Below, piece by piece: positions 1 to 64,000 of a stretch of 64,000 nucleotides of DNA. Source of the DNA: Methylobacterium sp. 77 (lineage in GTDB: Bacteria; Pseudomonadota; Alphaproteobacteria; Rhizobiales; Beijerinckiaceae). A program made the position numbers and the translations under genes. The DNA is taken from the NCBI RefSeq assembly GCF_000372825.1, contig NZ_KB910516.1, forward strand, positions 4,376,511-4,440,510, read 5' to 3'. Numbering within the stretch: the first letter of the stretch is position 1; each line of letters starts with the position of its first letter. The notes beneath the pieces are model-generated. The model was given only the letters and a program-made list of their open reading frames with translations, made no database searches and was not told where the DNA came from.

Positions 1-347
1 AGGCCGTCGACCGGCGCCTCGAACAGGCGGCGTCCACCCTCGGAGCCCGCCCGAGCGCGGTCTTCCTCACCGTCACCCTGCCGCTCGCCATGCCCGGCAT
101 CCTCGCCGGTGCGGTCCTGGCCTTCGCCAAGGCGATGGGCGAGTTCGGCGCCACCATCACCTTCGTCTCGAACATCCCCGGCGAGACCCAGACGCTGCCC
201 TCCGCGATCTACACGCTGACGCAGGTGCCGGGCGGGGAAGGCGGGGCGCTGCGCCTCACCCTGATCTCCGTGGCCCTGTCGATGACGGCCCTTCTCGTGT
301 CGGAACTGCTCGCCCGCCGCCTCGGTCGCCGGCTCGGTGCGGGGTGA
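1..347 (+). CDS. modB: Molybdate ABC transporter permease ModB (C-terminal part)
   Basis: This is the C-terminal 114 or so residues of an inner-membrane permease; the gene begins before the window and is read from base 3. The fragment opens with the cytoplasmic EAA loop (EQAASTLGARPS, then PLAMPGILAG), which docks on the ATPase in binding-protein-dependent importers, followed by hydrophobic segments and an Arg-rich cytoplasmic end. The ModB assignment rests mainly on the overlapping modC gene (GTGA overlap at 344-347). The protein would pass periplasmic molybdate to the cytoplasm for molybdenum cofactor synthesis. Tungstate or sulfate permeases have the same fold, but the ModC-type partner favours molybdate. 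Confidence 0.88.
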   Translation, partial: AVDRRLEQAASTLGARPSAVFLTVTLPLAMPGILAGAVLAFAKAMGEFGATITFVSNIPGETQTLPSAIYTLTQVPGGEGGALRLTLISVALSMTALLVSELLARRLGRRLGAG

Positions 348-1477
348 GGACGCCGATGCTCACGCCTCCCACCCTCGATATCGACGTCTCGCTCACGCGC
401 GGTGCCTTCCGCCTCGATGTCGGCTTCACCGCAGGCGCGGGCCTCACCGCCCTGTTCGGCCGTTCGGGCTCGGGCAAGACCACGATCATCGATCTCATCG
501 CCGGGCTGGCGCGCCCCGCATCCGGCCGCATCGTCGTCTCGGGCGAGACGCTCCTCGACACGGAGCGCGGCATCGCCGTCCCGGCCCATCGCCGGCGCAT
601 CGGCGTCGTGTTCCAGCAGGCGCGGCTGATGCCGCATCTCTCGGTGCGCCGAAATCTCGTCTACGGCCGTGCCTTCGCGCGCGACCGCCGGGACGGGATC
701 GGCTTCGACGGTGTGGTCGAGCTCCTGGGCATCGGCCATCTCCTCGAACGCCGGCCGGCCGGCCTTTCGGGCGGCGAGGCACAGCGGGTGGCGATCGGCC
801 GGGCCCTGCTCAGCCGGCCGCGGCTCCTGCTCATGGACGAGCCTCTCGCCGCCCTCGACGAGGCGCGCAAGGCCGAGATCCTCCCTTACATCGAGCGCCT
901 GCGCGACGAGGCGGGACTGCCCATCGTCTATGTCAGCCACGCGGTCTCGGAAGTGGCGCGGCTCGCGCGCACCATCGTCGTGCTGGAGGCCGGCCGCGTC
1001 GCCGCAATCGGTGATGCCGATATGGTGCTGCGGCGTACCGACCTCCTCGCCGCACAGGAGGCGGAGGCCGGCGCGATCCTCGACATGGTGGTGGTGGAGA
1101 ACGACGATTCTACCGGCCTGACGCGGCTGTCCGGCCGGGCCGGCCACCTCTCGGTTCCCCGCCTGACGCGCAGCATCGGCACCGCCGTGCGGGTCCGCGT
1201 GCCGGCGCGCGACGTCCTGATCGCCACGCAGCGGCCGGTGGGTTTGAGCGCGCGCAACCTGCTCGAAGGCCGCGTCGTCTCGATCCAGGCGCTCGGCGAG
1301 GCCGCCGCCATGGTCGAGATCGACTGCAACGGCGCCGTGCTCGCCGCCCGCCTGACCCGCGCCTCGGTCGACGACCTCGCCCTGGTGCCCGGCCGGGCCG
1401 TCTACGCCGTGGTGAAAAGCGTGGCCTTCGATCCCCAGGGCGTCGGAACGGTTCAGCCGGACGCGGTGGAGATCTGA
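344..1477 (+). CDS. modC: Molybdate ABC transporter ATP-binding protein ModC
   Basis: This 377-residue ATPase drives molybdate import. Visible motifs are Walker A GRSGSGKT (39-46), Q-loop VVFQQ (about 88-92), signature LSGGEAQR (141-148), Walker B LLLMDE (161-166) and the switch His199. After the ATPase domain a C-terminal region (about 300-370, from ARNLLEGRVVSI) fits the Mop/TOBE oxyanion-binding domain typical of ModC. The GTG start at 344 overlaps the modB stop (GTGA), implying translational coupling; an in-frame ATG at 356 is the alternative. The length is normal for ModC (about 350-380). No ModE-type operator can be judged because the operon start lies outside the window. Confidence 0.93.
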   Translation: MRTPMLTPPTLDIDVSLTRGAFRLDVGFTAGAGLTALFGRSGSGKTTIIDLIAGLARPASGRIVVSGETLLDTERGIAVPAHRRRIGVVFQQARLMPHLSVRRNLVYGRAFARDRRDGIGFDGVVELLGIGHLLERRPAGLSGGEAQRVAIGRALLSRPRLLLMDEPLAALDEARKAEILPYIERLRDEAGLPIVYVSHAVSEVARLARTIVVLEAGRVAAIGDADMVLRRTDLLAAQEAEAGAILDMVVVENDDSTGLTRLSGRAGHLSVPRLTRSIGTAVRVRVPARDVLIATQRPVGLSARNLLEGRVVSIQALGEAAAMVEIDCNGAVLAARLTRASVDDLALVPGRAVYAVVKSVAFDPQGVGTVQPDAVEI

Positions 1478-1635
1478 CCGCGCATCGACGGAACCGTTAA
1501 AAATCGACTCCTCGCCGTAGCGATGTCTTCAGCATCCCCGTGGGCAATGGTGGGGAACGGGGACATCTTAAGGACCGATTCACCGACGGCGTCGTTTCTG
1601 GTTGCATGCCACGACCAGATGAGGAGCGGCGTAAC

Positions 1636-2013
1636 ATGGCGATCTCACCACTCGGCGCCCTCCCACCGGTGCGCACCTCTCTGCCCGTCCAGAGCGCGAT
1701 CCAGCCGATTCAACCCGTCACCGCGCCGGCGCCCCTGGCCCCGGCGGTGAAGGTGGATATCCAGTCGGGCGACAGGCCTCTCGGAGGACGCGTCGCCAAG
1801 GCGGCGAACGAGGACAAGGCCGTCGAGCAGAACACCCAGCGGATACGGATCGATCAGGACACCAAGGCGGTGGTCTATCAGGTCGTCGACCCGAATTCGG
1901 GAGACGTAGTGGTCCAGTTGCCGGATGCCGTCGTGCTGAAGGCGCGTGCTTACGCCCAGGCCGCCGCCGCGAAGGCCGAGAAACCGGAGCAGCCTTTCGA
2001 GAAGACCGCCTGA
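1636..2013 (+). CDS. FlaG-like flagellar protein
   Basis: A 125-residue protein. The N-terminal half is Pro/Ala/Gln-rich and probably disordered. The C-terminal half has the pattern IDQDTKAVVYQVVDPNSG followed by VVQLPD, which resembles the FlaG family (a short beta region with a D-x-TG/K-x-VV-x-V-x-D-x-x-SG core). FlaG proteins are associated with flagellar filaments and filament length, but their mechanism is poorly defined. I chose the ATG at 1636 because GAGGAGCGG lies 6-15 bases upstream; the open frame extends back to 1540 without a better site. It converges on the first flagellin gene across a strong shared terminator, which supports a flagellar role. Confidence 0.6.
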   Translation: MAISPLGALPPVRTSLPVQSAIQPIQPVTAPAPLAPAVKVDIQSGDRPLGGRVAKAANEDKAVEQNTQRIRIDQDTKAVVYQVVDPNSGDVVVQLPDAVVLKARAYAQAAAAKAEKPEQPFEKTA

Positions 2014-2040
2014 AGCGACTTCTGACGGACCGAAAGCGAA

Positions 2041-2081
2041 CGAAACAAGGGCCGAAGCGGTGCGCTTCGGCCCTTGTTTCG
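2041..2081. terminator. Bidirectional intrinsic terminator
   Basis: A perfect 19-bp inverted repeat with a 3-base loop (GTG). The arms begin CGAAACAAGG and end CCTTGTTTCG, so the outer A/T part gives each strand a short U-rich tail. It sits between the convergent FlaG-like gene and the first flagellin, so it can stop transcription from both sides. Confidence 0.8.
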
Positions 2082-2101
2082 TGTCTGGCGGATCTTCTGA
2101 C

Positions 2102-3319
2102 TCAGCGGAGAAGCTGGAGCACGCCCTGCTGGGCCTGGTTCGCGAGCGAGAGGGCCGAGATACCGAGCGACTGGCGGGTGGTCAGAGCCTGTGAGTTCGC
2201 GGCTTCCTCGTTGAGATCGGCGTCGGTGAGGTTCGCCGAGCCGGTATCCAGCACGTTGATGATGTTCTTCGTGAAGTCCTGGCGGTTCTGGACGACCGAC
2301 AGGTTCGAGCCGAAGGTCGAGGCCTGGGAGCGAAGCGTGTCGGTTGCCGAACCCAGTTCCTTCGCCGTCGCCTTGATGTCGGCATCGAGGAGGAAGTTGC
2401 CGCGATTGGTCTGATTGGCCGCAGCGGCCGTGGCGGAGGTGCTGTTCAGCGAGGTCAGGTCGAGGCCGCTCGAGGTGGCGTCGACGCCCTGGACACTGAG
2501 GTTGGACGTGTCCTTCTCGTTGAACTGGATGTTCAGCTTGTTCGAGTCGTCGGCGCTGCTGAGCAGGTTGACGCCGTTGAAGCTGGCATCGCGTGCGAGC
2601 TGGTCGATCTGGGTCAGCAGGGCGTTGTACTGCTCCGAGAGGGCCTTGCGGCTCGATACGCCGATCACGGCCAGGTCGGCGCTTTGCTTCACGTTCTTGT
2701 CGAGGCCGGTTCCGTAATAGTCGGTGCCGGCGCTATCCGCGGTACCGGCCGAGAAGCCCAGAGCGGTCTGGTCGGTGGAGGCCTGGAATTCGATGTCGGA
2801 GGCCGCGTTGAGCACCAGCTTGGTGCCGGTGGTGTCCTTCGAGAAGATCGACGAACCGGCAGCGGTGTTCAGGGTGGCGATGGCGGTGTCGATCGACGCG
2901 CTTGTCGCGATGGTGGCGGTCTTCTCGGCGCCGTTGACGTAGAACGTCACGGCCGTTGCTGCCGACGTCGAAGCGGCGAAAGCCGTCGAGGCGGTGCCGC
3001 TGGTGTTGAGCTGGGTCGCGAGCGCCTGAGAGGTCAGCGACTTGGCCTGGTCGACGAGCTTCTGGATCGAGGTGATGCCCTGGTTGGCAGCCTGAATGGT
3101 CTGGATGCCGTTCGAGATACCGTCGAGGAGGCCGCCGAGATCGCCCGAGCGGGAGTTCAGGGACTGCGCCGTGAAGAAGTTGACCGGGTTGTCCAGCGCC
3201 GAAGAGACCTTCTTGCCGGTGGCGAGACGGTTCTGGGTGAGAGCCGTCAGGGCCGACGTATCCTGCAGCGAGAGCAGGTTCTGGCGCGTAGCTGCGGAAA
3301 GGGTAACGTCGGTTGCCAT
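2102..3319 (-). CDS. fliC: Flagellin (first copy)
   Basis: This 405-residue flagellin is the subunit of the helical flagellar filament and is exported by the flagellar type III system. The N-terminal helical domain (about 1-140) carries the usual flagellin core (NRLATGKKVSSALDNP and DLGGLLDGISNGIQTIQAA). The C-terminal helical domain (about 320-405) ends in SALSLANQAQQGVLQLLR. Between them is a Thr/Ser/Ala-rich variable region that would be surface exposed. It is nearly identical to the flagellin at 3472-4689, with the same length, so the two arose by tandem duplication. The ATG at 3319 has only a weak ribosome site, consistent with post-transcriptional control of flagellin by FlbT/FlaF, encoded nearby. 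Confidence 0.95.
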   Translation of the reverse strand: MATDVTLSAATRQNLLSLQDTSALTALTQNRLATGKKVSSALDNPVNFFTAQSLNSRSGDLGGLLDGISNGIQTIQAANQGITSIQKLVDQAKSLTSQALATQLNTSGTASTAFAASTSAATAVTFYVNGAEKTATIATSASIDTAIATLNTAAGSSIFSKDTTGTKLVLNAASDIEFQASTDQTALGFSAGTADSAGTDYYGTGLDKNVKQSADLAVIGVSSRKALSEQYNALLTQIDQLARDASFNGVNLLSSADDSNKLNIQFNEKDTSNLSVQGVDATSSGLDLTSLNSTSATAAAANQTNRGNFLLDADIKATAKELGSATDTLRSQASTFGSNLSVVQNRQDFTKNIINVLDTGSANLTDADLNEEAANSQALTTRQSLGISALSLANQAQQGVLQLLR

Positions 3320-3403
3320 GGATCAGATCCATCTGATTGACAGTGAGAGTTAACGTTAATCAATCATGTCTCCGTTTCCGCTTAGTTAACGTAAGCACAA
3401 AAA

Positions 3404-3433
3404 GAGACGGCCGGGCTTTCGCCCGACCGTCTC
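3404..3433 (-). terminator. Terminator of the second flagellin
   Basis: A 13-bp stem (GAGACGGCCGGGC against GCCCGACCGTCTC, one C/A mismatch) with a 4-base loop. Read on the minus strand it is followed by a run of T (bases 3403 down to about 3398), the classic arrangement of an intrinsic terminator. It lies just beyond the stop of the flagellin at 3472-4689 and separates that transcription unit from the downstream flagellin copy. Confidence 0.75.
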
Positions 3434-3471
3434 CTTTTGGATGGTTCTCGCGTTCTTGGTCGTCGGGCGGA

Positions 3472-4689
3472 TCAGCGGAGGAGCTGAAGGACGCCCTGCT
3501 GAGCCTGGTTCGCGAGCGAGAGCGCCGAGATACCGAGCGACTGACGGGTGGTCAGGGCCTGGGAGTTCGCGGCTTCCTCGTTGAGGTCGGCGTCGGTGAG
3601 GTTGGCGGCGCCGGTATCGAGGACGTTGATCAGGTTCTTCGAGAAGTCCTGACGGTTCTGCACCACCGACAGGTTCGAACCGAAGGTCGAGGCCTTGGAG
3701 CGAAGCGCGTCGGTTGCCGCACCCAGGTCCTTTGCCGTGGCCTTGATGTCGGCGTCGAGGAGGAAGCTGCCGCGGTTGGTCTGGTTGGCCGCAGCGGCCG
3801 TGGTCGAGGTGCCCGTTAGCGCCGAGAGACCGAGACCGCTGGAGGTGACGTCCACGCCCTGCACGTCGAGGCTCGAAGTGCCCTTCTCGTTGAACTGGAT
3901 GTTCAGCTTGTTGGTGTCTTCCTTGCTGCTGAGCAGGTTGACGCCGTTGAAGCTGGCATCTCGCGCGAGCTGATCGATCTGGGTCAGCAGGGCGTTGTAC
4001 TGCTCCGAGAGGGCCTTGCGGCTCTCTACGCCGGTCGTGACCAGGTCGGCGCTCTGCTTCACGTTCTTGTCGAGGCCGGTTCCGTAATAGTCGGTGCCGG
4101 CGCTATCCGCGGTACCAGCCGAGAAGCCCAGAGCGGTCTGGTCGGTAGAGGCCTGGAATTCGATGTCGGAGGAGGCATTGAGCACCAGCTTCGTGCCGGT
4201 GGTGTCTTTCGAGAAGACCGATGATCCTGCAGCGGTGTTCAAGGTGGCGATGGCAGCGTCGATCGTCGCGCTCGTAGCGATAGAGGCGGTCTTCTCGGCG
4301 CCGTTGACGTAGAACGTCACGGCCGTTGCGGCCGACGTCGAAGCGGCGAAAGCCGTCGAGGCGGTCCCGGTCGTGGTGATCTGCGTGGCGAGCGCCTGGG
4401 AGGTGATCGATTTCGCCTGATCAGCCAGCTTCTGGATCGAGGTGAGGCCCGTATTGGCAGCCTGAATGGTCTGAATGCCGTTCGAGATACCGTCGAGGAG
4501 GCCGCCGAGATCGCCGGAGCGGGACGTCAGGGACTGCGAGGTGAAGAAGTTGACAGGGTTGTCCAGGGCCGACGAAACCTTCTTGCCGGTGGCAAGGCGG
4601 TTCTGGGTGTTGGAGGTCAGCGCCGAGGTGTTCTGCAGCGAGAGCAGGTTCTGGCGGGTAGCGGCGGAAAGGGTAACCGAAGAAGACAT
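3472..4689 (-). CDS. fliC: Flagellin (second copy)
   Basis: A 405-residue flagellin, paralogous and collinear with the copy at 2102-3319. Most differences are conservative and sit at the extreme N-terminus, around residues 85-130 and at about 240-330; stretches such as the central TDYYGTGLDKNVKQSADL are identical in both. Domain layout is the same: N-terminal helices, a variable Thr/Ala-rich centre and C-terminal helices. It has its own 346-base upstream region and its own terminator, so it appears to be transcribed separately. An AGGAGG sits about 30 bases before the ATG, too far to be the normal ribosome site, and the proximal region offers only GGATCAGG. This 5' leader is a plausible FlbT target, which is inference. 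Confidence 0.95.
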   Translation of the reverse strand: MSSSVTLSAATRQNLLSLQNTSALTSNTQNRLATGKKVSSALDNPVNFFTSQSLTSRSGDLGGLLDGISNGIQTIQAANTGLTSIQKLADQAKSITSQALATQITTTGTASTAFAASTSAATAVTFYVNGAEKTASIATSATIDAAIATLNTAAGSSVFSKDTTGTKLVLNASSDIEFQASTDQTALGFSAGTADSAGTDYYGTGLDKNVKQSADLVTTGVESRKALSEQYNALLTQIDQLARDASFNGVNLLSSKEDTNKLNIQFNEKGTSSLDVQGVDVTSSGLGLSALTGTSTTAAAANQTNRGSFLLDADIKATAKDLGAATDALRSKASTFGSNLSVVQNRQDFSKNLINVLDTGAANLTDADLNEEAANSQALTTRQSLGISALSLANQAQQGVLQLLR

Positions 4690-5035
4690 GATGCCTGATC
4701 CATTCTGATCGTTGTGCCTCCTTTTTGGAGACGAGCCCAGTAGTCCCCCAGCGCCTTTCGAAGGACTTAAAACGACCAGTTGGATTCGAGCTTGTCGGTG
4801 TTGAGCGGTATCGTGGTAAACACTTGGTTTATAGGCTCGTCGGCGCCGACTAGAACTAATCGTTCGTTAAGCGGCGGTGCCTAGATTGCCGGGACCGACG
4901 GGCGATCGTCGGCGCGAGCCGGCCGGGCTGGACATCGTCTCAGCGGTCATGGCGTAAGGAGCCGCGCCGCATACGCCGTTGTCCTCAGGGCAGCATTCGC
5001 CCGATCACGTCGCTGCGCAGTGAAGGTGACACGCC
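4690..5035. other. Divergent intergenic region, flagellin and flbT
   Basis: 346 bases without a gene, between the second flagellin (minus) and flbT (plus). It must hold the flagellin promoter and 5' leader and the flbT promoter. It is more A/T-rich around 4760-4880 than its surroundings. I looked for a sigma-54 site (TGGCAC-N5-TTGC) and for CtrA sites (TTAA-N7-TTAA) and saw no convincing match to either. Confidence 0.5.
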
Positions 5036-5440
5036 ATGCCCCTCAAGATCGAGCTCAAGCCGGGCGAACGTCTGATCATCGGCAACGCCGCGATCCGCAA
5101 CGGTCCGCGCCGGGCGAGCTTCATCATCGAGACGAACACGAAATTCCTGCGCGAGTCCGAGATCATCACGCAGAGCGACGCGGACACTCCCTGCAAGCAG
5201 CTCTACTTCGCGCTCACGGTGATCTATCTGGCCGACGATCCGCGCCAAGCCGAAGAAGCCTTCGTCGCCCAGGCCAGCGAGGTCATGAACGCGGTGCCGA
5301 GCATGATTCCCTTCATCCGCGACATTCACGCCTTCATCGAGGCCGGCGAGCACTACAAGGCGCTCAAGCGCGGCCGGGACCTCGTTCAATACGAACAGGC
5401 CCTGGCTGACAGGCTGAAGGGAATAGAGCCGGCGGTCTAA
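5036..5440 (+). CDS. flbT: Flagellin biosynthesis repressor FlbT
   Basis: This 134-residue protein is close to the family length and shows its recognisable features: an N-terminal LKPGERLIIGNA segment, ITQSDADTPCKQLYFALTVIYL and a helical C-terminus. In Caulobacter and rhizobia FlbT binds the 5' leader of flagellin mRNA and controls its translation and stability together with FlaF. The two flagellin genes directly upstream on the opposite strand are the obvious targets. The ATG at 5036 is preceded by GTGAAGGTGACACGCC. FlaF is encoded convergently 62 bases downstream. Confidence 0.95.
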   Translation: MPLKIELKPGERLIIGNAAIRNGPRRASFIIETNTKFLRESEIITQSDADTPCKQLYFALTVIYLADDPRQAEEAFVAQASEVMNAVPSMIPFIRDIHAFIEAGEHYKALKRGRDLVQYEQALADRLKGIEPAV

Positions 5441-5501
5441 GCCGATCGTCGCGTCGGCCGGGTCCGCGGAGCGGCCGGTGGCCGGCGCCCGGTCCTGTGG
5501 T

Positions 5502-5861
5502 TCAGGTCCGCAGGCCGGCGGCGAGTTGGTGATTGATGTTGATCAGGGCGGAGAGCTTTTCGGCTTTCGGCTCGATCATGGTGTCGATGATGCGCTTGAA
5601 CACGAAGGCCGAGAGCTGGGCGATGTTCGTCTTGATCTGGTCCGGCAGCGGGCTCTCCGGCGCGGTCGCGGCACCGGCAATGAGGGTCCAGACCTTCTGG
5701 TTGAAGTTCAGGGCCTCGTTCAGCGTCGGGCTCTGATTCGCCCAATCGGACTGGATAAGCTGGAGCCGGCCTGCCGCCTTGATGAGGACGGCCGCTTCGG
5801 CCTCCCGGGGCGTCAGCGCGGTCTGCGAGACACGCGCATAGGCATTGGCTCCATAGGACAT
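5502..5861 (-). CDS. flaF: Flagellar biosynthesis regulator FlaF
   Basis: A 119-residue FlaF protein. The family pattern is visible from the start: YGANAYARV, then a long mostly helical body with LNEALNFNQKVWTLI and LSALININHQLAAGL near the end. FlaF is needed for flagellin synthesis or assembly and acts with FlbT. I chose the ATG at 5861 because AGAAGGA lies about 7 bases upstream and the family begins at this methionine; an upstream in-frame ATG at 5888 lacks support. It faces flbT convergently, whereas in many relatives flaF and flbT are in the same operon. Confidence 0.9.
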   Translation of the reverse strand: MSYGANAYARVSQTALTPREAEAAVLIKAAGRLQLIQSDWANQSPTLNEALNFNQKVWTLIAGAATAPESPLPDQIKTNIAQLSAFVFKRIIDTMIEPKAEKLSALININHQLAAGLRT

Positions 5862-6159
5862 GGCCGATCCTTCTCGAGGTGCGACCATTCCGAGTCGGGC
5901 CGCCGGGAGCGGACCCTAGACGGACCAATGTTAAAACAACGTAATGGTCGCTGCCGCCGTAATCATGCCGATAAGCTGGCGGAGGACGTGACGGGGAGCG
6001 GCCTGCTCCATCGACCAGCCGGGATCATCCAGAGCCGATGACGTGCGCCGTGGGCGAAGGGAGAGGGCCGTCCGACCCGTGCAACGCATCCGTGAGGTTT
6101 TGCGGTCATGCTGTGTTCGCGCAGTCCCACGCCGTGGGCGGGCATGACTCGTCACTGAC

Positions 6160-6414
6160 ATGATGAATTTTCTACTCGGTACGCTCGCCGGAGGGCTCAT
6201 CGCTGGGATCGTCACCATCGCCGCCGTCCGTCAGCCGGAGGTGCAGGCGAAGCTGGGGCTCTATCCGGTCTCGTCGGCGCTGCTGCTACCGGCCGCTCCG
6301 CCGCGTATCGAAGCACCGTGTACCTTGGGTGGCGCTCGCCCGCAGGACGAACAGAGCGTCGGCCGGATGGATATGTTGTTCTCGAAACGTCGTTTCTGGT
6401 TCGTCGCCCCCTGA
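6160..6414 (+). CDS. Small membrane-anchored protein, unknown
   Basis: An 84-residue protein I do not recognise. The N-terminus (NFLLGTLAGGLIAGIVTIAAV, positions 3-23) is one clear membrane segment, followed by a Pro/Ala-rich stretch and an Arg-rich end. Two adjacent ATG codons (6160, 6163) could start it; there is no strong ribosome site. It stands alone between flaF and another small gene. I rate it as probably real because of the compact membrane segment and GC-rich third positions, but the C-terminal part has no visible family features. Confidence 0.45.
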   Translation: MMNFLLGTLAGGLIAGIVTIAAVRQPEVQAKLGLYPVSSALLLPAAPPRIEAPCTLGGARPQDEQSVGRMDMLFSKRRFWFVAP

Positions 6415-6425
6415 GGCGACGATGG

Positions 6426-6581
6426 TCAGAGGCTGCTGAGCAGGAACATCACCATGGTCGTGGCGACGGTGGTGGAGAGAAAGCCGCACAAGGCCGCCGC
6501 GAAGGAGGGGCCGGTGGCAGACAAGAGCGTGGCCTGGGACGAGAGCAGGGCCAGGTCGCTGTGCTGAGCGGAGGCGTTCAT
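6426..6581 (-). CDS. Small hydrophobic protein, 51 aa
   Basis: A short gene starting at the ATG at 6581, preceded by GGGAGA with about 9 bases of spacing. The 51-residue product has a Ser/Ala-rich N-terminus and a C-terminal hydrophobic segment (about 28-50, ending TTVATTMVMFLLSSL), so it is probably a single-pass membrane peptide. I recognise no family. The open frame continues upstream to 6695, but that part looks like non-coding sequence. It converges on the 84-residue protein only 11 bases away. Confidence 0.45.
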   Translation of the reverse strand: MNASAQHSDLALLSSQATLLSATGPSFAAALCGFLSTTVATTMVMFLLSSL

Positions 6582-6769
6582 CGACAAAATCTCCCGACGG
6601 ATCAGTGGCCGTCGTTCCAGATGAGCAGTGACGTGAGATCGAAGACGTGGCTGTGCGTCGCCGCACGGAATCAGTGCCTGCGGAGCGTTCCGCATGCAGT
6701 CGGACAGTTCAGAGCTTCGGTCTCAAATGATCGCCTCGAGACAGGAAGCGCGAAATCCAGGTTCGGGCG

Positions 6770-7084
6770 TCAGTCGCAGCGGTTGACCGCTTTCGCGGCG
6801 CGGAGCGCGCGGCTTTCACTGCGCAAGTCGATGGCGACGATGCCAGCGCCGCAATCCTCGAACGCATCCTTGGCTTCGTCGTAGCGGTCCCCGACCTCGT
6901 CGAGCGTATCGCAGACCCGGTCATGGTTGCCGAGCCGCGCTTCCTCGCGGGCCTGGAAGCGGAGGGCCGTGGCCTCCTCGACCTTCCTCTCCCCCTTGAG
7001 ACAGGACGGTGCCGCCAGGGCGGGGGCGATCGTGCACAGCGCGAAGCCGAGGGCGGCGATGGGCGTTGCAAGAGCGAGGCGCAT
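6770..7084 (-). CDS. Secreted Cys-containing hypothetical protein
   Basis: A 104-residue protein with a clear signal peptide (hydrophobic residues 3-23, cleavage after ALA, about residue 24). The mature part of about 80 residues is strongly charged and helical, rich in Arg/Glu/Asp, and has four cysteines (PSCLKGE, RVCDT, EDCGAG, NRCD), which could form two disulfides in the periplasm. I do not recognise the family. It lies just downstream of the phosphoesterase gene on the same strand and could belong to that transcription unit. Confidence 0.65.
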   Translation of the reverse strand: MRLALATPIAALGFALCTIAPALAAPSCLKGERKVEEATALRFQAREEARLGNHDRVCDTLDEVGDRYDEAKDAFEDCGAGIVAIDLRSESRALRAAKAVNRCD

Positions 7085-7186
7085 GGAAATTCCGATTCCG
7101 CGTGTCGAGAAGGTCGGTCCGTCCGTCTTTCAAGATCAGCGCCGGCGGTGATCAATCATCGTCGGTCTGCGGTTCAAACGGCGAAC

Positions 7187-7711
7187 TCACGGCGAAGGTT
7201 CCGCAGGTTTATTGCGCCTGCGAGAGACCAGAATCTCGGCGAGGCGAACCGGCGCGCAGGCATGCACGTCGACGCCGACATCGTATTGACGCGGGATCGG
7301 GGCGAGCTTGCCATGGGAATGGCCGTGCAGGTCGAGCGCCCCGCGACCCATGCCGTTCCAGGTCCGGAAGGCGTAATGGCACAGGACGAGCCGCCGGCCT
7401 TCGACCTCGATCTCGGCGTAATGGCCGACCGAGGCCCAATCCCGCAGCGCCAGCGTGCCGGGTCCATCGTTGTTGCCGACGATGAGGTGCTTGACGCCGT
7501 TGAGTGCGCCGACGATCTGCGCGATCCGCTCGTCCGTAGGGCCGAGCGCCACGTCGCCGAGATGCCAGACGGTGTCGTCGGGAGCGACCCTCTCGTTCCA
7601 GTTCGCGATCAGGCCGGCATCGTGGGCCGCGAGGTCCGGATAGGGACGCCGATCGATGTTCAGCGCACGCCTGTCGCCGAAATGCGTGTCGCTGGTGAAC
7701 CAGACCGCCAT
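7187..7711 (-). CDS. Metallophosphoesterase
   Basis: A 174-residue calcineurin-like phosphoesterase. The dinuclear metal-site motifs are intact and in order: DTH (8-10), GD (52-53), GNND (79-82), His112 and GHSHG (130-134). It is small and cytoplasmic, with no signal peptide. This compact class includes enzymes acting on small phosphodiesters or phosphoesters, but the substrate cannot be read from the sequence. It follows tonB on the same strand after 26 bases and may be the last or second-last gene of the exbB-exbD-tonB operon; the functional link is unclear. Confidence 0.85.
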   Translation of the reverse strand: MAVWFTSDTHFGDRRALNIDRRPYPDLAAHDAGLIANWNERVAPDDTVWHLGDVALGPTDERIAQIVGALNGVKHLIVGNNDGPGTLALRDWASVGHYAEIEVEGRRLVLCHYAFRTWNGMGRGALDLHGHSHGKLAPIPRQYDVGVDVHACAPVRLAEILVSRRRNKPAEPSP

Positions 7712-7737
7712 CCTTCACTTAAGCCGAGCCGACCGGC

Positions 7738-8736
7738 TCAGCCGCCGGGCCGGAAGCGCATGGGAACGGTGACGGCGAGGCTGCTCACGGTGACGCCGGC
7801 AGGCGCTGCCGGCAGCGAGCCCCGTACGGCGGCGAGCGCCGCGCCGTCGATCACGCTGATGCCGCTGCTGCTGGCGAGGCCGGCACTCAGCACCTGACCC
7901 GACCGCGAGACGGTGAAGCGCACCACCGCGGTTCCGCCCGCGGTGCCCGCGGCGGCGTTGCGGTTCATGCGGCCGTTGATGGCAGAGGCCAGCGCCCCCT
8001 GCCATTGGCGCAGGGCGCTCGGATCGTTGCCGGCGGCGGCCGCGCCGGCGCTGCTCTGGCGCGAGGACGAGGCCGAGTTCTGCTGCGAGCGGCCGGCGCC
8101 CTCCTGGGCCTGGCGCTTGCTGGCTTCGCGCGCCGCCTTCAGCTTGGCTTCGCGCTTCGCCTCCTGAACGGCCTCGCGCTTGGCTTCCAGCTGCTCCTGC
8201 CGCTTGGCCTCGATCCGTGGGTCGGGCTTGGGCTTGGGCTTCGGTTTGGCGACCTCGATGGGCTTTGCCGGCTCGGGCGGCTTGGCCACCACCGGAGGCG
8301 GCGGGGCGAGTGGCTCCGCGATCTCGGCGGTGGAGGTGACGACCTGATCTTCCGGCGGAACCTCGGCGACGGTGTCCGGAATCGTGACCGGCTGGGTCTC
8401 GTCGGGCGGGATTTCGGCGGTCTCGGGGGGCTTCACCTCCACCATTTCGGGGGGCTTCACCTCGTCCACGGTCTCCGGCGTCTCGGTGGGCGTCACCTCG
8501 GACGGAGGCGGCACCGCCGCCGCCATCTCGGCGGGCGCCTGGGCTTCCGCTTCCGTCGATTGCGGAGCGAGATCGATGGTGATCGTGTTCTCTCCGGGGG
8601 GCGCCTTGGGCGCCTGGCCGAACAGCATCATGCCCGCCAGCACCGTCAGGTGCAGCACGAAGGCCACGAGGAAGGCGGCAGCGAGTCCCGTGGGACCTTG
8701 CGGTCCGGGTTCACGTGTCGAGACGAGGGCGCTCAT
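7738..8736 (-). CDS. tonB: TonB-family energy transducer
   Basis: A 332-residue protein with TonB architecture: a short cytoplasmic N-terminus, one membrane helix (about 17-39), a long periplasmic Pro/Glu/Val/Lys-rich stretch (about 45-185, many PPE and KPKP motifs) that can span the periplasm, an Ala/Lys/Arg charged helix, and a C-terminal TonB domain (about 245-332; VVRFTVSRSGQVLSAGLASSSG and VPMRFRPG). TonB carries energy from the ExbB-ExbD proton channel to outer-membrane receptors for siderophores, cobalamin and similar cargo. It lies 5 bases after exbD. No receptor gene is nearby, so it may be a general transducer. Confidence 0.9.
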   Translation of the reverse strand: MSALVSTREPGPQGPTGLAAAFLVAFVLHLTVLAGMMLFGQAPKAPPGENTITIDLAPQSTEAEAQAPAEMAAAVPPPSEVTPTETPETVDEVKPPEMVEVKPPETAEIPPDETQPVTIPDTVAEVPPEDQVVTSTAEIAEPLAPPPPVVAKPPEPAKPIEVAKPKPKPKPDPRIEAKRQEQLEAKREAVQEAKREAKLKAAREASKRQAQEGAGRSQQNSASSSRQSSAGAAAAGNDPSALRQWQGALASAINGRMNRNAAAGTAGGTAVVRFTVSRSGQVLSAGLASSSGISVIDGAALAAVRGSLPAAPAGVTVSSLAVTVPMRFRPGG

Positions 8737-8741
8737 CGGGT

Positions 8742-9221
8742 CTACCGCGATGCTCCACTCGCGGCGGGAGCCGCCGGAAGCGCTCCGCCCGGCGATTGCG
8801 CGATCAGGGACACCTTGGTGAACCCGGCCTGCCCGACGAGGCCCATCACCTCCATGATCTTGCCGTAGGGCACGTCCTTGTCGCCGCGCACCAGCATCAC
8901 CTGGGTCGGGTCTTCGGCCGCCAGCGCCTTCAGGCGCGGCATGATCGTCTCGGGCGTCAGCTCGTCCTTCGCCAGGAAGGGCTTGCCTTCCTTGTCGATG
9001 GAGATCTCGACGGGCTTCTTCGCCTGCGCGACCTTGGCGGCGGTGGTCTTGGGCAATTGCACCGGCACGCCCGTCGTCATCAGGGGGGCCGCGACCATGA
9101 AGATGATCAGCAGCACCAGCATCACGTCCACCATCGGGGTGACGTTGATCTCGGACATCGGCGCGGAATCGAGGTCGTCATCGTCGTCGCCGCCGCTGGC
9201 GCGGATCGAACCCATTGCCAT
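8742..9221 (-). CDS. exbD: Biopolymer transport protein ExbD
   Basis: A 159-residue single-pass protein. The acidic N-terminus (GDDDDDLD) is followed by SEINVTPMVDVMLVLLIIFMV, in which Asp32 is the conserved proton-carrying residue at the start of the membrane helix (about 30-47). The periplasmic domain holds LPKT and the TPETI pattern. It works with ExbB as the proton-driven motor that energises TonB. TolR is the close alternative, but the neighbouring tonB gene favours ExbD. A start three residues later (second ATG) is possible. Confidence 0.92.
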   Translation of the reverse strand: MAMGSIRASGGDDDDDLDSAPMSEINVTPMVDVMLVLLIIFMVAAPLMTTGVPVQLPKTTAAKVAQAKKPVEISIDKEGKPFLAKDELTPETIMPRLKALAAEDPTQVMLVRGDKDVPYGKIMEVMGLVGQAGFTKVSLIAQSPGGALPAAPAASGASR

Positions 9222-9332
9222 CGTTCGCCCTCCAGGGCATCGGCGGCCGGCTCGAGGGCCCGCCGCATGTCGTCATAGTGCCGCCGCGTGCGCGCCGGCC
9301 GTGAATGCTTCGTCGAGCGGAGAAGGGACGCG

Positions 9333-10025
<693 letters not shown>

Positions 10026-10129
10026 GGCGGGCTCCTCGGGGTTCGTTGAGCGGTGGCGATCGCCGAGGGGCGACCGGATGGCGTGTAGGGGAGGCGGTGG
10101 ACGCCTCGTGTCGGCTCAGCGCGTGCGGC

Positions 10130-10621
10130 TCAGCGCGTGAAGGTCGCGCTCGTCTTGCTCTCGGTCTCGATCCGGTCGAGGCACGTCTCGCGGCTGGCCT
10201 CACCGCCTTCGCAGGCGAGGACGTCGTTCAGGAGCACGCGGCCGATCTTCGGACAGGCGAGGGCGGGGAAATCGAACAGCCGCACCATGGTCTTGCGGTC
10301 CTGGACGGGGCCGAGCTCGACGGCGAGGCGCTTCTGCGCGATGCCGTCCGTATCGAAGGCGAAGAGATCGACCTTGAGGGATTTCAGCGCGGTGCCGCGG
10401 CTGTTGTCCACGAGAAGATAGGTGCGGCAGGCCTCGCCCGCCGGCTCGAGCCGGTTGAGTTCGAGCTTCAGAACGGGCGCCTTGGCATCCTGCGCGAGGG
10501 CGGAGCCGGTCCATCCCGCGGTGAGGGCGGCGAGCAGCGCCAGGCCGACGGCCCGAGCGGGCAAGACGGATGAAGCGGGCAAGACGGATGAGAAGTCGAT
10601 CACGCGGTGCGCCTCGTTCAT
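10130..10621 (-). CDS. Exported hypothetical protein upstream of exbB
   Basis: A 163-residue protein starting at the ATG at 10621. It has a long N-region and a hydrophobic core (AVGLALLAALTAGWTGSALA), with probable cleavage before QDAK. The mature domain of about 115 residues has alternating beta-type patterns and four cysteines (EACRTY, LACPKI, LACEGG, ETCLD), suggesting a disulfide-stabilised periplasmic fold. I do not know the family. It leads the exbB-exbD-tonB operon, 104 bases before exbB, so a role in envelope or TonB function is plausible. The frame extends to 10819, but the upstream part has no ribosome site and looks non-coding. Confidence 0.7.
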   Translation of the reverse strand: MNEAHRVIDFSSVLPASSVLPARAVGLALLAALTAGWTGSALAQDAKAPVLKLELNRLEPAGEACRTYLLVDNSRGTALKSLKVDLFAFDTDGIAQKRLAVELGPVQDRKTMVRLFDFPALACPKIGRVLLNDVLACEGGEASRETCLDRIETESKTSATFTR

Positions 10622-11197
10622 AACGGTCCGGTTCTCCTCGGTAGCGACGGTCCTTCGTCGCGTGCCCTGGTCGCGTGCGTCGAAACGCCATAGCAAGCCG
10701 ACATCGCCGAGACCTCCCAAACTGGGCTCGTCCCGGACAATTCCTCGGCTGAGAGCGCAACGCTCGCGTTTCGGTGCTGCTTTGCCTGACGCCCGACTTC
10801 GCACCGCCGCATCGTTCACCGTGGCGCGGAGTATCCGAGTTGACGCTGGGAGATCAAGCTATGTGCTGAAAATCAGAGCAGTTCCAAACTGTTACTGCAA
10901 CGCTCAGTCACGCGTCCGGCATTTCCTAAAACTCCCACATGTATTGCCTAATGCTCCCGAATTCTGTCTCGACGCCCGTGAAAGCGCTCACGTGAGCAGG
11001 TCTGCAGCGCGTGGGGGAGGGCGCGGTGGCGATCTCGAAAGTCGTCGACGATCCAAGCCCTTGATGACGCTTTTCCAGATCTCCATATCGCGATGACCGG
11101 CAGGCGACCGCCGGGAGGAGTGCTGCCACAGGCGGGTTCCGACAGATCGAAGTGCCTCACCGTATCGTCCCCGGGGCTTCGCTAAGGACAAGATCAC
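10622..11197. other. Intergenic region without recognised gene
   Basis: 576 bases between the divergent exported protein (minus) and hsp20 (plus). Overlapping open frames occur on both strands, but none has a ribosome site or a family feature. The part around 10850-10990 is less GC-rich than the surroundings and probably contains promoters for both flanking units. I saw no convincing heat-shock promoter, CIRCE inverted repeat (TTAGCACTC-N9-GAGTGCTAA) or tRNA. Confidence 0.5.
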
Positions 11198-11635
11198 GTG
11201 ACGACACGGCCCTCTCCGTTCGGACATCCGTTTCTACTCGGCTTCGACGAGATCGAGCAGGCGCTCGACCGTGTGTCGAAAGCGGCCAATGACGGGTATC
11301 CGCCCTACAATATCGAGCGCGTGGCCCGCTCGGACGACGAGCCCGAACGGCTCCGGATCACCCTCGCGGTGGCCGGGTTCACCCGAGACCAGCTCGATGT
11401 GATGCTGGAAGAGAACCAGCTCGTGGTGCGGGGGCGTCAGGTCGACGACAAGGCGCGGCAGTTCTTGCACCGGGGCATCGCGGCCCGCCAGTTCCAGCGT
11501 GCCTTCCTCCTTGCCGACGGCATGGAGGTGATGGGTGCGGACCTCTCGAACGGCCTTCTCTCCATCGATCTGACCCGGCCGGAACCGGAACGGATCGTCC
11601 GAAAGATTGCCATCGCGTCCCGCGACGACATCTGA
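11198..11635 (+). CDS. Small heat-shock protein Hsp20 (IbpA type)
   Basis: A 145-residue alpha-crystallin-domain chaperone that holds unfolding proteins in an ATP-independent way. The N-terminus has the IbpA-like pattern FLLGFDEIEQALDRVSKAANDGYPPYNIE; the crystallin domain runs from about 45 to 135 (LRITLAVAGFTRDQLDV and GLLSIDLTRPEPER). The start is a GTG at 11198 with AAGGA about 9 bases upstream. A DUF1150 gene follows 80 bases later, an arrangement common in alphaproteobacteria and presumably one operon. Confidence 0.92.
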   Translation: MTTRPSPFGHPFLLGFDEIEQALDRVSKAANDGYPPYNIERVARSDDEPERLRITLAVAGFTRDQLDVMLEENQLVVRGRQVDDKARQFLHRGIAARQFQRAFLLADGMEVMGADLSNGLLSIDLTRPEPERIVRKIAIASRDDI

Positions 11636-11715
11636 ACGCATGTCACCGACTCACCGGGTTCGGGCCGTCGCGGCGCCGGACCGGAGAGCAAGCTCTGCCT
11701 CGAAAGGGGGGCATC

Positions 11716-12000
11716 ATGACCGATTTCAATCCGAACCCGATCACACAGGCCGATCTCGACCCCGCCGATTTCAACGCTGCCGATCTCGCGGCCCTGGGCG
11801 AAGGCCACATCGCCTATGTCCGGCCGATCCGCTCCGACGAGGTGAAGCGGCTGTTCCCGCAGGCCCCTGACCTGACGCCGGGCATGGACCTGTTCGCGCT
11901 GCTCTCGGCCAGCGGCAGTCCGATCCTCCTCGCCGATTCGCGCGACGTGATCGTCGCCAATGCGATGGCCAACGACCTGTTCGCGGTCAGCCTTCACTAG
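11716..12000 (+). CDS. DUF1150 family protein
   Basis: A 94-residue protein matching the small DUF1150 family, usually found right after an hsp20 gene in alphaproteobacteria. Recognisable parts are GHIAYVRPI in the middle and GSPILLADSRDVIVANAMANDL near the end. No function is established; the context suggests a link to the heat-shock protein. The ATG at 11716 is preceded by AAAGGGGGG. It ends 9 bases before the convergent hydrolase gene. Confidence 0.85.
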   Translation: MTDFNPNPITQADLDPADFNAADLAALGEGHIAYVRPIRSDEVKRLFPQAPDLTPGMDLFALLSASGSPILLADSRDVIVANAMANDLFAVSLH

Positions 12001-12009
12001 GCAGCCGCA

Positions 12010-12807
12010 CTAAGCAGACGGTGCCGCTCGGCCGATCTCGGCCACCGCCGCCAGCAGCCGCGCGAGATCCTGCGGACGCGACAGGCGGTGGTCGCCATCG
12101 GCGATGAGGGTGAGGACGGTGCCGGGTGCCGGCAGCCGTTCCACCGTCGCGAGCGCGTGGGCGTAGGGCACGTCGGGATCCTGCATGCCCTGGAGGATGT
12201 GCACCGGGCAACCCGGATCGATCGGGCCGCCGAGAAGCAGGTGCCGGCGTCCGTCCTCGATCAGCGCCATCGTCGTGGGCACCGGCTCCGGCCCGTATTC
12301 CGTGGGCCGCATCCACACGCCGTCCCGCTCCATGATCTCGCGGATGCCTCGCGGGAAGCGCTCCCACATCAGGCTCTGCGTGAAATCGAGCGCGGGGGCG
12401 ATCAGCACCATTCCGGCGAGCGCGGCATCGCCGCGGCGCGCGCGTGCCCTGGCGGCGAGGCAGGCGATCCAGCCGCCCATCGACGACCCGACGAGGATCG
12501 CCGGACCCTTCACCGTCGCATCGAGCACGGCCATGGCGTCTTCGAGCCAGGTCGAGATCGTCGCATCGGCGAATTCGCCCTCCGATTCGCCGTGCCCGGT
12601 ATAGTCGAACCGGACGAGGGCGCGGCCATTGTCCCGCGCCCAGGCATCGAGGACCATCGCCTTGGTCGCGCCCATATCGGAGCGGAAGCCCCCGAGCCAG
12701 ACCAGGGTAGGCCCGTCTCCCTCGCGGATTTGCACCGCGAGGCGGCGCGCGGGCTCACCCTCTCCCACCGTGATGAAGAGGGGCGCTTGGCTGCTCGCTG
12801 AGTCCAT
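12010..12807 (-). CDS. Alpha/beta hydrolase
   Basis: A 265-residue serine hydrolase. The oxyanion segment WLGGFRSDM (about 38-46) comes first, then RFDYTGHGESEGEF, typical of esterase or thioesterase-like members. The nucleophile elbow is GSSMGG with Ser109, and the likely acid and base are Asp210 or Asp212 (QDPDVPY) and His240 (DGDHRL). There is no signal peptide, so it is cytoplasmic. Substrate unknown. I chose the ATG at 12807 because GAGGA lies about 8 bases upstream; the frame extends to 12903 without support. Confidence 0.85.
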   Translation of the reverse strand: MDSASSQAPLFITVGEGEPARRLAVQIREGDGPTLVWLGGFRSDMGATKAMVLDAWARDNGRALVRFDYTGHGESEGEFADATISTWLEDAMAVLDATVKGPAILVGSSMGGWIACLAARARARRGDAALAGMVLIAPALDFTQSLMWERFPRGIREIMERDGVWMRPTEYGPEPVPTTMALIEDGRRHLLLGGPIDPGCPVHILQGMQDPDVPYAHALATVERLPAPGTVLTLIADGDHRLSRPQDLARLLAAVAEIGRAAPSA

Positions 12808-12996
12808 TCGTGATCCTCGATCCGACGAAACCGACAACTGAATGCGATGCAGTCGCATTTCGTTTACCGAGCCGTAAAGCGTGCCCCCGATGCTGGAGAC
12901 CATGATCGAGACGCGAGACGGATACCGTCACCCCCCTGAATCCCGGGTTCCGCCGGTTCAGCCGTTCCGCAAGGCGTCGGTCAAGGGATTGGCGAC

Positions 12997-14223
12997 GTGA
13001 GCGGCGGCGAGCGATTCGGCGCCGGCTTCCCGAGCGAGGCGCAGCCGCTGGCGGGCGCGACGATCCTCCAGATCATCCCGGCCCTCGACGCGGGCGGGGC
13101 CGAGCGCACCACCGTGGACGTGGCCGCCGCCCTCGCGGCCGTGGGCGCGCGGGCTCTGGTGGCGACGGAGGGCGGACGGCTCGTCGGCGAGATGCAGGCC
13201 AAGGGTGGAACCTGGCTGCCCTTCCCGGCCGCCTCCAAGAACCCGCTCGCCATGGCGCTGAATGTCGGGCGGCTCGCCGGCCTGTGCCGGCGGGAGGGGG
13301 TCGAGATCATTCATGCCCGCTCGCGGGCGCCGGCCTGGGTCGCACTCGGAGCGGCCCGCAGGCTGAAGATCCCCTACGTCACCACCTATCACGGCAGCTA
13401 TTCGGGGCGGACCGGGGTGAAGGTGCTCTACAATTCGGTGATGGCGCGCGGCGACGTGGTCATCGCCAATTCGCATTACACCGCCGACCTCATCCGCATG
13501 CTGCACCCCGAGCAGGCCGGCGACCGGGTCCGTGTGGTTCATCGCGGCACCGATCTCGCCCAGTTCTCTCCCGGCGCCGTGGCGCCGGCCCGGGTCGAGG
13601 CCCTGCGCCGGTCCTGGGGCGTCGCCCCGCATCAGCGGGTCGTTCTCCTCGCCGCCCGGCTCACCGCCTGGAAGGGGCAGCGCGTGCTGATCGAGGCCGC
13701 CTCGGTCCTGCGAGACCGCGGCATTGCCGATGTCTCCTTCGTCCTGGCCGGCGATCCACAGGGACGCTCGGCCTACGAGCGCGAACTCGATGCGCTGATC
13801 GAGGCGCGCGGATTGCGCGAGATCGTCCTGCGGGTCGGCCATTGCACCGACATGCCGGCTGCCTTCCGCGCGGCCTCGGTGGTCGCGGTTCCGTCCGTCG
13901 AGCCGGAGGCCTTCGGGCGTTCCGCGGTGGAGGCCCAGGCCCTCGGTACGCCGGTGGTGGTCTCGGATCTCGGCGCCGTGCCGGAGACGGTGCTCGCCCC
14001 GCCGGAAGTGCCGGCGGCGCAGCGCACCGGCTGGCGGGTGCCGCCCGGCGATGCGCCGGCCCTGGCCGAGGCCCTGCTGGAGGCGCTCAACCTCGGGGCG
14101 AGCGCGCGCGACGCCATGACCCGGCGCGGACGCGCCCATGTGGAGGCGCATTTCTCCCTCGACGGCATGGTGGGTGCCACCCTCGACGTCTATGCCGGGC
14201 TCCTCGCCGGCCGTCCCCGGTGA
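12997..14223 (+). CDS. Glycosyltransferase family 4 protein
   Basis: A 408-residue GT-B fold retaining glycosyltransferase. The N-terminal domain starts at IIPALDAGGAERTTVDVA, the acceptor-side glycine-rich loop. The C-terminal domain has LLAARLTAWKGQRVLI, the donor site, and the EPEAFGRSAVEAQALGTPVV motif with the E-x7-E pair. It probably adds a sugar from a nucleotide-sugar to a surface polysaccharide or lipopolysaccharide core, but donor and acceptor cannot be read. The GTG at 12997 follows AAGGGA by about 8 bases. It stands alone between the hydrolase (minus) and infC. Confidence 0.88.
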   Translation: MSGGERFGAGFPSEAQPLAGATILQIIPALDAGGAERTTVDVAAALAAVGARALVATEGGRLVGEMQAKGGTWLPFPAASKNPLAMALNVGRLAGLCRREGVEIIHARSRAPAWVALGAARRLKIPYVTTYHGSYSGRTGVKVLYNSVMARGDVVIANSHYTADLIRMLHPEQAGDRVRVVHRGTDLAQFSPGAVAPARVEALRRSWGVAPHQRVVLLAARLTAWKGQRVLIEAASVLRDRGIADVSFVLAGDPQGRSAYERELDALIEARGLREIVLRVGHCTDMPAAFRAASVVAVPSVEPEAFGRSAVEAQALGTPVVVSDLGAVPETVLAPPEVPAAQRTGWRVPPGDAPALAEALLEALNLGASARDAMTRRGRAHVEAHFSLDGMVGATLDVYAGLLAGRPR

Positions 14224-14266
14224 GGCCTTATCGGCCGCTTCCGTGAACCAAACCGGCTCGCGCCTG

Positions 14267-14294
14267 TTGACACGGCACGCAGTTCGGACATGGT
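14267..14294 (+). promoter_or_regulatory. Possible sigma-70 promoter of infC
   Basis: A perfect -35 hexamer TTGACA (14267-14272) is followed after 16 bases by CATGGT (14289-14294), a poor -10 of the kind alphaproteobacterial RpoD can tolerate. It lies about 100 bases before the infC start. Only the -35 is convincing. Confidence 0.35.
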
Positions 14295-14392
14295 GTCCGC
14301 AACCGGATTGCCGGAGCGATTGGTGGCCAGGTCTAGCCCTTCGGGTGACGTCCGCAGGCTGCCGTTTCGTCGTTCACTAGGAGATTGAAGCC

Positions 14393-14935
14393 ATTCGTAG
14401 ACCAATGAGAGCCATGCCGGCCCCGCAGAAGGACGGGCCGCGCGCCAATCGGGACATCCGTGGTGTCCGCGAAGTGCAGCTCATCGATGATACCGGGCAG
14501 AACCGCGGTGTCGTTGCCTTCTTCGACGCGCTCACCCTTGCCGAAGAGGCGGGCCTCGATCTCGTGGAGATCGCGCCGAACTCCGTTCCTCCCGTCTGTA
14601 AGCTTCTCGATTACGGCCGCTTCCGCTTCAACGAACAGAAGAAGCAGAACGAGGCCCGCAAGAAGCAGAAGACGGTCGAGGTCAAGGAGATCAAGCTCCG
14701 GCCGGGCATCGACAAGCACGACTACGACACCAAGATGAAGGCCGTCATCCGCTTCTTCGAAGAAGGCGACAAGGTGAAGGTGACCCTTCGCTTCCGTGGC
14801 CGCGAGATGGCCCACCAGGATATCGGACTGCGCCTGCTCGAACGGGTGAAGAACGAGACCCAGGAGATCGCCAAGGTGGAAAGCGAGCCGATGCTCGAAG
14901 GCCGCCAGATGATCATGATCCTGGCGCCGCGCTGA
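14393..14935 (+). CDS. infC: Translation initiation factor IF-3, ATT start
   Basis: A 180-residue IF-3 that binds the 30S subunit, checks the start codon and keeps subunits apart. The N-terminal domain includes [17 protein letters not shown] and the [14 protein letters not shown] motif; a Lys-rich linker (about 80-90) leads to the C-terminal domain with [13 protein letters not shown] and [13 protein letters not shown] place the start at ATT 14393: AGGAG at 14379-14383 is 9 bases upstream, whereas the first in-frame ATG (14405) is 21 bases away. ATT is the known autoregulatory start codon of infC in E. coli, where IF-3 represses its own translation. A strong terminator follows. Confidence 0.93.
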
Positions 14936-14962
14936 TCGTCTCGACGGATTAACCGTTTCGTG

Positions 14963-14996
14963 AAAACGCCGCTTCCCTCTGGGAGGCGGCGTTTTT
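14963..14996 (+). terminator. Terminator after infC
   Basis: AAAACGCCGCTTCCC pairs with GGGAGGCGGCGTTTT (one G-T pair) across a TCT loop, with a run of five T at the end. A classic intrinsic terminator 28 bases after the infC stop, so infC is transcribed alone or as the last gene. Confidence 0.85.
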
Positions 14997-15013
14997 CGTT
15001 GGGCTCGCGTCTA

Positions 15014-15039
15014 AAGAGGCGGTCGTGCGACCGCCTCTT
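15014..15039 (-). terminator. Terminator of the debranching-enzyme gene
   Basis: A perfect 12-bp inverted repeat (AAGAGGCGGTCG and complement) with a two-base loop, 16 bases beyond the stop of the minus-strand gene at 15055. On the minus strand it ends in CTCTTTAG, a weak U-tract. Confidence 0.6.
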
Positions 15040-15054
15040 CGTGGTTTTCGTCCG

Positions 15055-17388
15055 CTACTTCACCACCGAGACCTGTGCGTCGCCGACGCGCCGCAGCACG
15101 TTGACGGTGACGTCACTGCCGTAGCGCTGGACCCGCAGGTCGATCCGTGATTCGCCGAGCTTCAGGTTGAAGATCGAGACGCCTTCGAGGAAGTCCGGCA
15201 GGGTCGGATTGCGCAGTCGGATGCGGTTGCGGTCGTGCTGGATCTCGAGGCCGATACAGGCCGAGAGGAAGGCGAACGGTGCCGCCGCCGCCCAAGCCTG
15301 GGGCGAGCAGGCCACCGGGTAGGAGACCGGTCCGCGCTGGTTGCGACGCATGAAGCCGCAGAACAGCTCCGGCAGCCGCTTCTGGTCTTGGTAGAGGGCG
15401 GTATCGAACATGCCCTGGAAGATGCGGGACGCTTCCGGCTTCAGGTCGTAGCGGGCGAGGCCCATCGCGACCAGGGCGTTGTCGTGCGGCCAGATCGAGC
15501 CGTTATGGTAGGACATCGGGTTGTACCGAGCCTCACCGCGCGCGATCGTGCGCACGCCCCAGCCGTTGAATCCGTCCTTCGACAGGAGGTTGGCGGCGAC
15601 GCTGGCGGCACGCTCCGGCAGGGCGATGCCGGTGAAGAGGGCGTGACCGGCATTGGACGAGCGCACGGCGCATTGCTTCTTCGCCCCGTCGAGGGCCAGC
15701 GCATAGGTGCCGATCTCCTCGCACCAGAAGGCCTTGTCGAAGCTCTCGCGCAGGTGACGGGCCTCGTCGCCGAGACGGGCGGCGAACGCGTCATGGCCGA
15801 GAAGGGTAGCGAGCTTGGCCATGCCGTTCTTGGCGGCATAGACGTAGCCCTGGACCTCGCAGAGCGCGATCGGGCCTTTGGCGAGCTGCCCGTCGGTATG
15901 GAAGATCGAGTCGTGGCTGTCCTTCCAGCCCTGATTCTCGAGGCCCTTGTCGGTATCGCGGGCATATTCGACGAAGCCGTCGCCGTCCCGGTCGCCGTAT
16001 TTGTTCATCCATTCGACGGCGAGTTCGAGCGCCGGCCAGATCCTGGCGATGGTCTCGCGGTCGCCGGTGACGGCGTAATACTCGTAGGCCAGCATGACGA
16101 AGAGCGGCGTGCCGTCGATCGTCCCGTAATAGTGCCGGAACGGCACCTCGCCGAGCATCGCCATCTCACCGCGACGGGTCTCGTGCAGCACCTTGCCGGG
16201 CTGCGCGTCGGCGGCGGGGTCCGTCGCCTTGGCCTGGGTCGAGGCGAGGTAGCGCAGGACGCCCTTGGCGAAATTCGGGTCAATCCAGAGCGCCATCATC
16301 GCGGTGATGATGCCGTCGCGGCCGAAGACGGTGGAGTACCAGGGGATGCCGGCGAAGGGGTAGATGCCCTCCGGCGTGCGGCTCGCCAGCATGTAGAGGT
16401 CGGCGGTGGCGCGGCAGGCCGCCTCGTTGAACTGGTCGTTCGATGAGATGATCGTGGTGATGCCGGCCGTGAGCTGGCGCAGGTCCCGGCGCGCATCGCG
16501 ATAGGCGCGGGCGAAGATCACGCCTTCTCCGAGCCCCTTCGGATGGCGCGCGCCGGCGCCGCTTCCGGCCGCCTGGGACAGGCCCGCGGCGGCGTCCTCG
16601 CCGACCTTCTCGGCGGCAGGCGCGCTGGTGAAGGCCCGGTGCGATTCGCAGACGACGCGGATGAACAGCGACGCCCGGCCGCCCGGCGGAAGCGAGACCT
16701 CGAACTCGGCGCGGCCCGGCTCGATATGTTTCGGCTTCGGCCCGAAATGCAGGCTCGTGGTGCGCACCACCTCGTCGAGGCCGACATAGCGGAACTGGAC
16801 CTCCGATCCGCTGGCCACCTGGACGCTGCGCTTGCCGCGGACCGGGCGGTCCATGCCGCGCACCTCGAACAGGTCGCGGAAATCGGCGTCGAAGGTCACG
16901 CCGACCTTCAGGTGCCAATGTCGCGAATCGTAATTGCGCAGGCCGATCCGGTCGTAGCAGGCGCCCTTGAACAGGAACTTGGTCCGCTCGATCGCGATCA
17001 GTTCGCGCGGGATGGTGGTCTCGTCATGGGCATCGATGCGGATGTCCGGCGTCGTCATGTCGACGCTGAGCGCGCCGTTATCGTCCTGCATCACCGAGGA
17101 GAGCAGCAGCGGCCGCTGATCCTCGACGGTGAAACCGAGGCGCGACAGGTAGCGCGTATCCTGGAAGTACAGACCTTCGGGGCCGGGAAGCACGCCGATA
17201 TCGCCGTAGCTGTCGAGGACGGCGAAAGCCTCGCCGTATTTCAGCGACCGTAACGGCCGCTCGACCAGCGAGGTCTGCGCCTCGATATGATATTGCGGCA
17301 GCACCTCGTCGGCATCCTGGAAGCCCTGTCCCAAGCCGTTCGCGCTGGGACCATCCTGTGTCGTCGCCGTGGAAGTGTTCGCCGCCAT
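15055..17388 (-). CDS. Amylo-alpha-1,6-glucosidase / glycogen-debranching-type enzyme
   Basis: A 777-residue protein. The N-terminal region (about 40-260) matches the glycogen-debranching N-terminal domain (SLKYGEAFAVLDSYGDIG, GLYFQDTRYLSRLGF, RNYDSRHWHLKVGVTFDADFRD). The C-terminal half is an (alpha/alpha)6 barrel of the GH15/GDE type, with GIPWYSTVFGRDGIITAMMAL, GFVEYARDTDKGLENQGWKDS and MSYHNGSIWPHDNALVAMGL. It would hydrolyse alpha-1,6 branch glucose residues in glycogen or a related glucan in the cytoplasm; exact substrate unproven. The ATG at 17388 follows GGAGA by about 10 bases. A glycosyltransferase lies upstream on the same strand, separated by a terminator. Confidence 0.85.
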   Translation of the reverse strand: MAANTSTATTQDGPSANGLGQGFQDADEVLPQYHIEAQTSLVERPLRSLKYGEAFAVLDSYGDIGVLPGPEGLYFQDTRYLSRLGFTVEDQRPLLLSSVMQDDNGALSVDMTTPDIRIDAHDETTIPRELIAIERTKFLFKGACYDRIGLRNYDSRHWHLKVGVTFDADFRDLFEVRGMDRPVRGKRSVQVASGSEVQFRYVGLDEVVRTTSLHFGPKPKHIEPGRAEFEVSLPPGGRASLFIRVVCESHRAFTSAPAAEKVGEDAAAGLSQAAGSGAGARHPKGLGEGVIFARAYRDARRDLRQLTAGITTIISSNDQFNEAACRATADLYMLASRTPEGIYPFAGIPWYSTVFGRDGIITAMMALWIDPNFAKGVLRYLASTQAKATDPAADAQPGKVLHETRRGEMAMLGEVPFRHYYGTIDGTPLFVMLAYEYYAVTGDRETIARIWPALELAVEWMNKYGDRDGDGFVEYARDTDKGLENQGWKDSHDSIFHTDGQLAKGPIALCEVQGYVYAAKNGMAKLATLLGHDAFAARLGDEARHLRESFDKAFWCEEIGTYALALDGAKKQCAVRSSNAGHALFTGIALPERAASVAANLLSKDGFNGWGVRTIARGEARYNPMSYHNGSIWPHDNALVAMGLARYDLKPEASRIFQGMFDTALYQDQKRLPELFCGFMRRNQRGPVSYPVACSPQAWAAAAPFAFLSACIGLEIQHDRNRIRLRNPTLPDFLEGVSIFNLKLGESRIDLRVQRYGSDVTVNVLRRVGDAQVSVVK

Positions 17389-17544
17389 GCTGGAACGTCT
17401 CCGGGAAATGAGCTGCCGGATCTGCGGCATCGAAGCCGGGCCTTACCCGCCCTGACCCCGCAGATCGGTGTGTCGCATCGAACGATCGCGAACGGGAGGT
17501 CCGCGCGTCGGCACGCTGGGCTGAACCTCAGACTCGCGAATCAA

Positions 17545-17581
17545 AAGGCCGCCGATCGCGACCAGGCGACTCGGCGGCCTT
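17545..17581 (-). terminator. Terminator of the minus-strand glycosyltransferase
   Basis: An 11-bp perfect stem (AAGGCCGCCGA and TCGGCGGCCTT) with a 15-base loop, about 100 bases beyond the stop at 17680. On the minus strand it is followed by TTTTGA. It separates the glycosyltransferase from the debranching enzyme, so these are probably not one simple operon. Confidence 0.6.
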
Positions 17582-17679
17582 CTGGAACCGGTATCGACAA
17601 TGCTCGCATGGAGCGCCGCCGACGCGGAGAAGGTTAGCAAGGCTGGTGCCCGATGGCATCAACCTTTTGGAAACGTTTT

Positions 17680-18813
17680 TTAAGCGGGCATCGCCGCGGC
17701 GGAGAGCGACGGACGGGCCGAGCCGTTGAGATCGCCGTAATGCGGGGTGAAGCCGCCCGCATGGGGCATCTTGATCACGTTTTTCTCGCCGGCGATCAAC
17801 TGCTCGTAGACCGCGACGTATTTCTTCACCATGCACTCGGCGGTGAACTGCGTCTCGAAATGCCGGCGGACGCCGGCGCGGCTCATGGTCTTCACCTTGT
17901 GCACGGCCGCGACCGCGTCATCCATCGTCTCGCACAGGACGCCGCTGACGCCGTCGGCGATGACCTCGGGGACCGAGCCGTTGCGGAACGCGATCACCGG
18001 GGTACCGGCCGACATCGCCTCGATCATGACGAGGCCGAACGGCTCCGGCCAGTCGATCGGGAAGGCCAGCGCCAGCGCGTTTCCGAGGAAGTCCTTTTTC
18101 TGTTCCTCGTTGATCTCACCGATATACTCGACGAGCGGATGGTGGATCATCGGCTCGATGACCTCATCCCAGTAATCCTGGTCGGCCTTGTCGACCTTGG
18201 CCGCGATCTTCAGCTTCACGCCGGACTGGATCGCCATCTGGATCGCACGGTCGGGGCGCTTCTCGGGTGAGATGCGGCCGAGGAAGGCGAGGTATCCGCC
18301 CTTGGCATCCGGATAATACGGGCAATTCTCTGCCGGCAGGCCGTGATGGATGGTCGACTGCCAGTTCGAGTTCGACGGCATCGGCTCACGCTGGTTGTCG
18401 GAGATCGACACCAGGGGCATGCCGGTGAAGGTGCGATAGACCGGCATGAAATCCGGGACGTCGAGGCGGCCGTGCATGGTCGTCACGCACTTGTGGTACA
18501 GGTCCTCGAACATCGGATACTGCAGGAGATCGATGTGGAAGTGCAGCACATCGAATTCGTGCGCCCGCTTGTGCACATTGTGCAGCATCGCCAGGTGGCT
18601 CGCGGTATGGTCGCGGTAGCCCAGCAGGCGAAGCCCCTCCGGCGTGCAGGCCGCGAGCTTTGCAGAGGTCTCGGAATCGCCGCTTGCGAACAGAGTCACG
18701 TCATGTCCCTGGCGGACGAGTTCTTCCGTGATCCACGATACGACGCGCTCGGTACCGCCATAGAACTTAGGAGGGACAGCCTCCGAGAGCGGAGCAATCT
18801 GGGCAATGCGCAC
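17680..18813 (-). CDS. Glycosyltransferase family 4 protein
   Basis: A 377-residue GT-B glycosyltransferase. The N-terminus reads IAQIAPLSEAVPPKFYGGTERVV, like the glycogen-synthase-like glycine loop. The donor domain has YLAFLGRISPEKRPDRAI and DWPEPFGLVMIEAMSAGTPVIAF with the E-x7-E motif. It may act on sucrose-like, trehalose-like or surface glycans; neighbouring a debranching enzyme suggests glucan metabolism, but that is inference. I chose the GTG at 18813, 7 bases after AGGAG, because the family begins at VRIAQIAPL; an upstream ATG at 18876 would add an Arg-rich tail with no ribosome site. Confidence 0.85.
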   Translation of the reverse strand: MRIAQIAPLSEAVPPKFYGGTERVVSWITEELVRQGHDVTLFASGDSETSAKLAACTPEGLRLLGYRDHTASHLAMLHNVHKRAHEFDVLHFHIDLLQYPMFEDLYHKCVTTMHGRLDVPDFMPVYRTFTGMPLVSISDNQREPMPSNSNWQSTIHHGLPAENCPYYPDAKGGYLAFLGRISPEKRPDRAIQMAIQSGVKLKIAAKVDKADQDYWDEVIEPMIHHPLVEYIGEINEEQKKDFLGNALALAFPIDWPEPFGLVMIEAMSAGTPVIAFRNGSVPEVIADGVSGVLCETMDDAVAAVHKVKTMSRAGVRRHFETQFTAECMVKKYVAVYEQLIAGEKNVIKMPHAGGFTPHYGDLNGSARPSLSAAAMPA

Positions 18814-19285
18814 GAAACGTCTCCTGTAAGGTCGAATATTGCGACGACCTAACGCCATCCGGCCTGAGTGGGACATGAACGGAACTCACGGCTAAGGTTA
18901 TGGTTCCTCGCCCCGCCAGGGCGCCATTCCCTATCGTCGTCGAGGCGCCGGATGTCCCCGGTATCCTCGTTTCCAGACCTCCCGAGACGATCGCGGGACA
19001 CGCCCGAGCCGACTGAGGAACCCTGCGGGCAAGCGGCCGAAAGCCCGCGTGGCGACGGGGGTGGAGCCGGCCGGGACGCGGCCTGCGCGGATCGGTCGTG
19101 TTGCCGGAGGTCACCCGGCACTTACTTGCCTACCGCATGGCCGGATTTGTGCGACGCACGATGCCCTTGTTTCGCTCCGAGGGGTCGTCTAAGCCTCGCG
19201 CCAGCGCAGTCTGGCATTGGAGCAATTCCATACCCATCGAGCGCTCGCGAGGCGTTTCGCCCGCCACGAACACGAGAGGTGTCGC
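18814..19285. other. Intergenic region before the nuo operon
   Basis: 472 bases between the divergent glycosyltransferase (minus) and nuoA (plus). It must carry the promoter for the 14-gene nuo operon. I see overlapping open frames but none with a ribosome site or known family, and no clear hexamers, operator or hairpin that I would name. Confidence 0.5.
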
Positions 19286-19651
19286 ATGACAGGCCTGCTG
19301 GCGGATTACCTGCCGCTCATCGTCTTCATCGGCGTGTCCGTCTTCATCGCGGCGGCTCTCCTCGTCGCGCCGTTCCTGGTTGCCTACAGCAGCCCGGATC
19401 CGGAGAAACTCTCGGCCTACGAGTGCGGCTTCAACGCTTTCGACGACGCCCGCATGAAGTTCGACGTGCGGTTCTACCTCGTCGCGATCCTGTTCATCAT
19501 CTTCGACCTGGAAGTGGCCTTCCTGTTCCCCTGGGCGATCACCTTCGGGGAGCTCGGCTGGTTCGGCATGTGGTCGATGATGGCCTTCCTCGGCGTGCTC
19601 ACGGTCGGGTTCGTCTACGAGTGGCGCAAGGGCGCCCTCGAATGGGACTGA
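19286..19651 (+). CDS. nuoA: NADH-quinone oxidoreductase subunit A
   Basis: A 121-residue membrane subunit of complex I with three helices (about 6-30, 65-87 and 92-113). Family marks are the loop [28 protein letters not shown] and FLFPWAI. NuoA helps form the quinone-site entrance between the peripheral and membrane arms. The ATG at 19286 follows GAGAGG by 7 bases; an earlier in-frame ATG at 19217 is unlikely. First gene of nuoABCDEFGHIJKLMN. Confidence 0.95.
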
Positions 19652-19703
19652 TCGTCCCTCCGACCTGACATCGCATTGCCCGAAGCCTGATCCCGAGAAA
19701 CCG

Positions 19704-20291
19704 ATGGCCTTCAGCCCCGACATCACCCGGATCCCAGCCGTCGCCCCGGCACCGAAGGGGATCATCGATCCCAATACCGGCCGGCCGATCGGCGCCGACG
19801 ATCCGACCTTCCTGTCGATCAATAGCGAACTCGCCGATCGCGGATTCCTCATCACTTCGACGGACGACCTCATCAACTGGGCCCGCACCGGGTCGCTGAT
19901 GTGGATGACGTTCGGTCTCGCCTGCTGCGCGGTCGAGATGATGCAGATGTCGATGCCGCGCTACGATTGCGAGCGCTTCGGCTTCGCCCCGCGCGGATCG
20001 CCGCGCCAGTCCGACGTTATGATCGTCGCCGGCACGCTCACCAACAAGATGGCCCCGGCCCTGCGCAAGGTCTACGACCAGATGCCGGAGCCGCGCTACG
20101 TCATTTCCATGGGCTCCTGCGCCAATGGCGGCGGCTACTACCATTATTCCTATTCGGTGGTGCGCGGCTGCGACCGGGTGGTGCCGGTGGACATCTACGT
20201 GCCCGGCTGCCCGCCCACGGCGGAGGCGCTGCTCTACGGCGTGCTCCTTTTGCAGAAGAAGATCCGCCGTACCGGCACGATCGAGCGCTGA
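19704..20291 (+). CDS. nuoB: NADH-quinone oxidoreductase subunit B
   Basis: A 195-residue peripheral-arm subunit that carries the terminal iron-sulfur cluster N2, which passes electrons to quinone. The cluster ligands are visible: the adjacent cysteines of [10 protein letters not shown], the Cys of GSCANGGG and the Cys of [14 protein letters not shown]. The N-terminal 35 residues are a Pro-rich extension seen in alphaproteobacterial NuoB. It is 52 bases after nuoA and 8 bases before nuoC. Confidence 0.97.
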
Positions 20292-20299
20292 GGACCGCG

Positions 20300-20944
20300 A
20301 TGAGCAACGGCATCTCGATCCTCGCCCATACCGCCGCCCCAGCCGACGGCTCGCTCCAGGCGCTCAGCGACCATGTCGGCGCGGCGCTCGGCCCGGCCAT
20401 CGTCTCGCGCACGATCGCCTTCGGCGAACTCACCCTGAACGTCCAGGCGAGCGACATCGTCTATGCGCTGACCTACCTGCGCGACGACCCGGCCTGCGCC
20501 TTCCGCTGCTTCATCGACATCTGCGGCGCGGATTATCCCAATCGGGAGAAGCGGTTCGACGTCGTCTACCACCTGCTCTCGCTGCGCCATAACAGCCGTA
20601 TCCGGGTGAAGGTGCAGACCGACGACCAGACGGCCGTGCCGAGCGTCATCGACGTTTTCCCGGCGGCGAACTGGTTCGAGCGCGAAACCTACGACCTCTA
20701 CGGAATCCTGTTTTCCGGTCATCCGGACCTGCGCCGGCTGCTCACCGATTACGGGTTCGAAGGACACCCCCTGCGCAAGGACTTCCCGCTCACCGGCTTC
20801 GTCGAGGTTCGCTACGACCAGGACGAGGCGCGCGTGGTCTACGAACCGGTGAAGCTGACGCAGGAATTCCGGAACTTCGACTTCCTCTCGCCATGGGAGG
20901 GCACGGAGTACGTGCTCCCCGGCGACGAGAAGAAATCGGCTTGA
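20300..20944 (+). CDS. nuoC: NADH-quinone oxidoreductase subunit C
   Basis: A 214-residue 30-kDa subunit of the complex I peripheral arm, lying beside NuoD near the quinone site. The family signature is [38 protein letters not shown]. NuoC is separate from NuoD here, unlike the NuoCD fusion of E. coli. The ATG at 20300 has AGGA 5 bases upstream; the open frame reaches back through nuoB in another register, which is not coding. Confidence 0.96.
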
Positions 20945-20960
20945 GCGGCGGAGCGAGGCC

Positions 20961-22151
20961 ATGACCGAGCACAACATCCGCAACTTCGCGATCAATTTCG
21001 GGCCCCAGCATCCGGCGGCGCACGGCGTGCTGCGCCTCGTGCTGGAACTCGACGGCGAGATCGTCGAGCGCGTCGATCCGCATATCGGCCTGCTCCATCG
21101 CGGCACCGAGAAGCTGATCGAGCACAAGACCTACCTGCAGGCGACGCCGTATTTCGACCGGCTCGACTACGTTTCGCCGATGAACCAGGAGCACGCCTTC
21201 TGCCTCGGCATCGAGAAGCTGCTCGGGCTCACGGTGCCGCGTCGGGCGCAGCTGATCCGCACCCTGTTCTGCGAGATCGGCCGCATCCTCTCCCACCTTC
21301 TCAACGTCACCACGCAGGCGATGGATGTCGGCGCGCTGACGCCGCCGCTCTGGGGCTTCGAGGAGCGCGAGAAGCTGATGATCTTCTACGAGCGCGCGTC
21401 CGGCGCTCGTCTGCACGCCAATTACTTCCGCCCCGGCGGCGTCCATCAGGATCTGCCGCCCGCGCTGATCGACGATATCGAGGCGTTCATCGATCCCTTC
21501 CTGCAGGTGGTCGACGATCTCGACGACCTCGTCATGTCGAACCGCATCTTCAAGCAGCGAAACGTCGATATCGGCATCGTCACCGTGGACGAGGCGATGG
21601 CCTGGGGCTTCTCGGGCGTGATGGTGCGCGGCTCGGGCATCCCGTGGGACCTGCGCAAGTCGCAGCCCTACGAGTGCTACGAAGAGATGGAATTCGACGT
21701 CCCCGTGGGGAAGAACGGCGACACCTACGATCGCCAGGTCATCCGCATGGAAGAGATGCGCGAATCGGCCAAGATCATGCGGCAATGCTGCGTCAAGCTG
21801 CGTGAACCCGCCGGAATCGGGCCGATCGCGGCCACCGACGGTAAGTTCGCGCCGCCGCCGCGCCGCGAGATGAAGCGCTCGATGGAAGCGCTGATCCACC
21901 ATTTCAAGCTCTACACCGAGGGCTTCCACGTGCCGGCCGGGGAAGTTTACGCCGCGGTCGAGGCGCCCAAGGGCGAGTTCGGCGTCTATCTCGTCGCCGA
22001 CGGCACCAACAAGCCCTACCGCTGCAAGATCCGCGCTCCGGGTTTCGCCCATCTCCAGGCGATGGACTGGATGTGCCGCGGCCACATGCTGGCCGATGTG
22101 TCCTGCGTGCTCGGCACGCTCGACATCGTGTTCGGCGAGGTGGACCGGTGA
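20961..22151 (+). CDS. nuoD: NADH-quinone oxidoreductase subunit D
   Basis: A 396-residue 49-kDa subunit that forms the quinone-binding cavity with NuoB. The N-terminal [21 protein letters not shown] loop contains the quinone-head histidine; [16 protein letters not shown] and the C-terminal DIVFGEVDR end are family typical. The start has GGAGCGAGG upstream. Length is standard for a stand-alone NuoD. Confidence 0.97.
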
Positions 22152-22173
22152 CCGTATTCGAGGTTTCGAACTG

Positions 22174-23529
22174 ATGGCCAATCGCAGACTCGCCCCAGCT
22201 TCCGAGCAGCCGGCCAGCTTCGCGTTCTCCTCGGAGAATGCTGAATGGGCCAAGGGGCAGATCGACAAGTATCCGGAGGGCCGGCAGGCTTCCGCCGTGA
22301 TCCCGCTGCTGTGGAAGGCGCAGGAGCAGAATGGCGGCTGGCTTCCGCGCGCGGCGATCGAGGCGGTGGCCGCCGAGCTCGGCATGCCGCATATCCGCGT
22401 GCTCGAAGTCGCGACCTTCTACACGATGTTCGCGCTCGAACCGGTGGGCCGGTTCTGGATCCAGCTCTGCGGCACCGTACCGTGCGATTCCTGCGGCTCG
22501 CGCGAGCTGAAGGAGTATCTCCAGTCCCGGCTCGGTCCCTCGGGCCATGTCAGCGCGGACGGCAATTTCTCCTGGCTCGAAGTCGAGTGTCTCGGGGCCT
22601 GCTGCAACGCGCCGATGGCGCAGATCAACCAGGATTACTACGAGGACCTCACCCCCGATATCCTCGGCACGCTGATGGACGACCTCGCCGCCGGGCGCCC
22701 GGTGACGATCGGTTCTCAGGCCGGCCGCGTCTCCTCCGAGCCGAAGGGCGGCGCGGCGACGCTCACCGACGAAACGCTGTTCGACGGCTCCCGCGTCGGT
22801 GCATGGCGCAAGCGCTTCGAGGATCAGGCAGCCAAGCCTGAAACGGGTGCCAAGCCTGAGTCCGGTGGTAAATCCGAGGCGGCCTCCTCCGAGCAGCGCG
22901 CGGCGAGCGATCCGAAACCGGCCAAGCCCGATTCAGGCCGCGCCGCGGAGAAGCCTCCCACCGACGCCCCGGCCCAGCGCGTCGCCGCCGGCGAGACGCC
23001 GGTGAAGCCCGGAGACAAAGCCGACGCGGCGGATCGGACCGAATCCTCCGCCAAACCCGATGCCCCGCCGGCACCGGCTGCCGGGATCGTGGCCGCTGGC
23101 GAAGCGGCCGGCGCCGAGGCCGGCACGCAATCGACCTTGCCCCGTAACGAGCCGCCGCCCCAGCCCGCCGCCTCCGGCGCCAGCGAGGGCGAGGCCGCCG
23201 CCGAAGCCGAAGAGGCTCGGATCGAGAGCAAGCTCGCCACCCTGCCGAAGGATGCGAGCCCGGAACAGAAGGCCGATGCCGTTGGGACCCGCCCCGCCGG
23301 TCTCGATGGGGCTCGTGCCGGTGCGCCGGATGCTCTGACCCGGATCAAGGGGATCGGACCCGGCAACGAATCGCGCCTCCATACTCTGGGAATCTTCCAT
23401 TTCGACCAGATCGCGACCTGGAGCCGCGACGAGGTCGCGTGGGTCGGCACCTATCTCGCCTTCCCCGGCCGCATCGACCGCGAGGGCTGGGTGGCGCAGG
23501 CTGCGACTCTCGCAGCATCCGACAAGTGA
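22174..23529 (+). CDS. nuoE: NADH-quinone oxidoreductase subunit E with long C-terminal extension
   Basis: The first 220 residues or so are a normal 24-kDa complex I subunit with a thioredoxin-like [2Fe-2S] domain: ligands Cys99 and Cys104 (CGTVPC), Cys139 and Cys143 (CLGAC). It sits next to NuoF in the NADH-oxidising module. The protein continues to 451 residues. About 215-385 is a low-complexity Ala/Pro/Lys/Glu linker, and the last 65 residues (DALTRIKGIGPGNESRLHTLGI onward) form a helix-hairpin-helix-like domain as in flap-endonuclease or DUF4332-type proteins. Such tails are known on some alphaproteobacterial NuoE proteins; their role is not known to me. The ATG at 22174 overlaps no other gene. 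Confidence 0.95.
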   Translation: MANRRLAPASEQPASFAFSSENAEWAKGQIDKYPEGRQASAVIPLLWKAQEQNGGWLPRAAIEAVAAELGMPHIRVLEVATFYTMFALEPVGRFWIQLCGTVPCDSCGSRELKEYLQSRLGPSGHVSADGNFSWLEVECLGACCNAPMAQINQDYYEDLTPDILGTLMDDLAAGRPVTIGSQAGRVSSEPKGGAATLTDETLFDGSRVGAWRKRFEDQAAKPETGAKPESGGKSEAASSEQRAASDPKPAKPDSGRAAEKPPTDAPAQRVAAGETPVKPGDKADAADRTESSAKPDAPPAPAAGIVAAGEAAGAEAGTQSTLPRNEPPPQPAASGASEGEAAAEAEEARIESKLATLPKDASPEQKADAVGTRPAGLDGARAGAPDALTRIKGIGPGNESRLHTLGIFHFDQIATWSRDEVAWVGTYLAFPGRIDREGWVAQAATLAASDK

Positions 23530-23538
23530 GGGGCTGAC

Positions 23539-24840
23539 ATGCTCTCCGATCAGGATCGCATCTTCACCAACCTCTACGGCCTGCATTCGCCGGGCCTCGA
23601 GGACGCCAAAAAGCGCGGCGCCTGGGACGGCACCAAGTTTCTGCTGGAAATGGGCCGCGACTGGATCATCGACGAGATGAAGGCCTCGGGCCTGCGCGGC
23701 CGTGGCGGCGCCGGCTTCCCGACCGGGCTGAAATGGTCGTTCATGCCCAAGAAGTCCGACGGGCGGCCGCATTACCTCGTCGTCAATGCCGACGAATCGG
23801 AGCCGGGCACCTGCAAGGACCGGGAGATCATGCGGCACGATCCGCATCTCCTGATCGAGGGCTGCATGCTGGCCTCGTTCTCGATGGCCGCTCACGCCTG
23901 CTACATCTATATCCGCGGCGAATACGTCGCCGAGAAGCACGCCCTGCAGAAGGCGGTGGACGAGGCCTATGCCGCCCGCCTCGTCGGCAAGGACAACGTC
24001 CACGGTTACCCGTTCGACATCTACGTTCACCACGGCGCCGGCGCCTATATCTGCGGTGAAGAGACGGCGCTGCTGGAAAGCCTCGAGGGCAAAAAGGGGA
24101 TGCCGCGGCTGAAGCCGCCCTTCCCGGCCAATATGGGCCTCTACGGCTGCCCGACGACGGTGAACAACGTCGAGTCGATCGCGGTGGCGGGCACCATCCT
24201 GCGCCGGGGCGGCGCGTGGTTCGCCGGTCTCGGCGGCAAGAACAACACCGGCACCAAGCTGTTCTGCGTGTCCGGCCACGTCAACACGCCGTGCAATGTC
24301 GAGGAAGAGCTCGGCATCACCTTCCGCGAACTGATCGACAAGCATTGCGGCGGCATGCGCGGCGGCTGGGACAACCTGCTCTGCTCCATCCCCGGTGGCT
24401 CCTCGGTGCCGCTGGTGCCGGCCGAGCAGATCATCGACGCCAAGATGGATTTCGACACCCTGCGCGGCCTCGGCTCCGGCCTCGGCACGGCGGCGGTGAT
24501 CGTTCTCGACCGCTCCACCGACATCGTTTCGGCCATCGCCCGCATCGCCTATTTCTACAAGCACGAGAGCTGCGGCCAGTGCACGCCCTGCCGCGAAGGC
24601 ACCGGCTGGATGTGGCGCGTGATGCTGCGCATGGCGGAAGGCCGCGCCCAGCGCCGCGAGATCGACATGCTGCTCGACGTGACGAAGCAGATCGAGGGTC
24701 ACACGATTTGCGCGCTCGGTGATGCGGCGGCCTGGCCGATCCAGGGCCTCATCCGCCACTTCCGCCCCGAGATCGAGAAGCGCATCGACCGCTACAGCGC
24801 CAACCCGCACAGCGACCCTGTGCGGATCGCGGCGGAGTGA
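23539..24840 (+). CDS. nuoF: NADH-quinone oxidoreductase subunit F
   Basis: A 433-residue 51-kDa subunit that binds NADH and FMN and carries cluster N3. Visible are the glycine-rich flavin/NADH loop [13 protein letters not shown] (about 54-66), [32 protein letters not shown], and the [4Fe-4S] ligands in [12 protein letters not shown] plus HTICALGD near the C-terminus. It starts 9 bases after nuoE and is followed by the mini-cistron at 24846 and nuoG. Confidence 0.97.
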
Positions 24841-24845
24841 TCGCC

Positions 24846-24887
24846 ATGTCTTTCGGACCGAATTTCGACACCGAGAAGTACGCATGA
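24846..24887 (+). CDS. 13-codon mini-cistron coupled to nuoG
   Basis: A tiny open frame (Met-Ser-Phe-Gly-Pro-Asn-Phe-Asp-Thr-Glu-Lys-Tyr-Ala, stop) with a better ribosome site than nuoG: GGAG at 24834-24837, 8 bases before its ATG. Its TGA overlaps the nuoG ATG (ATGA at 24884-24887). The arrangement suggests that ribosomes terminating here restart on nuoG. Whether the peptide itself matters is unknown. It could also be a chance frame within the nuoF-nuoG spacer. Confidence 0.4.
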   Translation: MSFGPNFDTEKYA

Positions 24888-26965
24888 CCAAGCTCATCGT
24901 CGACGGCACCGAGGTCGATGTTCCGGCCGAGTACACCCTGCTCCAGGCTTGCGAAGTCGCGGGCGCGGAGATCCCGCGCTTCTGCTTCCATGAGCGGCTG
25001 TCCATCGCCGGCAATTGCCGCATGTGCCTCGTCGAGCTCAAGGGGGCGCCGAAACCCGTTGCCTCCTGCGCCTATGCGGTGAAGGATTGCCGGCCCGGCC
25101 CCAACGGCGAGCCGCCGGAGATCCTGACGCGCTCTGGCCAGACGAAGAAGGCCCGCGAGGGGGTGATGGAGTTCCTCCTCATCAACCACCCGCTCGATTG
25201 CCCGATCTGCGACCAGGGCGGCCATTGCGATCTGCAGGATCAGGCGATGGCCTACGGCGTCGACTCGACCCGCTACGGCGAGAACAAGCGCGCGGTCGAA
25301 GAGAAGTATATCGGCCCGCTGGTGCGCACGGCGATGAACCGCTGCATCCACTGCACCCGCTGCGTTCGCTTCCTGGCGGAGGTGGCCGGCGTGCCGGATC
25401 TCGGCGCCATCGGGCGCGGCGAGGACATGGAGATCACAAGCTATCTCGAGAGCGCCATGGGCTCCGAGCTGCAGGGCAACGTCGCCGATCTCTGCCCCGT
25501 GGGCGCCCTCGTTCACAAGCCGAACAGCTACGAGGTGCGGCCCTGGGAGCTTTCGAAGACCGAATCCATCGACGTGATGGATGCGGTCGGCTGCGCCATC
25601 CGCGTCGATGCCCGTGGCCGCGAGGTCATGCAGATCGAGCCGCGCGTGAACGAAGACATCAACGAGGAGTGGATCTCAGACAAGACCCGCCATGCGGTGG
25701 ACGGACTGCGCGCGCAGCGTCTCGACCGGCCGTATCTGCGCGAGAACGGTCGCCTGCGCCCGGCTTCCTGGGGCGAGGCCTTCGCCGCCATCGCCGCGAA
25801 GATGAAGTCGGCCGATCCCAAGCGCGTCGGCGCCATCGTCGGCGACCTCGCCGCCGTTGAAGAAATCTACGCGCTGAAGACCCTGATGGGGTCGTTCGGC
25901 GTGACCAGTCTCGATTGCCGACAGGCCGGCGAGGCGATCGATCCGGCCTGGGGCCGGGCCGCCTACACCTTCAACCCGACCATCCCCGGCATCGAGGAGG
26001 CGGATGCGATCCTGCTCGTCGGGACCAATCCCCGGCTCGAAGCCTCGCTCCTCAACGTGCGCATCCGAAAGCGCTGGCGCATGGCGCCCCTCGCCGTCGG
26101 CCTCATCGGCGAGGCCGTGGACCTCACCTATCCCCACACCTATCTCGGTGCGGGTCCCGAGACCCTGGCCGATATCGCCGCCGGCCAGCACAGCTTCGCC
26201 GAGGTATTGAAGGGCGCCAGCCGCCCGCTGGTCATCGTCGGGACCGGTGCGCTGACGAGGCCGGACGGGGCTGCGATCCTCTCGGCGGCGGCGGCACTCG
26301 CCAAGGATATCGGCGCGGTCACGGCCGAATGGAACGGCTTTGCTGTGCTCCAGACCGCCGCTGCGCGGGTCGGAGCGCTCGATCTCGGCTTCGTGCCGGG
26401 GGAGGGGGGGCTGAGCGTCGCCGAAATGGCCGAGCCGGGCGCCCTCGATGTCCTGTTCAATCTCGGCGCCGACGAGATCGAGATCGGTGCAGGCGCCTTC
26501 GTGATCTACCAGGGCACTCATGGCGACCGGGGTGCCACCCGCGCCGACGTGATCCTGCCGGGCGCCGCCTATACCGAGAAGAACGCGACCTTCGTCAATC
26601 TCGAAGGCCGGGTGCAGACCACCAACCGCGCCGGCTTCCCGCCGGGCGATGCCCGCGAGGATTGGGCGATCCTGCGCGCGCTGTCCGACGTGCTCGGCCA
26701 GCGCCTCGCCTTCGATTCGCTCGGAGCCCTGCGCCGCGCGCTCTATGCGGAGCATCCGCATTTCGCCGCCCTCGACGCGGTCGCCGCGAGCGATGTCGTC
26801 GCCACGGTCGAGACGCTGGCGGGGCTCGGTGGCGAGCCGAACCGCTCCGCCTTCGCTCCGGCGGTTCCGGATTTCTACCTCACCAACGCCATCGCCCGCG
26901 CCTCGCGCGTGCTGGCCGAATGCTCGAGCCTCGCGCGGACGCGCGGCCTCGAAGCGGCGGAATAG
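24884..26965 (+). CDS. nuoG: NADH-quinone oxidoreductase subunit G
   Basis: A 693-residue 75-kDa subunit with the ferredoxin-like [2Fe-2S] domain (Cys34, Cys45, Cys48, Cys62), the His/Cys motif HPLDCPICDQGGHC and the [4Fe-4S] motif CIHCTRCVRF, then a molybdopterin-oxidoreductase-like domain without cofactor function (about 220-690). It passes electrons along the iron-sulfur chain from NuoF towards NuoI and NuoB. The ATG at 24884 has only a weak own ribosome site (GAGAAG) and overlaps the stop of the 13-codon frame before it. An upstream extension of the frame into nuoF (to 24719) is not coding. Confidence 0.96.
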   Translation: MTKLIVDGTEVDVPAEYTLLQACEVAGAEIPRFCFHERLSIAGNCRMCLVELKGAPKPVASCAYAVKDCRPGPNGEPPEILTRSGQTKKAREGVMEFLLINHPLDCPICDQGGHCDLQDQAMAYGVDSTRYGENKRAVEEKYIGPLVRTAMNRCIHCTRCVRFLAEVAGVPDLGAIGRGEDMEITSYLESAMGSELQGNVADLCPVGALVHKPNSYEVRPWELSKTESIDVMDAVGCAIRVDARGREVMQIEPRVNEDINEEWISDKTRHAVDGLRAQRLDRPYLRENGRLRPASWGEAFAAIAAKMKSADPKRVGAIVGDLAAVEEIYALKTLMGSFGVTSLDCRQAGEAIDPAWGRAAYTFNPTIPGIEEADAILLVGTNPRLEASLLNVRIRKRWRMAPLAVGLIGEAVDLTYPHTYLGAGPETLADIAAGQHSFAEVLKGASRPLVIVGTGALTRPDGAAILSAAAALAKDIGAVTAEWNGFAVLQTAAARVGALDLGFVPGEGGLSVAEMAEPGALDVLFNLGADEIEIGAGAFVIYQGTHGDRGATRADVILPGAAYTEKNATFVNLEGRVQTTNRAGFPPGDAREDWAILRALSDVLGQRLAFDSLGALRRALYAEHPHFAALDAVAASDVVATVETLAGLGGEPNRSAFAPAVPDFYLTNAIARASRVLAECSSLARTRGLEAAE

Positions 26966-26974
26966 GGGCTGCCG

Positions 26975-27997
26975 ATGACCATGCTGGAAATCGTGGGCAC
27001 CGTCCTGCTGCTGGTGCTGAAGAGCTTCGTGCTCCTGGCGCTGCTTCTCGTCTTCATCGCCTATGCGCTGCTGGCCGATCGCAAGATCTGGGCGGCGGTG
27101 CAGCTGCGCCGCGGCCCCAACGTCGTCGGGCCCTGGGGCCTGTTCCAGTCTTTCGCCGATCTGCTCAAGTTCGTCCTGAAGGAGCCGGTGATTCCGGCCG
27201 GCGCCAACAAGGCGCTGTTCCTCCTGGCGCCGCTGGTCTTCGCCACCCTGTCGCTCGCGGCCTGGGCGGTGATTCCGCTGGCCGAAGGCTGGGCCATCGC
27301 CGACCTCAATGTCGGCATCACCTACATCTTCGCGATCTCGTCGCTGGGCGTGTACGGCGTGCTGATGGGCGGCTGGGCCTCGAACTCGAAATACGCCTTC
27401 CTCGGCGCGCTCCGCTCGGCGGCGCAGATGATCTCCTACGAGGTCTCACTCGGGTTCGTCATCATCTGCGTTCTGCTCTGCGCCGGTTCGCTCAACCTCT
27501 CGCGCATCGTCATGGCGCAGGACACCTCGCTGGGCATCCTCGGCTGGTACTGGCTGTGGCTGTTCCCGATGTTCGTGGTGTTCTTCGTCTCGGCTCTGGC
27601 CGAGACCAACCGCCCTCCCTTCGATCTCCCGGAAGCCGAATCGGAGCTCGTGGCGGGCTACATGGTCGAGTATTCCTCGACGCCCTACCTGCTGTTCATG
27701 CTCGGCGAGTACGTGGCGATCATGACTATGTGCGCGCTCGGAACGGTCCTGTTCCTCGGCGGCTGGCTCTCGCCGATCCCGTTCGCGCCCTTCACCTGGG
27801 TGCCGGGGCTGATCTGGTTCGCCCTGAAGGCGAGCTTCCTGTTCTTCATGATCGCCATGGTGAAGGCCATGGTGCCGCGCTATCGCTACGACCAGCTCAT
27901 GCGGCTCGGCTGGAAGGTCTTCCTTCCGCTCTCGCTCGTCTCGGTCGTGGTCGTCGCCTTCGTCCTCAAGCTCACCGGCCTCGCGCCGGGCGTCTGA
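26975..27997 (+). CDS. nuoH: NADH-quinone oxidoreductase subunit H
   Basis: A 340-residue membrane subunit with about eight helices at the junction of the two arms of complex I. Family marks include [59 protein letters not shown] and [21 protein letters not shown], the charged loops lining the quinone chamber and first proton path. It starts 9 bases after nuoG. Confidence 0.97.
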
Positions 27998-28021
27998 CAA
28001 CCCCTCACGGAGATCTGAGCC

Positions 28022-28510
28022 ATGAAGCTCGATCAGGTCGCAAAGGGTCTGCTGCTGAAGGAGTTCGTGTCGGGGTTCGCCCTCGCCATGCGCTATTTCT
28101 TCAAGCCGAAGGCCACGATCAACTACCCCTTTGAGATGGGGCATCGCGGACCGCGCTTTCGCGGCGAGCATGCGCTCCGTCGCTATCCCAACGGTGAGGA
28201 ACGCTGCATCGCCTGCAAGCTGTGCGAGGCGATCTGCCCGGCCCAGGCCATCACCATCGAAGCCGGCCCGCGCCGCAACGACGGCACGCGGCGCACCACG
28301 CGCTACGATATCGACATGGTGAAATGCATCTATTGCGGCATGTGCCAGGAGGCCTGCCCGGTCGATGCCATCGTCGAGGGGCCGAATCTCGAATTTTCCG
28401 TGGAGACCCGAGAGGAGCTTCTCTACGACAAGGACAAGCTCCTGCTGAACGGCGACCGCTGGGAGCGCGAGATCGCGCGCAATCTCGCGGTGGACGCGCC
28501 ATACCGGTAA
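28022..28510 (+). CDS. nuoI: NADH-quinone oxidoreductase subunit I
   Basis: A 162-residue ferredoxin-like subunit carrying clusters N6a and N6b. Both [4Fe-4S] motifs are intact: [12 protein letters not shown] and [12 protein letters not shown]. It bridges NuoG to NuoB electronically. The N-terminal amphipathic helix (about 5-30) anchors it to the membrane face. The start follows CACGGAGATCTGAGCC. Confidence 0.97.
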
Positions 28511-28631
28511 TGACGAGCGCTCCGGCGGTTGTGCACCGCAGGGGTGGGTTCTATAGACGGGCGGCCTGCACGGGCTGGTTTGAAATTCGGCAGAAGGGGC
28601 CGTCCTCGGGACGGCTGATCTCCATAATCGC

Positions 28632-29252
28632 ATGAGTGCAGCCGCAGCCTTCTTCTACCTGTTCGCCGGCATCGCGATCGCGTCCGCGTTCATGGTCATC
28701 ACCTCGCGCAATCCCGTCGCGTCGGTGCTCTTCCTCATCCTGGCCTTCGTCAACGCGGCGGGACTGTTCGTCCTGATGGGTGCCGAGTTCCTGGCGATGA
28801 TCCTCGTCGTCGTCTATGTCGGCGCCGTCGCCGTGCTGTTCCTCTTCGTCGTGATGATGCTCGACGTGGATTTCGCGCAGCTGCGACAGGGGTTCCAGCA
28901 ATACCTGCCGGTCGGAGCCCTGATCGGAGCGATCTTCCTGATCGAGCTTCTTCTCGTGGTGGGCTCCTGGACGATCGATCCGGGCCTGATGCAGGCGCCG
29001 CTCGGTCCGCTCGCCAATGTCGAAGGCGTCACCAACACCCAGATGCTCGGGCGGGTGCTCTACACCGACTACGTCTTCTACTTTCAACTGGCCGGGCTGA
29101 TCCTGCTGGTGGCGATGATCGGTGCCATCGTGCTCACCCTGCGCGACCGGCCGGGCGTGAAGCGCCAGAACATCTCCGTCCAGAACGCGCGGACGCAGGA
29201 GATGGCGGTGGAGACCCGCAAGGTGCCGTCGCGCCAGGGTGTCGAGGTCTGA
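28632..29252 (+). CDS. nuoJ: NADH-quinone oxidoreductase subunit J
   Basis: A 206-residue membrane subunit with five predicted helices. The conserved third helix [19 protein letters not shown] (about 62-80), with its pi-bulge, takes part in coupling quinone reduction to proton pumping. The 121-base spacer before it is larger than elsewhere in the operon and holds no gene I can support. The ribosome site is weak. Confidence 0.95.
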
Positions 29253-29280
29253 TGTCGGCTCAATCGAAGGATCGGCGCTC

Positions 29281-29586
29281 ATGATCGGCTTGAGCCATTA
29301 CCTCACGGTCGCGGCGATCCTGTTCACGCTCGGCGTGCTCGGCATCTTCGTGAACCGCAAGAACATCATCGTCATCCTGATGTCGGTGGAGCTCATCCTG
29401 CTCGCGGTGAACATCAACCTCGTGGCGTTCTCCACGCATCTCAACGACATCACCGGCCAGGTCTTCGCCCTGTTCGTGCTCACGGTGGCGGCGGCGGAGG
29501 CGGCCATCGGGCTCGCCATCCTCGTCGTCTTCTTCCGAAACCGCGGCTCCATCGCGGTGGAGGACGTGAACATGATGAAGGGCTGA
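29281..29586 (+). CDS. nuoK: NADH-quinone oxidoreductase subunit K
   Basis: A 101-residue MrpC-like membrane subunit with three helices. The glutamates needed for proton transfer are present in [16 protein letters not shown] and [14 protein letters not shown] start it at ATG 29281, which gives the usual family N-terminus [13 protein letters not shown]; the frame begins earlier at 29239, overlapping nuoJ. GAAGGA is upstream. Confidence 0.96.
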
Positions 29587-29688
29587 CCTCACCCAAGCCG
29601 AGCCGCGCGGCACCCCGCGCGATCCCATTGACGAGAATGGAGCGAGGCCGGTCATCCGGCACGCTTCCGGAGGCCGGGCCAGCCAGCG

Positions 29689-31794
29689 ATGTATCACGCG
29701 ATCGTCTTCTTCCCGCTCATCGGCGCCCTGCTCGCCGGCCTGTTCGGCCGCCAGCTCGGCCCTCGCGTGTGCGAGTACATCACCACCGGCTTCCTCGCCT
29801 TCTCCGCGCTTCTATCCTGGGGCGCCTTCTTCGAGGTGCCCGGCTCGGACCACGCCACCCGCGTTCACGTGGCGACGTGGTTCACCGCCGGCGACCTCGT
29901 GGTCGACTGGGCCTTCCGCATCGACACGCTGACCGTGGTGATGCTGGTGGTGGTGACGACGGTCTCGACCCTCGTCCACCTCTACTCGGTGGGCTACATG
30001 GAGGAGGATCCGCACCGGCCGCGCTTCTTCGCCTACCTGTCGCTGTTCACCTTCGCCATGCTGATGCTGGTGACCTCCGACAACCTCGTGCAGATGTTCT
30101 TCGGCTGGGAGGGCGTCGGCCTCGCCTCCTACCTGCTGATCGGGTTCTGGTACGAGAAGCCCTCCGCCAACGCCGCGGCGATGAAGGCCTTCATCGTCAA
30201 CCGCGTCGGTGATTTCGGCTTCTCGCTCGGCATCTTCCTCGTCTTCGTCCTGTTCGGCTCCGTGGCCTTCGACGGCATCCTGCCGCGCGCCACCGAGCTC
30301 AAGGACGCGACCTTCCACTTCCTCGGCTACGACTGGAACGCCATGACCCTGGCGTGCCTGCTCCTGTTCATGGGCGCCATGGGCAAGTCGGCGCAGTTCC
30401 TGCTCCATACCTGGCTGCCCGACGCGATGGAGGGGCCGACCCCGGTCTCCGCCCTGATCCATGCCGCGACCATGGTCACCGCCGGCGTCTTCATGGTGGC
30501 GCGCCTTTCGCCGCTGTTCGAAGTGGCGCCCAACGCGCTCATCGTCGTCACGATCGTCGGCGGCATCACCGCCTTCTTCGCGGCCACGATCGGCATGGTG
30601 CAGAACGACATCAAGCGGGTCATCGCCTACTCGACCTGTTCGCAGCTCGGCTACATGTTCGTCGCGCTCGGCGTCGGCGCCTATTCGGCCGCCGTGTTCC
30701 ATCTCTTCACCCATGCCTTCTTCAAGGCTTTGCTATTCCTCGGTGCCGGCTCGGTCATCCATGCGATGCATCACGAGCAGGACATGCGGAACATGGGCGC
30801 CCTGCGCCGCTACATCCCCTTCACCTCGGCGATGATGACCATCGGCACCCTGGCGCTGATCGGCTTCCCCTTCACCGCCGGATATTATTCGAAGGACGCG
30901 ATCATCGAGGCGGCCTACGCTTCCACGCGGCCTGGCCACACGCTCGCCTTCCTCGCCACCGTCATCGCCGCCCTGATGACCTCGTTCTATTCCTGGCGCC
31001 TGTTCTTCATGACCTTCGAGGGGCCGGCGCGCTGGGCGGGGCACGGCGCCGCGCACCACGACGACCATCACGCCACGCCGGCCGTCGCGCACGCGTCGGC
31101 GGCGGTGCAGGCCGATGGCGCGCCGGGACACCACGAAGGCGTCGCCCATGACGACAAGGGCCACGACGTGGAACCGGCCTCGCACAGCGCGATCGAGCAT
31201 CACGACCATGCGCACACGCCGCATGAGAGCCCGCTGGTGATGACGATCCCGCTCGCCATCCTCGCCTTCGGCGCGCTGTTCGCCGGCCTGCTGTTCAAGA
31301 ACCGCTTCATCGGCGAGGGCATGGAGACGTTCTGGGGCCACGCGCTCGGCCACGGCCCCGACAACCACATCATGCACGACATCCATTCGGTGCCGGCCCT
31401 GGTGAGCTACGCGCCCTTCATCATGCTGGTGACCGGCTTCGTCCTGGCCTTCTGGATGTATATCCGCCGGCCGGAACTCCCCGGTCAGCTCGCCGCCCAG
31501 CAGCCGGTCCTGTACCGGTTCCTGCTCAACAAGTGGTATTTCGACGAGCTCTACGACCGGATCTTCGTCCGTCCGGCCAAGGGTTTCGGCAAGTTCCTCT
31601 GGAAGGAGGGCGACGGACGGGTCATCGACGGGCTCGGTCCCGACGGCATCGCCACCCGCGTCCTCGACGTCACGCGGGGCGTGGTCCGGCTCCAGACCGG
31701 TTACGTCTACCACTACGCCTTCGTCATGCTCATCGGTGTCGCCGGCTTCATCAGCTGGTACATGCTCACCGGCCTGCCCAAGGTCGGACACTGA
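29689..31794 (+). CDS. nuoL: NADH-quinone oxidoreductase subunit L
   Basis: A 701-residue antiporter-like proton-pumping subunit at the distal end of the membrane arm, with about 16 helices and the long lateral helix near the C-terminus. Conserved parts include [47 protein letters not shown] and the Lys/Glu residues of the half channels. Unusual is a histidine-rich hydrophilic loop at about residues 448-512 (some 16 His within 70 residues), followed by another His-rich stretch ([18 protein letters not shown]). It starts 102 bases after nuoK. Confidence 0.96.
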
Positions 31795-31841
31795 TGGCTC
31801 GCGCAGTGACCGCCGCCAACACGTATCGGAGTGCCCGCTAG

Positions 31842-33362
31842 ATGTTCGGCCTCGGCATTCTCTCAGGCCTGCTGATCGTGCCGCTCTGCGGCGCGGCCTT
31901 CATCCTGACCCTCGGCACGGAGTCCGAGAGCGTGGCGCGCAACGCCCGTTGGGCGGCGCTCGCGACCACGATCGTCACCTTTCTCCTCAGCCTCGTCGCC
32001 TGGGGCCGGTTCGACCCCTCGACAGCGAGCTTCCAGCTCGTCGAGACCCATGGCTGGCTCGCCGAGACGATCAAGTTCAAGCTCGGCGTCGACGGCTTCT
32101 CGATGCCGCTGATCCTGCTGACCACCTTCCTGATGCCGTTCTGCATCGGCGCGTCCTGGCTCTCGGTGAACACCCGGGTGAAGGAATATTTCGTCGCTTT
32201 CCTCGTCCTCGAGACGACGATGATCGGCGTTTTCTGCTCCCTCGACCTGGTGCTGTTCTACCTGTTCTTCGAGGCCGGCCTGATCCCGATGTTCCTCATC
32301 ATCGGCATCTGGGGTGGCAAGCGGCGCATCTACGCGAGCTTCAAGTTCTTCCTCTACACCCTGCTCGGCTCGGTGCTGATGCTGCTCGCCATCATGGCGA
32401 TGTACTGGCACGCCGGCACCACCGATATCCCGACCCTGCTGCACACCCGCTTCCCGGTCGGCATGCAATACTGGCTGTGGCTCGCCTTCTTCGCCTCCTT
32501 CGCGGTGAAGATGCCGATGTGGCCGGTCCATACCTGGCTGCCGGACGCCCACGTGGAAGCGCCCACCGCCGGTTCGGTGATCCTGGCCGGCATCCTGCTC
32601 AAGATGGGCGGCTACGGCTTCATCCGGATCTCGCTGCCGATGTTTCCAGATGCGAGCGCCTATTTCGCGCCGCTGGTCTTCGCCCTCTCGGTCGTCGCGA
32701 TCATCTTCACCTCGCTGATCGCGTTGATGCAGACCGACATCAAGAAGCTGATCGCCTATTCGTCGGTGGCGCATATGGGCTTCGTCACCCTCGGCCTGTT
32801 CACCCTCAACGAACAGGGCATCCAGGGCGCGCTGTTCCTGATGATCTCGCACGGCATCGTGTCCGGCGCGCTCTTCGTCTGCGTCGGCGTGGTCTACGAC
32901 CGGATGCACACCCGCGAGATCGCGGCCTATGGCGGCCTCGTGAAGCGCATGCCGCTTTACGCGGCGGCGATGATGGTGTTCACCATGGCCAATGTCGGCC
33001 TGCCCGGCACGTCCGGCTTCGTCGGCGAGTTCCTGGCGATGATGGGGGCCTTCAAGGCCAACCCCACCGTGGCCTTCTTCTCGGTCTTCGGCATCATCCT
33101 CTCGGCCGGCTACGCCCTGTGGCTCTACGCACGGGTGATCTACGGCAAGCTCGAGAAGCCCAACCTGCAGGGCATCCTCGACCTCGACATCCGTGAGAAG
33201 ATCATCATCGCGCCGCTCGTCGCCCTGACGATCTATTACGGCGTGCATCCCGCGCCCATCCTCGACACCTTCGCCCCCTCGACGGAGGCGCTGATGCAGA
33301 GCATGAGGACCGCGCTCTCGAACACGCAGACCGCGGCGGTCGTCCCGCCCGTGGCGCGCTGA
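31842..33362 (+). CDS. nuoM: NADH-quinone oxidoreductase subunit M
   Basis: A 506-residue antiporter-like proton-pumping subunit with about 14 helices. Recognisable segments are [45 protein letters not shown] and [17 protein letters not shown]. Part of the membrane arm between NuoN and NuoL. It starts 47 bases after nuoL; the 47 bases hold no clear extra gene. Confidence 0.97.
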
Positions 33363-33376
33363 AGGTCGTATCGTCG

Positions 33377-34819
33377 ATGACCGCTATCCAGGCCGTCCTG
33401 CCCTCGCTCTCGCCGGTGATGCCGGAGCTGATCCTCGCCATCGGCGTGCTGGCGCTGATCCTCTATGGGGCCTTTCGCGGTGAGCGCTCGGTGGAGAGCG
33501 TCAATGTCGGCGCGCTCGTCCTACTGATCCTGGCCTTCTTCGTGGTCGTGTCCCAGTCCGGCGCCAAGGTCACCACCCTCAACGGCTCCTTCATCGTCGA
33601 CAATTTCTCGAAGGTGATGAAGGCGCTGATCATGATCGGCTCGGCCGCGACGATCCTGCTCTCCCGCGACTACTTCCAGCGCGAGCGCATCGACCGGTTC
33701 GAATTCCCCATCCTGATCGTGCTCTGCACCATCGGCATGATGGTGATGGCCTCGGCCAACGACCTGATCGCGCTGTATCTCGGCCTCGAGCTCCAGTCGC
33801 TCGCCGCCTACGTCATCGCCGCCTTCCACCGCGACAATCTGAAATCCACCGAAGCCGGGCTGAAGTATTTCGTCCTCGGCGCGCTGTCCTCCGGCATGCT
33901 GCTCTACGGTTCGTCGCTGGTCTACGGCTTCACCGGGACGGTCTCCTTCCCCGGCATCGTCTCGGCGCTCAACGACAATGCCGGTTTCGGCATCGTCCTC
34001 GGCATCGTGTTCGTAGCCGCCGGCGTCGCCTTCAAGATGTCGGCCGTGCCGTTCCACATGTGGACGCCGGACGTCTACGAAGGCTCGCCCACTCCCGTGA
34101 CGGCCTTCTTCGCCTCGGCGCCCAAGATGGCCGCCGTGGCGATGACGGTACGCATCTTCATCGGCGCCTTCCCCGACGTGACCGCGATCTGGCAGCAGAT
34201 CATCGTCTTCGTCGCCATCGCCTCGATGGCCCTCGGCTCCTTCGCGGCCATCGGCCAGCACTCGATCAAGCGCCTGATGGCGTATTCCTCCATCGGCAAT
34301 ATCGGATACGCCCTGATCGGTCTCGCCGCCGCCTCGGAAGAGGGAATCCGCGGCGTGGTGATCTACATGATCATCTACCTCGCCATGACGCTCGGTGCCT
34401 TCGCCGTGCTCCTGTCCCTGCGGCGCGGCGGGCAGATGTACGAGACGGTGGACGATCTCTCCGGCTTGTCGCGCACGCATCCGGTTCTGGCCTTCTGCCT
34501 CGCCGCGATGATGTTCTCGCTTGCCGGCATCCCGCCGCTCGCCGGGTTCTTCGGCAAGTTCTACGTCTTCGCCGCCGCCATCAAGGCCGACCTCGTCGGT
34601 CTCGCGGTGATCGGCGTCGTCACGAGCGTGGTCGGCGCGTTCTATTACCTGCGTCTCGTCAAGGTGATGTATTTCGACGAGCCGAAGGCCCCTTACGAGA
34701 CCATGCCGCCGGGCATCCGCATCGTGCTCGGCCTGTCGAGCGCCGTCGTGGTGCTGTTCTTCCTCGTGCCGGCTCCGTTGGTCAGCGCGGCCGGTGCCGC
34801 GGCCAAGTCGCTGTTCTAG
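33377..34819 (+). CDS. nuoN: NADH-quinone oxidoreductase subunit N
   Basis: A 480-residue antiporter-like proton-pumping subunit with about 14 helices, the innermost of the three pumps. Recognisable are ALYLGLELQSLAAYVIAAF, VPFHMWTPDVYEGSPTPVTAFF and LMAYSSIGNIGYALIGL. It is the last nuo gene; birA begins within a few bases, so the downstream genes are probably co-transcribed. Confidence 0.97.
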   Translation: MTAIQAVLPSLSPVMPELILAIGVLALILYGAFRGERSVESVNVGALVLLILAFFVVVSQSGAKVTTLNGSFIVDNFSKVMKALIMIGSAATILLSRDYFQRERIDRFEFPILIVLCTIGMMVMASANDLIALYLGLELQSLAAYVIAAFHRDNLKSTEAGLKYFVLGALSSGMLLYGSSLVYGFTGTVSFPGIVSALNDNAGFGIVLGIVFVAAGVAFKMSAVPFHMWTPDVYEGSPTPVTAFFASAPKMAAVAMTVRIFIGAFPDVTAIWQQIIVFVAIASMALGSFAAIGQHSIKRLMAYSSIGNIGYALIGLAAASEEGIRGVVIYMIIYLAMTLGAFAVLLSLRRGGQMYETVDDLSGLSRTHPVLAFCLAAMMFSLAGIPPLAGFFGKFYVFAAAIKADLVGLAVIGVVTSVVGAFYYLRLVKVMYFDEPKAPYETMPPGIRIVLGLSSAVVVLFFLVPAPLVSAAGAAAKSLF

Positions 34820-34823
34820 GATT

Positions 34824-35651
34824 TTGGCGGAGTATCGACTCGGTGCGGCGGCCAAGGCCGCCGGGCACCGCCTTCACGTTCACGAGAGCCTGGGTTCCAC
34901 CAACAGCCAGGCGATGGAACTGGCACGCCAGGGTGAAAGAGGACCGCTCTGGGTCGTCGCTCACCGGCAGGATGCCGGACGGGGCCGGAGGGGAAGCGCC
35001 TGGACGTCGCTGCCGGGCAACCTCACCGCGAGCCTGCTCTGGCCGGTCTCCGACGTCGACCCGGCCCAGGTGCCGAGCTTGGGCTTCGTGGCGGGAGTCG
35101 CTCTGATCGCCGCTCTGAAGGGCGTCACCGTCCGGACGAGACCCCGGGATGAGGCGGCAGGCGAGAGGGATTGTTCGACAAGCCCCTTCCGCCTGAAATG
35201 GCCCAACGACGTCCTCGCGTCCGGCGCCAAGCTCGCGGGGCTGCTTCTGGAAGCGGAAACCCACCCCGGAGGACGGCGTTCGGCGGTGATAGGTTTCGGC
35301 GTCAACGTCGCCGCGTCACCGCAGGACTTGCCTTATCCCGCCACAAGCCTCAGTCAGATAACGCACGAAACGCGCGCCGACGATCTGTTCGACCATCTGT
35401 CGGACGAGATGGTCGTTGCCGCGCGACGATGGAGTCGGGGCCGCGGGTTCTCATCGATCCGCGAGCTTTGGCTCGACAACGCCGCGGGGATCGGCGCACC
35501 GGTCTCGGTGCGGATCGGTGGCGAGATCGTGCAAGGAATTTTCGAGACGATCGACGAGGCGGGGCGGCTCGTCGTCCGATCGGATGATGGGACGCGACGG
35601 ACCGTGACGGCGGGCGAGGTGCATTTGGGTTCGGCCGCGACGGCGGCTTGA
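34824..35651 (+). CDS. birA: Biotin-[acetyl-CoA-carboxylase] ligase BirA (no HTH)
   Basis: A 275-residue enzyme that makes biotinyl-AMP and biotinylates carboxyl-carrier proteins. The N-terminal DNA-binding domain of E. coli BirA is absent, so it is catalytic only. The biotinyl-AMP loop reads QDAGRGRRGSAW, followed by FRLKWPNDVL and a C-terminal SH3-like domain. The start is uncertain: TTG at 34824 (4 bases after nuoN) gives the usual LAEYRLG beginning; GTG at 34794 would overlap nuoN. Neither has a good ribosome site. nuoN-birA-rnj is a common alphaproteobacterial order. Confidence 0.9.
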   Translation: MAEYRLGAAAKAAGHRLHVHESLGSTNSQAMELARQGERGPLWVVAHRQDAGRGRRGSAWTSLPGNLTASLLWPVSDVDPAQVPSLGFVAGVALIAALKGVTVRTRPRDEAAGERDCSTSPFRLKWPNDVLASGAKLAGLLLEAETHPGGRRSAVIGFGVNVAASPQDLPYPATSLSQITHETRADDLFDHLSDEMVVAARRWSRGRGFSSIRELWLDNAAGIGAPVSVRIGGEIVQGIFETIDEAGRLVVRSDDGTRRTVTAGEVHLGSAATAA

Positions 35652-35663
35652 GGTTTTATATCG

Positions 35664-37337
35664 ATGACGACAGGGCAAGACGAACTCGTCTTCGTGCCGC
35701 TCGGCGGCGTGGGCGAGATCGGCATGAATGCGGCACTCTACGGCTTCGGGCCGGAGAAGCGCCGGAAATGGATCATGGTCGATTGCGGAATGGGCTTTGC
35801 CGGGGAAGAGGGCTTCCCGGGCATCGACCTGATGTTTCCCGATCTGAGCTTCATCGAGGAGCGCAAGGACGATCTCCTCGCGATCTTCATCACCCACGCG
35901 CACGAGGACCATATCGGCGCCATCGGTGAGCTGTGGCCCAAGCTGAAGGCCCCGGTCTACGCGACCCGTTTCGCCAAGAACCTGCTCGAGGCGCGCCGCC
36001 TCAGCGAGCCGGGCGCGCCGAAGGTGATCCTGCGCGAGATCGCGGCTCATAAGCCGGTCACGATCGGCCCGTTCGAGATCGAGTACATCCCGGTCTCTCA
36101 CTCGATCCCAGAATCCAACGCCGTGGCGATCCGCACCGCCCACGGGCTCGTGCTGCATACGGGTGACTGGAAACTCGACGCCACGCCGATCCTGGGTGAC
36201 GTCACGTCGGAGGCCTCGTTCCGCAAGCTTGGCGACGAGGGCATCCTCGCCATGATCAGCGATTCGACCAACGTCGTCCGCGAGGGCCGCAGCCCGAGCG
36301 AGGCCGAGGTCGCCGCGACCCTGCGTGAGCTGATCGCCGAGGCGCCGCACCGCGTCGCCGTCACCACCTTCGCCTCCAACGTCGCCCGCATGCGGGCGGT
36401 GGCGGAAGCCGCCCGCGATTGCGGCCGCGAGGTGATCGCCGTCGGCCGGGCCATGGACCGGGTCATCGGCGTCGCTCGCGAATGCGGCTTCCTCGACGGC
36501 CTGCCCGATTTCCGCTCGGCCGACAGCTACGGCTACCTGCCGCGCGACAAGGTGGTCTGCCTGCTCACCGGCTCCCAGGGCGAAGAGCGCGCGGCCCTGG
36601 CCCGTGTCTCTCGCGACGACCACCCCGACGTCACCCTGACGTCCGGTGACCGCGTGATCTTCTCCTCGCGCGCCATTCCCGGCAACGAGCGGGCCGTGGG
36701 CGCGATCATCAACGACCTGATCAACGCCGGCATCGAGGTGGTGACCGACCGGACGAAGCTCGTCCACGTCTCTGGCCATCCCCGTCGCGACGAAATGGCC
36801 GAGATGTATGCCTGGACCCGGCCGAGGACCGCGATCCCCGTCCATGGTGAGGCGCTCCATCTCGACGAGCATGCACGCTTCGCGCTGGCACAGGGCGTCG
36901 GCAACGTCGTCAAGGCCCGCAACGGCAGCGTCGTGCGCCTCGCCCCCGGCACGCCCGAGATCATCGAGCACGTGAAGGCCGGCCGCCTGTTCAAGGACGG
37001 CAACGTCCTGATCGACGCCAAGGACCGGGCGATCCCGGAGCGGCGCAAGCTCTCGCAGGCCGGCGTCGTGTCGGTGGCCATCGCCATCGACGTCCAGGGC
37101 GAGGTTCTCGGTGAACCGGCGATCGACATCATGGGCTTGCCCAACCGCGGCAAGAACGGACAGCCGATGCTCGACGTCGCCGTCGAGGCGGTCTCCCGCA
37201 CCCTGAGCGGCCTGTCGAAGCAGAAGCGCAAGGATGCCGAAGCCGTCGAGAAGGCCATCGATCGGGCGATCCGCTCGGCCGTGAACGAAGCCTGGGGCAA
37301 GAAGCCCGCCTGCCACGTTCAGGTGGTGGAAGTCTGA
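35664..37337 (+). CDS. rnj: Ribonuclease J
   Basis: A 557-residue metallo-beta-lactamase / beta-CASP ribonuclease with 5'-to-3' exonuclease and endonuclease activity in rRNA and mRNA processing. The zinc motif is THAHEDH (His78, His80, Asp82, His83), with later histidines in HTGDWKLD and HVSGHPRRDEM. The beta-CASP region lies at about 200-360 and a C-terminal domain of about 100 residues follows. It starts 12 bases after birA. Alphaproteobacteria commonly carry one RNase J beside RNase E. Confidence 0.95.
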   Translation: MTTGQDELVFVPLGGVGEIGMNAALYGFGPEKRRKWIMVDCGMGFAGEEGFPGIDLMFPDLSFIEERKDDLLAIFITHAHEDHIGAIGELWPKLKAPVYATRFAKNLLEARRLSEPGAPKVILREIAAHKPVTIGPFEIEYIPVSHSIPESNAVAIRTAHGLVLHTGDWKLDATPILGDVTSEASFRKLGDEGILAMISDSTNVVREGRSPSEAEVAATLRELIAEAPHRVAVTTFASNVARMRAVAEAARDCGREVIAVGRAMDRVIGVARECGFLDGLPDFRSADSYGYLPRDKVVCLLTGSQGEERAALARVSRDDHPDVTLTSGDRVIFSSRAIPGNERAVGAIINDLINAGIEVVTDRTKLVHVSGHPRRDEMAEMYAWTRPRTAIPVHGEALHLDEHARFALAQGVGNVVKARNGSVVRLAPGTPEIIEHVKAGRLFKDGNVLIDAKDRAIPERRKLSQAGVVSVAIAIDVQGEVLGEPAIDIMGLPNRGKNGQPMLDVAVEAVSRTLSGLSKQKRKDAEAVEKAIDRAIRSAVNEAWGKKPACHVQVVEV

Positions 37338-37342
37338 CACAT

Positions 37343-37379
37343 GGGGTGGAACGGCAGTCCTCGACCGCCTTTCCACCCC
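37343..37379 (+). terminator. Possible terminator after rnj
   Basis: A stem of 9 bp (GGGGTGGAA and TTCCACCCC) encloses a smaller GC hairpin, 5 bases after the rnj stop. There is no T-run, so it could be a weak terminator or an mRNA-stabilising hairpin. Confidence 0.4.
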
Positions 37380-37489
37380 GCGACCTCATCCGGGGCGCGC
37401 GGCGATAGCGGAATGCCTCCTTGGAGGCCGCTGACGCCACAGCTCGGTTTGAGGAAGAACGATCGGATTGCGGAAGAGGGAGCACACCA

Positions 37490-37894
37490 ATGATCGGACG
37501 CCTGAACCACGTAGCCATTGCCGTGCGAGACCTCGACGCGGCCTGTGCCATCTATCGCGATACCCTCGGCGCCACGCTCACCGAGCCGCTGCCGCAGCCT
37601 GAGCACGGCGTCACGGTGGTGTTCGTGAACCTGCCCAACAGCAAGGTCGAGCTGATGTCGCCTCTCGGCGAGGGTTCGCCGATCGAGAGCTTCGTCGAGC
37701 GCAACCCCAATGGCGGCGTCCACCACGTCTGCTACGAGGTCGACGACATCATCGTCGCCCGCGACAAACTGAAGGCCCAGGGCGCCCGCGTTCTCGGCAC
37801 CGGCGAGCCGAAGATCGGCGCGCATGGCAAGCCGGTCCTGTTCCTCCATCCCAAGGACTTCCTCGGCACGTTGGTCGAGCTGGAGCAGGTGTGA
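37490..37894 (+). CDS. mce: Methylmalonyl-CoA epimerase
   Basis: A 134-residue VOC-superfamily epimerase that converts (2S)- to (2R)-methylmalonyl-CoA. Two beta-alpha-beta-beta-beta halves are visible, from LNHVAIAVRDLDAACAIYRDTLGA to GVHHVCYEVDDI and GKPVLFLHPKDFLGTLVELEQ; His7, the mid His of GVHHV and the Glu of LVELEQ are metal-ligand candidates. It links propionyl-CoA carboxylase with methylmalonyl-CoA mutase, part of the ethylmalonyl-CoA pathway in methylotrophs. The ATG at 37490 follows GAAGAGGGAG. Confidence 0.9.
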   Translation: MIGRLNHVAIAVRDLDAACAIYRDTLGATLTEPLPQPEHGVTVVFVNLPNSKVELMSPLGEGSPIESFVERNPNGGVHHVCYEVDDIIVARDKLKAQGARVLGTGEPKIGAHGKPVLFLHPKDFLGTLVELEQV

Positions 37895-38235
37895 GCGGCG
37901 TGAACGCTTTCGTTCGGACCGCCTCGGCCACGACCTGGCGGACACTCGCCGCCATGGTCGTCATCATTTCGGCCGTGGCGGCCCTGGCCGTCTTTCTGTT
38001 CAAGCTCACCGTTTTCGGGGCTTTCGCCCTGTATTTCGTGGTCTGGTGGACGTTGCTCTTCGTCATCCTGCCGATCCGCAACCAGGTCGAGACCGACCCG
38101 GAGCTGATCGTGCCGGGACAGGATCCCGGAGCTCCTGCCGTGCCGCGCCTGCGCGAGAAGGCGATCTGGACGACGTTCCTCGCCAGCGCCGTGTTCCTCG
38201 TGGCGATTCCGATCTTCGAGTTGTCGGGATTGTAG
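37891..38235 (+). CDS. DUF1467 family membrane protein
   Basis: A 114-residue protein with two or three membrane segments, including FGAFALYFVVWWTLLFVILPI and TFLASAVFLVAIPIFEL. The middle reads RNQVETDPELIVPGQDPGAPAVPRL, characteristic of the DUF1467 family found between mce and proS in alphaproteobacteria. Function unknown. A GTG start at 37891 overlaps the mce stop (GTGA), so it is translationally coupled to the epimerase. Confidence 0.85.
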   Translation: MSGVNAFVRTASATTWRTLAAMVVIISAVAALAVFLFKLTVFGAFALYFVVWWTLLFVILPIRNQVETDPELIVPGQDPGAPAVPRLREKAIWTTFLASAVFLVAIPIFELSGL

Positions 38236-38812
38236 ATTGCGTGAACCGGCAGGCGATGCCGGTGACGTGAACGTGCCCGCATTCTAGGGAACGGCCACCC
38301 GAAGCGCTGGACTCCGACGGCTTCGCTCTCATTCCCCGGCCGCGCCCTGACGGCGGGGTTTCCGAACGCGCTCGCGGCCCTTCGTGAGGTGGCTCCGGCG
38401 GCGCACCCCAAAGGCGCGGTGGCGCGGCAGCCATAAAAAAAGCAAGGCTCGCGCCTTGCTTTTGAGAACATAGATGACGTGTCAGCCTATTTTATCTCAC
38501 GCATTTCTGACGGCGTGGCGGCTGGAATTTCCTCCCGAGACTCGGACCTCGCGCTGCCTCTCCGGGCGTCGCGACCATCACGGCGGCGTGTATAGGAACT
38601 GGATTGCGCATTGTCACCTATCCAGAGATGATTCCTCACGTTTTTTTGCAGGAGTTGACGGATTTCGCCTCCGATCGCAGGCGGTGCCGGGTTTCGTGAC
38701 CGTTCCGCGCTTCCCCTGAGTCCGGACGGCGCTTGTATTTTGCCGATGCAATGTGTTGTGTGCCCGGCAGCGATGCGCGGCATGACTGCGCCCCAAAGAT
38801 TCAAGGCCTGCA
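38236..38812. other. Intergenic region between DUF1467 and proS
   Basis: 577 bases. It contains the terminator at 38438-38463 and, beyond it, the proS promoter region, with somewhat lower GC around 38480-38660. A short open frame at 38474-38719 has no ribosome site or family feature and I do not accept it. No tRNA or small RNA was recognised. Confidence 0.5.
38438..38463. terminator. Intrinsic terminator
   Basis: AAAAGCAAGGC, loop TCGC, GCCTTGCTTTT: an 11-bp perfect stem with A and T tracts on both sides, so it works in either direction. It ends the nuo-to-DUF1467 transcription unit about 200 bases after its last gene. Confidence 0.8.
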
Positions 38813-40138
38813 ATGCGTCTCTCCCGTTACTTCCTGCCGACCTTGCGCGAGACACCGAAGGAAGCGGAGATCGTCTCCCACCGCCTGATGCTGCGGGCCG
38901 GCCTGATCCGCCAGGAAGCCGCCGGAATCTATGCCTGGCTGCCGCTGGGATTGCGCGTCCTCAACAAGGTCTGCGCGGTGATCCGCGAGGAGCAGGACCG
39001 TTCCGGCGCCATCGAGCTGCTGATGCCCACGATCCAGTCCGCCGAGTTGTGGAAGGAATCCGGCCGCTACGAGGCCTACGGCAAGGAGATGCTGCGCATT
39101 TCCGATCGTCATGACCGCGAGATGCTGTTCGGCCCCACCGCCGAGGAGGTCATCACCGAGATCTTCCGGGGAAGCGTGCGATCCTACAAGGACCTGCCGA
39201 AGAACCTCTACCAGATCTCCTGGAAGTTCCGGGACGAGGTGCGCCCGCGCTTCGGCACCATGCGGTCGCGCGAGTTCCTGATGAAGGACGCCTACTCGTT
39301 CGATCTCGATCAGGCGACCGCCCGGCACGCCTACAACAAGATGTTCGTCGCCTACCTGCGGACCTTCGCCGGCCTCGGCCTCAAGGCGATCCCGATGCGG
39401 GCCGATACCGGCCCGATCGGCGGCGACCTCAGCCACGAATTCATCATCCTGGCGGGGACCGGCGAGAGCGAGGTCTATTGCGACAAGCAGTATCTCGACT
39501 TCGACATCCCGCCGGTGACCACCGATTTCGACGACGTCGCCGGCCTCCAGGGCACCGTGGACCGCTGGACCTCGCTCTACGCCGCGACCTCCGAGATGCA
39601 CGAGCCGGCCGCCTTCGCCGAGGTGGGCGAAGACAAGCAGATGGCCGCACGCGGTATCGAGGTCGGACACATCTTCTATTTCGGCACGAAGTATTCCGAG
39701 GCGATGGGCGCCAAGGTGACCGGCCCGGACGGCGTCGACCGTCCCGTCCATATGGGCTCCTACGGCATCGGCCCGAGCCGGCTCGTCGCCGCGATCATCG
39801 AGGCGTCGCATGACGAGGCCGGCATCATCTGGCCGGATTCCGTGGCGCCGTTCGACGTCGCGCTGATCAACCTCAAGACCGGCGACGCGGCGACCGACGC
39901 CGCCTGCGCCGAGATCCAGACCAATCTCGAGGCCAACGGCCTGACCGTGCTCTACGACGACCGCGACGAGCGTCCGGGCGCGAAATTCGCCACCGCCGAC
40001 CTGATCGGCCTGCCCTGGCAGGTCGTCGTCGGCCCGCGTGGGCTGGCCGAAGGCAAGGTCGAGATCAAGCGCCGCTCCGGCGGCGAGCGCGAGAGCGTGG
40101 CGCCGATCGATCTGATCTCCCGCCTGAAGCGGAACTGA
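38813..40138 (+). CDS. proS: Prolyl-tRNA synthetase (short alphaproteobacterial type)
   Basis: A 441-residue class II synthetase that charges tRNA-Pro. Motif 1 and the substrate loop are seen in [22 protein letters not shown], motif 2 in [25 protein letters not shown], motif 3 in [17 protein letters not shown], and the anticodon-binding domain runs from about 345. The editing insertion of about 180 residues found in E. coli ProRS is absent, which is normal for the alphaproteobacterial type. lolC follows after 7 bases. Confidence 0.96.
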
Positions 40139-40145
40139 GGCCGTC

Positions 40146-41450
40146 ATGGCATTGGCAGGGACGGTGAAGGAGCGGCTCGCGTCTTTGAGCGGCCTGTTCG
40201 CGCGAGGCAGCACGCCGCCATTCGCCGCCTTCGAATGGATCATCGCCGGGCGCTACATGCGGGCGCGGCGCAGGGGCGGCGGCGTTTCCGTCGTCGCCTT
40301 CTTCTCGGTCCTCGGCATCGCCCTCGGGGTCGCCACACTCATCATCGTGCTCTCGGTGATGAACGGCTTCCGCACAGAACTCCTGTCGAAGATCGTCGGC
40401 ATCAACGGCCACGTCTTCGTCACGCCCATCGACAAGCTGTTCACCGATTACGTCGACTTGTCCGACCGGCTCTCGAAAGTGGCCGGCGTCCGCTCGGCGA
40501 TCCCGCTGGTCGAAGGCCAGGCCTTCGCCTCGTCGCCCTATGGCGGCAGCGGCGTGCTGGTGCGCGGCATCCGCGGCGAGGACATCGATTCCATCGGCTC
40601 CATCGCCAAGACCATTCGCGGCGGCACCCTGGACGGGTTCGACGACGGCACCGGCGTCGCCATCGGGCGGCGGCTCGCGGAATCCCTCGGCCTCCAGGCC
40701 GGCGACCAGATCACCCTGTCGACGCCGAAGGGGGCGACGACGCCGTTCGGCACGGCGCCACGCACCAAGGCCTATACGGTGAAGGCGATCTTCGAGATCG
40801 GCATGACCGAGTTCGACGCCACCTTCGTGTTCATGCCGCTCGCCGAATCCCAGGCCTTCTTCAACCGGGAGGGCGATGTCAGCCTGATCGAGGTCTATCT
40901 CGACAATGCCGACGCGGTCTCGCAATTGCGCCCGGACCTGGAGATGGCGGCCGAGCGCCCCGTGCTGCTCACCGACTGGCGCCAGCGCAACCGGACGTTC
41001 TTCGGCGCCCTGGAGGTCGAGCGGAACGTGATGTTCCTGATCCTCAGCCTGATCGTCGTGGTGGCCACCCTGAACATCATCTCGGGCCTGATCCTGCTGG
41101 TGCGCGACAAGTCGAGCGATATCGCGATCCTGCGGACGATGGGCGCCACGCCCGGCACCGTGATGCGGGTATTCCTCATCAACGGCGCTCTCATCGGCAT
41201 CGTCGGCACCCTGAGCGGGCTGGCTTTGGGCATCCTGATCACCCTCAACATCAAGCCGATCCAGCGGGTGCTGTTTCCCTCGGCCTGGGACCCGACGGTG
41301 CGGTTCCTCGCCGAAATTCCGGCCGAGATGAATTCCGGCGAGATCACGGTGGTGGTCCTCACCTCCATCGCCCTGTCGCTCGTGGCGACGCTCTATCCCT
41401 CCTGGCGCGCCGCCCGGCTCGATCCGGTGCAGGCCCTGCGTTACGGTTGA
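40146..41450 (+). CDS. lolC: Lipoprotein-releasing ABC transporter permease LolC/LolE
   Basis: A 434-residue inner-membrane protein with four helices (about 47-72, 290-315, 335-360 and 395-420) and a large periplasmic domain between the first and second. With LolD it extracts outer-membrane lipoproteins from the inner membrane. The conserved N-terminus ([40 protein letters not shown]) and C-terminus ([18 protein letters not shown]) are typical. Only one permease gene is present, so the transporter is probably a LolF-like homodimer rather than LolC plus LolE. Confidence 0.93.
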
Positions 41451-41466
41451 GGCGGATCGGACACTC

Positions 41467-42180
41467 ATGAACACTTCCGCCGAGGCGGCCGGCGCTCAGC
41501 CGGTCCCGGCCCTGTTCTTTGCCAAGGTGGAACGCCGCTACGCGCAAGGGACGGGTGCTCTCGACATCCTGCGCGGCGCCGATCTCGCGATCTGGCCGGG
41601 TGAACTCGTGGCGCTGGTGGCGCCCTCGGGGGCGGGCAAATCCACTCTTCTCCACCTCGCCGGTCTGCTCGAACGGCCCGACGGCGGCGAGGTCTATATC
41701 GGTGGCCAGCCCACCGCGGCGATGCCCGATGCCGAGCGCACGCGCTTTCGCCGCGAGGAGATGGGCTTCGTCTATCAGTTCCACCATCTCCTGCCGGAAT
41801 TCTCGGCCCTGGAGAACGTGGTGATGCCGCAGCTCATCCGTGGTCTCGGCGCCAAGGAGGCCAAGGCGCGCGCCACCGAACTCCTGAGCTTTCTCGGCCT
41901 CAAGGAGCGCCTGGTCCACCGCCCCGCCGAATTGTCCGGCGGCGAGCAGCAGCGCGTCGCCATCGCCCGCGCGGTCGCCAACGGCCCGCGCCTGCTGCTG
42001 GCCGACGAGCCCACCGGCAACCTCGACCCGCACACGGCGGCGCATGTCTTCGGCATCCTCGTGTCGCTGGTCCGCGCTTCGGGCCTCGCGGCGCTCGTCG
42101 CCACGCACAACATGGAACTCGCCGCTCGCATGGACCGGCGCGTCACCATCCGGGATGGGCTGATCGAGCAGCTGGCGTAG
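41467..42180 (+). CDS. lolD: Lipoprotein-releasing ABC transporter ATPase LolD
   Basis: A 237-residue ATPase partner of the preceding permease. Walker A reads APSGAGKST (52-60), with Ala in place of the usual first Gly; the Q-loop is [12 protein letters not shown], the signature [14 protein letters not shown], Walker [13 protein letters not shown] and the switch His is in ATHNME. It starts 16 bases after lolC. In many relatives dnaE follows lolD; here it does not. Confidence 0.93.
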
Positions 42181-42424
42181 AGGGTATCGGAAACGGGGAA
42201 CGACGAGCGGCCTGTTCCCTCGACGCTCCCCGCTGCCGGCCTTCGGCACCCGCGCCCGGATCGCTCTTTCACGATGGAAACGTTCGTGGACGACCGGATC
42301 TCATCGAGGGCTCCCGGCGCGGCGGCACCCCGATGAATGCAGTGTTCTGACCCTCAACGCCCGAGAGCCATGTTCACGGTTTCTCAACCACGCCGGCGCT
42401 CGCCCAAAATCCCCGCTTTACACA

Positions 42425-42439
42425 GAACAAAACAAGAAC
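42425..42439. promoter_or_regulatory. LexA (SOS) box
   Basis: GAAC-N7-GAAC, reading GAACAAAACAAGAAC, is a perfect match to the direct-repeat LexA operator of alphaproteobacteria (GTTC-N7-GTTC on the other strand), including the A/T-rich spacer usual in these sites. It ends 32 bases before the ATG of the 34-residue membrane protein at 42472, where it would overlap or abut the promoter. A chance match of these eight bases is expected now and then in 64 kb, so the position in a promoter is what makes it convincing. Confidence 0.7.
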
Positions 42440-42471
42440 AAAGATGATCCCGTCAACGAGGGGCGCGTCAC

Positions 42472-42576
42472 ATGTTCAAGCGGATGATCCTGACCGGCGC
42501 GGTGGAGTTCATGGCCTTCGGCCTGCTTTCTGGGGCGTTCGTGGTCTGGGCGGTGGCGCTCGCGCCGCTGCGGTGA
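42472..42576 (+). CDS. 34-aa membrane protein under a LexA box
   Basis: A very short gene, beginning MFKRMILTGAVEFMAF and ending VVWAVALAPLR. The N-terminus is basic (Lys3, Arg4) and residues 6-32 form one membrane helix interrupted by Glu12; the C-terminus ends in Arg. The ATG at 42472 follows GAGGGG by about 9 bases. A perfect LexA box lies just upstream, so it is probably SOS-induced. Caulobacter SidA, a 29-residue LexA-controlled membrane peptide that blocks division, is the obvious functional analogue, but I see no sequence homology. A stress-induced small membrane protein of another type is equally possible. It ends 10 bases before the convergent OmpA-like gene. Confidence 0.65.
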   Translation: MFKRMILTGAVEFMAFGLLSGAFVVWAVALAPLR

Positions 42577-42586
42577 GGGGCTCGCA

Positions 42587-43600
42587 TCAGCGTTCGGTGA
42601 GTTTCAGTTCGATGCGGCGGTTGCGAGAATAGATCTCTTCGGTGGTACCGGCCTCGAGCGGCTGGAATTCGCCGAAGGCGGCCGCGAGAAGGCGTTGAGG
42701 CGGGATGCCCTTGGCCGCCATGAACTGCACGACGGCGATGGCACGCGCCGCCGAAAGGGACCAGTTCGACGGAAATTGCGAGCTGGCGATGGGGCGGGCG
42801 TCGGTATGCCCGTCGACCCGCAGTACCCAGGGGATATCGGCGGGGATCTGCTTGGCGAGGTCGAGGATCGCGGTGGCGATCCGGTCGAGTTCGGGCGCCG
42901 CTTCCGGTTTCAGGCTCGCGGAACCCGCCGGGAACAGCACTTCCGATTGCAGGACGAACCGGTCGCCGACCACGCGAATGTCGCTGCGGTTGCCGAGGAT
43001 CTGGCGCAGGCGGCCGAAGAAGTCCGAGCGATAGCGCGCCAGTTCCTGGACCTTCTGCGCCAGCGCGACATTGAGGCGGCTGCCGAGATCCGCGATGCGG
43101 GCCTGGCTCTCGCGGTCGCGGCTCTCGCTCGCGGCGAGCGCATCCTCCAGGGCGGCGAGTTGGCGGCGCATGGCGCCGATCTGCTCGTTGAGGAGGTCGA
43201 TCTGCGAGGCGGCACGCGCGCTGGCGGCACGCTCGGTCAGCAATTGCTTGTCGAGTTCACCCTGGCGGCCGTCGCTGCTCGCGGCACCGAGGGCCTGTTC
43301 CTTCAGCTTGTCGCGCTCGGCCTCGGTGCCGAGGAGGGTCGTGCGCAGGTTCGAGGCCTTCTCTTCCTGGGCACGGCGATTGGAGCGTTCCAGGGCGAGG
43401 AGGTCGGTGAGGTCGGCGATCTGGCGGTTGAGTCGATTCAACACCGAATCGCGGCCGGTGATCTCCTGCGACAGGAAGAACTGCCCCACCACGAAGATCG
43501 TGAGCAGGAAGACCACGGCCAGCAGCAGCGTCGCCAGGGCATCGACATAGCCCGGCCAGACGTTGAGGCTCCGGTCCCGGCGCGTGCGCAGCGAGGCCAT
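42587..43600 (-). CDS. OmpA/MotB-type peptidoglycan-binding membrane protein
   Basis: A 337-residue protein with a short N-terminus, one membrane helix (about 17-42, VDALATLLLAVVFLLTIFVVGQFF), a long coiled-coil (about 55-175) and a C-terminal OmpA-like peptidoglycan-binding domain (about 195-337; FPAGSASLKPEAAPELDRIA, LRVDGHTDARP, LSAARAIAVVQFM and NRRIELKL). The layout resembles MotB or ExbD/TolR-like stator partners. Its ATG overlaps the stop of the MotA/TolQ-like gene (TGATG at 43598-43602), so they are translationally coupled and probably form one ion-driven complex. It need not be a flagellar stator. Confidence 0.88.
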   Translation of the reverse strand: MASLRTRRDRSLNVWPGYVDALATLLLAVVFLLTIFVVGQFFLSQEITGRDSVLNRLNRQIADLTDLLALERSNRRAQEEKASNLRTTLLGTEAERDKLKEQALGAASSDGRQGELDKQLLTERAASARAASQIDLLNEQIGAMRRQLAALEDALAASESRDRESQARIADLGSRLNVALAQKVQELARYRSDFFGRLRQILGNRSDIRVVGDRFVLQSEVLFPAGSASLKPEAAPELDRIATAILDLAKQIPADIPWVLRVDGHTDARPIASSQFPSNWSLSAARAIAVVQFMAAKGIPPQRLLAAAFGEFQPLEAGTTEEIYSRNRRIELKLTER

Positions 43601-44565
43601 CAGGCCTTCTCGCGGCCGAGCCGGTCGAGGACCTGCTTCAGGTCGCGTTCCCGCGTCGCCTGCGCCTCGACCCAGTCGCGGATCATCTGCTGCTCGGCGC
43701 GCATGTGCTGGACGAGGCCCTGGATGCCCTCGGCGAGGTTGGTCATTGCCTGGGTCGCGACGCGCCCGTTGGCGCCCTCGGAGACGATGGCCGAGAGCCG
43801 GTCCACCGCTTCGGTGAGTTCGCGGGCCGAGGCCGGCTCCTGAGCCATGACGGGGCGTGCTGCCGTCGTCTGCTCCTCGCCGGAGACCAGCCAATCTTCC
43901 AGCTCGTTGTGGAAGCGGGCATGGGCCTGGCCCGCCTGGAGATCGAGGAAGCCGGTGATGAGCGAGCTCGACAGGCCGAACAGCGAGGCCGAGAAGGCGA
44001 GGCCGATACCGGAGAGCGGCTTGGCGAGGCCGTTCTTCAACTCGTCGAACATCGCGCTCGCCTCGCCGCCGCCGCGCATGCTCTGGATGACCGAGCCGAC
44101 CGCGCTCAGCGTGTCGATGAGGCCCCAGAACGTGCCGAGCAGGCCGAGCAGGATCAGCAGGCCGGCGACGTAACGCAGGATCTCGCGGCCCTCGTCGAGG
44201 CGGGCCGCGACGGTATCGAGATAGGATCGCACGCCCGCCTGGGTCGTGCCTTCGCGGCGCGCCAGGATCGCCGGCGAGAGCGGCGCCAGCAGCGACGGCG
44301 GCTTGGCCGAATCCTCGCCGGCGGCGACCGCATTGACGTAGGCGACCTCGCGGAAGAGCCGGATCACCTGGCCGAAGGCGAGCAGGACGGCGATGAGGAG
44401 GACGCCGAGGATCAGTCCGTTCAAACCGGCATTAGCGAGGAAGGCGGGGGTGATCTGCCGGAATAGGACGAAGGCGAGGAAGCCGACGAGGATCAGGAAG
44501 ACCAGCATCCGGATCAGATAGATTCCCGGGCGGCTCAGTGGGGCAGTCGCGGAGCGGGTCGCCAT
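43600..44565 (-). CDS. MotA/TolQ/ExbB-family proton channel protein
   Basis: A 321-residue membrane protein with about four helices (25-50, 50-72, 137-160 and 185-210). The channel-family core is visible: LLGLLGTFWGLIDTLSAVGSVI and LSGIGLAFSASLFGLSSSLITGFLDL. A C-terminal region from about 220, ending in a charged helix, is cytoplasmic. With the coupled OmpA-like partner it should form a proton-driven motor in the envelope. No flagellar motor genes are adjacent, so assignment as motA is not justified. Confidence 0.85.
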   Translation of the reverse strand: MATRSATAPLSRPGIYLIRMLVFLILVGFLAFVLFRQITPAFLANAGLNGLILGVLLIAVLLAFGQVIRLFREVAYVNAVAAGEDSAKPPSLLAPLSPAILARREGTTQAGVRSYLDTVAARLDEGREILRYVAGLLILLGLLGTFWGLIDTLSAVGSVIQSMRGGGEASAMFDELKNGLAKPLSGIGLAFSASLFGLSSSLITGFLDLQAGQAHARFHNELEDWLVSGEEQTTAARPVMAQEPASARELTEAVDRLSAIVSEGANGRVATQAMTNLAEGIQGLVQHMRAEQQMIRDWVEAQATRERDLKQVLDRLGREKA

Positions 44566-44685
44566 GGGCTGTCAGGGACTCTTCTACGCTGGCTCGTAAA
44601 GCGGGCGGGACCAATGTGCCCGCACATTGGCGGCAGGATCTGCCACGATCAAGCCACCGGGAAGTCCATCACCAGCTGAACCGGG

Positions 44686-45507
44686 CTAATCCCACGACCG
44701 AGGCCAGGTTTCTTCGAGATGCGGACCGAGGCGGACCGCCGACACCATGGTGGCGAGGCCCGTCGCATTGTCGGTCTCGACCGCGATTCCGCACAGGGTC
44801 CCCTTCCCCTGCGCAGAATCCAGGCGCGCACCGGGGGTCTTCTGAAGGAAGCGCCGCAGGGGCTCGTCCTTCTGCATCCCGAGGATCGAATCGTAATCGC
44901 CGCACATGCCGGCATCGGACAGATAGGCGGTGCCGCCGGGAAGGATGCGGTGATCGGCGGTGGGCGTGTGGGTATGCGTGCCGACGACGAGGCTGGCGCG
45001 ACCGTCGAGGAAGTACCCGAATGCCTGCTTCTCGCTGGTCGCTTCGGCATGGACATCGACGATGATCGCGTCGGCCACCTCGCCGAGGGGGCAGGCGGAG
45101 AGCTCGCGCTCGGCGGAGGCGAACGGATCGTCCAGCGCATCCATGTAGATGCGGCCCATGACGTTGAGGACGAGGACGCGCGCGCCGTCGCGCGTCTCCA
45201 CCACGGTGGCGCCCCGTCCCGGCGTGCCGGGCGGGTAGTTCGCCGGACGCACGAGTCGGGACTGGCGCTGGATGAACACCAGGGCCTCGCGCTGGTCGAA
45301 GGAGTGGTTGCCCAGGGTGACCGCGTCGGCCCCGGCCTGGAGAAGCTCGTCGCAGATCGCCTCCGTGATGCCGAAACCGCCGGCCGCGTTCTCGCCGTTG
45401 ATGACGACGCAGTCGAGGCGCCAGCGCTCGCGCAGCTTCGGCAGCCGGTCCATCACCACGTTTCGGCCGGGGCGGCCCACCACGTCGCCGAGGAAGAGAA
45501 GTCGCAT
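44686..45507 (-). CDS. YmdB-family metallophosphoesterase
   Basis: A 273-residue protein of the YmdB/TIGR00282 family, cyclic-nucleotide phosphodiesterase-like enzymes. Metal-site motifs: FLGDVVGRPGR (N-terminus), NGENAAGGFG, LGNHSFD, then VDVHAEATSEK and VGTHTHTPTAD. In Bacillus YmdB influences biofilm and motility gene expression; the natural role in alphaproteobacteria is unclear. It follows the cyclo-ligase gene by 9 bases on the same strand, a conserved pairing. Confidence 0.9.
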   Translation of the reverse strand: MRLLFLGDVVGRPGRNVVMDRLPKLRERWRLDCVVINGENAAGGFGITEAICDELLQAGADAVTLGNHSFDQREALVFIQRQSRLVRPANYPPGTPGRGATVVETRDGARVLVLNVMGRIYMDALDDPFASAERELSACPLGEVADAIIVDVHAEATSEKQAFGYFLDGRASLVVGTHTHTPTADHRILPGGTAYLSDAGMCGDYDSILGMQKDEPLRRFLQKTPGARLDSAQGKGTLCGIAVETDNATGLATMVSAVRLGPHLEETWPRSWD

Positions 45508-45516
45508 GCGTCGATG

Positions 45517-46104
45517 TCAGTCCCGCACGAGCGGGACCGGCCCCGCTTCGGTGATGAGGTGGTCGAGGGGCTGGTCGTGCGGCTCGGACGGTACGGTTTC
45601 AACCTCCTGGACCGCGAAGGCGATGCCGATCGTCAGAACCGGACCGTTGCGCGAGAGCCGGTCGATGGCCTGGTCGTAATAGCCGCGTCCATAGCCGATG
45701 CGGTGCCCGCGCCGGTCGAAGGCGGCGAGCGGCACGATGAGGGCCGTGGGATCGAGGGGGGGCAGGTCGTCGCGCGGCTCGCTGAGGCCGAAGGAGCCCG
45801 GCACCAGAGCCTCGCCGGCGCGCCATTCGCGGAAGACGAGGCCGTCCGGCGTCACCTTGGGCAGCGCCACGCGCTGCCCGCGCGCGAACAGCATCTCGAT
45901 CAGGGGGAGGGGATCGACTTCGCTGCGGATCGCCCAGAAGGCGCCGACGATGTCGGCTTCGGCAAGTTTGCCGATCTGCATCACGCTCTGCGCGATCCGC
46001 AGGCTGCCGACCCGGCGGGTCTCGCGGTCGAGACCGTCGCGGCGGGCGAGGGCGTGTTTGCGAAGATCGGCTTTCAGAGCGGGGAAATCAGAGTGCGGAG
46101 CCAC
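45517..46104 (-). CDS. 5-formyltetrahydrofolate cyclo-ligase
   Basis: A 195-residue enzyme that converts 5-formyl-THF to 5,10-methenyl-THF with ATP, salvaging folate and removing an inhibitor of one-carbon enzymes. The substrate and ATP region is visible (LKADLRKHALARRDGL near the start; GHRIGYGRGYYDQAID near the C-terminus). I place the start at the GTG at 46104, because the frame upstream to 46260 runs through the putative 6S RNA and has no family similarity. The 6S RNA gene directly before the cyclo-ligase is the widely conserved arrangement. Confidence 0.88.
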   Translation of the reverse strand: MAPHSDFPALKADLRKHALARRDGLDRETRRVGSLRIAQSVMQIGKLAEADIVGAFWAIRSEVDPLPLIEMLFARGQRVALPKVTPDGLVFREWRAGEALVPGSFGLSEPRDDLPPLDPTALIVPLAAFDRRGHRIGYGRGYYDQAIDRLSRNGPVLTIGIAFAVQEVETVPSEPHDQPLDHLITEAGPVPLVRD

Positions 46105-46124
46105 GTGAGCCGTTGGAGTTGCGA

Positions 46125-46275
46125 TCCCGGGAAACCTACAGTGTAGGTGGGCGCCGTGTTGGCCAAGTCCAGGGACAGGGCCAGGGACAGCTCCCTGGGG
46201 AGTCGATAAGGCCCCGGGGAAAAGTACTCCTGACGAACCCCGCAGCACCGCCCTCTCCATGTAGCGTCGGCTTAC
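46125..46275 (-). ncRNA. ssrS: 6S RNA (probable)
   Basis: About 150 bases on the minus strand between zapA and the cyclo-ligase, the conserved location of ssrS. The ends pair (CTACA at 46264-46260 with TGTAG at 46140-46136, then GGGCG..GTG..TG with CAACACGGCGCCC), leaving a central part with GGGGTTCGTCAGGAGTAC, TTTTCCCCGGGGCC and a CCAGGGA..TCCCTGG hairpin, a long hairpin with a central bubble as in 6S. 6S RNA traps the sigma-70 holoenzyme in stationary phase. Exact ends are estimated. Confidence 0.6.
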
Positions 46276-46318
46276 GATCCGCGCCAGGGGGGCGGCTCTG
46301 CAATCGTGCGCGAGGCCT

Positions 46319-46678
46319 TCACCCTGCCGCGAGCGCGCTCGCCAGTCGCTCGAGCCGTTCCGCCGCCCGCCCGAGCCCGTCCGCTATGCGGGTTTCCTCG
46401 TCCGCGCGGACGGAATCGGCGGTGTCGACGCGCTCGCGAAGCGTGGCCGTCTCCGTCTCCAGATCGGCAAGGCGCCGTTTCAGCTCCGCCAGTTCGTCCG
46501 CCTGGGTCAGGGCGGCCATGACGTGCAGGCGCATGTCGCCGATCTCGCCGAAGGATTGGCGCATGCCGGTGACGCGCGTGTCGAGGTCGGCGGCGAGCGC
46601 CGAGAGATGCGCCTCCTCGCCTTCGGCACAGGCCATCCGGTAGCTCTTGCCGTCGATGGTGACGCTGATCTGGGGCAT
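46319..46678 (-). CDS. zapA: Cell division protein ZapA
   Basis: A 119-residue ZapA. The N-terminal part (ISVTIDGKSYRMACAEGEEAHLSALAADLDTRV) is the globular tetramer domain that binds FtsZ; the rest is a coiled-coil (about 55-110). ZapA bundles FtsZ protofilaments and stabilises the Z-ring. It lies next to the DUF4164 gene and the 6S RNA, the usual alphaproteobacterial order. Confidence 0.92.
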   Translation of the reverse strand: MPQISVTIDGKSYRMACAEGEEAHLSALAADLDTRVTGMRQSFGEIGDMRLHVMAALTQADELAELKRRLADLETETATLRERVDTADSVRADEETRIADGLGRAAERLERLASALAAG

Positions 46679-46708
46679 GTCCGATGGGGCTGGTGTGAAG
46701 GGCCGAGC

Positions 46709-47005
46709 TTAGCGCGAGGGACGGGGATGGGCCAGCACGCCCTCCACCGCCTCGATCGCCCGCCCGAGGCGCTGCCCAACGTCGGTCGTGGTGGCCTCCA
46801 CCGTCGCGAGGCGTGCGCTGGCGGCGTCGAGTTCGGCGGCGAGGCGCGCGCGGTCCTCGGCCATGATGGCGAGTTCCGTCTCCAGGTCGCCGGGTTCGCG
46901 CTCGGCTTCGAGGCGATGGGCGACGGAGGCCTCCAGCCGTGTCAATGCCGTCTCGAGTCGAGCAAGCGCATGGTCCACGTTCGGTCGCTCAGGCGTCTGG
47001 ATCAT
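46709..47005 (-). CDS. DUF4164 coiled-coil protein
   Basis: A 98-residue protein that is almost entirely coiled-coil (ARLETALTRLEASVAHRLEAE, then LAAELDAASARLATVEATTTDV). It matches the small DUF4164 family found directly upstream of zapA in alphaproteobacteria. No function is established; a role with ZapA in division is plausible from context. I start at the ATG at 47005; the frame reaches 47146, but the extra N-terminal part looks non-coding. Confidence 0.75.
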   Translation of the reverse strand: MIQTPERPNVDHALARLETALTRLEASVAHRLEAEREPGDLETELAIMAEDRARLAAELDAASARLATVEATTTDVGQRLGRAIEAVEGVLAHPRPSR

Positions 47006-47429
47006 CGTTGCGCGTCCCGCAGGGCATGAATGTCCCGGTCCATTTGTTTCGGCAAAGCGGATTTGTAGCCAAACCACCATTGTTTCGCGCGTGAAATCGT
47101 CGGTCCGTCCCCATATGCGGGGGAGGAAAACGAATCGACAGGGCAAAACCTTTGCCAGCGGTTTCGCTCATGTTAGAGACCGCGCGCCCCTCGAACCGAC
47201 CGACAGATTGGGATTTCGAGCCCTTGACCCGTTCAACCACCGATCCCGCATCGTTCCGTTCGAGGACGCGTGAGGGTCTGTGCGCGGGCAATGCGGTTCA
47301 TCTGACGTTCAACGGTGCACATGACACAGCGACGCCGAATGGCGGCTCCGCCCCTTCGGTCCGCTGTCTCGCTCTTGCTGCTTACGGGCCCCGCGAGGTC
47401 GGTGCCCGGTTCATAGAAGGATTGACGCC
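47006..47429. other. Intergenic region before gap
   Basis: 424 bases between divergent DUF4164 (minus) and gap (plus). It should carry both promoters. A slightly less GC-rich patch lies around 47040-47130. I saw no clear CbbR site (T-N11-A), hairpin or extra gene that I would defend. Confidence 0.5.
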
Positions 47430-48437
47430 GTGTCGGTGAAGGTTGCCATCAACGGGTTCGGACGCATCGGCCGCAACGTCCTGCGCGCCATCCACGAGGC
47501 CGGCCGCAAGGATATCGAGGTCGTCGCGATCAACGATCTCGGCCCGGTCGAGACCAATGCCCACCTGCTGCGCTTCGACTCGATCCACGGCCGGTTCAAC
47601 GCCAAGGTCGAAGTGGATGGCGAGTTCATCGTCGTCGACGGACAGCGCATCAAGGTCACCGCCGTGCGCAACCCGGCCGAGCTGCCGCATCGCGAACTCG
47701 GCGTCGACATCGCCCTCGAATGCACCGGCATCTTCACCTCGAAGGACAAGGCCAAGGCCCATCTCGATGCTGGCGCCAAGCGCGTCATCGTCTCGGCGCC
47801 CGCCGATGGGGCCGACCTGACCGTTGTCTACGGCGTCAACCACGACCAACTGACCGCCGACCACCTCGTGATCTCGAACGCCTCCTGCACCACCAACTGC
47901 CTCGTGCCGGTGGCCAAGGTGCTCAACGATCTCGTCGGGATCGAGCGCGGCTTCATGACCACGATCCACTCCTACACCAACGACCAGCCCTCGCTGGATC
48001 AGATGCACAAGGACCTCTACCGGTCCCGCGCCGCCGCACTCTCGATGATCCCGACCTCCACCGGCGCCGCCAAGGCCGTCGGCCTCGTCCTGCCGGAGCT
48101 GAAGGGCAAGCTCGACGGAACCTCGATCCGCGTGCCGACCCCCAACGTCTCGGCCGTCGACCTCGTGTTCACGGCCAAGCGCCAGACCTCGGTCGAGGAG
48201 ATCAACAACGCGATCCGCGCCGCCGCCGACGGTCCGCTGAAGGGCGTGCTGGCCTATACCGACCAGCCCAACGTCTCCATCGACTTCAACCACGATCCGC
48301 ATTCGTCGACCTTCCACCTCGACCAGACCAAGGTCATGGACGGCACCTTCGTCCGCATCCTGTCCTGGTACGACAACGAGTGGGGCTTCTCGAACCGCAT
48401 GGCCGATACGGCTGTGGCGATGGGCAAGCTGCTCTGA
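47430..48437 (+). CDS. gap: Glyceraldehyde-3-phosphate dehydrogenase, type I
   Basis: A 335-residue enzyme of glycolysis, gluconeogenesis and the Calvin cycle. The NAD-binding start [16 protein letters not shown], the active-site SNASCTTNC with Cys153, and the HSYTNDQ and [12 protein letters not shown] motifs are intact. The residue after the second strand (INDLG) suits NAD binding. Start is a GTG at 47430 with AAGGA about 9 bases upstream. It heads gap, hypothetical, pgk, fba, a typical carbon-metabolism cluster. Confidence 0.97.
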
Positions 48438-48480
48438 GATCAGCGCTTCCGGGCGGCTCCATGGGCCGCCCGCGATGTCC

Positions 48481-48508
48481 CATGCACGACACCCCATGCA
48501 CGACACCC
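48481..48508. repeat. Two tandem 14-base repeats
   Basis: CATGCACGACACCC occurs twice in direct succession in the gap-hypothetical spacer, with a partial third unit (CGTGATCGAC). No function is apparent. Confidence 0.6.
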
Positions 48509-48537
48509 CGTGATCGACCATCAATGGTGCGTCTGAA

Positions 48538-49038
48538 ATGACCGTGACTTCGCCGACCCCGTCGAACGGACCCGACTTCATTCCAGGTGCGAAGGCACCC
48601 GAGACGAGACCATCCGAGATCGGTGGAACGGCACCGTCGCCCGTGCCCGAGACCCAGGCGATCGCCAACCAGCATGCGGCGCCGAAAGCTGTCGTCGCAC
48701 GCGCCGAGACGCTGTCCCAGCCCGCGCCCGGCGGCGACCAACTCGCCCGCATCGAGGACAAATGCGCGCGGATCGAGGACAAGTACGCCCGCTCCGAGGC
48801 ATTGCTCTCCCGCGTCGAGGAGAAGATCGAGGGGGCCACGACCCGGATGAGCGAGGCCGCCCGCCAATCCGATCTCGCGGCTCTTCGCAGCGAAGTCCGC
48901 GCCGTGGCCGACCGGACGCGGCGCCTGCCCGGCTCCGGCGCCCTGGTGCTGACGGCGATCGTCACGGCGGTGCTCACCGTCGTCCTGACCATTGCCGCTC
49001 AGCGCTTCCATCTCGATGGGCTCCTGCCCCCGCGCTGA
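48538..49038 (+). CDS. Coiled-coil, tail-anchored membrane protein
   Basis: A 166-residue protein I do not recognise. The first 65 residues are Pro/Ala-rich and probably disordered; a coiled-coil follows (about 68-128) with a repeated [15 protein letters not shown] segment; a single membrane helix (about 133-155, [21 protein letters not shown]) lies near the C-terminus, with about ten residues after it. It sits between gap and pgk in one orientation, 100 bases after gap and 29 before pgk, so it is likely co-expressed with the glycolytic genes. A structural or scaffolding role is possible; no catalytic motifs are seen. Confidence 0.75.
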
Positions 49039-49067
49039 CATTTCTCTTGACTGCATTGAAGGCCAGG

Positions 49068-50270
49068 ATGACCGCTTTCCGCACCCTCGACGATGCCGGC
49101 TCCCTCCAGGGCAAGCGCGTGCTTCTCCGCGTCGACCTGAACGTGCCGATGGAAGGGGAGCGCGTCACCGACGCGACCCGCATCGAGAGGATCGTGCCGA
49201 CGATCCGCGAGATCGCGGAGGGCGGTGGCCGCGTGGTGCTGCTCGCGCATTTCGGCCGTCCCAAGGGCAAGCCGGTGGAGCGCGATTCGCTGAAGCAGGT
49301 CGTCTCCACCCTGTCCGAGCATCTCGGTCGGCCGGTGGCCTTCGCCGAGGATTGCGTCGGTGAGGTCGCCACACGTGCCGTCTCGGCGCTGAAGGACGGC
49401 GACGTGCTACTCCTCGAGAACACCCGCTTCCACGCGGGCGAGGAGAAGAACGAGGCCGATTTCGTGAACGCGCTCGCCGCCAACGGCGATGTCTACGTCA
49501 ACGAGGCCTTCTCCGCCGCCCACCGCGCCCATGCCTCGACGGAAGGCCTCGCGCACGCGCTGCCGGCCTATGCCGGCCGCCTGATGCAGGCGGAACTCGA
49601 CGCGCTCACCAAGGGGCTGGAAGCGCCGAGCCGGCCGGTCATCGCCCTCGTCGGCGGTGCCAAGGTGTCCTCCAAGATCGATCTTCTGCAGAACCTCGTC
49701 GCCAAGGTCGACATGCTCGTCATCGGCGGCGGCATGGCCAACACCTTCCTGCACGCGCAGGGCAAGGGCGTCGGCAAGTCTCTGTGCGAGAAGGATCTCG
49801 CGGAGACGGCCCTGCGCATCATCGAGGCTGCGAAGACCGCGCAATGCCGGATCATTCTGCCGGTCGACGCGGTGGTCGCCTCCGAGTTCAAAGCGAATGC
49901 CGCCAACGAGACCATCGGTGTCGATTCCGTCTCCGAGGGTGTCATGATCCTCGATGCCGGACCGGCCACCGTCGCCGAGATCTCCGCCGCCATCGACACG
50001 GCGGCCACCCTGGTCTGGAACGGCCCCCTCGGCGCTTTCGAGCTGACGCCTTTCGACGCCGCCACGGTGGCGGCCGCACGCCATGCGGCCGAACGCACCA
50101 AAGCCGGCAGGCTGGTCTCGGTGGCCGGCGGCGGCGACACGGTGGCGGCCCTCAACCACGCAAGCGTGGCGGACGATTTCTCCTACGTCTCCACCGCGGG
50201 TGGCGCGTTCCTCGAATGGCTGGAAGGCAAGGTCCTGCCCGGCGTCGAGGCTCTGCGCGTCAAGGGCTGA
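49068..50270 (+). CDS. pgk: Phosphoglycerate kinase
   Basis: A 400-residue monomeric kinase of glycolysis and the Calvin cycle. The N-domain begins with [16 protein letters not shown] and has [12 protein letters not shown] and [14 protein letters not shown]; the C-domain has [28 protein letters not shown] and the GGGDTVAAL nucleotide loop. The ATG at 49068 follows GAAGGCCAGG closely. Length is standard. Confidence 0.97.
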
Positions 50271-50515
50271 GGGGCAGGATATGGGCGGGGCTGAACTGAC
50301 CGGTTCCGTCCCCCGAGCGTCGTTCCGGGGCCGCGATATGGTGCCCGGAACCCGGAACCACAGGTCGGCATCCTGTCCGCCCAAGCTGCATGAGCGGATT
50401 ACGGGCTCGCCTTCGGCGCCCCGGAATGACAATGCGGGGGGACATGCCGTGACGAAGACCGCATTCGTTTGATCATTCGTGCGCCTGAGTGGCGCGATCG
50501 TTTTAGGGGATACCA
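50271..50515. repeat. pgk-fba spacer with palindromic repeat-like segment
   Basis: About 245 bases without a gene. The stretch around 50318-50440 contains GTTCCGGGGCCGCGATATGG, CCCGGAACCCGGAA and CGCCTTCGGCGCCCCGGAAT, inverted and partial repeats that resemble dispersed intergenic repeats seen in alphaproteobacterial genomes. I cannot test copy number here. Confidence 0.35.
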
Positions 50516-51586
50516 ATGGCACGCATTACCCTGAGGCAGCTCCTGGATCACGCCGCCGAGTACGAGTACGGCGTGCCGGCGTTCAACCTGAACAACATGG
50601 AGCAGGGCCTCGCCATCATGGCGGCTGCCGACGCCACCGATTCGCCGGTGATCCTCCAGGCCAGCAAGGGCGCGCGCGCCTACGCCAACGACGTGGTGCT
50701 GGCCAAGCTCATCGACGGCCTGGTCGAGATCTACCCGCACATCCCCGTCTGCATGCATCTCGACCACGGCAACAACGAAGCCACCTGCGCCACCGCGATC
50801 CAGTACGGCTTCACCTCGGTGATGATGGACGGCTCCCTCAAGGCCGATGGCAAGACCCCGGCCGACTACGCCTACAATGTCGAGATCACCGGCAACGTGA
50901 CCCGGATGGCGCATTGGGCCGGTGTCTCGGTCGAGGGCGAACTCGGCGTGCTCGGCTCCCTCGAGAGTGGCCAGGGCGAGGCCGAGGACGGCCACGGCGC
51001 CGAGGGCGTGCTCAGCCACGACCAGCTCCTCACCGACCCGGAAGAGGCGGTGAAGTTCGTCACGGCGACCAAGGTCGACGCGCTTGCCGTCGCCATGGGC
51101 ACCTCGCACGGCGCCTACAAGTTCACCCGCCAGCCCGACGGCGACGTGCTCGCCATGAATGTGATCGAGGAGATCCACCGCCGTCTGCCGACGACCCACC
51201 TCGTCATGCACGGCTCCTCCTCGGTGCCTCAGGACCTGCAGGACATCATCAATTCCTACGGCGGCCAGATGAAGCCGACCTGGGGCGTGCCGGTGGCGGA
51301 GATCCAGCGCGGCATCAAGCACGGCGTGCGCAAGATCAACATCGACACCGACAACCGCATGGCGATGACCGGCCAGATCCGGAAGATTCTCACCGAGAAC
51401 CCGGCCGAGTTCGATCCGCGCAAGTATCTAAAGCCCGCCATGGACGCGATGACGAAGCTCTGCCGCCAGCGTTTCGAGGAGTTCGGCACCGCCGGCCAGG
51501 GCTCCAAGATCCGTCCGATTTCGGTCTCCGAGATGGCCAAGCGCTACGCCAGCGGCTCGCTCGATCCGAAAATCGGCGCGGCCTGA
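50516..51586 (+). CDS. fba: Class II fructose-bisphosphate aldolase
   Basis: A 356-residue zinc-dependent aldolase of the Calvin-cycle subtype. The zinc ligands and substrate motifs are visible: [48 protein letters not shown] and [13 protein letters not shown]. It interconverts fructose-1,6-bisphosphate with the triose phosphates and may also act on sedoheptulose bisphosphate. GGGGATACC precedes the ATG. Confidence 0.96.
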
Positions 51587-51609
51587 AGCTCGAGGACCAA
51601 GACCAGACG

Positions 51610-52263
51610 ATGTCCGATCCCCACACCCGCCTCGCCCTTCTGTCTCCGCATCGTGTGGAGGCCGCGCAGGCCGACGCCCTCGCCGATGCGCTGACCGCCG
51701 CCTGCGCGGCGGGGGACGTGGCCGCGGTGATCCTGCGCCTCGCGTCGGCCGACGAGCGCAGCCTCGTCAACCTGGTCAAGCGTCTGGCGCCGGCCGCGCA
51801 ATCGACGGGTGCCGCGTTGGTCATCTCGGTCTCCGACTTCGCCGGCGACGTCGTCAGCGTCGCGGCCCGAGGCGGGGCTGACGGGGTCCATATCGACAAG
51901 GCCCGCGACGGGGTCCTGCGCGAGCTGCGCAGCCGCCTCAGCGAGGGCCGTATCCTCGGGGCCGGCGGCCACGAGCAGAAGCATGCGGCAATGGAGGCCG
52001 GCGAGGCCGGCGTCGATTACGTGATGTTCGGCGGTCTGTATGCCGACGGATTCGCGCCCGATGCCGAGACCGTGCAGGAACGGGCGGAATGGTGGGTCGA
52101 GATCTTCGAGACACCCTGCATCGCCGTGGCTCATGACCGGGCGCAGGTGGATGGCCTCGTGGCCACCGGCGCCGAGTTCCTGGGGCTCGAGAGCGCCCTG
52201 TGGATGGGCGAAGGAGCCGACGTCGCCGCCATCCAGGCGACGGTCACCGCAGCGGAGGCTTGA
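51610..52263 (+). CDS. ThiE-like (thiamine phosphate synthase family) protein, divergent
   Basis: A 217-residue TIM-barrel protein resembling ThiE. The GVHID segment matches the ThiE GVHLGQ strand and GAGGHEQKHAAMEAGEAGVDYVMFGG matches the G-x-S-x-H to phosphate-loop region. However the Ser of the G-x-S motif is Gly here, and the TK motif after the GP-x-F loop is missing. It is therefore uncertain that it makes thiamine phosphate. It begins 24 bases after fba in the carbon-metabolism cluster, with no other thi gene nearby. Confidence 0.7.
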   Translation: MSDPHTRLALLSPHRVEAAQADALADALTAACAAGDVAAVILRLASADERSLVNLVKRLAPAAQSTGAALVISVSDFAGDVVSVAARGGADGVHIDKARDGVLRELRSRLSEGRILGAGGHEQKHAAMEAGEAGVDYVMFGGLYADGFAPDAETVQERAEWWVEIFETPCIAVAHDRAQVDGLVATGAEFLGLESALWMGEGADVAAIQATVTAAEA

Positions 52264-52266
52264 GGC

Positions 52267-53337
52267 GTGAGGGGCTCCCTACGGATCGGTGTCGCGCTCG
52301 CTCTGGCGGGAGGCGTGGGCTTCGCCGCCTCGGCCGAGGCACCCAAGGTGATGCCGACCGATCCTGCGCTTCCGCAGTCGATGACACCGCGTGGGCGCAC
52401 CGCCCCCCTCGGCGGGAATGAGACGTTGAAGGGGCCGGTCAAGGAGCTTCCGACACCCTATTCCGTCGGTGCGGTCGGTGCGGTGCCGCCGCGCTCGACG
52501 ACCGAGCCCGATATCGCCTTCGGCGCCTACCAGCGCGGCCAATACACGACGGCCTTCCGCGAGGCGACGAAGCGCATCGGTGCCGACAACAAGGATGCGG
52601 CGGCGATGACCCTTCTCGGCGAGCTCTATAACCAGGGCCTCGGCGTGAAGCAGGATCCCGTGAAGGCCGCCGAGTGGTATCGCCTCGCCGCCAACCAGGG
52701 CGACATCCACGCGATGGCCTCGCTTGGCCTGATGTCGATCGACGGCCGCGGCGGTGCGAAGGATCCGAAAGCCGGTCGCCGCTGGCTCGAACAGGCCTCC
52801 GACAAGGGCGACACGACGGCCGCCTACAACCTCGCCCTGATCCTGATCGGCACCGGCGCCACACAGGACGAGGTCAAGGCCGCTTCTTTGTTCCGCAAGG
52901 CGGCCGAGGGCGAGATCGGCCCGGCCCAGCACGATCTCGGTGTGCTCTACCTTCAGGGGAGGGGGGTGCAGAAGGACCCGAAACAGGCGGCGGAGTGGTT
53001 CCGCCGCGCCGCCGACAACGGTGACCTCGCGGGCGAGGTCGAGTTCGCGATCCTGCTGTTCAACGGCATCGGCGTCGAGAAGGACGAGGCCCGCGCCGGC
53101 CGCTACTTCCTGCACGCGGCATCGCGCGGCAACGCCATCGCGCAGAATCGCGTCGCCATCCTCTATGCCCTGGGCCGGGGAATGCCGAAGAACACGGTCG
53201 AGGCGGCGGCCTGGAACCTCGCGGCTGCCGCTCAGGGGCGTTCGGACCCGAAGCTCGACGAGACCCTGTCCGGCCTCAGCGCGGACGAGCGGACCCGTGC
53301 CGAGCGACTCGCCGCGGACCGTGCCAAGGTCGAGTAG
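52267..53337 (+). CDS. Exported Sel1-repeat (tetratricopeptide-like) protein
   Basis: A 356-residue protein with a signal peptide (about 1-23, cleavage after ASA) and about six Sel1-like repeats between 100 and 320, each with the A-x-W/x-x-x-A-x-x-G pattern (AAEWYRLAANQGD, GRRWLEQASDKGD, AAEWFRRAADNGD). These helical repeats usually mediate protein contacts. The partner is unknown. The GTG start at 52267 is 3 bases after the ThiE-like stop, so the two are co-transcribed. Confidence 0.85.
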   Translation: MRGSLRIGVALALAGGVGFAASAEAPKVMPTDPALPQSMTPRGRTAPLGGNETLKGPVKELPTPYSVGAVGAVPPRSTTEPDIAFGAYQRGQYTTAFREATKRIGADNKDAAAMTLLGELYNQGLGVKQDPVKAAEWYRLAANQGDIHAMASLGLMSIDGRGGAKDPKAGRRWLEQASDKGDTTAAYNLALILIGTGATQDEVKAASLFRKAAEGEIGPAQHDLGVLYLQGRGVQKDPKQAAEWFRRAADNGDLAGEVEFAILLFNGIGVEKDEARAGRYFLHAASRGNAIAQNRVAILYALGRGMPKNTVEAAAWNLAAAAQGRSDPKLDETLSGLSADERTRAERLAADRAKVE

Positions 53338-53476
53338 GCCGGCGTCACGCCTGCCGCGGTGACCGGAGCCTGCACGCGATTCTGCTCTGCCCCGCATCCG
53401 CGAGGGGTGAGGCGGGCGGCAAACATGCTATGGCCGCGCAAGACCGTTCTTTGAATCGACCCGGACCTTTGCATCG

Positions 53477-54271
53477 ATGATCAGCTCACCCCTCATGACC
53501 GTCATGGTCGACGCCGTCCGCAAGGCCGCACGCGGCCTCAAGCGCGATTACGGTGAGATCGAGAACCTTCAGGTCTCGCGCAAGGGCCCCGGAAACTTCG
53601 TCTCCGCCGCCGACCGCAAGGCCGAGGAGGTTCTGCGCGATGCGCTGATGAAGGCGCGTCCCGGCTACGGCCTGATCCTGGAAGAATCCGGCAACATCGA
53701 GGGACAGGACAAGAGCCATACCTGGCACGTCGATCCTCTCGACGGCACCACCAACTTCCTGCACGGCATCCCGCATTTCGCGATCTCGGTTGGGCTCGAG
53801 CGCGATGGCCAGATCGTCGCCGGCGTCATCTACGACCCGGCCAAGGACGAGCTGTTCGTGGCCGAGCGCGGCAAGGGCGCCTACCTCAACAACCGCCGCC
53901 TGCGCGTCTCCGGCCGGGACGATATGGCCGACGCCCTCGTCGCCTACGGCTCGCCCTATCTCGGGCGCGGCGACCACCCGAAGCTCATGCGCGAAGTCGC
54001 GGCCGTGATGGCGGTGACCGGCGGCATCCGCCGCTTCGGCTCGGCGGCCCTGGATCTCGCCTACGTCGCCTGCGGCCGTTCGGACCTGTACTGGGAGCGC
54101 GACCTGCAGACCTGGGACATCGCGGCCGGCATCATCATGGTGCGCGAGGCCGGCGGCTTCGTCACCAGCGCCGATGGCGGAGCGGAACCGCTCGCTGCCC
54201 GCTCCGTGGCCTGCGGCAACGAGAATCTGCACGGCGAACTCGTAAAGCTCCTGCGCCGCGCCAACGCCTGA
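53477..54271 (+). CDS. suhB: Inositol monophosphatase family protein
   Basis: A 264-residue lithium-sensitive-type phosphatase. Metal ligands are visible: LEES (Glu69/Glu70), DPLDGTTNF (Asp86 region) and WDIAAG near the C-terminus. It hydrolyses inositol-1-phosphate or a related sugar phosphate; SuhB also assists rRNA antitermination in E. coli. The ATG at 53477 follows a weak site; GACCTTTG is not a good Shine-Dalgarno. Confidence 0.88.
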
Positions 54272-54279
54272 GGATCCGA

Positions 54280-54303
54280 GGCCCCGGCTTTCCAGCCGGG
54301 GCC
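54280..54303 (+). terminator. Terminator-like hairpin after suhB
   Basis: GGCCCCGGCT, loop TTCC, AGCCGGGGCC: a perfect 10-bp stem 8 bases after the stop. No T-run follows, so termination may be partial. Confidence 0.45.
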
Positions 54304-54356
54304 GGGTCTGCTCTAACCCGCACCGATCATCGCCGAACCTCGCGAAAGCCGCCCGT

Positions 54357-54902
54357 ATGGAAGCCCGCCGCCACTCCGCGCTGAAGGATTCGATCCGTTC
54401 GATTCCGGATTATCCGAAGCCAGGGATCATCTTTCGCGACATCACCACGCTGCTGAGCGACCCGCGCGCGTTCCGCCGCGCGGTCGATTCCCTGGTCCAT
54501 CCCTATGCGGGCGGCCGGATCGATCAGGTGGCGGGGATCGAGGCGCGCGGCTTCATTCTCGGCGGCGCGGTGGCGCATCAGCTCTCTTCGGGCTTCGTGC
54601 CGATCCGCAAGAAGGGCAAGCTGCCCCACAAGACCGTCTCCATCGCCTACGCGCTGGAATACGGCACCGACGAGATGGAAATCCACGTGGATGCCATCAA
54701 GCCGGGTGACAAGGTGCTGCTGGTGGACGATCTCATCGCCACGGGCGGCACCGCCTGTGCGGCGGTGAACCTGCTGCGCCAGATCGGCGCCGAGGTGGTG
54801 GCGGCCTGTTTCGTGATCGATCTGCCGGAGATCGGCGGCGCGCAGAAGCTGCGCGATCTCGATGTGCCGGTGCGGACGCTGATGGAATTCGACGGGCACT
54901 GA
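54357..54902 (+). CDS. apt: Adenine phosphoribosyltransferase
   Basis: A 181-residue purine-salvage enzyme making AMP from adenine and PRPP. The PRPP-binding loop [15 protein letters not shown] is at about 119-133, the base site [16 protein letters not shown] is at about 60-75, and the start [20 protein letters not shown] is typical. The ATG at 54357 follows GAAAGCCGCCC weakly. It converges on purQ. Confidence 0.95.
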
Positions 54903-54913
54903 TGGTGCCCTGA

Positions 54914-54936
54914 CCCTCCCCCGCCGCGGGGGAGGG
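54914..54936. terminator. Terminator-like hairpin between apt and purQ
   Basis: A perfect 11-bp stem (CCCTCCCCCGC and complement) with a 1-base centre, so the real loop is larger. It lies between convergent apt (plus) and purQ (minus). No T-run. Confidence 0.4.
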
Positions 54937-54949
54937 GGTACGACCGGGC

Positions 54950-55630
54950 TTAAGCCGCCAAGCTCTCGAACAGCCCGCGCCCGTCGAGTCCGCCCATCAG
55001 GCCTTCGACGAAATTCTCCGGGTGCGGCATCATCCCGAGCACGTTGAGCTTTTCCGAGTAGATGCCGGCGATGGAATTGAGCGACCCGTTGCGGTTGGAA
55101 TCCACCGTCAGCTGGCCGGCGGCGTCGGCATAGCGGAAGGCCACGCGGCCATCGCCTTCGAGGCGGGAGATCGTCTCGGCATCGGCGAAGTAATTGCCCT
55201 CGCCATGCGCCACGCAGACGTCGATGACCTGACCCTTCGCGTAGGACGAGGTGAAGCGGGTATCGGCCCGCTCGACGCGCAGCAATTGCCGATGGCAGAT
55301 GAAGCGCCGGTCGACGTTGCGCATCAGGACGCCGGGCAGCAATCCCGATTCGCACAGGATCTGGAAGCCGTTGCAGATGCCGAGAACGAGGCCGCCGCGC
55401 GCTGCGTGGTCCCTGACCGCATCCATGGCGCCCGCTCGCCCGGCAATGGCACCGCAGCGCAGGTAATCGCCATAGGAGAAGCCGCCGGGCAGAACCGCGA
55501 GATCGGTTCCCGCCGGCAACGACGTATCGGTATGCCAGACCTTGACCACGTCCGCGCCGGCGAGGCGCAGGGCGCGGGCGACGTCGCCGTCGCGGTTGGA
55601 GCCTGGGAAGACGACGATCGCGGCGCGCAT
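54950..55630 (-). CDS. purQ: Phosphoribosylformylglycinamidine synthase subunit PurQ
   Basis: A 226-residue glutamine amidotransferase (class I) that supplies ammonia to PurL in step 4 of purine synthesis. The nucleophile Cys86 is in LGICNGFQIL; His203 and Glu205 are in MPHPENF. N-terminus IVVFPGSNRDGD and GGFSYGDYLR are typical. The ATG overlaps the purS stop (TGATG at 55628-55632). purL is not in the window. Confidence 0.95.
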   Translation of the reverse strand: MRAAIVVFPGSNRDGDVARALRLAGADVVKVWHTDTSLPAGTDLAVLPGGFSYGDYLRCGAIAGRAGAMDAVRDHAARGGLVLGICNGFQILCESGLLPGVLMRNVDRRFICHRQLLRVERADTRFTSSYAKGQVIDVCVAHGEGNYFADAETISRLEGDGRVAFRYADAAGQLTVDSNRNGSLNSIAGIYSEKLNVLGMMPHPENFVEGLMGGLDGRGLFESLAA

Positions 55631-55869
55631 CAGGCGATCTCGATCTCGTAATTCTCGACGACGGTGTTCGCGAGCAGCTTCTCGCAGGCGCTCTTCAGCG
55701 TCGCTTCGGCATTCGCCCTGTCCGTGTCGGCGATCTCGACATCGAAGACCTTGCCCTGGCGCACGCCCTCGACACCGGAGATGCCGAAGGAGGACAGCGC
55801 GGCTTCGATCGCCTTGCCCTGGGGGTCGAGCACGCCGGTCTTCAGGGTGACGATGATGCGGGCTTTCAT
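55630..55869 (-). CDS. purS: Phosphoribosylformylglycinamidine synthase subunit PurS
   Basis: A 79-residue subunit that joins PurL and PurQ. The family form is seen: ARIIVTLKTGVLDPQGKAIEAALSS, GVRQGKVFDVEI and C-terminal ANTVVENYEIE. It precedes purQ with a TGATG overlap. purC is further along at 62723 on the same strand, but not contiguous. Confidence 0.95.
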   Translation of the reverse strand: MKARIIVTLKTGVLDPQGKAIEAALSSFGISGVEGVRQGKVFDVEIADTDRANAEATLKSACEKLLANTVVENYEIEIA

Positions 55870-56032
55870 GGGCTCGGACTCGGTGCTGTGGCTCGGCCCG
55901 TCAGGCGATAGTCGGGAAATGCCGGCCTTGCAACGCAGGGCAGACCGGCGGCCCTGCGGAAATCAGGGGTTCGCGCGACTCAGCGACGTCGCCCGATCGT
56001 ATTGAAAACCGGAACGCGTAGCAGGGCGCCCC

Positions 56033-56272
56033 CTAGCGGCGAGCGGCCGGTACGGGAGTGCGGATCGGTTCGATACTCGTTGCCCGGCGCCACAGCTGGA
56101 GCATGATCCAGGCGGCGATCAGGCTGAACAGAGCCATCAGGACATGGCCGACCGTATCGCCGAGATCGAACAACCCGGCCAGGGCCCAGCCCGCGGCGAT
56201 GGCGACCGCGAAGACTTCGGTGCCCACCAGCACCATCATGCTGAGGATCGTGATCAGGTTGCGCGTGTTCAC
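56033..56272 (-). CDS. Small membrane protein, two helices
   Basis: A 79-residue protein with two membrane helices (about 7-33 and 40-62) and a short basic, Pro-rich C-terminus (TSIEPIRTPVPAARR). I do not recognise a family. It lies downstream of regA on the same strand, with a 116-base gap, and may be part of its transcript. Confidence 0.6.
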   Translation of the reverse strand: MNTRNLITILSMMVLVGTEVFAVAIAAGWALAGLFDLGDTVGHVLMALFSLIAAWIMLQLWRRATSIEPIRTPVPAARR

Positions 56273-56388
56273 GGGCGTGATTCTCCGTCGGCCCCGATGC
56301 AGCGTTTGCGACGGGAGGGCGGAGCTTTACAGCGCCGGTCCCATCCCGCGCAACATCGGGTGGTCGAGGTCTTGGCCGGACGGCCGGA

Positions 56389-56991
56389 TCAGCGCGGCGC
56401 TCGCTTGGCGAGGATGCGCTGCAGGGTGCGCCGGTGCATGTTGAGACGGCGCGCCGTCTCCGACACGTTGCGGCTACACAATTCGTAGACCCGCTGGATG
56501 TGCTCCCAGCGGACACGGTCCGCCGACATCGGGTTCTCTGGCGGATCCGCGCGTTCGCCCGGCTGCGCCATCAGCGTGCCGTGGATCTCGTCCGCATCGG
56601 CGGGCTTGGCGAGGTAATCGAACGCGCCGAGCTTCACGGCGGTCACGGCGGTGGCGATGTTGCCGTAGCCGGTGAGGATGACCCCGCGTGCCTCGGGACG
56701 CTTCTCCTTCAAGCGCGCGATCACGTCGAGACCGTTGCCGTCGCCGAGCCGCATGTCGATCACCGCGAAGGCGGGTGCACGCGCATCGACCATCGAGACG
56801 CCCTCTGCCACGCTTTCCGCGACCTGGACCTCGTAGCCGCGCATTTCCATCGCCCGTGCGAGCCGGGTCGAGAACGGACGGTCGTCATCCACGATCAGCA
56901 GCGAGCGGTCGGCATAGGCCGCCAGCGGGTCGGATTCCGAGGTCTGCAGCACGTCGGCAGTGACGGCCGAACTTCCACTCTGCGTCAGCAT
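56389..56991 (-). CDS. regA: RegA/ActR-type redox response regulator
   Basis: A 200-residue two-component regulator. The receiver domain (about 29-145) has the acidic pocket DDD at 35-37, phospho-acceptor Asp79 (AVIDMRLGDG), Thr107 and Lys129. The C-terminus (about 160-197) is a Fis-type helix-turn-helix (NVSETARRLNMHRRTLQRIL), the DNA-binding signature of RegA/PrrA/ActR. It regulates redox-linked genes such as those for respiration, carbon fixation and nitrogen or hydrogen metabolism. I start at 56991 (GGAGGAG 6 bases upstream). It lies downstream of regB on the same strand. Confidence 0.93.
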   Translation of the reverse strand: MLTQSGSSAVTADVLQTSESDPLAAYADRSLLIVDDDRPFSTRLARAMEMRGYEVQVAESVAEGVSMVDARAPAFAVIDMRLGDGNGLDVIARLKEKRPEARGVILTGYGNIATAVTAVKLGAFDYLAKPADADEIHGTLMAQPGERADPPENPMSADRVRWEHIQRVYELCSRNVSETARRLNMHRRTLQRILAKRAPR

Positions 56992-57031
56992 CTGACGCTC
57001 CTCCGTTTTTCGAGATTGAATTGTTGGCAAC

Positions 57032-58417
57032 TTATATAGGCGCCGGACTGCGTTCCGTCAGGGGCTCTTGAGTACTGAATTCGGCGCTGCGCCGCGGTAG
57101 CGTATCCCGCTCGAAGATGTGCCGTGCCCAGGATACGCGCACGACGGCTCCGGTTGCTTGGTGGCCCGATACATTGGAGAGCGTAAGCTGGGCGCCGGAG
57201 CGTTCGATCAGCGTCTTCGCGATGAACAGCCCGAGACCGAGGCCGGCTCCGACGCTGTCGCCGCCGCGTGATTTATCGGGGCTGCGCGTGGTGACGTAGG
57301 GCTCGCCCGCCCGAAGGAGTATCTCGCTGGAGAAGCCCGGCCCGTCGTCGCTGATCTCGAGGGAGACCCGGTCGACGGTCCAGCGCGCCTCGATGACGAC
57401 GCGGGTGGTGGCGAAGTCCACGGCGTTGTCGACGATGTTGGCGAGCCCGAACAGCACGCCGGGATTGCGCCGACAGGCCGGCTCGATGCCGTCGCCGCGG
57501 CTGGTGACGTCGAGGGCGATGCCCATGGCACGCTGCGGCGCCACGAGTTCCTCCACGAGGTGGCTCAGCGATACGGTTTGAAGGATGCCGGCCTCGTCAC
57601 CGTCGAGGGAGGTCAGCTTCGAGAGAATGCCGCGACAGCGATCGACCTGATCGCGCAGGAGGTTGAGGTCTTCCTTCACCGCCGGGGAGGCGGTGGGGGC
57701 GAGCTGGCGCGTGAGCTCCTTGGTGACCAGCATGATCGTACCCAGCGGCGTGCCGAGTTCATGCGCCGCCGCCGCCGCCAGCCCGTCGAGCTGCGACAGG
57801 TGCTGTTCGCGTGCGAGCACGAGTTCGGTGGCCGCGAGGGCCTGGGCGAGCTGGCGGGTTTCCTCGGCGACTTTCCAGGCATAGACGCCGGTAAAAGCGG
57901 TGCCGAGCAGGATCGCGGTCCACACGCCCGAGACATAGAGAAAGGGAAGTTCGAGCCGCCCGTCGGCGAACCACGGCAGCGGCCGATGGAGCAGCGCCAG
58001 CATGGTCGCGAGCCCGACGGCGAGAAGGCCCAAAGCCAGGGTCCGCTCGGGGGGAAGGGCGGTGGCCGAAATCAGCACCGGGGCGAGGAAGAGCAGGGAG
58101 AACGGATTCTGCAGGCCACCGGTGAGGAAGAGGAGAGCCGCAAGCTGGATGATGTCGAAGGCGAGCAGCAGGGCCGCCGAATCGTCGCTCAGACGGTAGC
58201 TCGCCGGAAACCGGATCCTCAGGGCGAGATTGAGCCAGGACGATGCCGCGATCACGAGGAAGCACCAGCCGAAGGGCAGGGGCAGGCCGAGCCCGAACTG
58301 CGCGCCGACGACGGCCGCGCTCTGCCCGGTGATCGCGAGCCAGCGCAGGCGCACGAACGTGTCGAGGCGCAGGTGGCGGGCGTCGCGGACGAAGCCGTTG
58401 GTGCTCATGTCGATCAT
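57032..58417 (-). CDS. regB: RegB/ActS-type redox sensor histidine kinase
   Basis: A 461-residue sensor with six membrane helices (about 25-180), a H-box with His219 (AAAHELGTPL) and an ATPase domain (NIVDNAVDFA, DDGPGFS, GLGLGLFIAKTLIE). It keeps two known redox-sensing features: the quinone-binding loop GGLQNPF (100-106) and the redox-active cysteine (Cys261 in DQVDRCRGIL). It should respond to oxygen or quinone state and phosphorylate RegA. A later ATG (58408) is an alternative start; no good ribosome site favours either. Confidence 0.94.
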   Translation of the reverse strand: MIDMSTNGFVRDARHLRLDTFVRLRWLAITGQSAAVVGAQFGLGLPLPFGWCFLVIAASSWLNLALRIRFPASYRLSDDSAALLLAFDIIQLAALLFLTGGLQNPFSLLFLAPVLISATALPPERTLALGLLAVGLATMLALLHRPLPWFADGRLELPFLYVSGVWTAILLGTAFTGVYAWKVAEETRQLAQALAATELVLAREQHLSQLDGLAAAAAHELGTPLGTIMLVTKELTRQLAPTASPAVKEDLNLLRDQVDRCRGILSKLTSLDGDEAGILQTVSLSHLVEELVAPQRAMGIALDVTSRGDGIEPACRRNPGVLFGLANIVDNAVDFATTRVVIEARWTVDRVSLEISDDGPGFSSEILLRAGEPYVTTRSPDKSRGGDSVGAGLGLGLFIAKTLIERSGAQLTLSNVSGHQATGAVVRVSWARHIFERDTLPRRSAEFSTQEPLTERSPAPI

Positions 58418-58570
58418 GTATGCGCAACGATAGCGCTCGCCGGGCGGTAATCCATCCTCCCGTCGACGATTGCGCGCACCATTGCGCAGTCTGCACGCCG
58501 AACGTTTTTCGGAGAGCCGCGTTCTCTACCGCGTTCCAGCGCTCGGCACAGACGAGGAAGAGGTACGGAT

Positions 58571-59839
58571 ATGAGCTTGGCCTACACCTGGTACGAGCTC
58601 GGGCGCATGATGACGGCGCCGGCGCGCCTCTCGGCGGATGTGATCAAGCACAGTCTTCAAAACCCGGCCAATCCGCTGGCCTACTCGCCCTACGCCAAGT
58701 CCATGGCCGCCGCCTGCGAGATGTTCGAGCGCGGAACCCGCCGCTATGCCAAACCGACCTTCGGTTTCACCGGCACCCGGGTCGACGGGACCAGCGTGCC
58801 CGTGAGCGAACGGGTGGTGTGGGAGAAGCCGTTCTGCCGGGTGGTGACCTTCGACCGCTCCTTCCAGCGCGGCCAGCCCGAGCCCCAGCCCAAACTGCTG
58901 ATCGTGGCGCCGATGTCGGGGCACTACGCCACGCTCCTGCGCGGGACCGTGGAGGCGATGCTTCCCGATCATCAGGTCTTCATCACCGACTGGATGGATG
59001 CGCGCCTCGTGCCGATCACCGAGGGGCGGTTCGATCTCGACACCTATATCGACTACCTGAAGGAGATCTTCCTCGCCCTCGGACCGGATCTTCACATCAT
59101 GGCCGTGTGCCAGCCGGCGGTGCCGGTCCTGGCCACGGTGGCGTTGATGGAGGCGCAGGGGCTGACGCCGCTGCCCTGCACCATGACCCTGATGGGCGGC
59201 CCCATCGATACCCGTCGTTCGCCGACGGCCGTCAATTGCCTGGCGCAGGAGCGCGGCACGGAATGGTTCGAGCGGAACTGCATCACCGTCGTTCCGCTCA
59301 TGTATCCGGGCGCCATGCGCAGCGTCTATCCCGGCTTCTTCCAGCTCGGCGGCTTCATGGCGATGAACCTCGACCGCCACGTCAACGCCCATGCCGAGAT
59401 GTTCGACCATCTCGTCACCGGCGACGGCGATTCGGCCGAGAAACATCGCGAATTCTATGACGAATATCTCGCCGTGATGGACCTGACCGCGGAATTCTAC
59501 CTCCAGACGGTCAAGACGGTCTTCGTCGACCATGCGCTGCCGAAGGGCGAGATGCTTCACCATGGCGAGCGGGTGGATCTCACCGCCATCCGCTCCTGCG
59601 CGATCCTCGCCATCGAGGGTGAGAACGACGACATTTCCGGGGTCGGACAGACCAAGTCGTCCCTCGACCTGACGCCGAACCTGCCCGCAGAGCGCAAGGC
59701 CTATCACCTGCAGGAGCGGGTCGGGCATTACGGCGTCTTCAACGGCTCGCGCTATCGCACGACGATCGCGCCGAGGATCGCGTCCTTCATCCGCGAGATG
59801 CAGGGACTGCCGGCGATCCCCCAACGCCCGGCGGCGTGA
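58571..59839 (+). CDS. phaZ: Intracellular polyhydroxyalkanoate depolymerase
   Basis: A 422-residue intracellular PHB depolymerase. The active-site nucleophile is probably Cys180 in AVCQPAVPV (these enzymes use Cys rather than Ser); the base is likely in VGHYGVFNG near 392 and the acid is in EGENDDISG. It mobilises PHB granules as carbon and energy reserve. It is divergent from regB with a 153-base shared promoter region, which hints at redox control but does not prove it. GAAGAGGTACGGAT precedes the ATG. Confidence 0.93.
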   Translation: MSLAYTWYELGRMMTAPARLSADVIKHSLQNPANPLAYSPYAKSMAAACEMFERGTRRYAKPTFGFTGTRVDGTSVPVSERVVWEKPFCRVVTFDRSFQRGQPEPQPKLLIVAPMSGHYATLLRGTVEAMLPDHQVFITDWMDARLVPITEGRFDLDTYIDYLKEIFLALGPDLHIMAVCQPAVPVLATVALMEAQGLTPLPCTMTLMGGPIDTRRSPTAVNCLAQERGTEWFERNCITVVPLMYPGAMRSVYPGFFQLGGFMAMNLDRHVNAHAEMFDHLVTGDGDSAEKHREFYDEYLAVMDLTAEFYLQTVKTVFVDHALPKGEMLHHGERVDLTAIRSCAILAIEGENDDISGVGQTKSSLDLTPNLPAERKAYHLQERVGHYGVFNGSRYRTTIAPRIASFIREMQGLPAIPQRPAA

Positions 59840-59922
59840 TGCACCGGGCGGAACGCGCGAAAGTTCTGGACTCGAGCGACGGGCCGATGGCGGCCGTGTG
59901 AGGCTGCGGCTAAGCTGCGGCC

Positions 59923-60657
59923 ATGAGAGTCGCCCTGCTGCGTGGGTCCGATCCCGACCATATCGACATCCTCCACGAAGGCGCGAAGCTTCGTGTCACC
60001 CTGCGTCGCCGGCCCACGGCCCGGCGATTGACCCTGCGCGTGTCGAGTGCGACCGGCGAAGTGGTGATGACATTGCCGGCACGGACGTCGGTCTCCGTCG
60101 CCCGCACCTTCGCGGTGAGCCATGGCGGCTGGATCGCGATGCGGCTCGCGAAACTGCCCGAGCGGGTCGCCTTCGAGGCCGGGGCCGAACTGCCCCTGCG
60201 CGGCGTCGCTCATCGCATCGTTCACCGCAGCGAGCGCAGCGGCGTGACGCTGCTGGCCGAGGATGACGATCGTCCCGTGCTGTCGGTGGCCTGCGAGGCG
60301 CCGCACCTGCCGCGTCGGGTCCAAGATTTCCTGGAGCGGGAGGTCCGCAAGGATCTCGCGACGTCCGTGGCGACCTATACCGCGAAGCTCGGGCAGGGGC
60401 CGAAGCGGATCACGATCCGCGACACCCGCTCGCGTTGGGGCTCCTGCACGGCGCGAGGCGAATTGAACTTCTCATGGCGCCTCATCCTGGCGCCGCCCCT
60501 AGTGCTCGATTACCTCGTGGCGCACGAGATGGCCCACTTACGGGAGATGAACCACTCCTCCCGCTTCTGGTCTCTGCTGGAATCGCTGTGCCCGAACGTC
60601 GAGGATGCCGAGCGCTGGCTCAAGCGCAACGGCGCGAGCCTCCATCGCTACGGCTGA
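59923..60657 (+). CDS. YgjP/DUF45-type metal-dependent hydrolase
   Basis: A 244-residue cytoplasmic protein of the SprT/M48-like YgjP family. The zinc motif HEMAHLREMNH is at 201-211 and the preceding strand has RSRWGSCTARGELNFSWRLILAP, typical of the family. Such proteins are probable metalloproteases; the substrate is unknown. It is 83 bases after phaZ. Confidence 0.88.
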   Translation: MRVALLRGSDPDHIDILHEGAKLRVTLRRRPTARRLTLRVSSATGEVVMTLPARTSVSVARTFAVSHGGWIAMRLAKLPERVAFEAGAELPLRGVAHRIVHRSERSGVTLLAEDDDRPVLSVACEAPHLPRRVQDFLEREVRKDLATSVATYTAKLGQGPKRITIRDTRSRWGSCTARGELNFSWRLILAPPLVLDYLVAHEMAHLREMNHSSRFWSLLESLCPNVEDAERWLKRNGASLHRYG

Positions 60658-60674
60658 CGAGCGCGGCCGAATTC

Positions 60675-61052
60675 CTACCCGCGAACGCGCAGGACCCGGT
60701 CGCGCGCGACCCGCTCCGCCGGCCATGTCGGGCGAGCGTCGACGTCGCCCGGCCGCATGGTGCGGGGCGCCACGCTGTCGCAGACTTCGCGCTGACGCAG
60801 GATCGTCGGATTGCCGAACTCGTCGAGGCGGCGGACATACCCGCCATCCCGGCAGAAGCCTGCGATCTCGGCGGAATTCGTATTGACCCGTCCGCCCGGC
60901 ATGCGCCGGATCGGCCGGTGCTCGACCACGAGCGGACCGTCGCGGTTGAGCGAGCGTTCGACATAGGTGGTCTCGTCGACCGGCAGGGATTGGGCCGAGG
61001 CGGGGGCGATCCCGGCAAGGATCAGGAACGCGGCGGTAGCTCTGAATCGCAT
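60675..61052 (-). CDS. Exported hypothetical protein
   Basis: A 125-residue protein with a signal peptide (hydrophobic 5-18, cleavage after ASA, about residue 20). The mature domain is about 105 residues with beta-type patterns and two cysteines (GFCRDGGY and REVCDSV), which could form a disulfide. I recognise no family. I start at the ATG at 61052; the frame continues to 61514 only through sequence antisense to the next gene. It converges on the metallopeptidase gene. Confidence 0.65.
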   Translation of the reverse strand: MRFRATAAFLILAGIAPASAQSLPVDETTYVERSLNRDGPLVVEHRPIRRMPGGRVNTNSAEIAGFCRDGGYVRRLDEFGNPTILRQREVCDSVAPRTMRPGDVDARPTWPAERVARDRVLRVRG

Positions 61053-61316
61053 GGCTGGGTCCGTAGGCGTTTGTGGCTTTACCCTGGGAATTAGGGCGTC
61101 TTCTCGGAGAACGATAGTCCGCGATGGTAAACTTGTGGTCACGCTTGACACAGAATAGCCGCGCATGGTCGGAACACCGCGGGTTTCATCCGGTGCCCCT
61201 GGCCATGAGGGGCTCGAGGCGAGAGGGATCGGCGCGTGGGTTTTCGAGGATTGCTGAGGCGCGCAAGGCCGGTCGCCGATGGTCGGGCGACCATTCTCGG
61301 GCGTCTCGCCAGGTTC

Positions 61317-61376
61317 AGCTTCACAAGGATCAGCTTCACAAGGACCGGCATGACAAGGACAGGCATGACGAGGACA
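61317..61376 (+). repeat. Four 15-base tandem repeats at the start of an IalB-like gene
   Basis: Units of 15 bases: AGCTTCACAAGGATC, AGCTTCACAAGGACC, GGCATGACAAGGACA, GGCATGACGAGGACA. Each keeps AAGGA or GAGGA, and the last two contain an ATG. The repeats stay in frame and encode repeated Phe/Met-Thr-Arg-Thr/Ile units before the signal peptide. Confidence 0.85.
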
Positions 61377-61868
61377 GGTTTGGCCTGCCTCGTCGGACTG
61401 GCCGGCATGACACTCGCTGGCAATGGCCGCGCCGAGGCGCAGGGCATGGTGCGCAACACCTACGGTGACTGGCAGCTCCGCTGCGAGACACCGGCCGGAG
61501 CCAAGGCCGAACAATGTGCCATGGTCCAGTATCTGGCCGCCGAGGACCGGCCGAACCTCACCCTCGTCGTCATCGTGCTCAAGACCGCCGACAATCGCGG
61601 CTATCTGCTGCGCGTGGTGGCGCCGCTGGGCGTCCTCCTGCCGTCGGGGCTCGGTTTGAAGATCGACAAGACCGATGTCGGCCGGGCCGGCTTCGTCCGC
61701 TGCCTGACCACGGGCTGCGTCGCCGAGGTGGTGATGGACGACAACCTCATCAAGCAGTTCAGCGCAGGGGCGCAGGCCACGTTCATCGTGTTCCAGACCC
61801 CGGAGGAGGGCGTCGGCATTCCCCTCTCGATGAAGGGGTTCGGCGATGGGTTCGCCAGCCTGAAATAG
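61350..61868 (+). CDS. Invasion-associated locus B (IalB) family protein
   Basis: A 172-residue exported protein. After a signal peptide (hydrophobic LACLVGLAGMTLA, cleavage after AEA) the mature domain has YGDWQLRCETPAGAKAEQCAMVQYL and GLGLKIDKTDVGRAGFVRCLTTGCVAEVVMDD, typical of the IalB family, whose Bartonella member affects host-cell entry; the general role is unknown. Start uncertain: ATG at 61350 and 61365 each follow an AAGGA inside the tandem repeats, and a GTG at 61236 has GAGAGGGA 7 bases upstream and would add 38 residues of Arg-rich sequence. I prefer 61350, which gives a normal signal peptide. Confidence 0.85.
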   Translation: MTRTGMTRTGLACLVGLAGMTLAGNGRAEAQGMVRNTYGDWQLRCETPAGAKAEQCAMVQYLAAEDRPNLTLVVIVLKTADNRGYLLRVVAPLGVLLPSGLGLKIDKTDVGRAGFVRCLTTGCVAEVVMDDNLIKQFSAGAQATFIVFQTPEEGVGIPLSMKGFGDGFASLK

Positions 61869-61909
61869 GCCTGTTCCGGCGTCGTGCGCCGGCGTTTCAG
61901 CGGGATCGT

Positions 61910-62545
61910 ATGATGCGGATACGTGCGAGGACGGTCGGGCTGGCCCTGATCGCGGCCCTGCTGCCCTGGGCGGCCGAGGCCGAGGACGGCAACTGGTTCT
62001 CCAACATGCTCAAATACGGCGGGACCACGGTTCCGCCGTCCCAGGGGCCTGACCTCGGCGAGGTCTACTGCCCCACCATCGATGTCGGCGAGAACGGTGC
62101 CGCCCTGCGCAGCTACGGCGGACGGGCCGACGACAACGCGGCCCTGCGCAGCCAGATCACCCTCGGACGCCTCGCCCGCGAATGCGTCCGATTGGCCGAT
62201 GGTTCGGTCAGCGTGAAAGTCGGCGTCGAGGGCCAGGTTCTGCTCGGGCCGCAGGGGCGTCCCGGACGGTTCGAGGCCCCGGTCTATTTCACGATCAAGG
62301 CCGGCGACCAGACGATCGTGACGCGGGCACGCAAGGTGCCGGTGTCGATCGGGGCCGGCGAGGCGCAGGGCCTGTTCTCGGTCATCGAGGATAATCTCGT
62401 CGTGCCGCGTCCCCTGAGCGAGAGCTACGAGATTGGCGTCTCTCTCCACGGCAATCCGGGGAAGGCCGCGGCACCGCGCAAGCGCAAGAAGGCGCCGGCC
62501 AACGCCGCAGTGCCGACCGAATCCGCTCCCGGCGCCGCACAATAG
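61910..62545 (+). CDS. Exported hypothetical protein
   Basis: A 211-residue protein. The signal peptide (IRARTVGLALIAALLPWAAEA) is followed by a mature domain rich in beta patterns with two cysteines (VYCPTI and RECVRL). The C-terminal about 30 residues are a Lys/Ala/Pro-rich tail. The family is unknown to me; the layout suggests a periplasmic or lipid-associated protein. It starts 41 bases after the IalB-like gene in the same direction. Confidence 0.75.
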   Translation: MMRIRARTVGLALIAALLPWAAEAEDGNWFSNMLKYGGTTVPPSQGPDLGEVYCPTIDVGENGAALRSYGGRADDNAALRSQITLGRLARECVRLADGSVSVKVGVEGQVLLGPQGRPGRFEAPVYFTIKAGDQTIVTRARKVPVSIGAGEAQGLFSVIEDNLVVPRPLSESYEIGVSLHGNPGKAAAPRKRKKAPANAAVPTESAPGAAQ

Positions 62546-62605
62546 GCTCGCGGGAGATCCGAGACTCTTGGGGCGGATGCCTCGTCGCAGAAGCCGTCGC
62601 ATAAA

Positions 62606-62642
62606 AAGAAGGGGGCCGCCGCTCGCGCGAGGCCCCCTTCTT
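62606..62642. terminator. Bidirectional terminator
   Basis: A 12-bp stem (AAGAAGGGGGCC and GGCCCCCTTCTT) with a 13-base loop and an A-run on the left. It lies between the convergent exported protein (plus) and purC (minus); read on the minus strand the T-run after the stem comes from 62605 downward. Confidence 0.75.
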
Positions 62643-62722
62643 CGTTCCGTATCGATTACGGCGCGTCCTATTCCCAGTCTCACCGAGCCCGACCCATCGG
62701 TCACGCTCATCGAGGTCTGGTG

Positions 62723-63517
62723 TTACTGCACCAGGCGCGGGCCGCCGGACTGAACCTTCTCGTTCTCGGACATGATGCCGAGACGCTTGGCCACTTCCGT
62801 ATAGGCCTCGATCAGGCCGCCGAGATCCTTGCGGAAGCGGTCCTTGTCGAGCTTGTCCTGGCTCTTGATGTCCCACAGCCGGCACGAATCCGGCGAGATC
62901 TCATCGGCCACGACGATGCGCATCAGGTCGCCTTCCCAGAGGCGGCCGGTCTCGATCTTGAAGTCCACGAGGCGGATGCCGACGCCGAGGAAGAGGCCCG
63001 ACAGGAAATCGTTGACGCGGATGGCGAGGGCCATGATGTCGTCGATCTCCTGGGGCGTCGCCCAGCCGAACGCGGTAATGTGCTCTTCCGACACCATCGG
63101 GTCGTTGAGCGCGTCGTTCTTGTAATAGAACTCGATGATCGAGCGCGGCAGCTGCGTGCCTTCCTCGAGGCCGAGGCGGGTGGCGAGCGAACCGGCGGCG
63201 ACGTTGCGCACCACCACCTCGAGCGGGATGATCTCGACTTCGCGGATCAGCTGCTCGCGCATGTTGAGGCGGCGGATGAAGTGGGTCGGCACGCCGATAT
63301 CGTTGAGGTGCTGGAACACGAACTCGGAAATCCGGTTGTTCAGCACGCCCTTGCCGTCGATGACCTCGTGCTTCTGCGCGTTGAAGGCGGTCGCGTCATC
63401 CTTGAAGTGCTGGATGAGCGTCCCCGGCTCGGGTCCTTCGTAGAGGACCTTCGCCTTGCCCTCGTAGATGCGACGGCGGCGGTTCATAGGCGTATACCGT
63501 GGTTTGAGGAAGTCCAT
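62723..63517 (-). CDS. purC: SAICAR synthase PurC
   Basis: A 264-residue enzyme that joins CAIR with aspartate in purine synthesis. Family marks: [69 protein letters not shown] and LVDFKIETG. The ATG at 63517 has AAGGAG 9 bases upstream; the family also often starts at the ATG at 63487, which has no ribosome site. Three frames upstream to 63595 are not needed. Confidence 0.94.
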
Positions 63518-63678
63518 GGGCCGTGACTCCTTCGGACAGACGATGTGCGGAATCCGCGGCGTGGCGGCCTCGGTGAGACCGGGCCGCGAGAACACATCGT
63601 TTGTCGAAAGCCTCGACGACCGTGGCGCAAACTACCCGAAGCGGGTTTGCAGTACAACGCGTACCCCGGCAGCCCGGC

Positions 63679-63714
63679 TGTGCAGGGCGAGCGGGATGTG
63701 CAGGGTGAGCGCGA
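63679..63714. repeat. Tandem 18-base repeat
   Basis: TGTGCAGGGCGAGCGGGA is followed directly by TGTGCAGGGTGAGCGCGA (two mismatches), in the purC-nth spacer. It could be a local slippage duplication. Confidence 0.6.
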
Positions 63715-63790
63715 TGCGTGGCGGACGCCGTCCCTCGACCGCCCGGCTGGTCACCGCAGGTTTACCCGCACTCTGATCCCGGTCTGTCTC

Positions 63791-64000
63791 TCACGCCGCG
63801 ATGGTCTTGCTCGGATAGGTGCAGAGGTCGGCGATGAGGCAGGTGGGGCATTCGGGACGTCGCGCCTTGCAGACGTAGCGACCGAACAGGATCAGCCAAT
63901 GGTGGGCATTGAGGCGGAACGGCTCCGGCACGATCGCCTCCAACCCCGCCTGGACCTTGTCGGTGGTCGGCGCGACTACGAGGGGAATGCGGTTCGAGAC
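63791..64000 (-). CDS. nth: Endonuclease III (C-terminal part)
   Basis: The last 69 residues of a DNA glycosylase/AP lyase that removes oxidised pyrimidines; the gene continues beyond the window. The [4Fe-4S] cluster loop is intact: Cys-x6-Cys-x2-Cys-x5-Cys (CKARRPECPTCLIADLC), which is diagnostic for Nth/MutY proteins. HHWLILFGRYVC before it is typical of Nth. MutY has the same cluster, but Nth is favoured because the protein ends shortly after it. Confidence 0.85.
   Translation of the reverse strand, partial: VSNRIPLVVAPTTDKVQAGLEAIVPEPFRLNAHHWLILFGRYVCKARRPECPTCLIADLCTYPSKTIAA

Follow-up and report, generated by a model that had tools for sequence, protein, structure and literature searches.

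Directly behind a transporter ATPase gene of Methylobacterium sp. 77, a LexA box is followed by an open reading frame of only 34 codons. The question raised by this locus is whether the frame is a gene and, if so, what its product would do once LexA is released. The 64,000-nucleotide stretch that contains it (the window) was analysed together with relatives in the genus, family, order and class. The reading that we favour, at a probability of roughly 0.8, is that the ORF is the genus's diverged orthologue of SidA, a LexA-repressed SOS inhibitor of division by which septal synthesis would be blocked at FtsW.

Box, promoter and reading frame

The following features were placed on the window, positions being counted from its first letter.

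41467..42180, + strand: gene for a LolD-type ABC transporter ATPase, the conserved neighbour upstream of the peptide (PF00005, E 1.2e-31)
42417..42422, + strand: putative -35 hexamer TTTACA (from sequence; columns kept in 17-25 of 25 genus loci)
42425..42439, + strand: LexA box GAACAAAACAAGAAC in the putative promoter spacer (exact GAAC-N7-GAAC match)
42440..42445, + strand: putative -10 hexamer AAAGAT, at 17-base spacing from the -35 (from sequence)
42458..42463, + strand: ribosome-binding site GAGGGG, 8 bases before the ATG (from sequence; GGAGG-like columns kept in 15-24 of 25)
42472..42576, + strand: 34-codon ORF for a SidA-like single-helix membrane peptide (genus conservation, alignment, pN/pS, predicted helix, locus and profile links to SidA)
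42587..43600, - strand: OmpA/MotB-like gene, start approximate (PF00691, E 9.3e-16)

The ATPase is presumably LolD, a name taken from its family and neighbourhood. The first-pass annotation had described an exact GAAC-N7-GAAC box 32 bases before an ATG, a ribosome site, and a 34-residue single-helix product with a basic N-terminus. Each of these was recovered. The box at 42425-42439 is separated from the ATG at 42472 by 32 bases (42440-42471), and GAGGGG at 42458-42463 precedes the ATG by a gap of 8 bases. The peptide carries K3 and R4, reaches a best 17-residue hydropathy of 2.13, and is predicted to fold as one helix over residues 2-33 (mean pLDDT 96), a prediction of little weight because a lone helix is easily predicted. 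In genus loci L022-L025 the putative -35 reads TTGACA. LexA sitting on the box within the TTTACA-N17-AAAGAT spacer would exclude RNA polymerase.

On its own, the box is weak evidence. The window holds five exact boxes where 1.5 are expected, a number reached in 2 of 100 shuffles, and the genome holds 145 against 51 for the reversed pattern. Upstream of this genome's lexA, at about 100 bases, stand overlapping GAAC-N7-GAAC repeats (GAACCCTTGCAGAACACTTGCGGAAC), so the box type suits this organism. The window's four other exact boxes (14840, 20426, 42921 and 47296) are probably chance. Three lie inside coding sequence, in IF3-like, NuoC-like (both named by eye) and MotB-like ORFs, and the remaining one, in opposite orientation, stands some 120 bases ahead of a gene that by eye looks GAPDH-like.

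Conservation in the genus

In a search of 41 relatives, every genome of the genus proved to carry the peptide (25 of 25, the window's own and 24 more). Two more matches in other genera (E 0.27 and 0.94) have no box and look like chance. The genus orthologues are 47-97% identical to the window peptide (alignment A1). An exact box starts 44-57 bases before the start codon at all 25 loci. With the box as anchor for the alignment, the 8 bases that define it were invariant (25/25), as were several A nucleotides within it and after it (n=25); columns 12-60 bases upstream of the box agreed in just 7-16 of 25 loci.

The amino-acid sequence of the peptide appears to be under selection. For pN/pS, the 23 sequences with 34 codons were used and the two longer ones left out. 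The ratio came to 0.48 in the reading frame versus 1.03 and 1.87 in the alternative frames; these values are indicative only because synonymous sites are near saturation. In-frame stops were found in 0/23 sequences, and the +2 frame is equally stop-free over the same stretch.

Conservation of frame and box in related genomes had been proposed as a check on the first-pass annotation. Both were kept in 25/25 genus genomes, and ORF and box are taken as real because of this conservation. That there is no gene here, ORF and box both having arisen by chance, is extremely improbable. The 145 exact boxes in the genome and the shortness of 34 codons leave room for such a coincidence; the joint presence of ORF and box in every genus genome and a pN/pS of 0.48 in this frame only speak against it.

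Relation to SidA and its loci

The layout had been likened at first pass to that of SidA of Caulobacter, no homology being visible by eye. Direct comparison likewise gave none. The peptide matched no family in Pfam or NCBIfam, and NCBIfam returned nothing at E <= 1, hence no match to NF033228, the NCBIfam equivalog model of SidA (curated cut-off 35 bits). With a profile made from SidA only, all 25 genus peptides scored 3.5 bits or less.

The loci of proteins that do pass the NF033228 cut-off were then compared by position. A Phenylobacterium peptide (L040) scored 58 bits. In the order around G400, which is taken to be Caulobacter's order as judged from SidA matches, 12 of 100 genomes passed, all of them in one family (21 of it sampled); the control genome, Caulobacter vibrioides, was also over the cut-off. 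At the 12 loci, dnaE lay just downstream in 12/12 and lolD within 1.5 kb upstream in 9/12. The box was exact at 8/12, and at the other four a box with mismatch was seen by eye. In the available text of the sources, C. crescentus dnaE is CC1926 (PMC1839093) and sidA is CCNA_02004 (PMC10769358), under different numbering systems. SidA loci over the cut-off thus stand before dnaE and mostly behind lolD, and SidA's place is therefore the window peptide's place. By the model's own test the peptide is outside NF033228, yet it has the same place and the same kind of switch.

A search of the class with NF033228 placed 0/289 genomes over the cut-off and 20/289 at E <= 0.1 (21 loci). Four of these loci were inspected. 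L209 and L213 are boxed peptides before dnaE; the weak matches L211 and L218 are not and were rejected. Tandem pairs of exact boxes occur at L209, L213 and L244-L246, each before a peptide of SidA type that is under the NF033228 cut-off or unmatched.

lolD and dnaE around the peptide

In the window the peptide lies directly behind lolD. Across the genus, lolD was found within 1.5 kb upstream of the peptide in 5 of 25 genomes. The remaining 20 were read up to 12 kb upstream; a same-strand lolD was found in 13 and was absent from that distance in 7. dnaE is the next gene after the peptide in 20/25 genomes. Four genomes of the genus, the window's among them, have an OmpA/MotB-like gene on the other strand there instead, and one locus meets the contig end after the peptide. 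SidA's locus, behind lolD and before dnaE, is thus matched in the genus, and the window's own genome has the lolD half only.

The dnaE of this genome (G000:C1:3088776-3089450, L249) lies about 1.3 Mb from the peptide, and its 3.7-kb locus contains no exact LexA box. Since dnaE lies 1.3 Mb off without an exact box and the peptide keeps its own, LexA control is assigned to the peptide. This separation bears on the proposal that the ORF is an upstream leader (uORF) tuning dnaE translation, with the box acting for dnaE. dnaE is indeed downstream in 20/25 genus genomes and in 35/42 loci of the order with the peptide. The sORF25 of the Sinorhizobium meliloti dnaE1 5'-UTR is named among possible uORFs in the available text of PMC10117765, and a LexA site is credited to alphaproteobacterial dnaE in that of PMC3323433. 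Against a leader function, peptide and box persist here with dnaE far away and boxless by exact match, the amino-acid sequence is apparently under selection, and SidA of Caulobacter, an established inhibitor, is just such an ORF before dnaE. We regard the leader as quite improbable, and return to the SidA orthologue.

Survey of lolD loci in the order and class

lolD relatives were found at E <= 1e-70 in 95/101 genomes of the order (own included). Their loci were pooled with 21 others, 116 in total, the 21 being the alphaproteobacterial-looking top (L028-L048) of 80 loci in a named collection. To be counted as boxed, an ORF had to start with ATG, code for 22-60 residues with a transmembrane stretch, and lie no more than 145 bases from an exact box. 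Such an ORF was present in sense orientation at 42 of the 114 lolD loci with enough sequence; at the same 114 loci none was counted in antisense, and 20 shuffled sets yielded 0. No boxed ORF was seen upstream of lolD either, a weak control because only 51/116 loci have at least 300 bases there, mostly coding. The 42/114 count used an ATG start and a stricter helix than a looser count of 43/116. The looser count included L154 (TTG start, 39 aa), which by profile is no family peptide and was rejected.

By a combined profile, a family peptide was recognised at 42/95 order loci and 9/21 others, scores that are partly circular because the majority of these peptides had gone into the profile. Eleven loci outside the training set (L029, L031, L044, L110, L125, L145, L152, L171, L176, L200 and L201) scored 17-46 bits, with other small ORFs at most 5.9. 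The 42 order loci with a family peptide have an exact box in 35 cases, one mismatch in four and two mismatches in three, the last being no better than chance; dnaE is downstream in 35/42, at a median of 139 bases. No peptide recognised by the profile stands behind lolD at 53/95 order loci, the window's own included.

In a class search with the family alignment A2, 16/289 genomes matched at E <= 0.01. Two of these belong to the window's genus, and the others include G106 and G400, already rows of A2. Of eleven new class loci (L275-L285), eight show an exact box close to the peptide (start placed by eye in L277 and L284), and dnaE follows in eight. L281 and L285 lack both, look like chance and were rejected as family members. 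Within the family, 63/119 genomes matched A2, which includes the window peptide, at E <= 0.05. The 28 family loci that were read, among them the training sequence L270 and the genus loci L304 and L307, gave 20 exact boxes, 22 with dnaE downstream and 11 with lolD upstream.

Two unusual arrangements were seen. Behind lolD at L145 (G119), a family-like peptide scoring 21.8 bits is encoded on the opposite strand, and two GTTC-N7-GTTC boxes follow lolD at distances of 323 and 344 bases; the locus may be present there as an inverted copy. At L299, L300, L303 and L311, from four genomes in one genus of the family, a family peptide is found with no lolD or dnaE within 1.5 kb, and the boxes carry one or two mismatches.

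Indirect sequence link through intermediates

An order/class profile was built from 39 peptides, neither SidA nor the genus being included. On 15 SidA-type peptides (10 over the NF033228 cut-off) it gave 8.4-23.8 bits; 9/15 beat the maximum of 3000 shuffles (14.8) and 7 beat the block-shuffle maximum (16.5). On the 25 genus peptides it gave scores from 16.1 down to -0.7 bits, with 5/25 above the shuffle maximum of 12.2 and one above the block-shuffle maximum of 15.1. The window variant scored 5.2 bits, a value that 2.3% of shuffles and 4.7% of block shuffles also attained; with the combined profile it scored 4.6 bits, which is noise level.

A family profile was built from 22 peptides of other genera of the family. 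It scored 13/25 genus peptides at 11.1-20.1 bits, more than any unrelated decoy: the best transmembrane segment reached 7.9 (of 1201) and the best small ORF, once family peptides were set aside, 9.4 (L039). Four higher-scoring transmembrane segments were themselves family or genus peptides. Seven of the 25 were above the maximum (11.9) of 5000 shuffles of the window peptide. The window variant itself scored -1.6 bits, reached by 3517/5000 shuffles. The reverse comparison, a genus profile on 10 sampled outside peptides, was weak, with 3/10 (L109, L113, L112) at scores reached by <5% of shuffles.

By itself the window variant is at noise, and its membership therefore rests on the genus orthologues and on position. 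The link to SidA runs through chains, because the window variant scores -1.6 and its near relatives do score: L005, with which it shares 82% identity, has 11.3 bits with the family profile, and L012, at 65% identity, has 17.4 bits. In L312, L305 and L292 a glutamate precedes a tryptophan by 14 residues, as it does in the genus. L293, L295 and L290 combine this glutamate with the acidic pair seen in the wider family. The family keeps F/W positions and, ahead of the helix core, an acidic residue. The likeness to SidA noted at first pass is thus better supported than could be seen then, by a shared lolD/dnaE locus and by bridging peptides in family and order, and the peptide is a candidate inhibitor of division.

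These kept positions also bear on a LexA-controlled membrane stress peptide of another kind, for example a depolarising toxin like TisB or DinQ, whose layout would be convergent with that of SidA. TisB is an SOS-regulated single-helix peptide with membrane effects. DinQ is likewise known, in the available text on it, as an SOS-regulated single-helix peptide with membrane effects, and a single helix with few constraints suits many roles. However, the locus behind lolD and before dnaE is common to SidA itself, bridging sequences to SidA exist, and a kept acidic residue and F/W positions would hardly be needed by a generic membrane-active peptide. A toxin of this kind is unlikely.

Proposed action of the peptide

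The SidA orthologue suggests the following course of events. In the undamaged cell, LexA would occupy the box between -35 and -10 and transcription would be blocked. On DNA damage, RecA-stimulated cleavage of LexA would free the promoter. The 34-residue peptide would then be made and inserted as one helix, basic N-terminus inside. It would bind the septal peptidoglycan machinery (FtsW and partners), and cytokinesis would wait for repair. Promoter, LexA binding, induction, topology, target and phenotype of the peptide are all points that we infer. Given orthology with SidA, the window peptide should act alike: LexA off, peptide on, septal synthesis held. A single match to the FtsW/RodA/SpoVE family was found in the genome (G000:C1:4295827-4296843, L313), so there is one obvious target. 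SidA and FtsW are covered in the available text of PMC4211646 and PMC13396833, and in the latter (2026) low-confidence models place SidA on FtsW helix 7.

Comparison with known systems

SidA of Caulobacter crescentus (CCNA_02004) shares with the window peptide a LexA box just upstream of a short single-helix membrane peptide, a gene directly before dnaE and mostly behind lolD, and an acidic residue before the helix core. SidA has 29 residues against 34; the window peptide differs in its conserved tail (WAVALAP) and in a glutamate 14 residues before the Trp, and in the window genome dnaE is no longer adjacent. The peptides of Bradyrhizobium, Tardiphaga, Rhizobium and Phyllobacterium (L029-L032, L034) share locus, length range (28-32 aa) and profile, with an exact box in 4/5 and one mismatch in L031. 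Unlike the window peptide, they have acidic residues 17-18 positions, not 14, before the Trp position. No link between peptides of this type and SidA was found in the literature searched.

YneA, SosA, ChiZ and DivS are larger than the window peptide. They too are SOS-induced membrane division inhibitors, YneA acting via FtsW (available text of PMC13396833), but are called unrelated genes in the text seen of PMC4211646. DidA of Caulobacter is also a small, DNA-damage-induced, single-helix division inhibitor (PMC4211646); it differs in having 71 residues, in being SOS-independent and in binding FtsN.

A LexA-regulated dnaE is reported in Caulobacter and extended to other alphaproteobacteria by comparative genomics (PMC3323433, in the text available). 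The loci described here suggest that this LexA site acts for the intervening ORF, although dnaE may be co-transcribed. The S. meliloti dnaE1 5'-UTR contains the novel sORF25, detected by ribosome profiling and proteogenomics and listed among potential uORFs (PMC10117765, in the text available). We predict that sORF25 is the 28-residue boxed peptide of the rhizobial dnaE loci (L031, L032). No report of SidA outside Caulobacter was found in the literature searched, which did not cover the primary SidA paper (Modell 2011), and the same literature gave no named SOS division inhibitor for alphaproteobacteria beyond the Caulobacter group. What is new here is the breadth of SidA-like genes and the reassignment of the LexA site from dnaE to the peptide.

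Implications

It is fairly likely that SidA is an old alphaproteobacterial checkpoint gene of the lolD-sidA-dnaE locus, that the LexA site there is sidA's and not dnaE's, and that S. meliloti sORF25 is a member. In most genomes one damage-controlled promoter may both stop division and raise the level of the replicative polymerase; in Methylobacterium sp. 77 the two would have been split, the peptide keeping the switch. Of more interest in its wider reach is the prospect that, in much of the class, a checkpoint gene before dnaE has been overlooked. As a caution, where a LexA site has been assigned to dnaE, its actual target may be an unannotated intervening gene. The common locus points to a candidate division inhibitor in many genomes, and its divergent helices would form a natural set for learning which part of SidA contacts FtsW.
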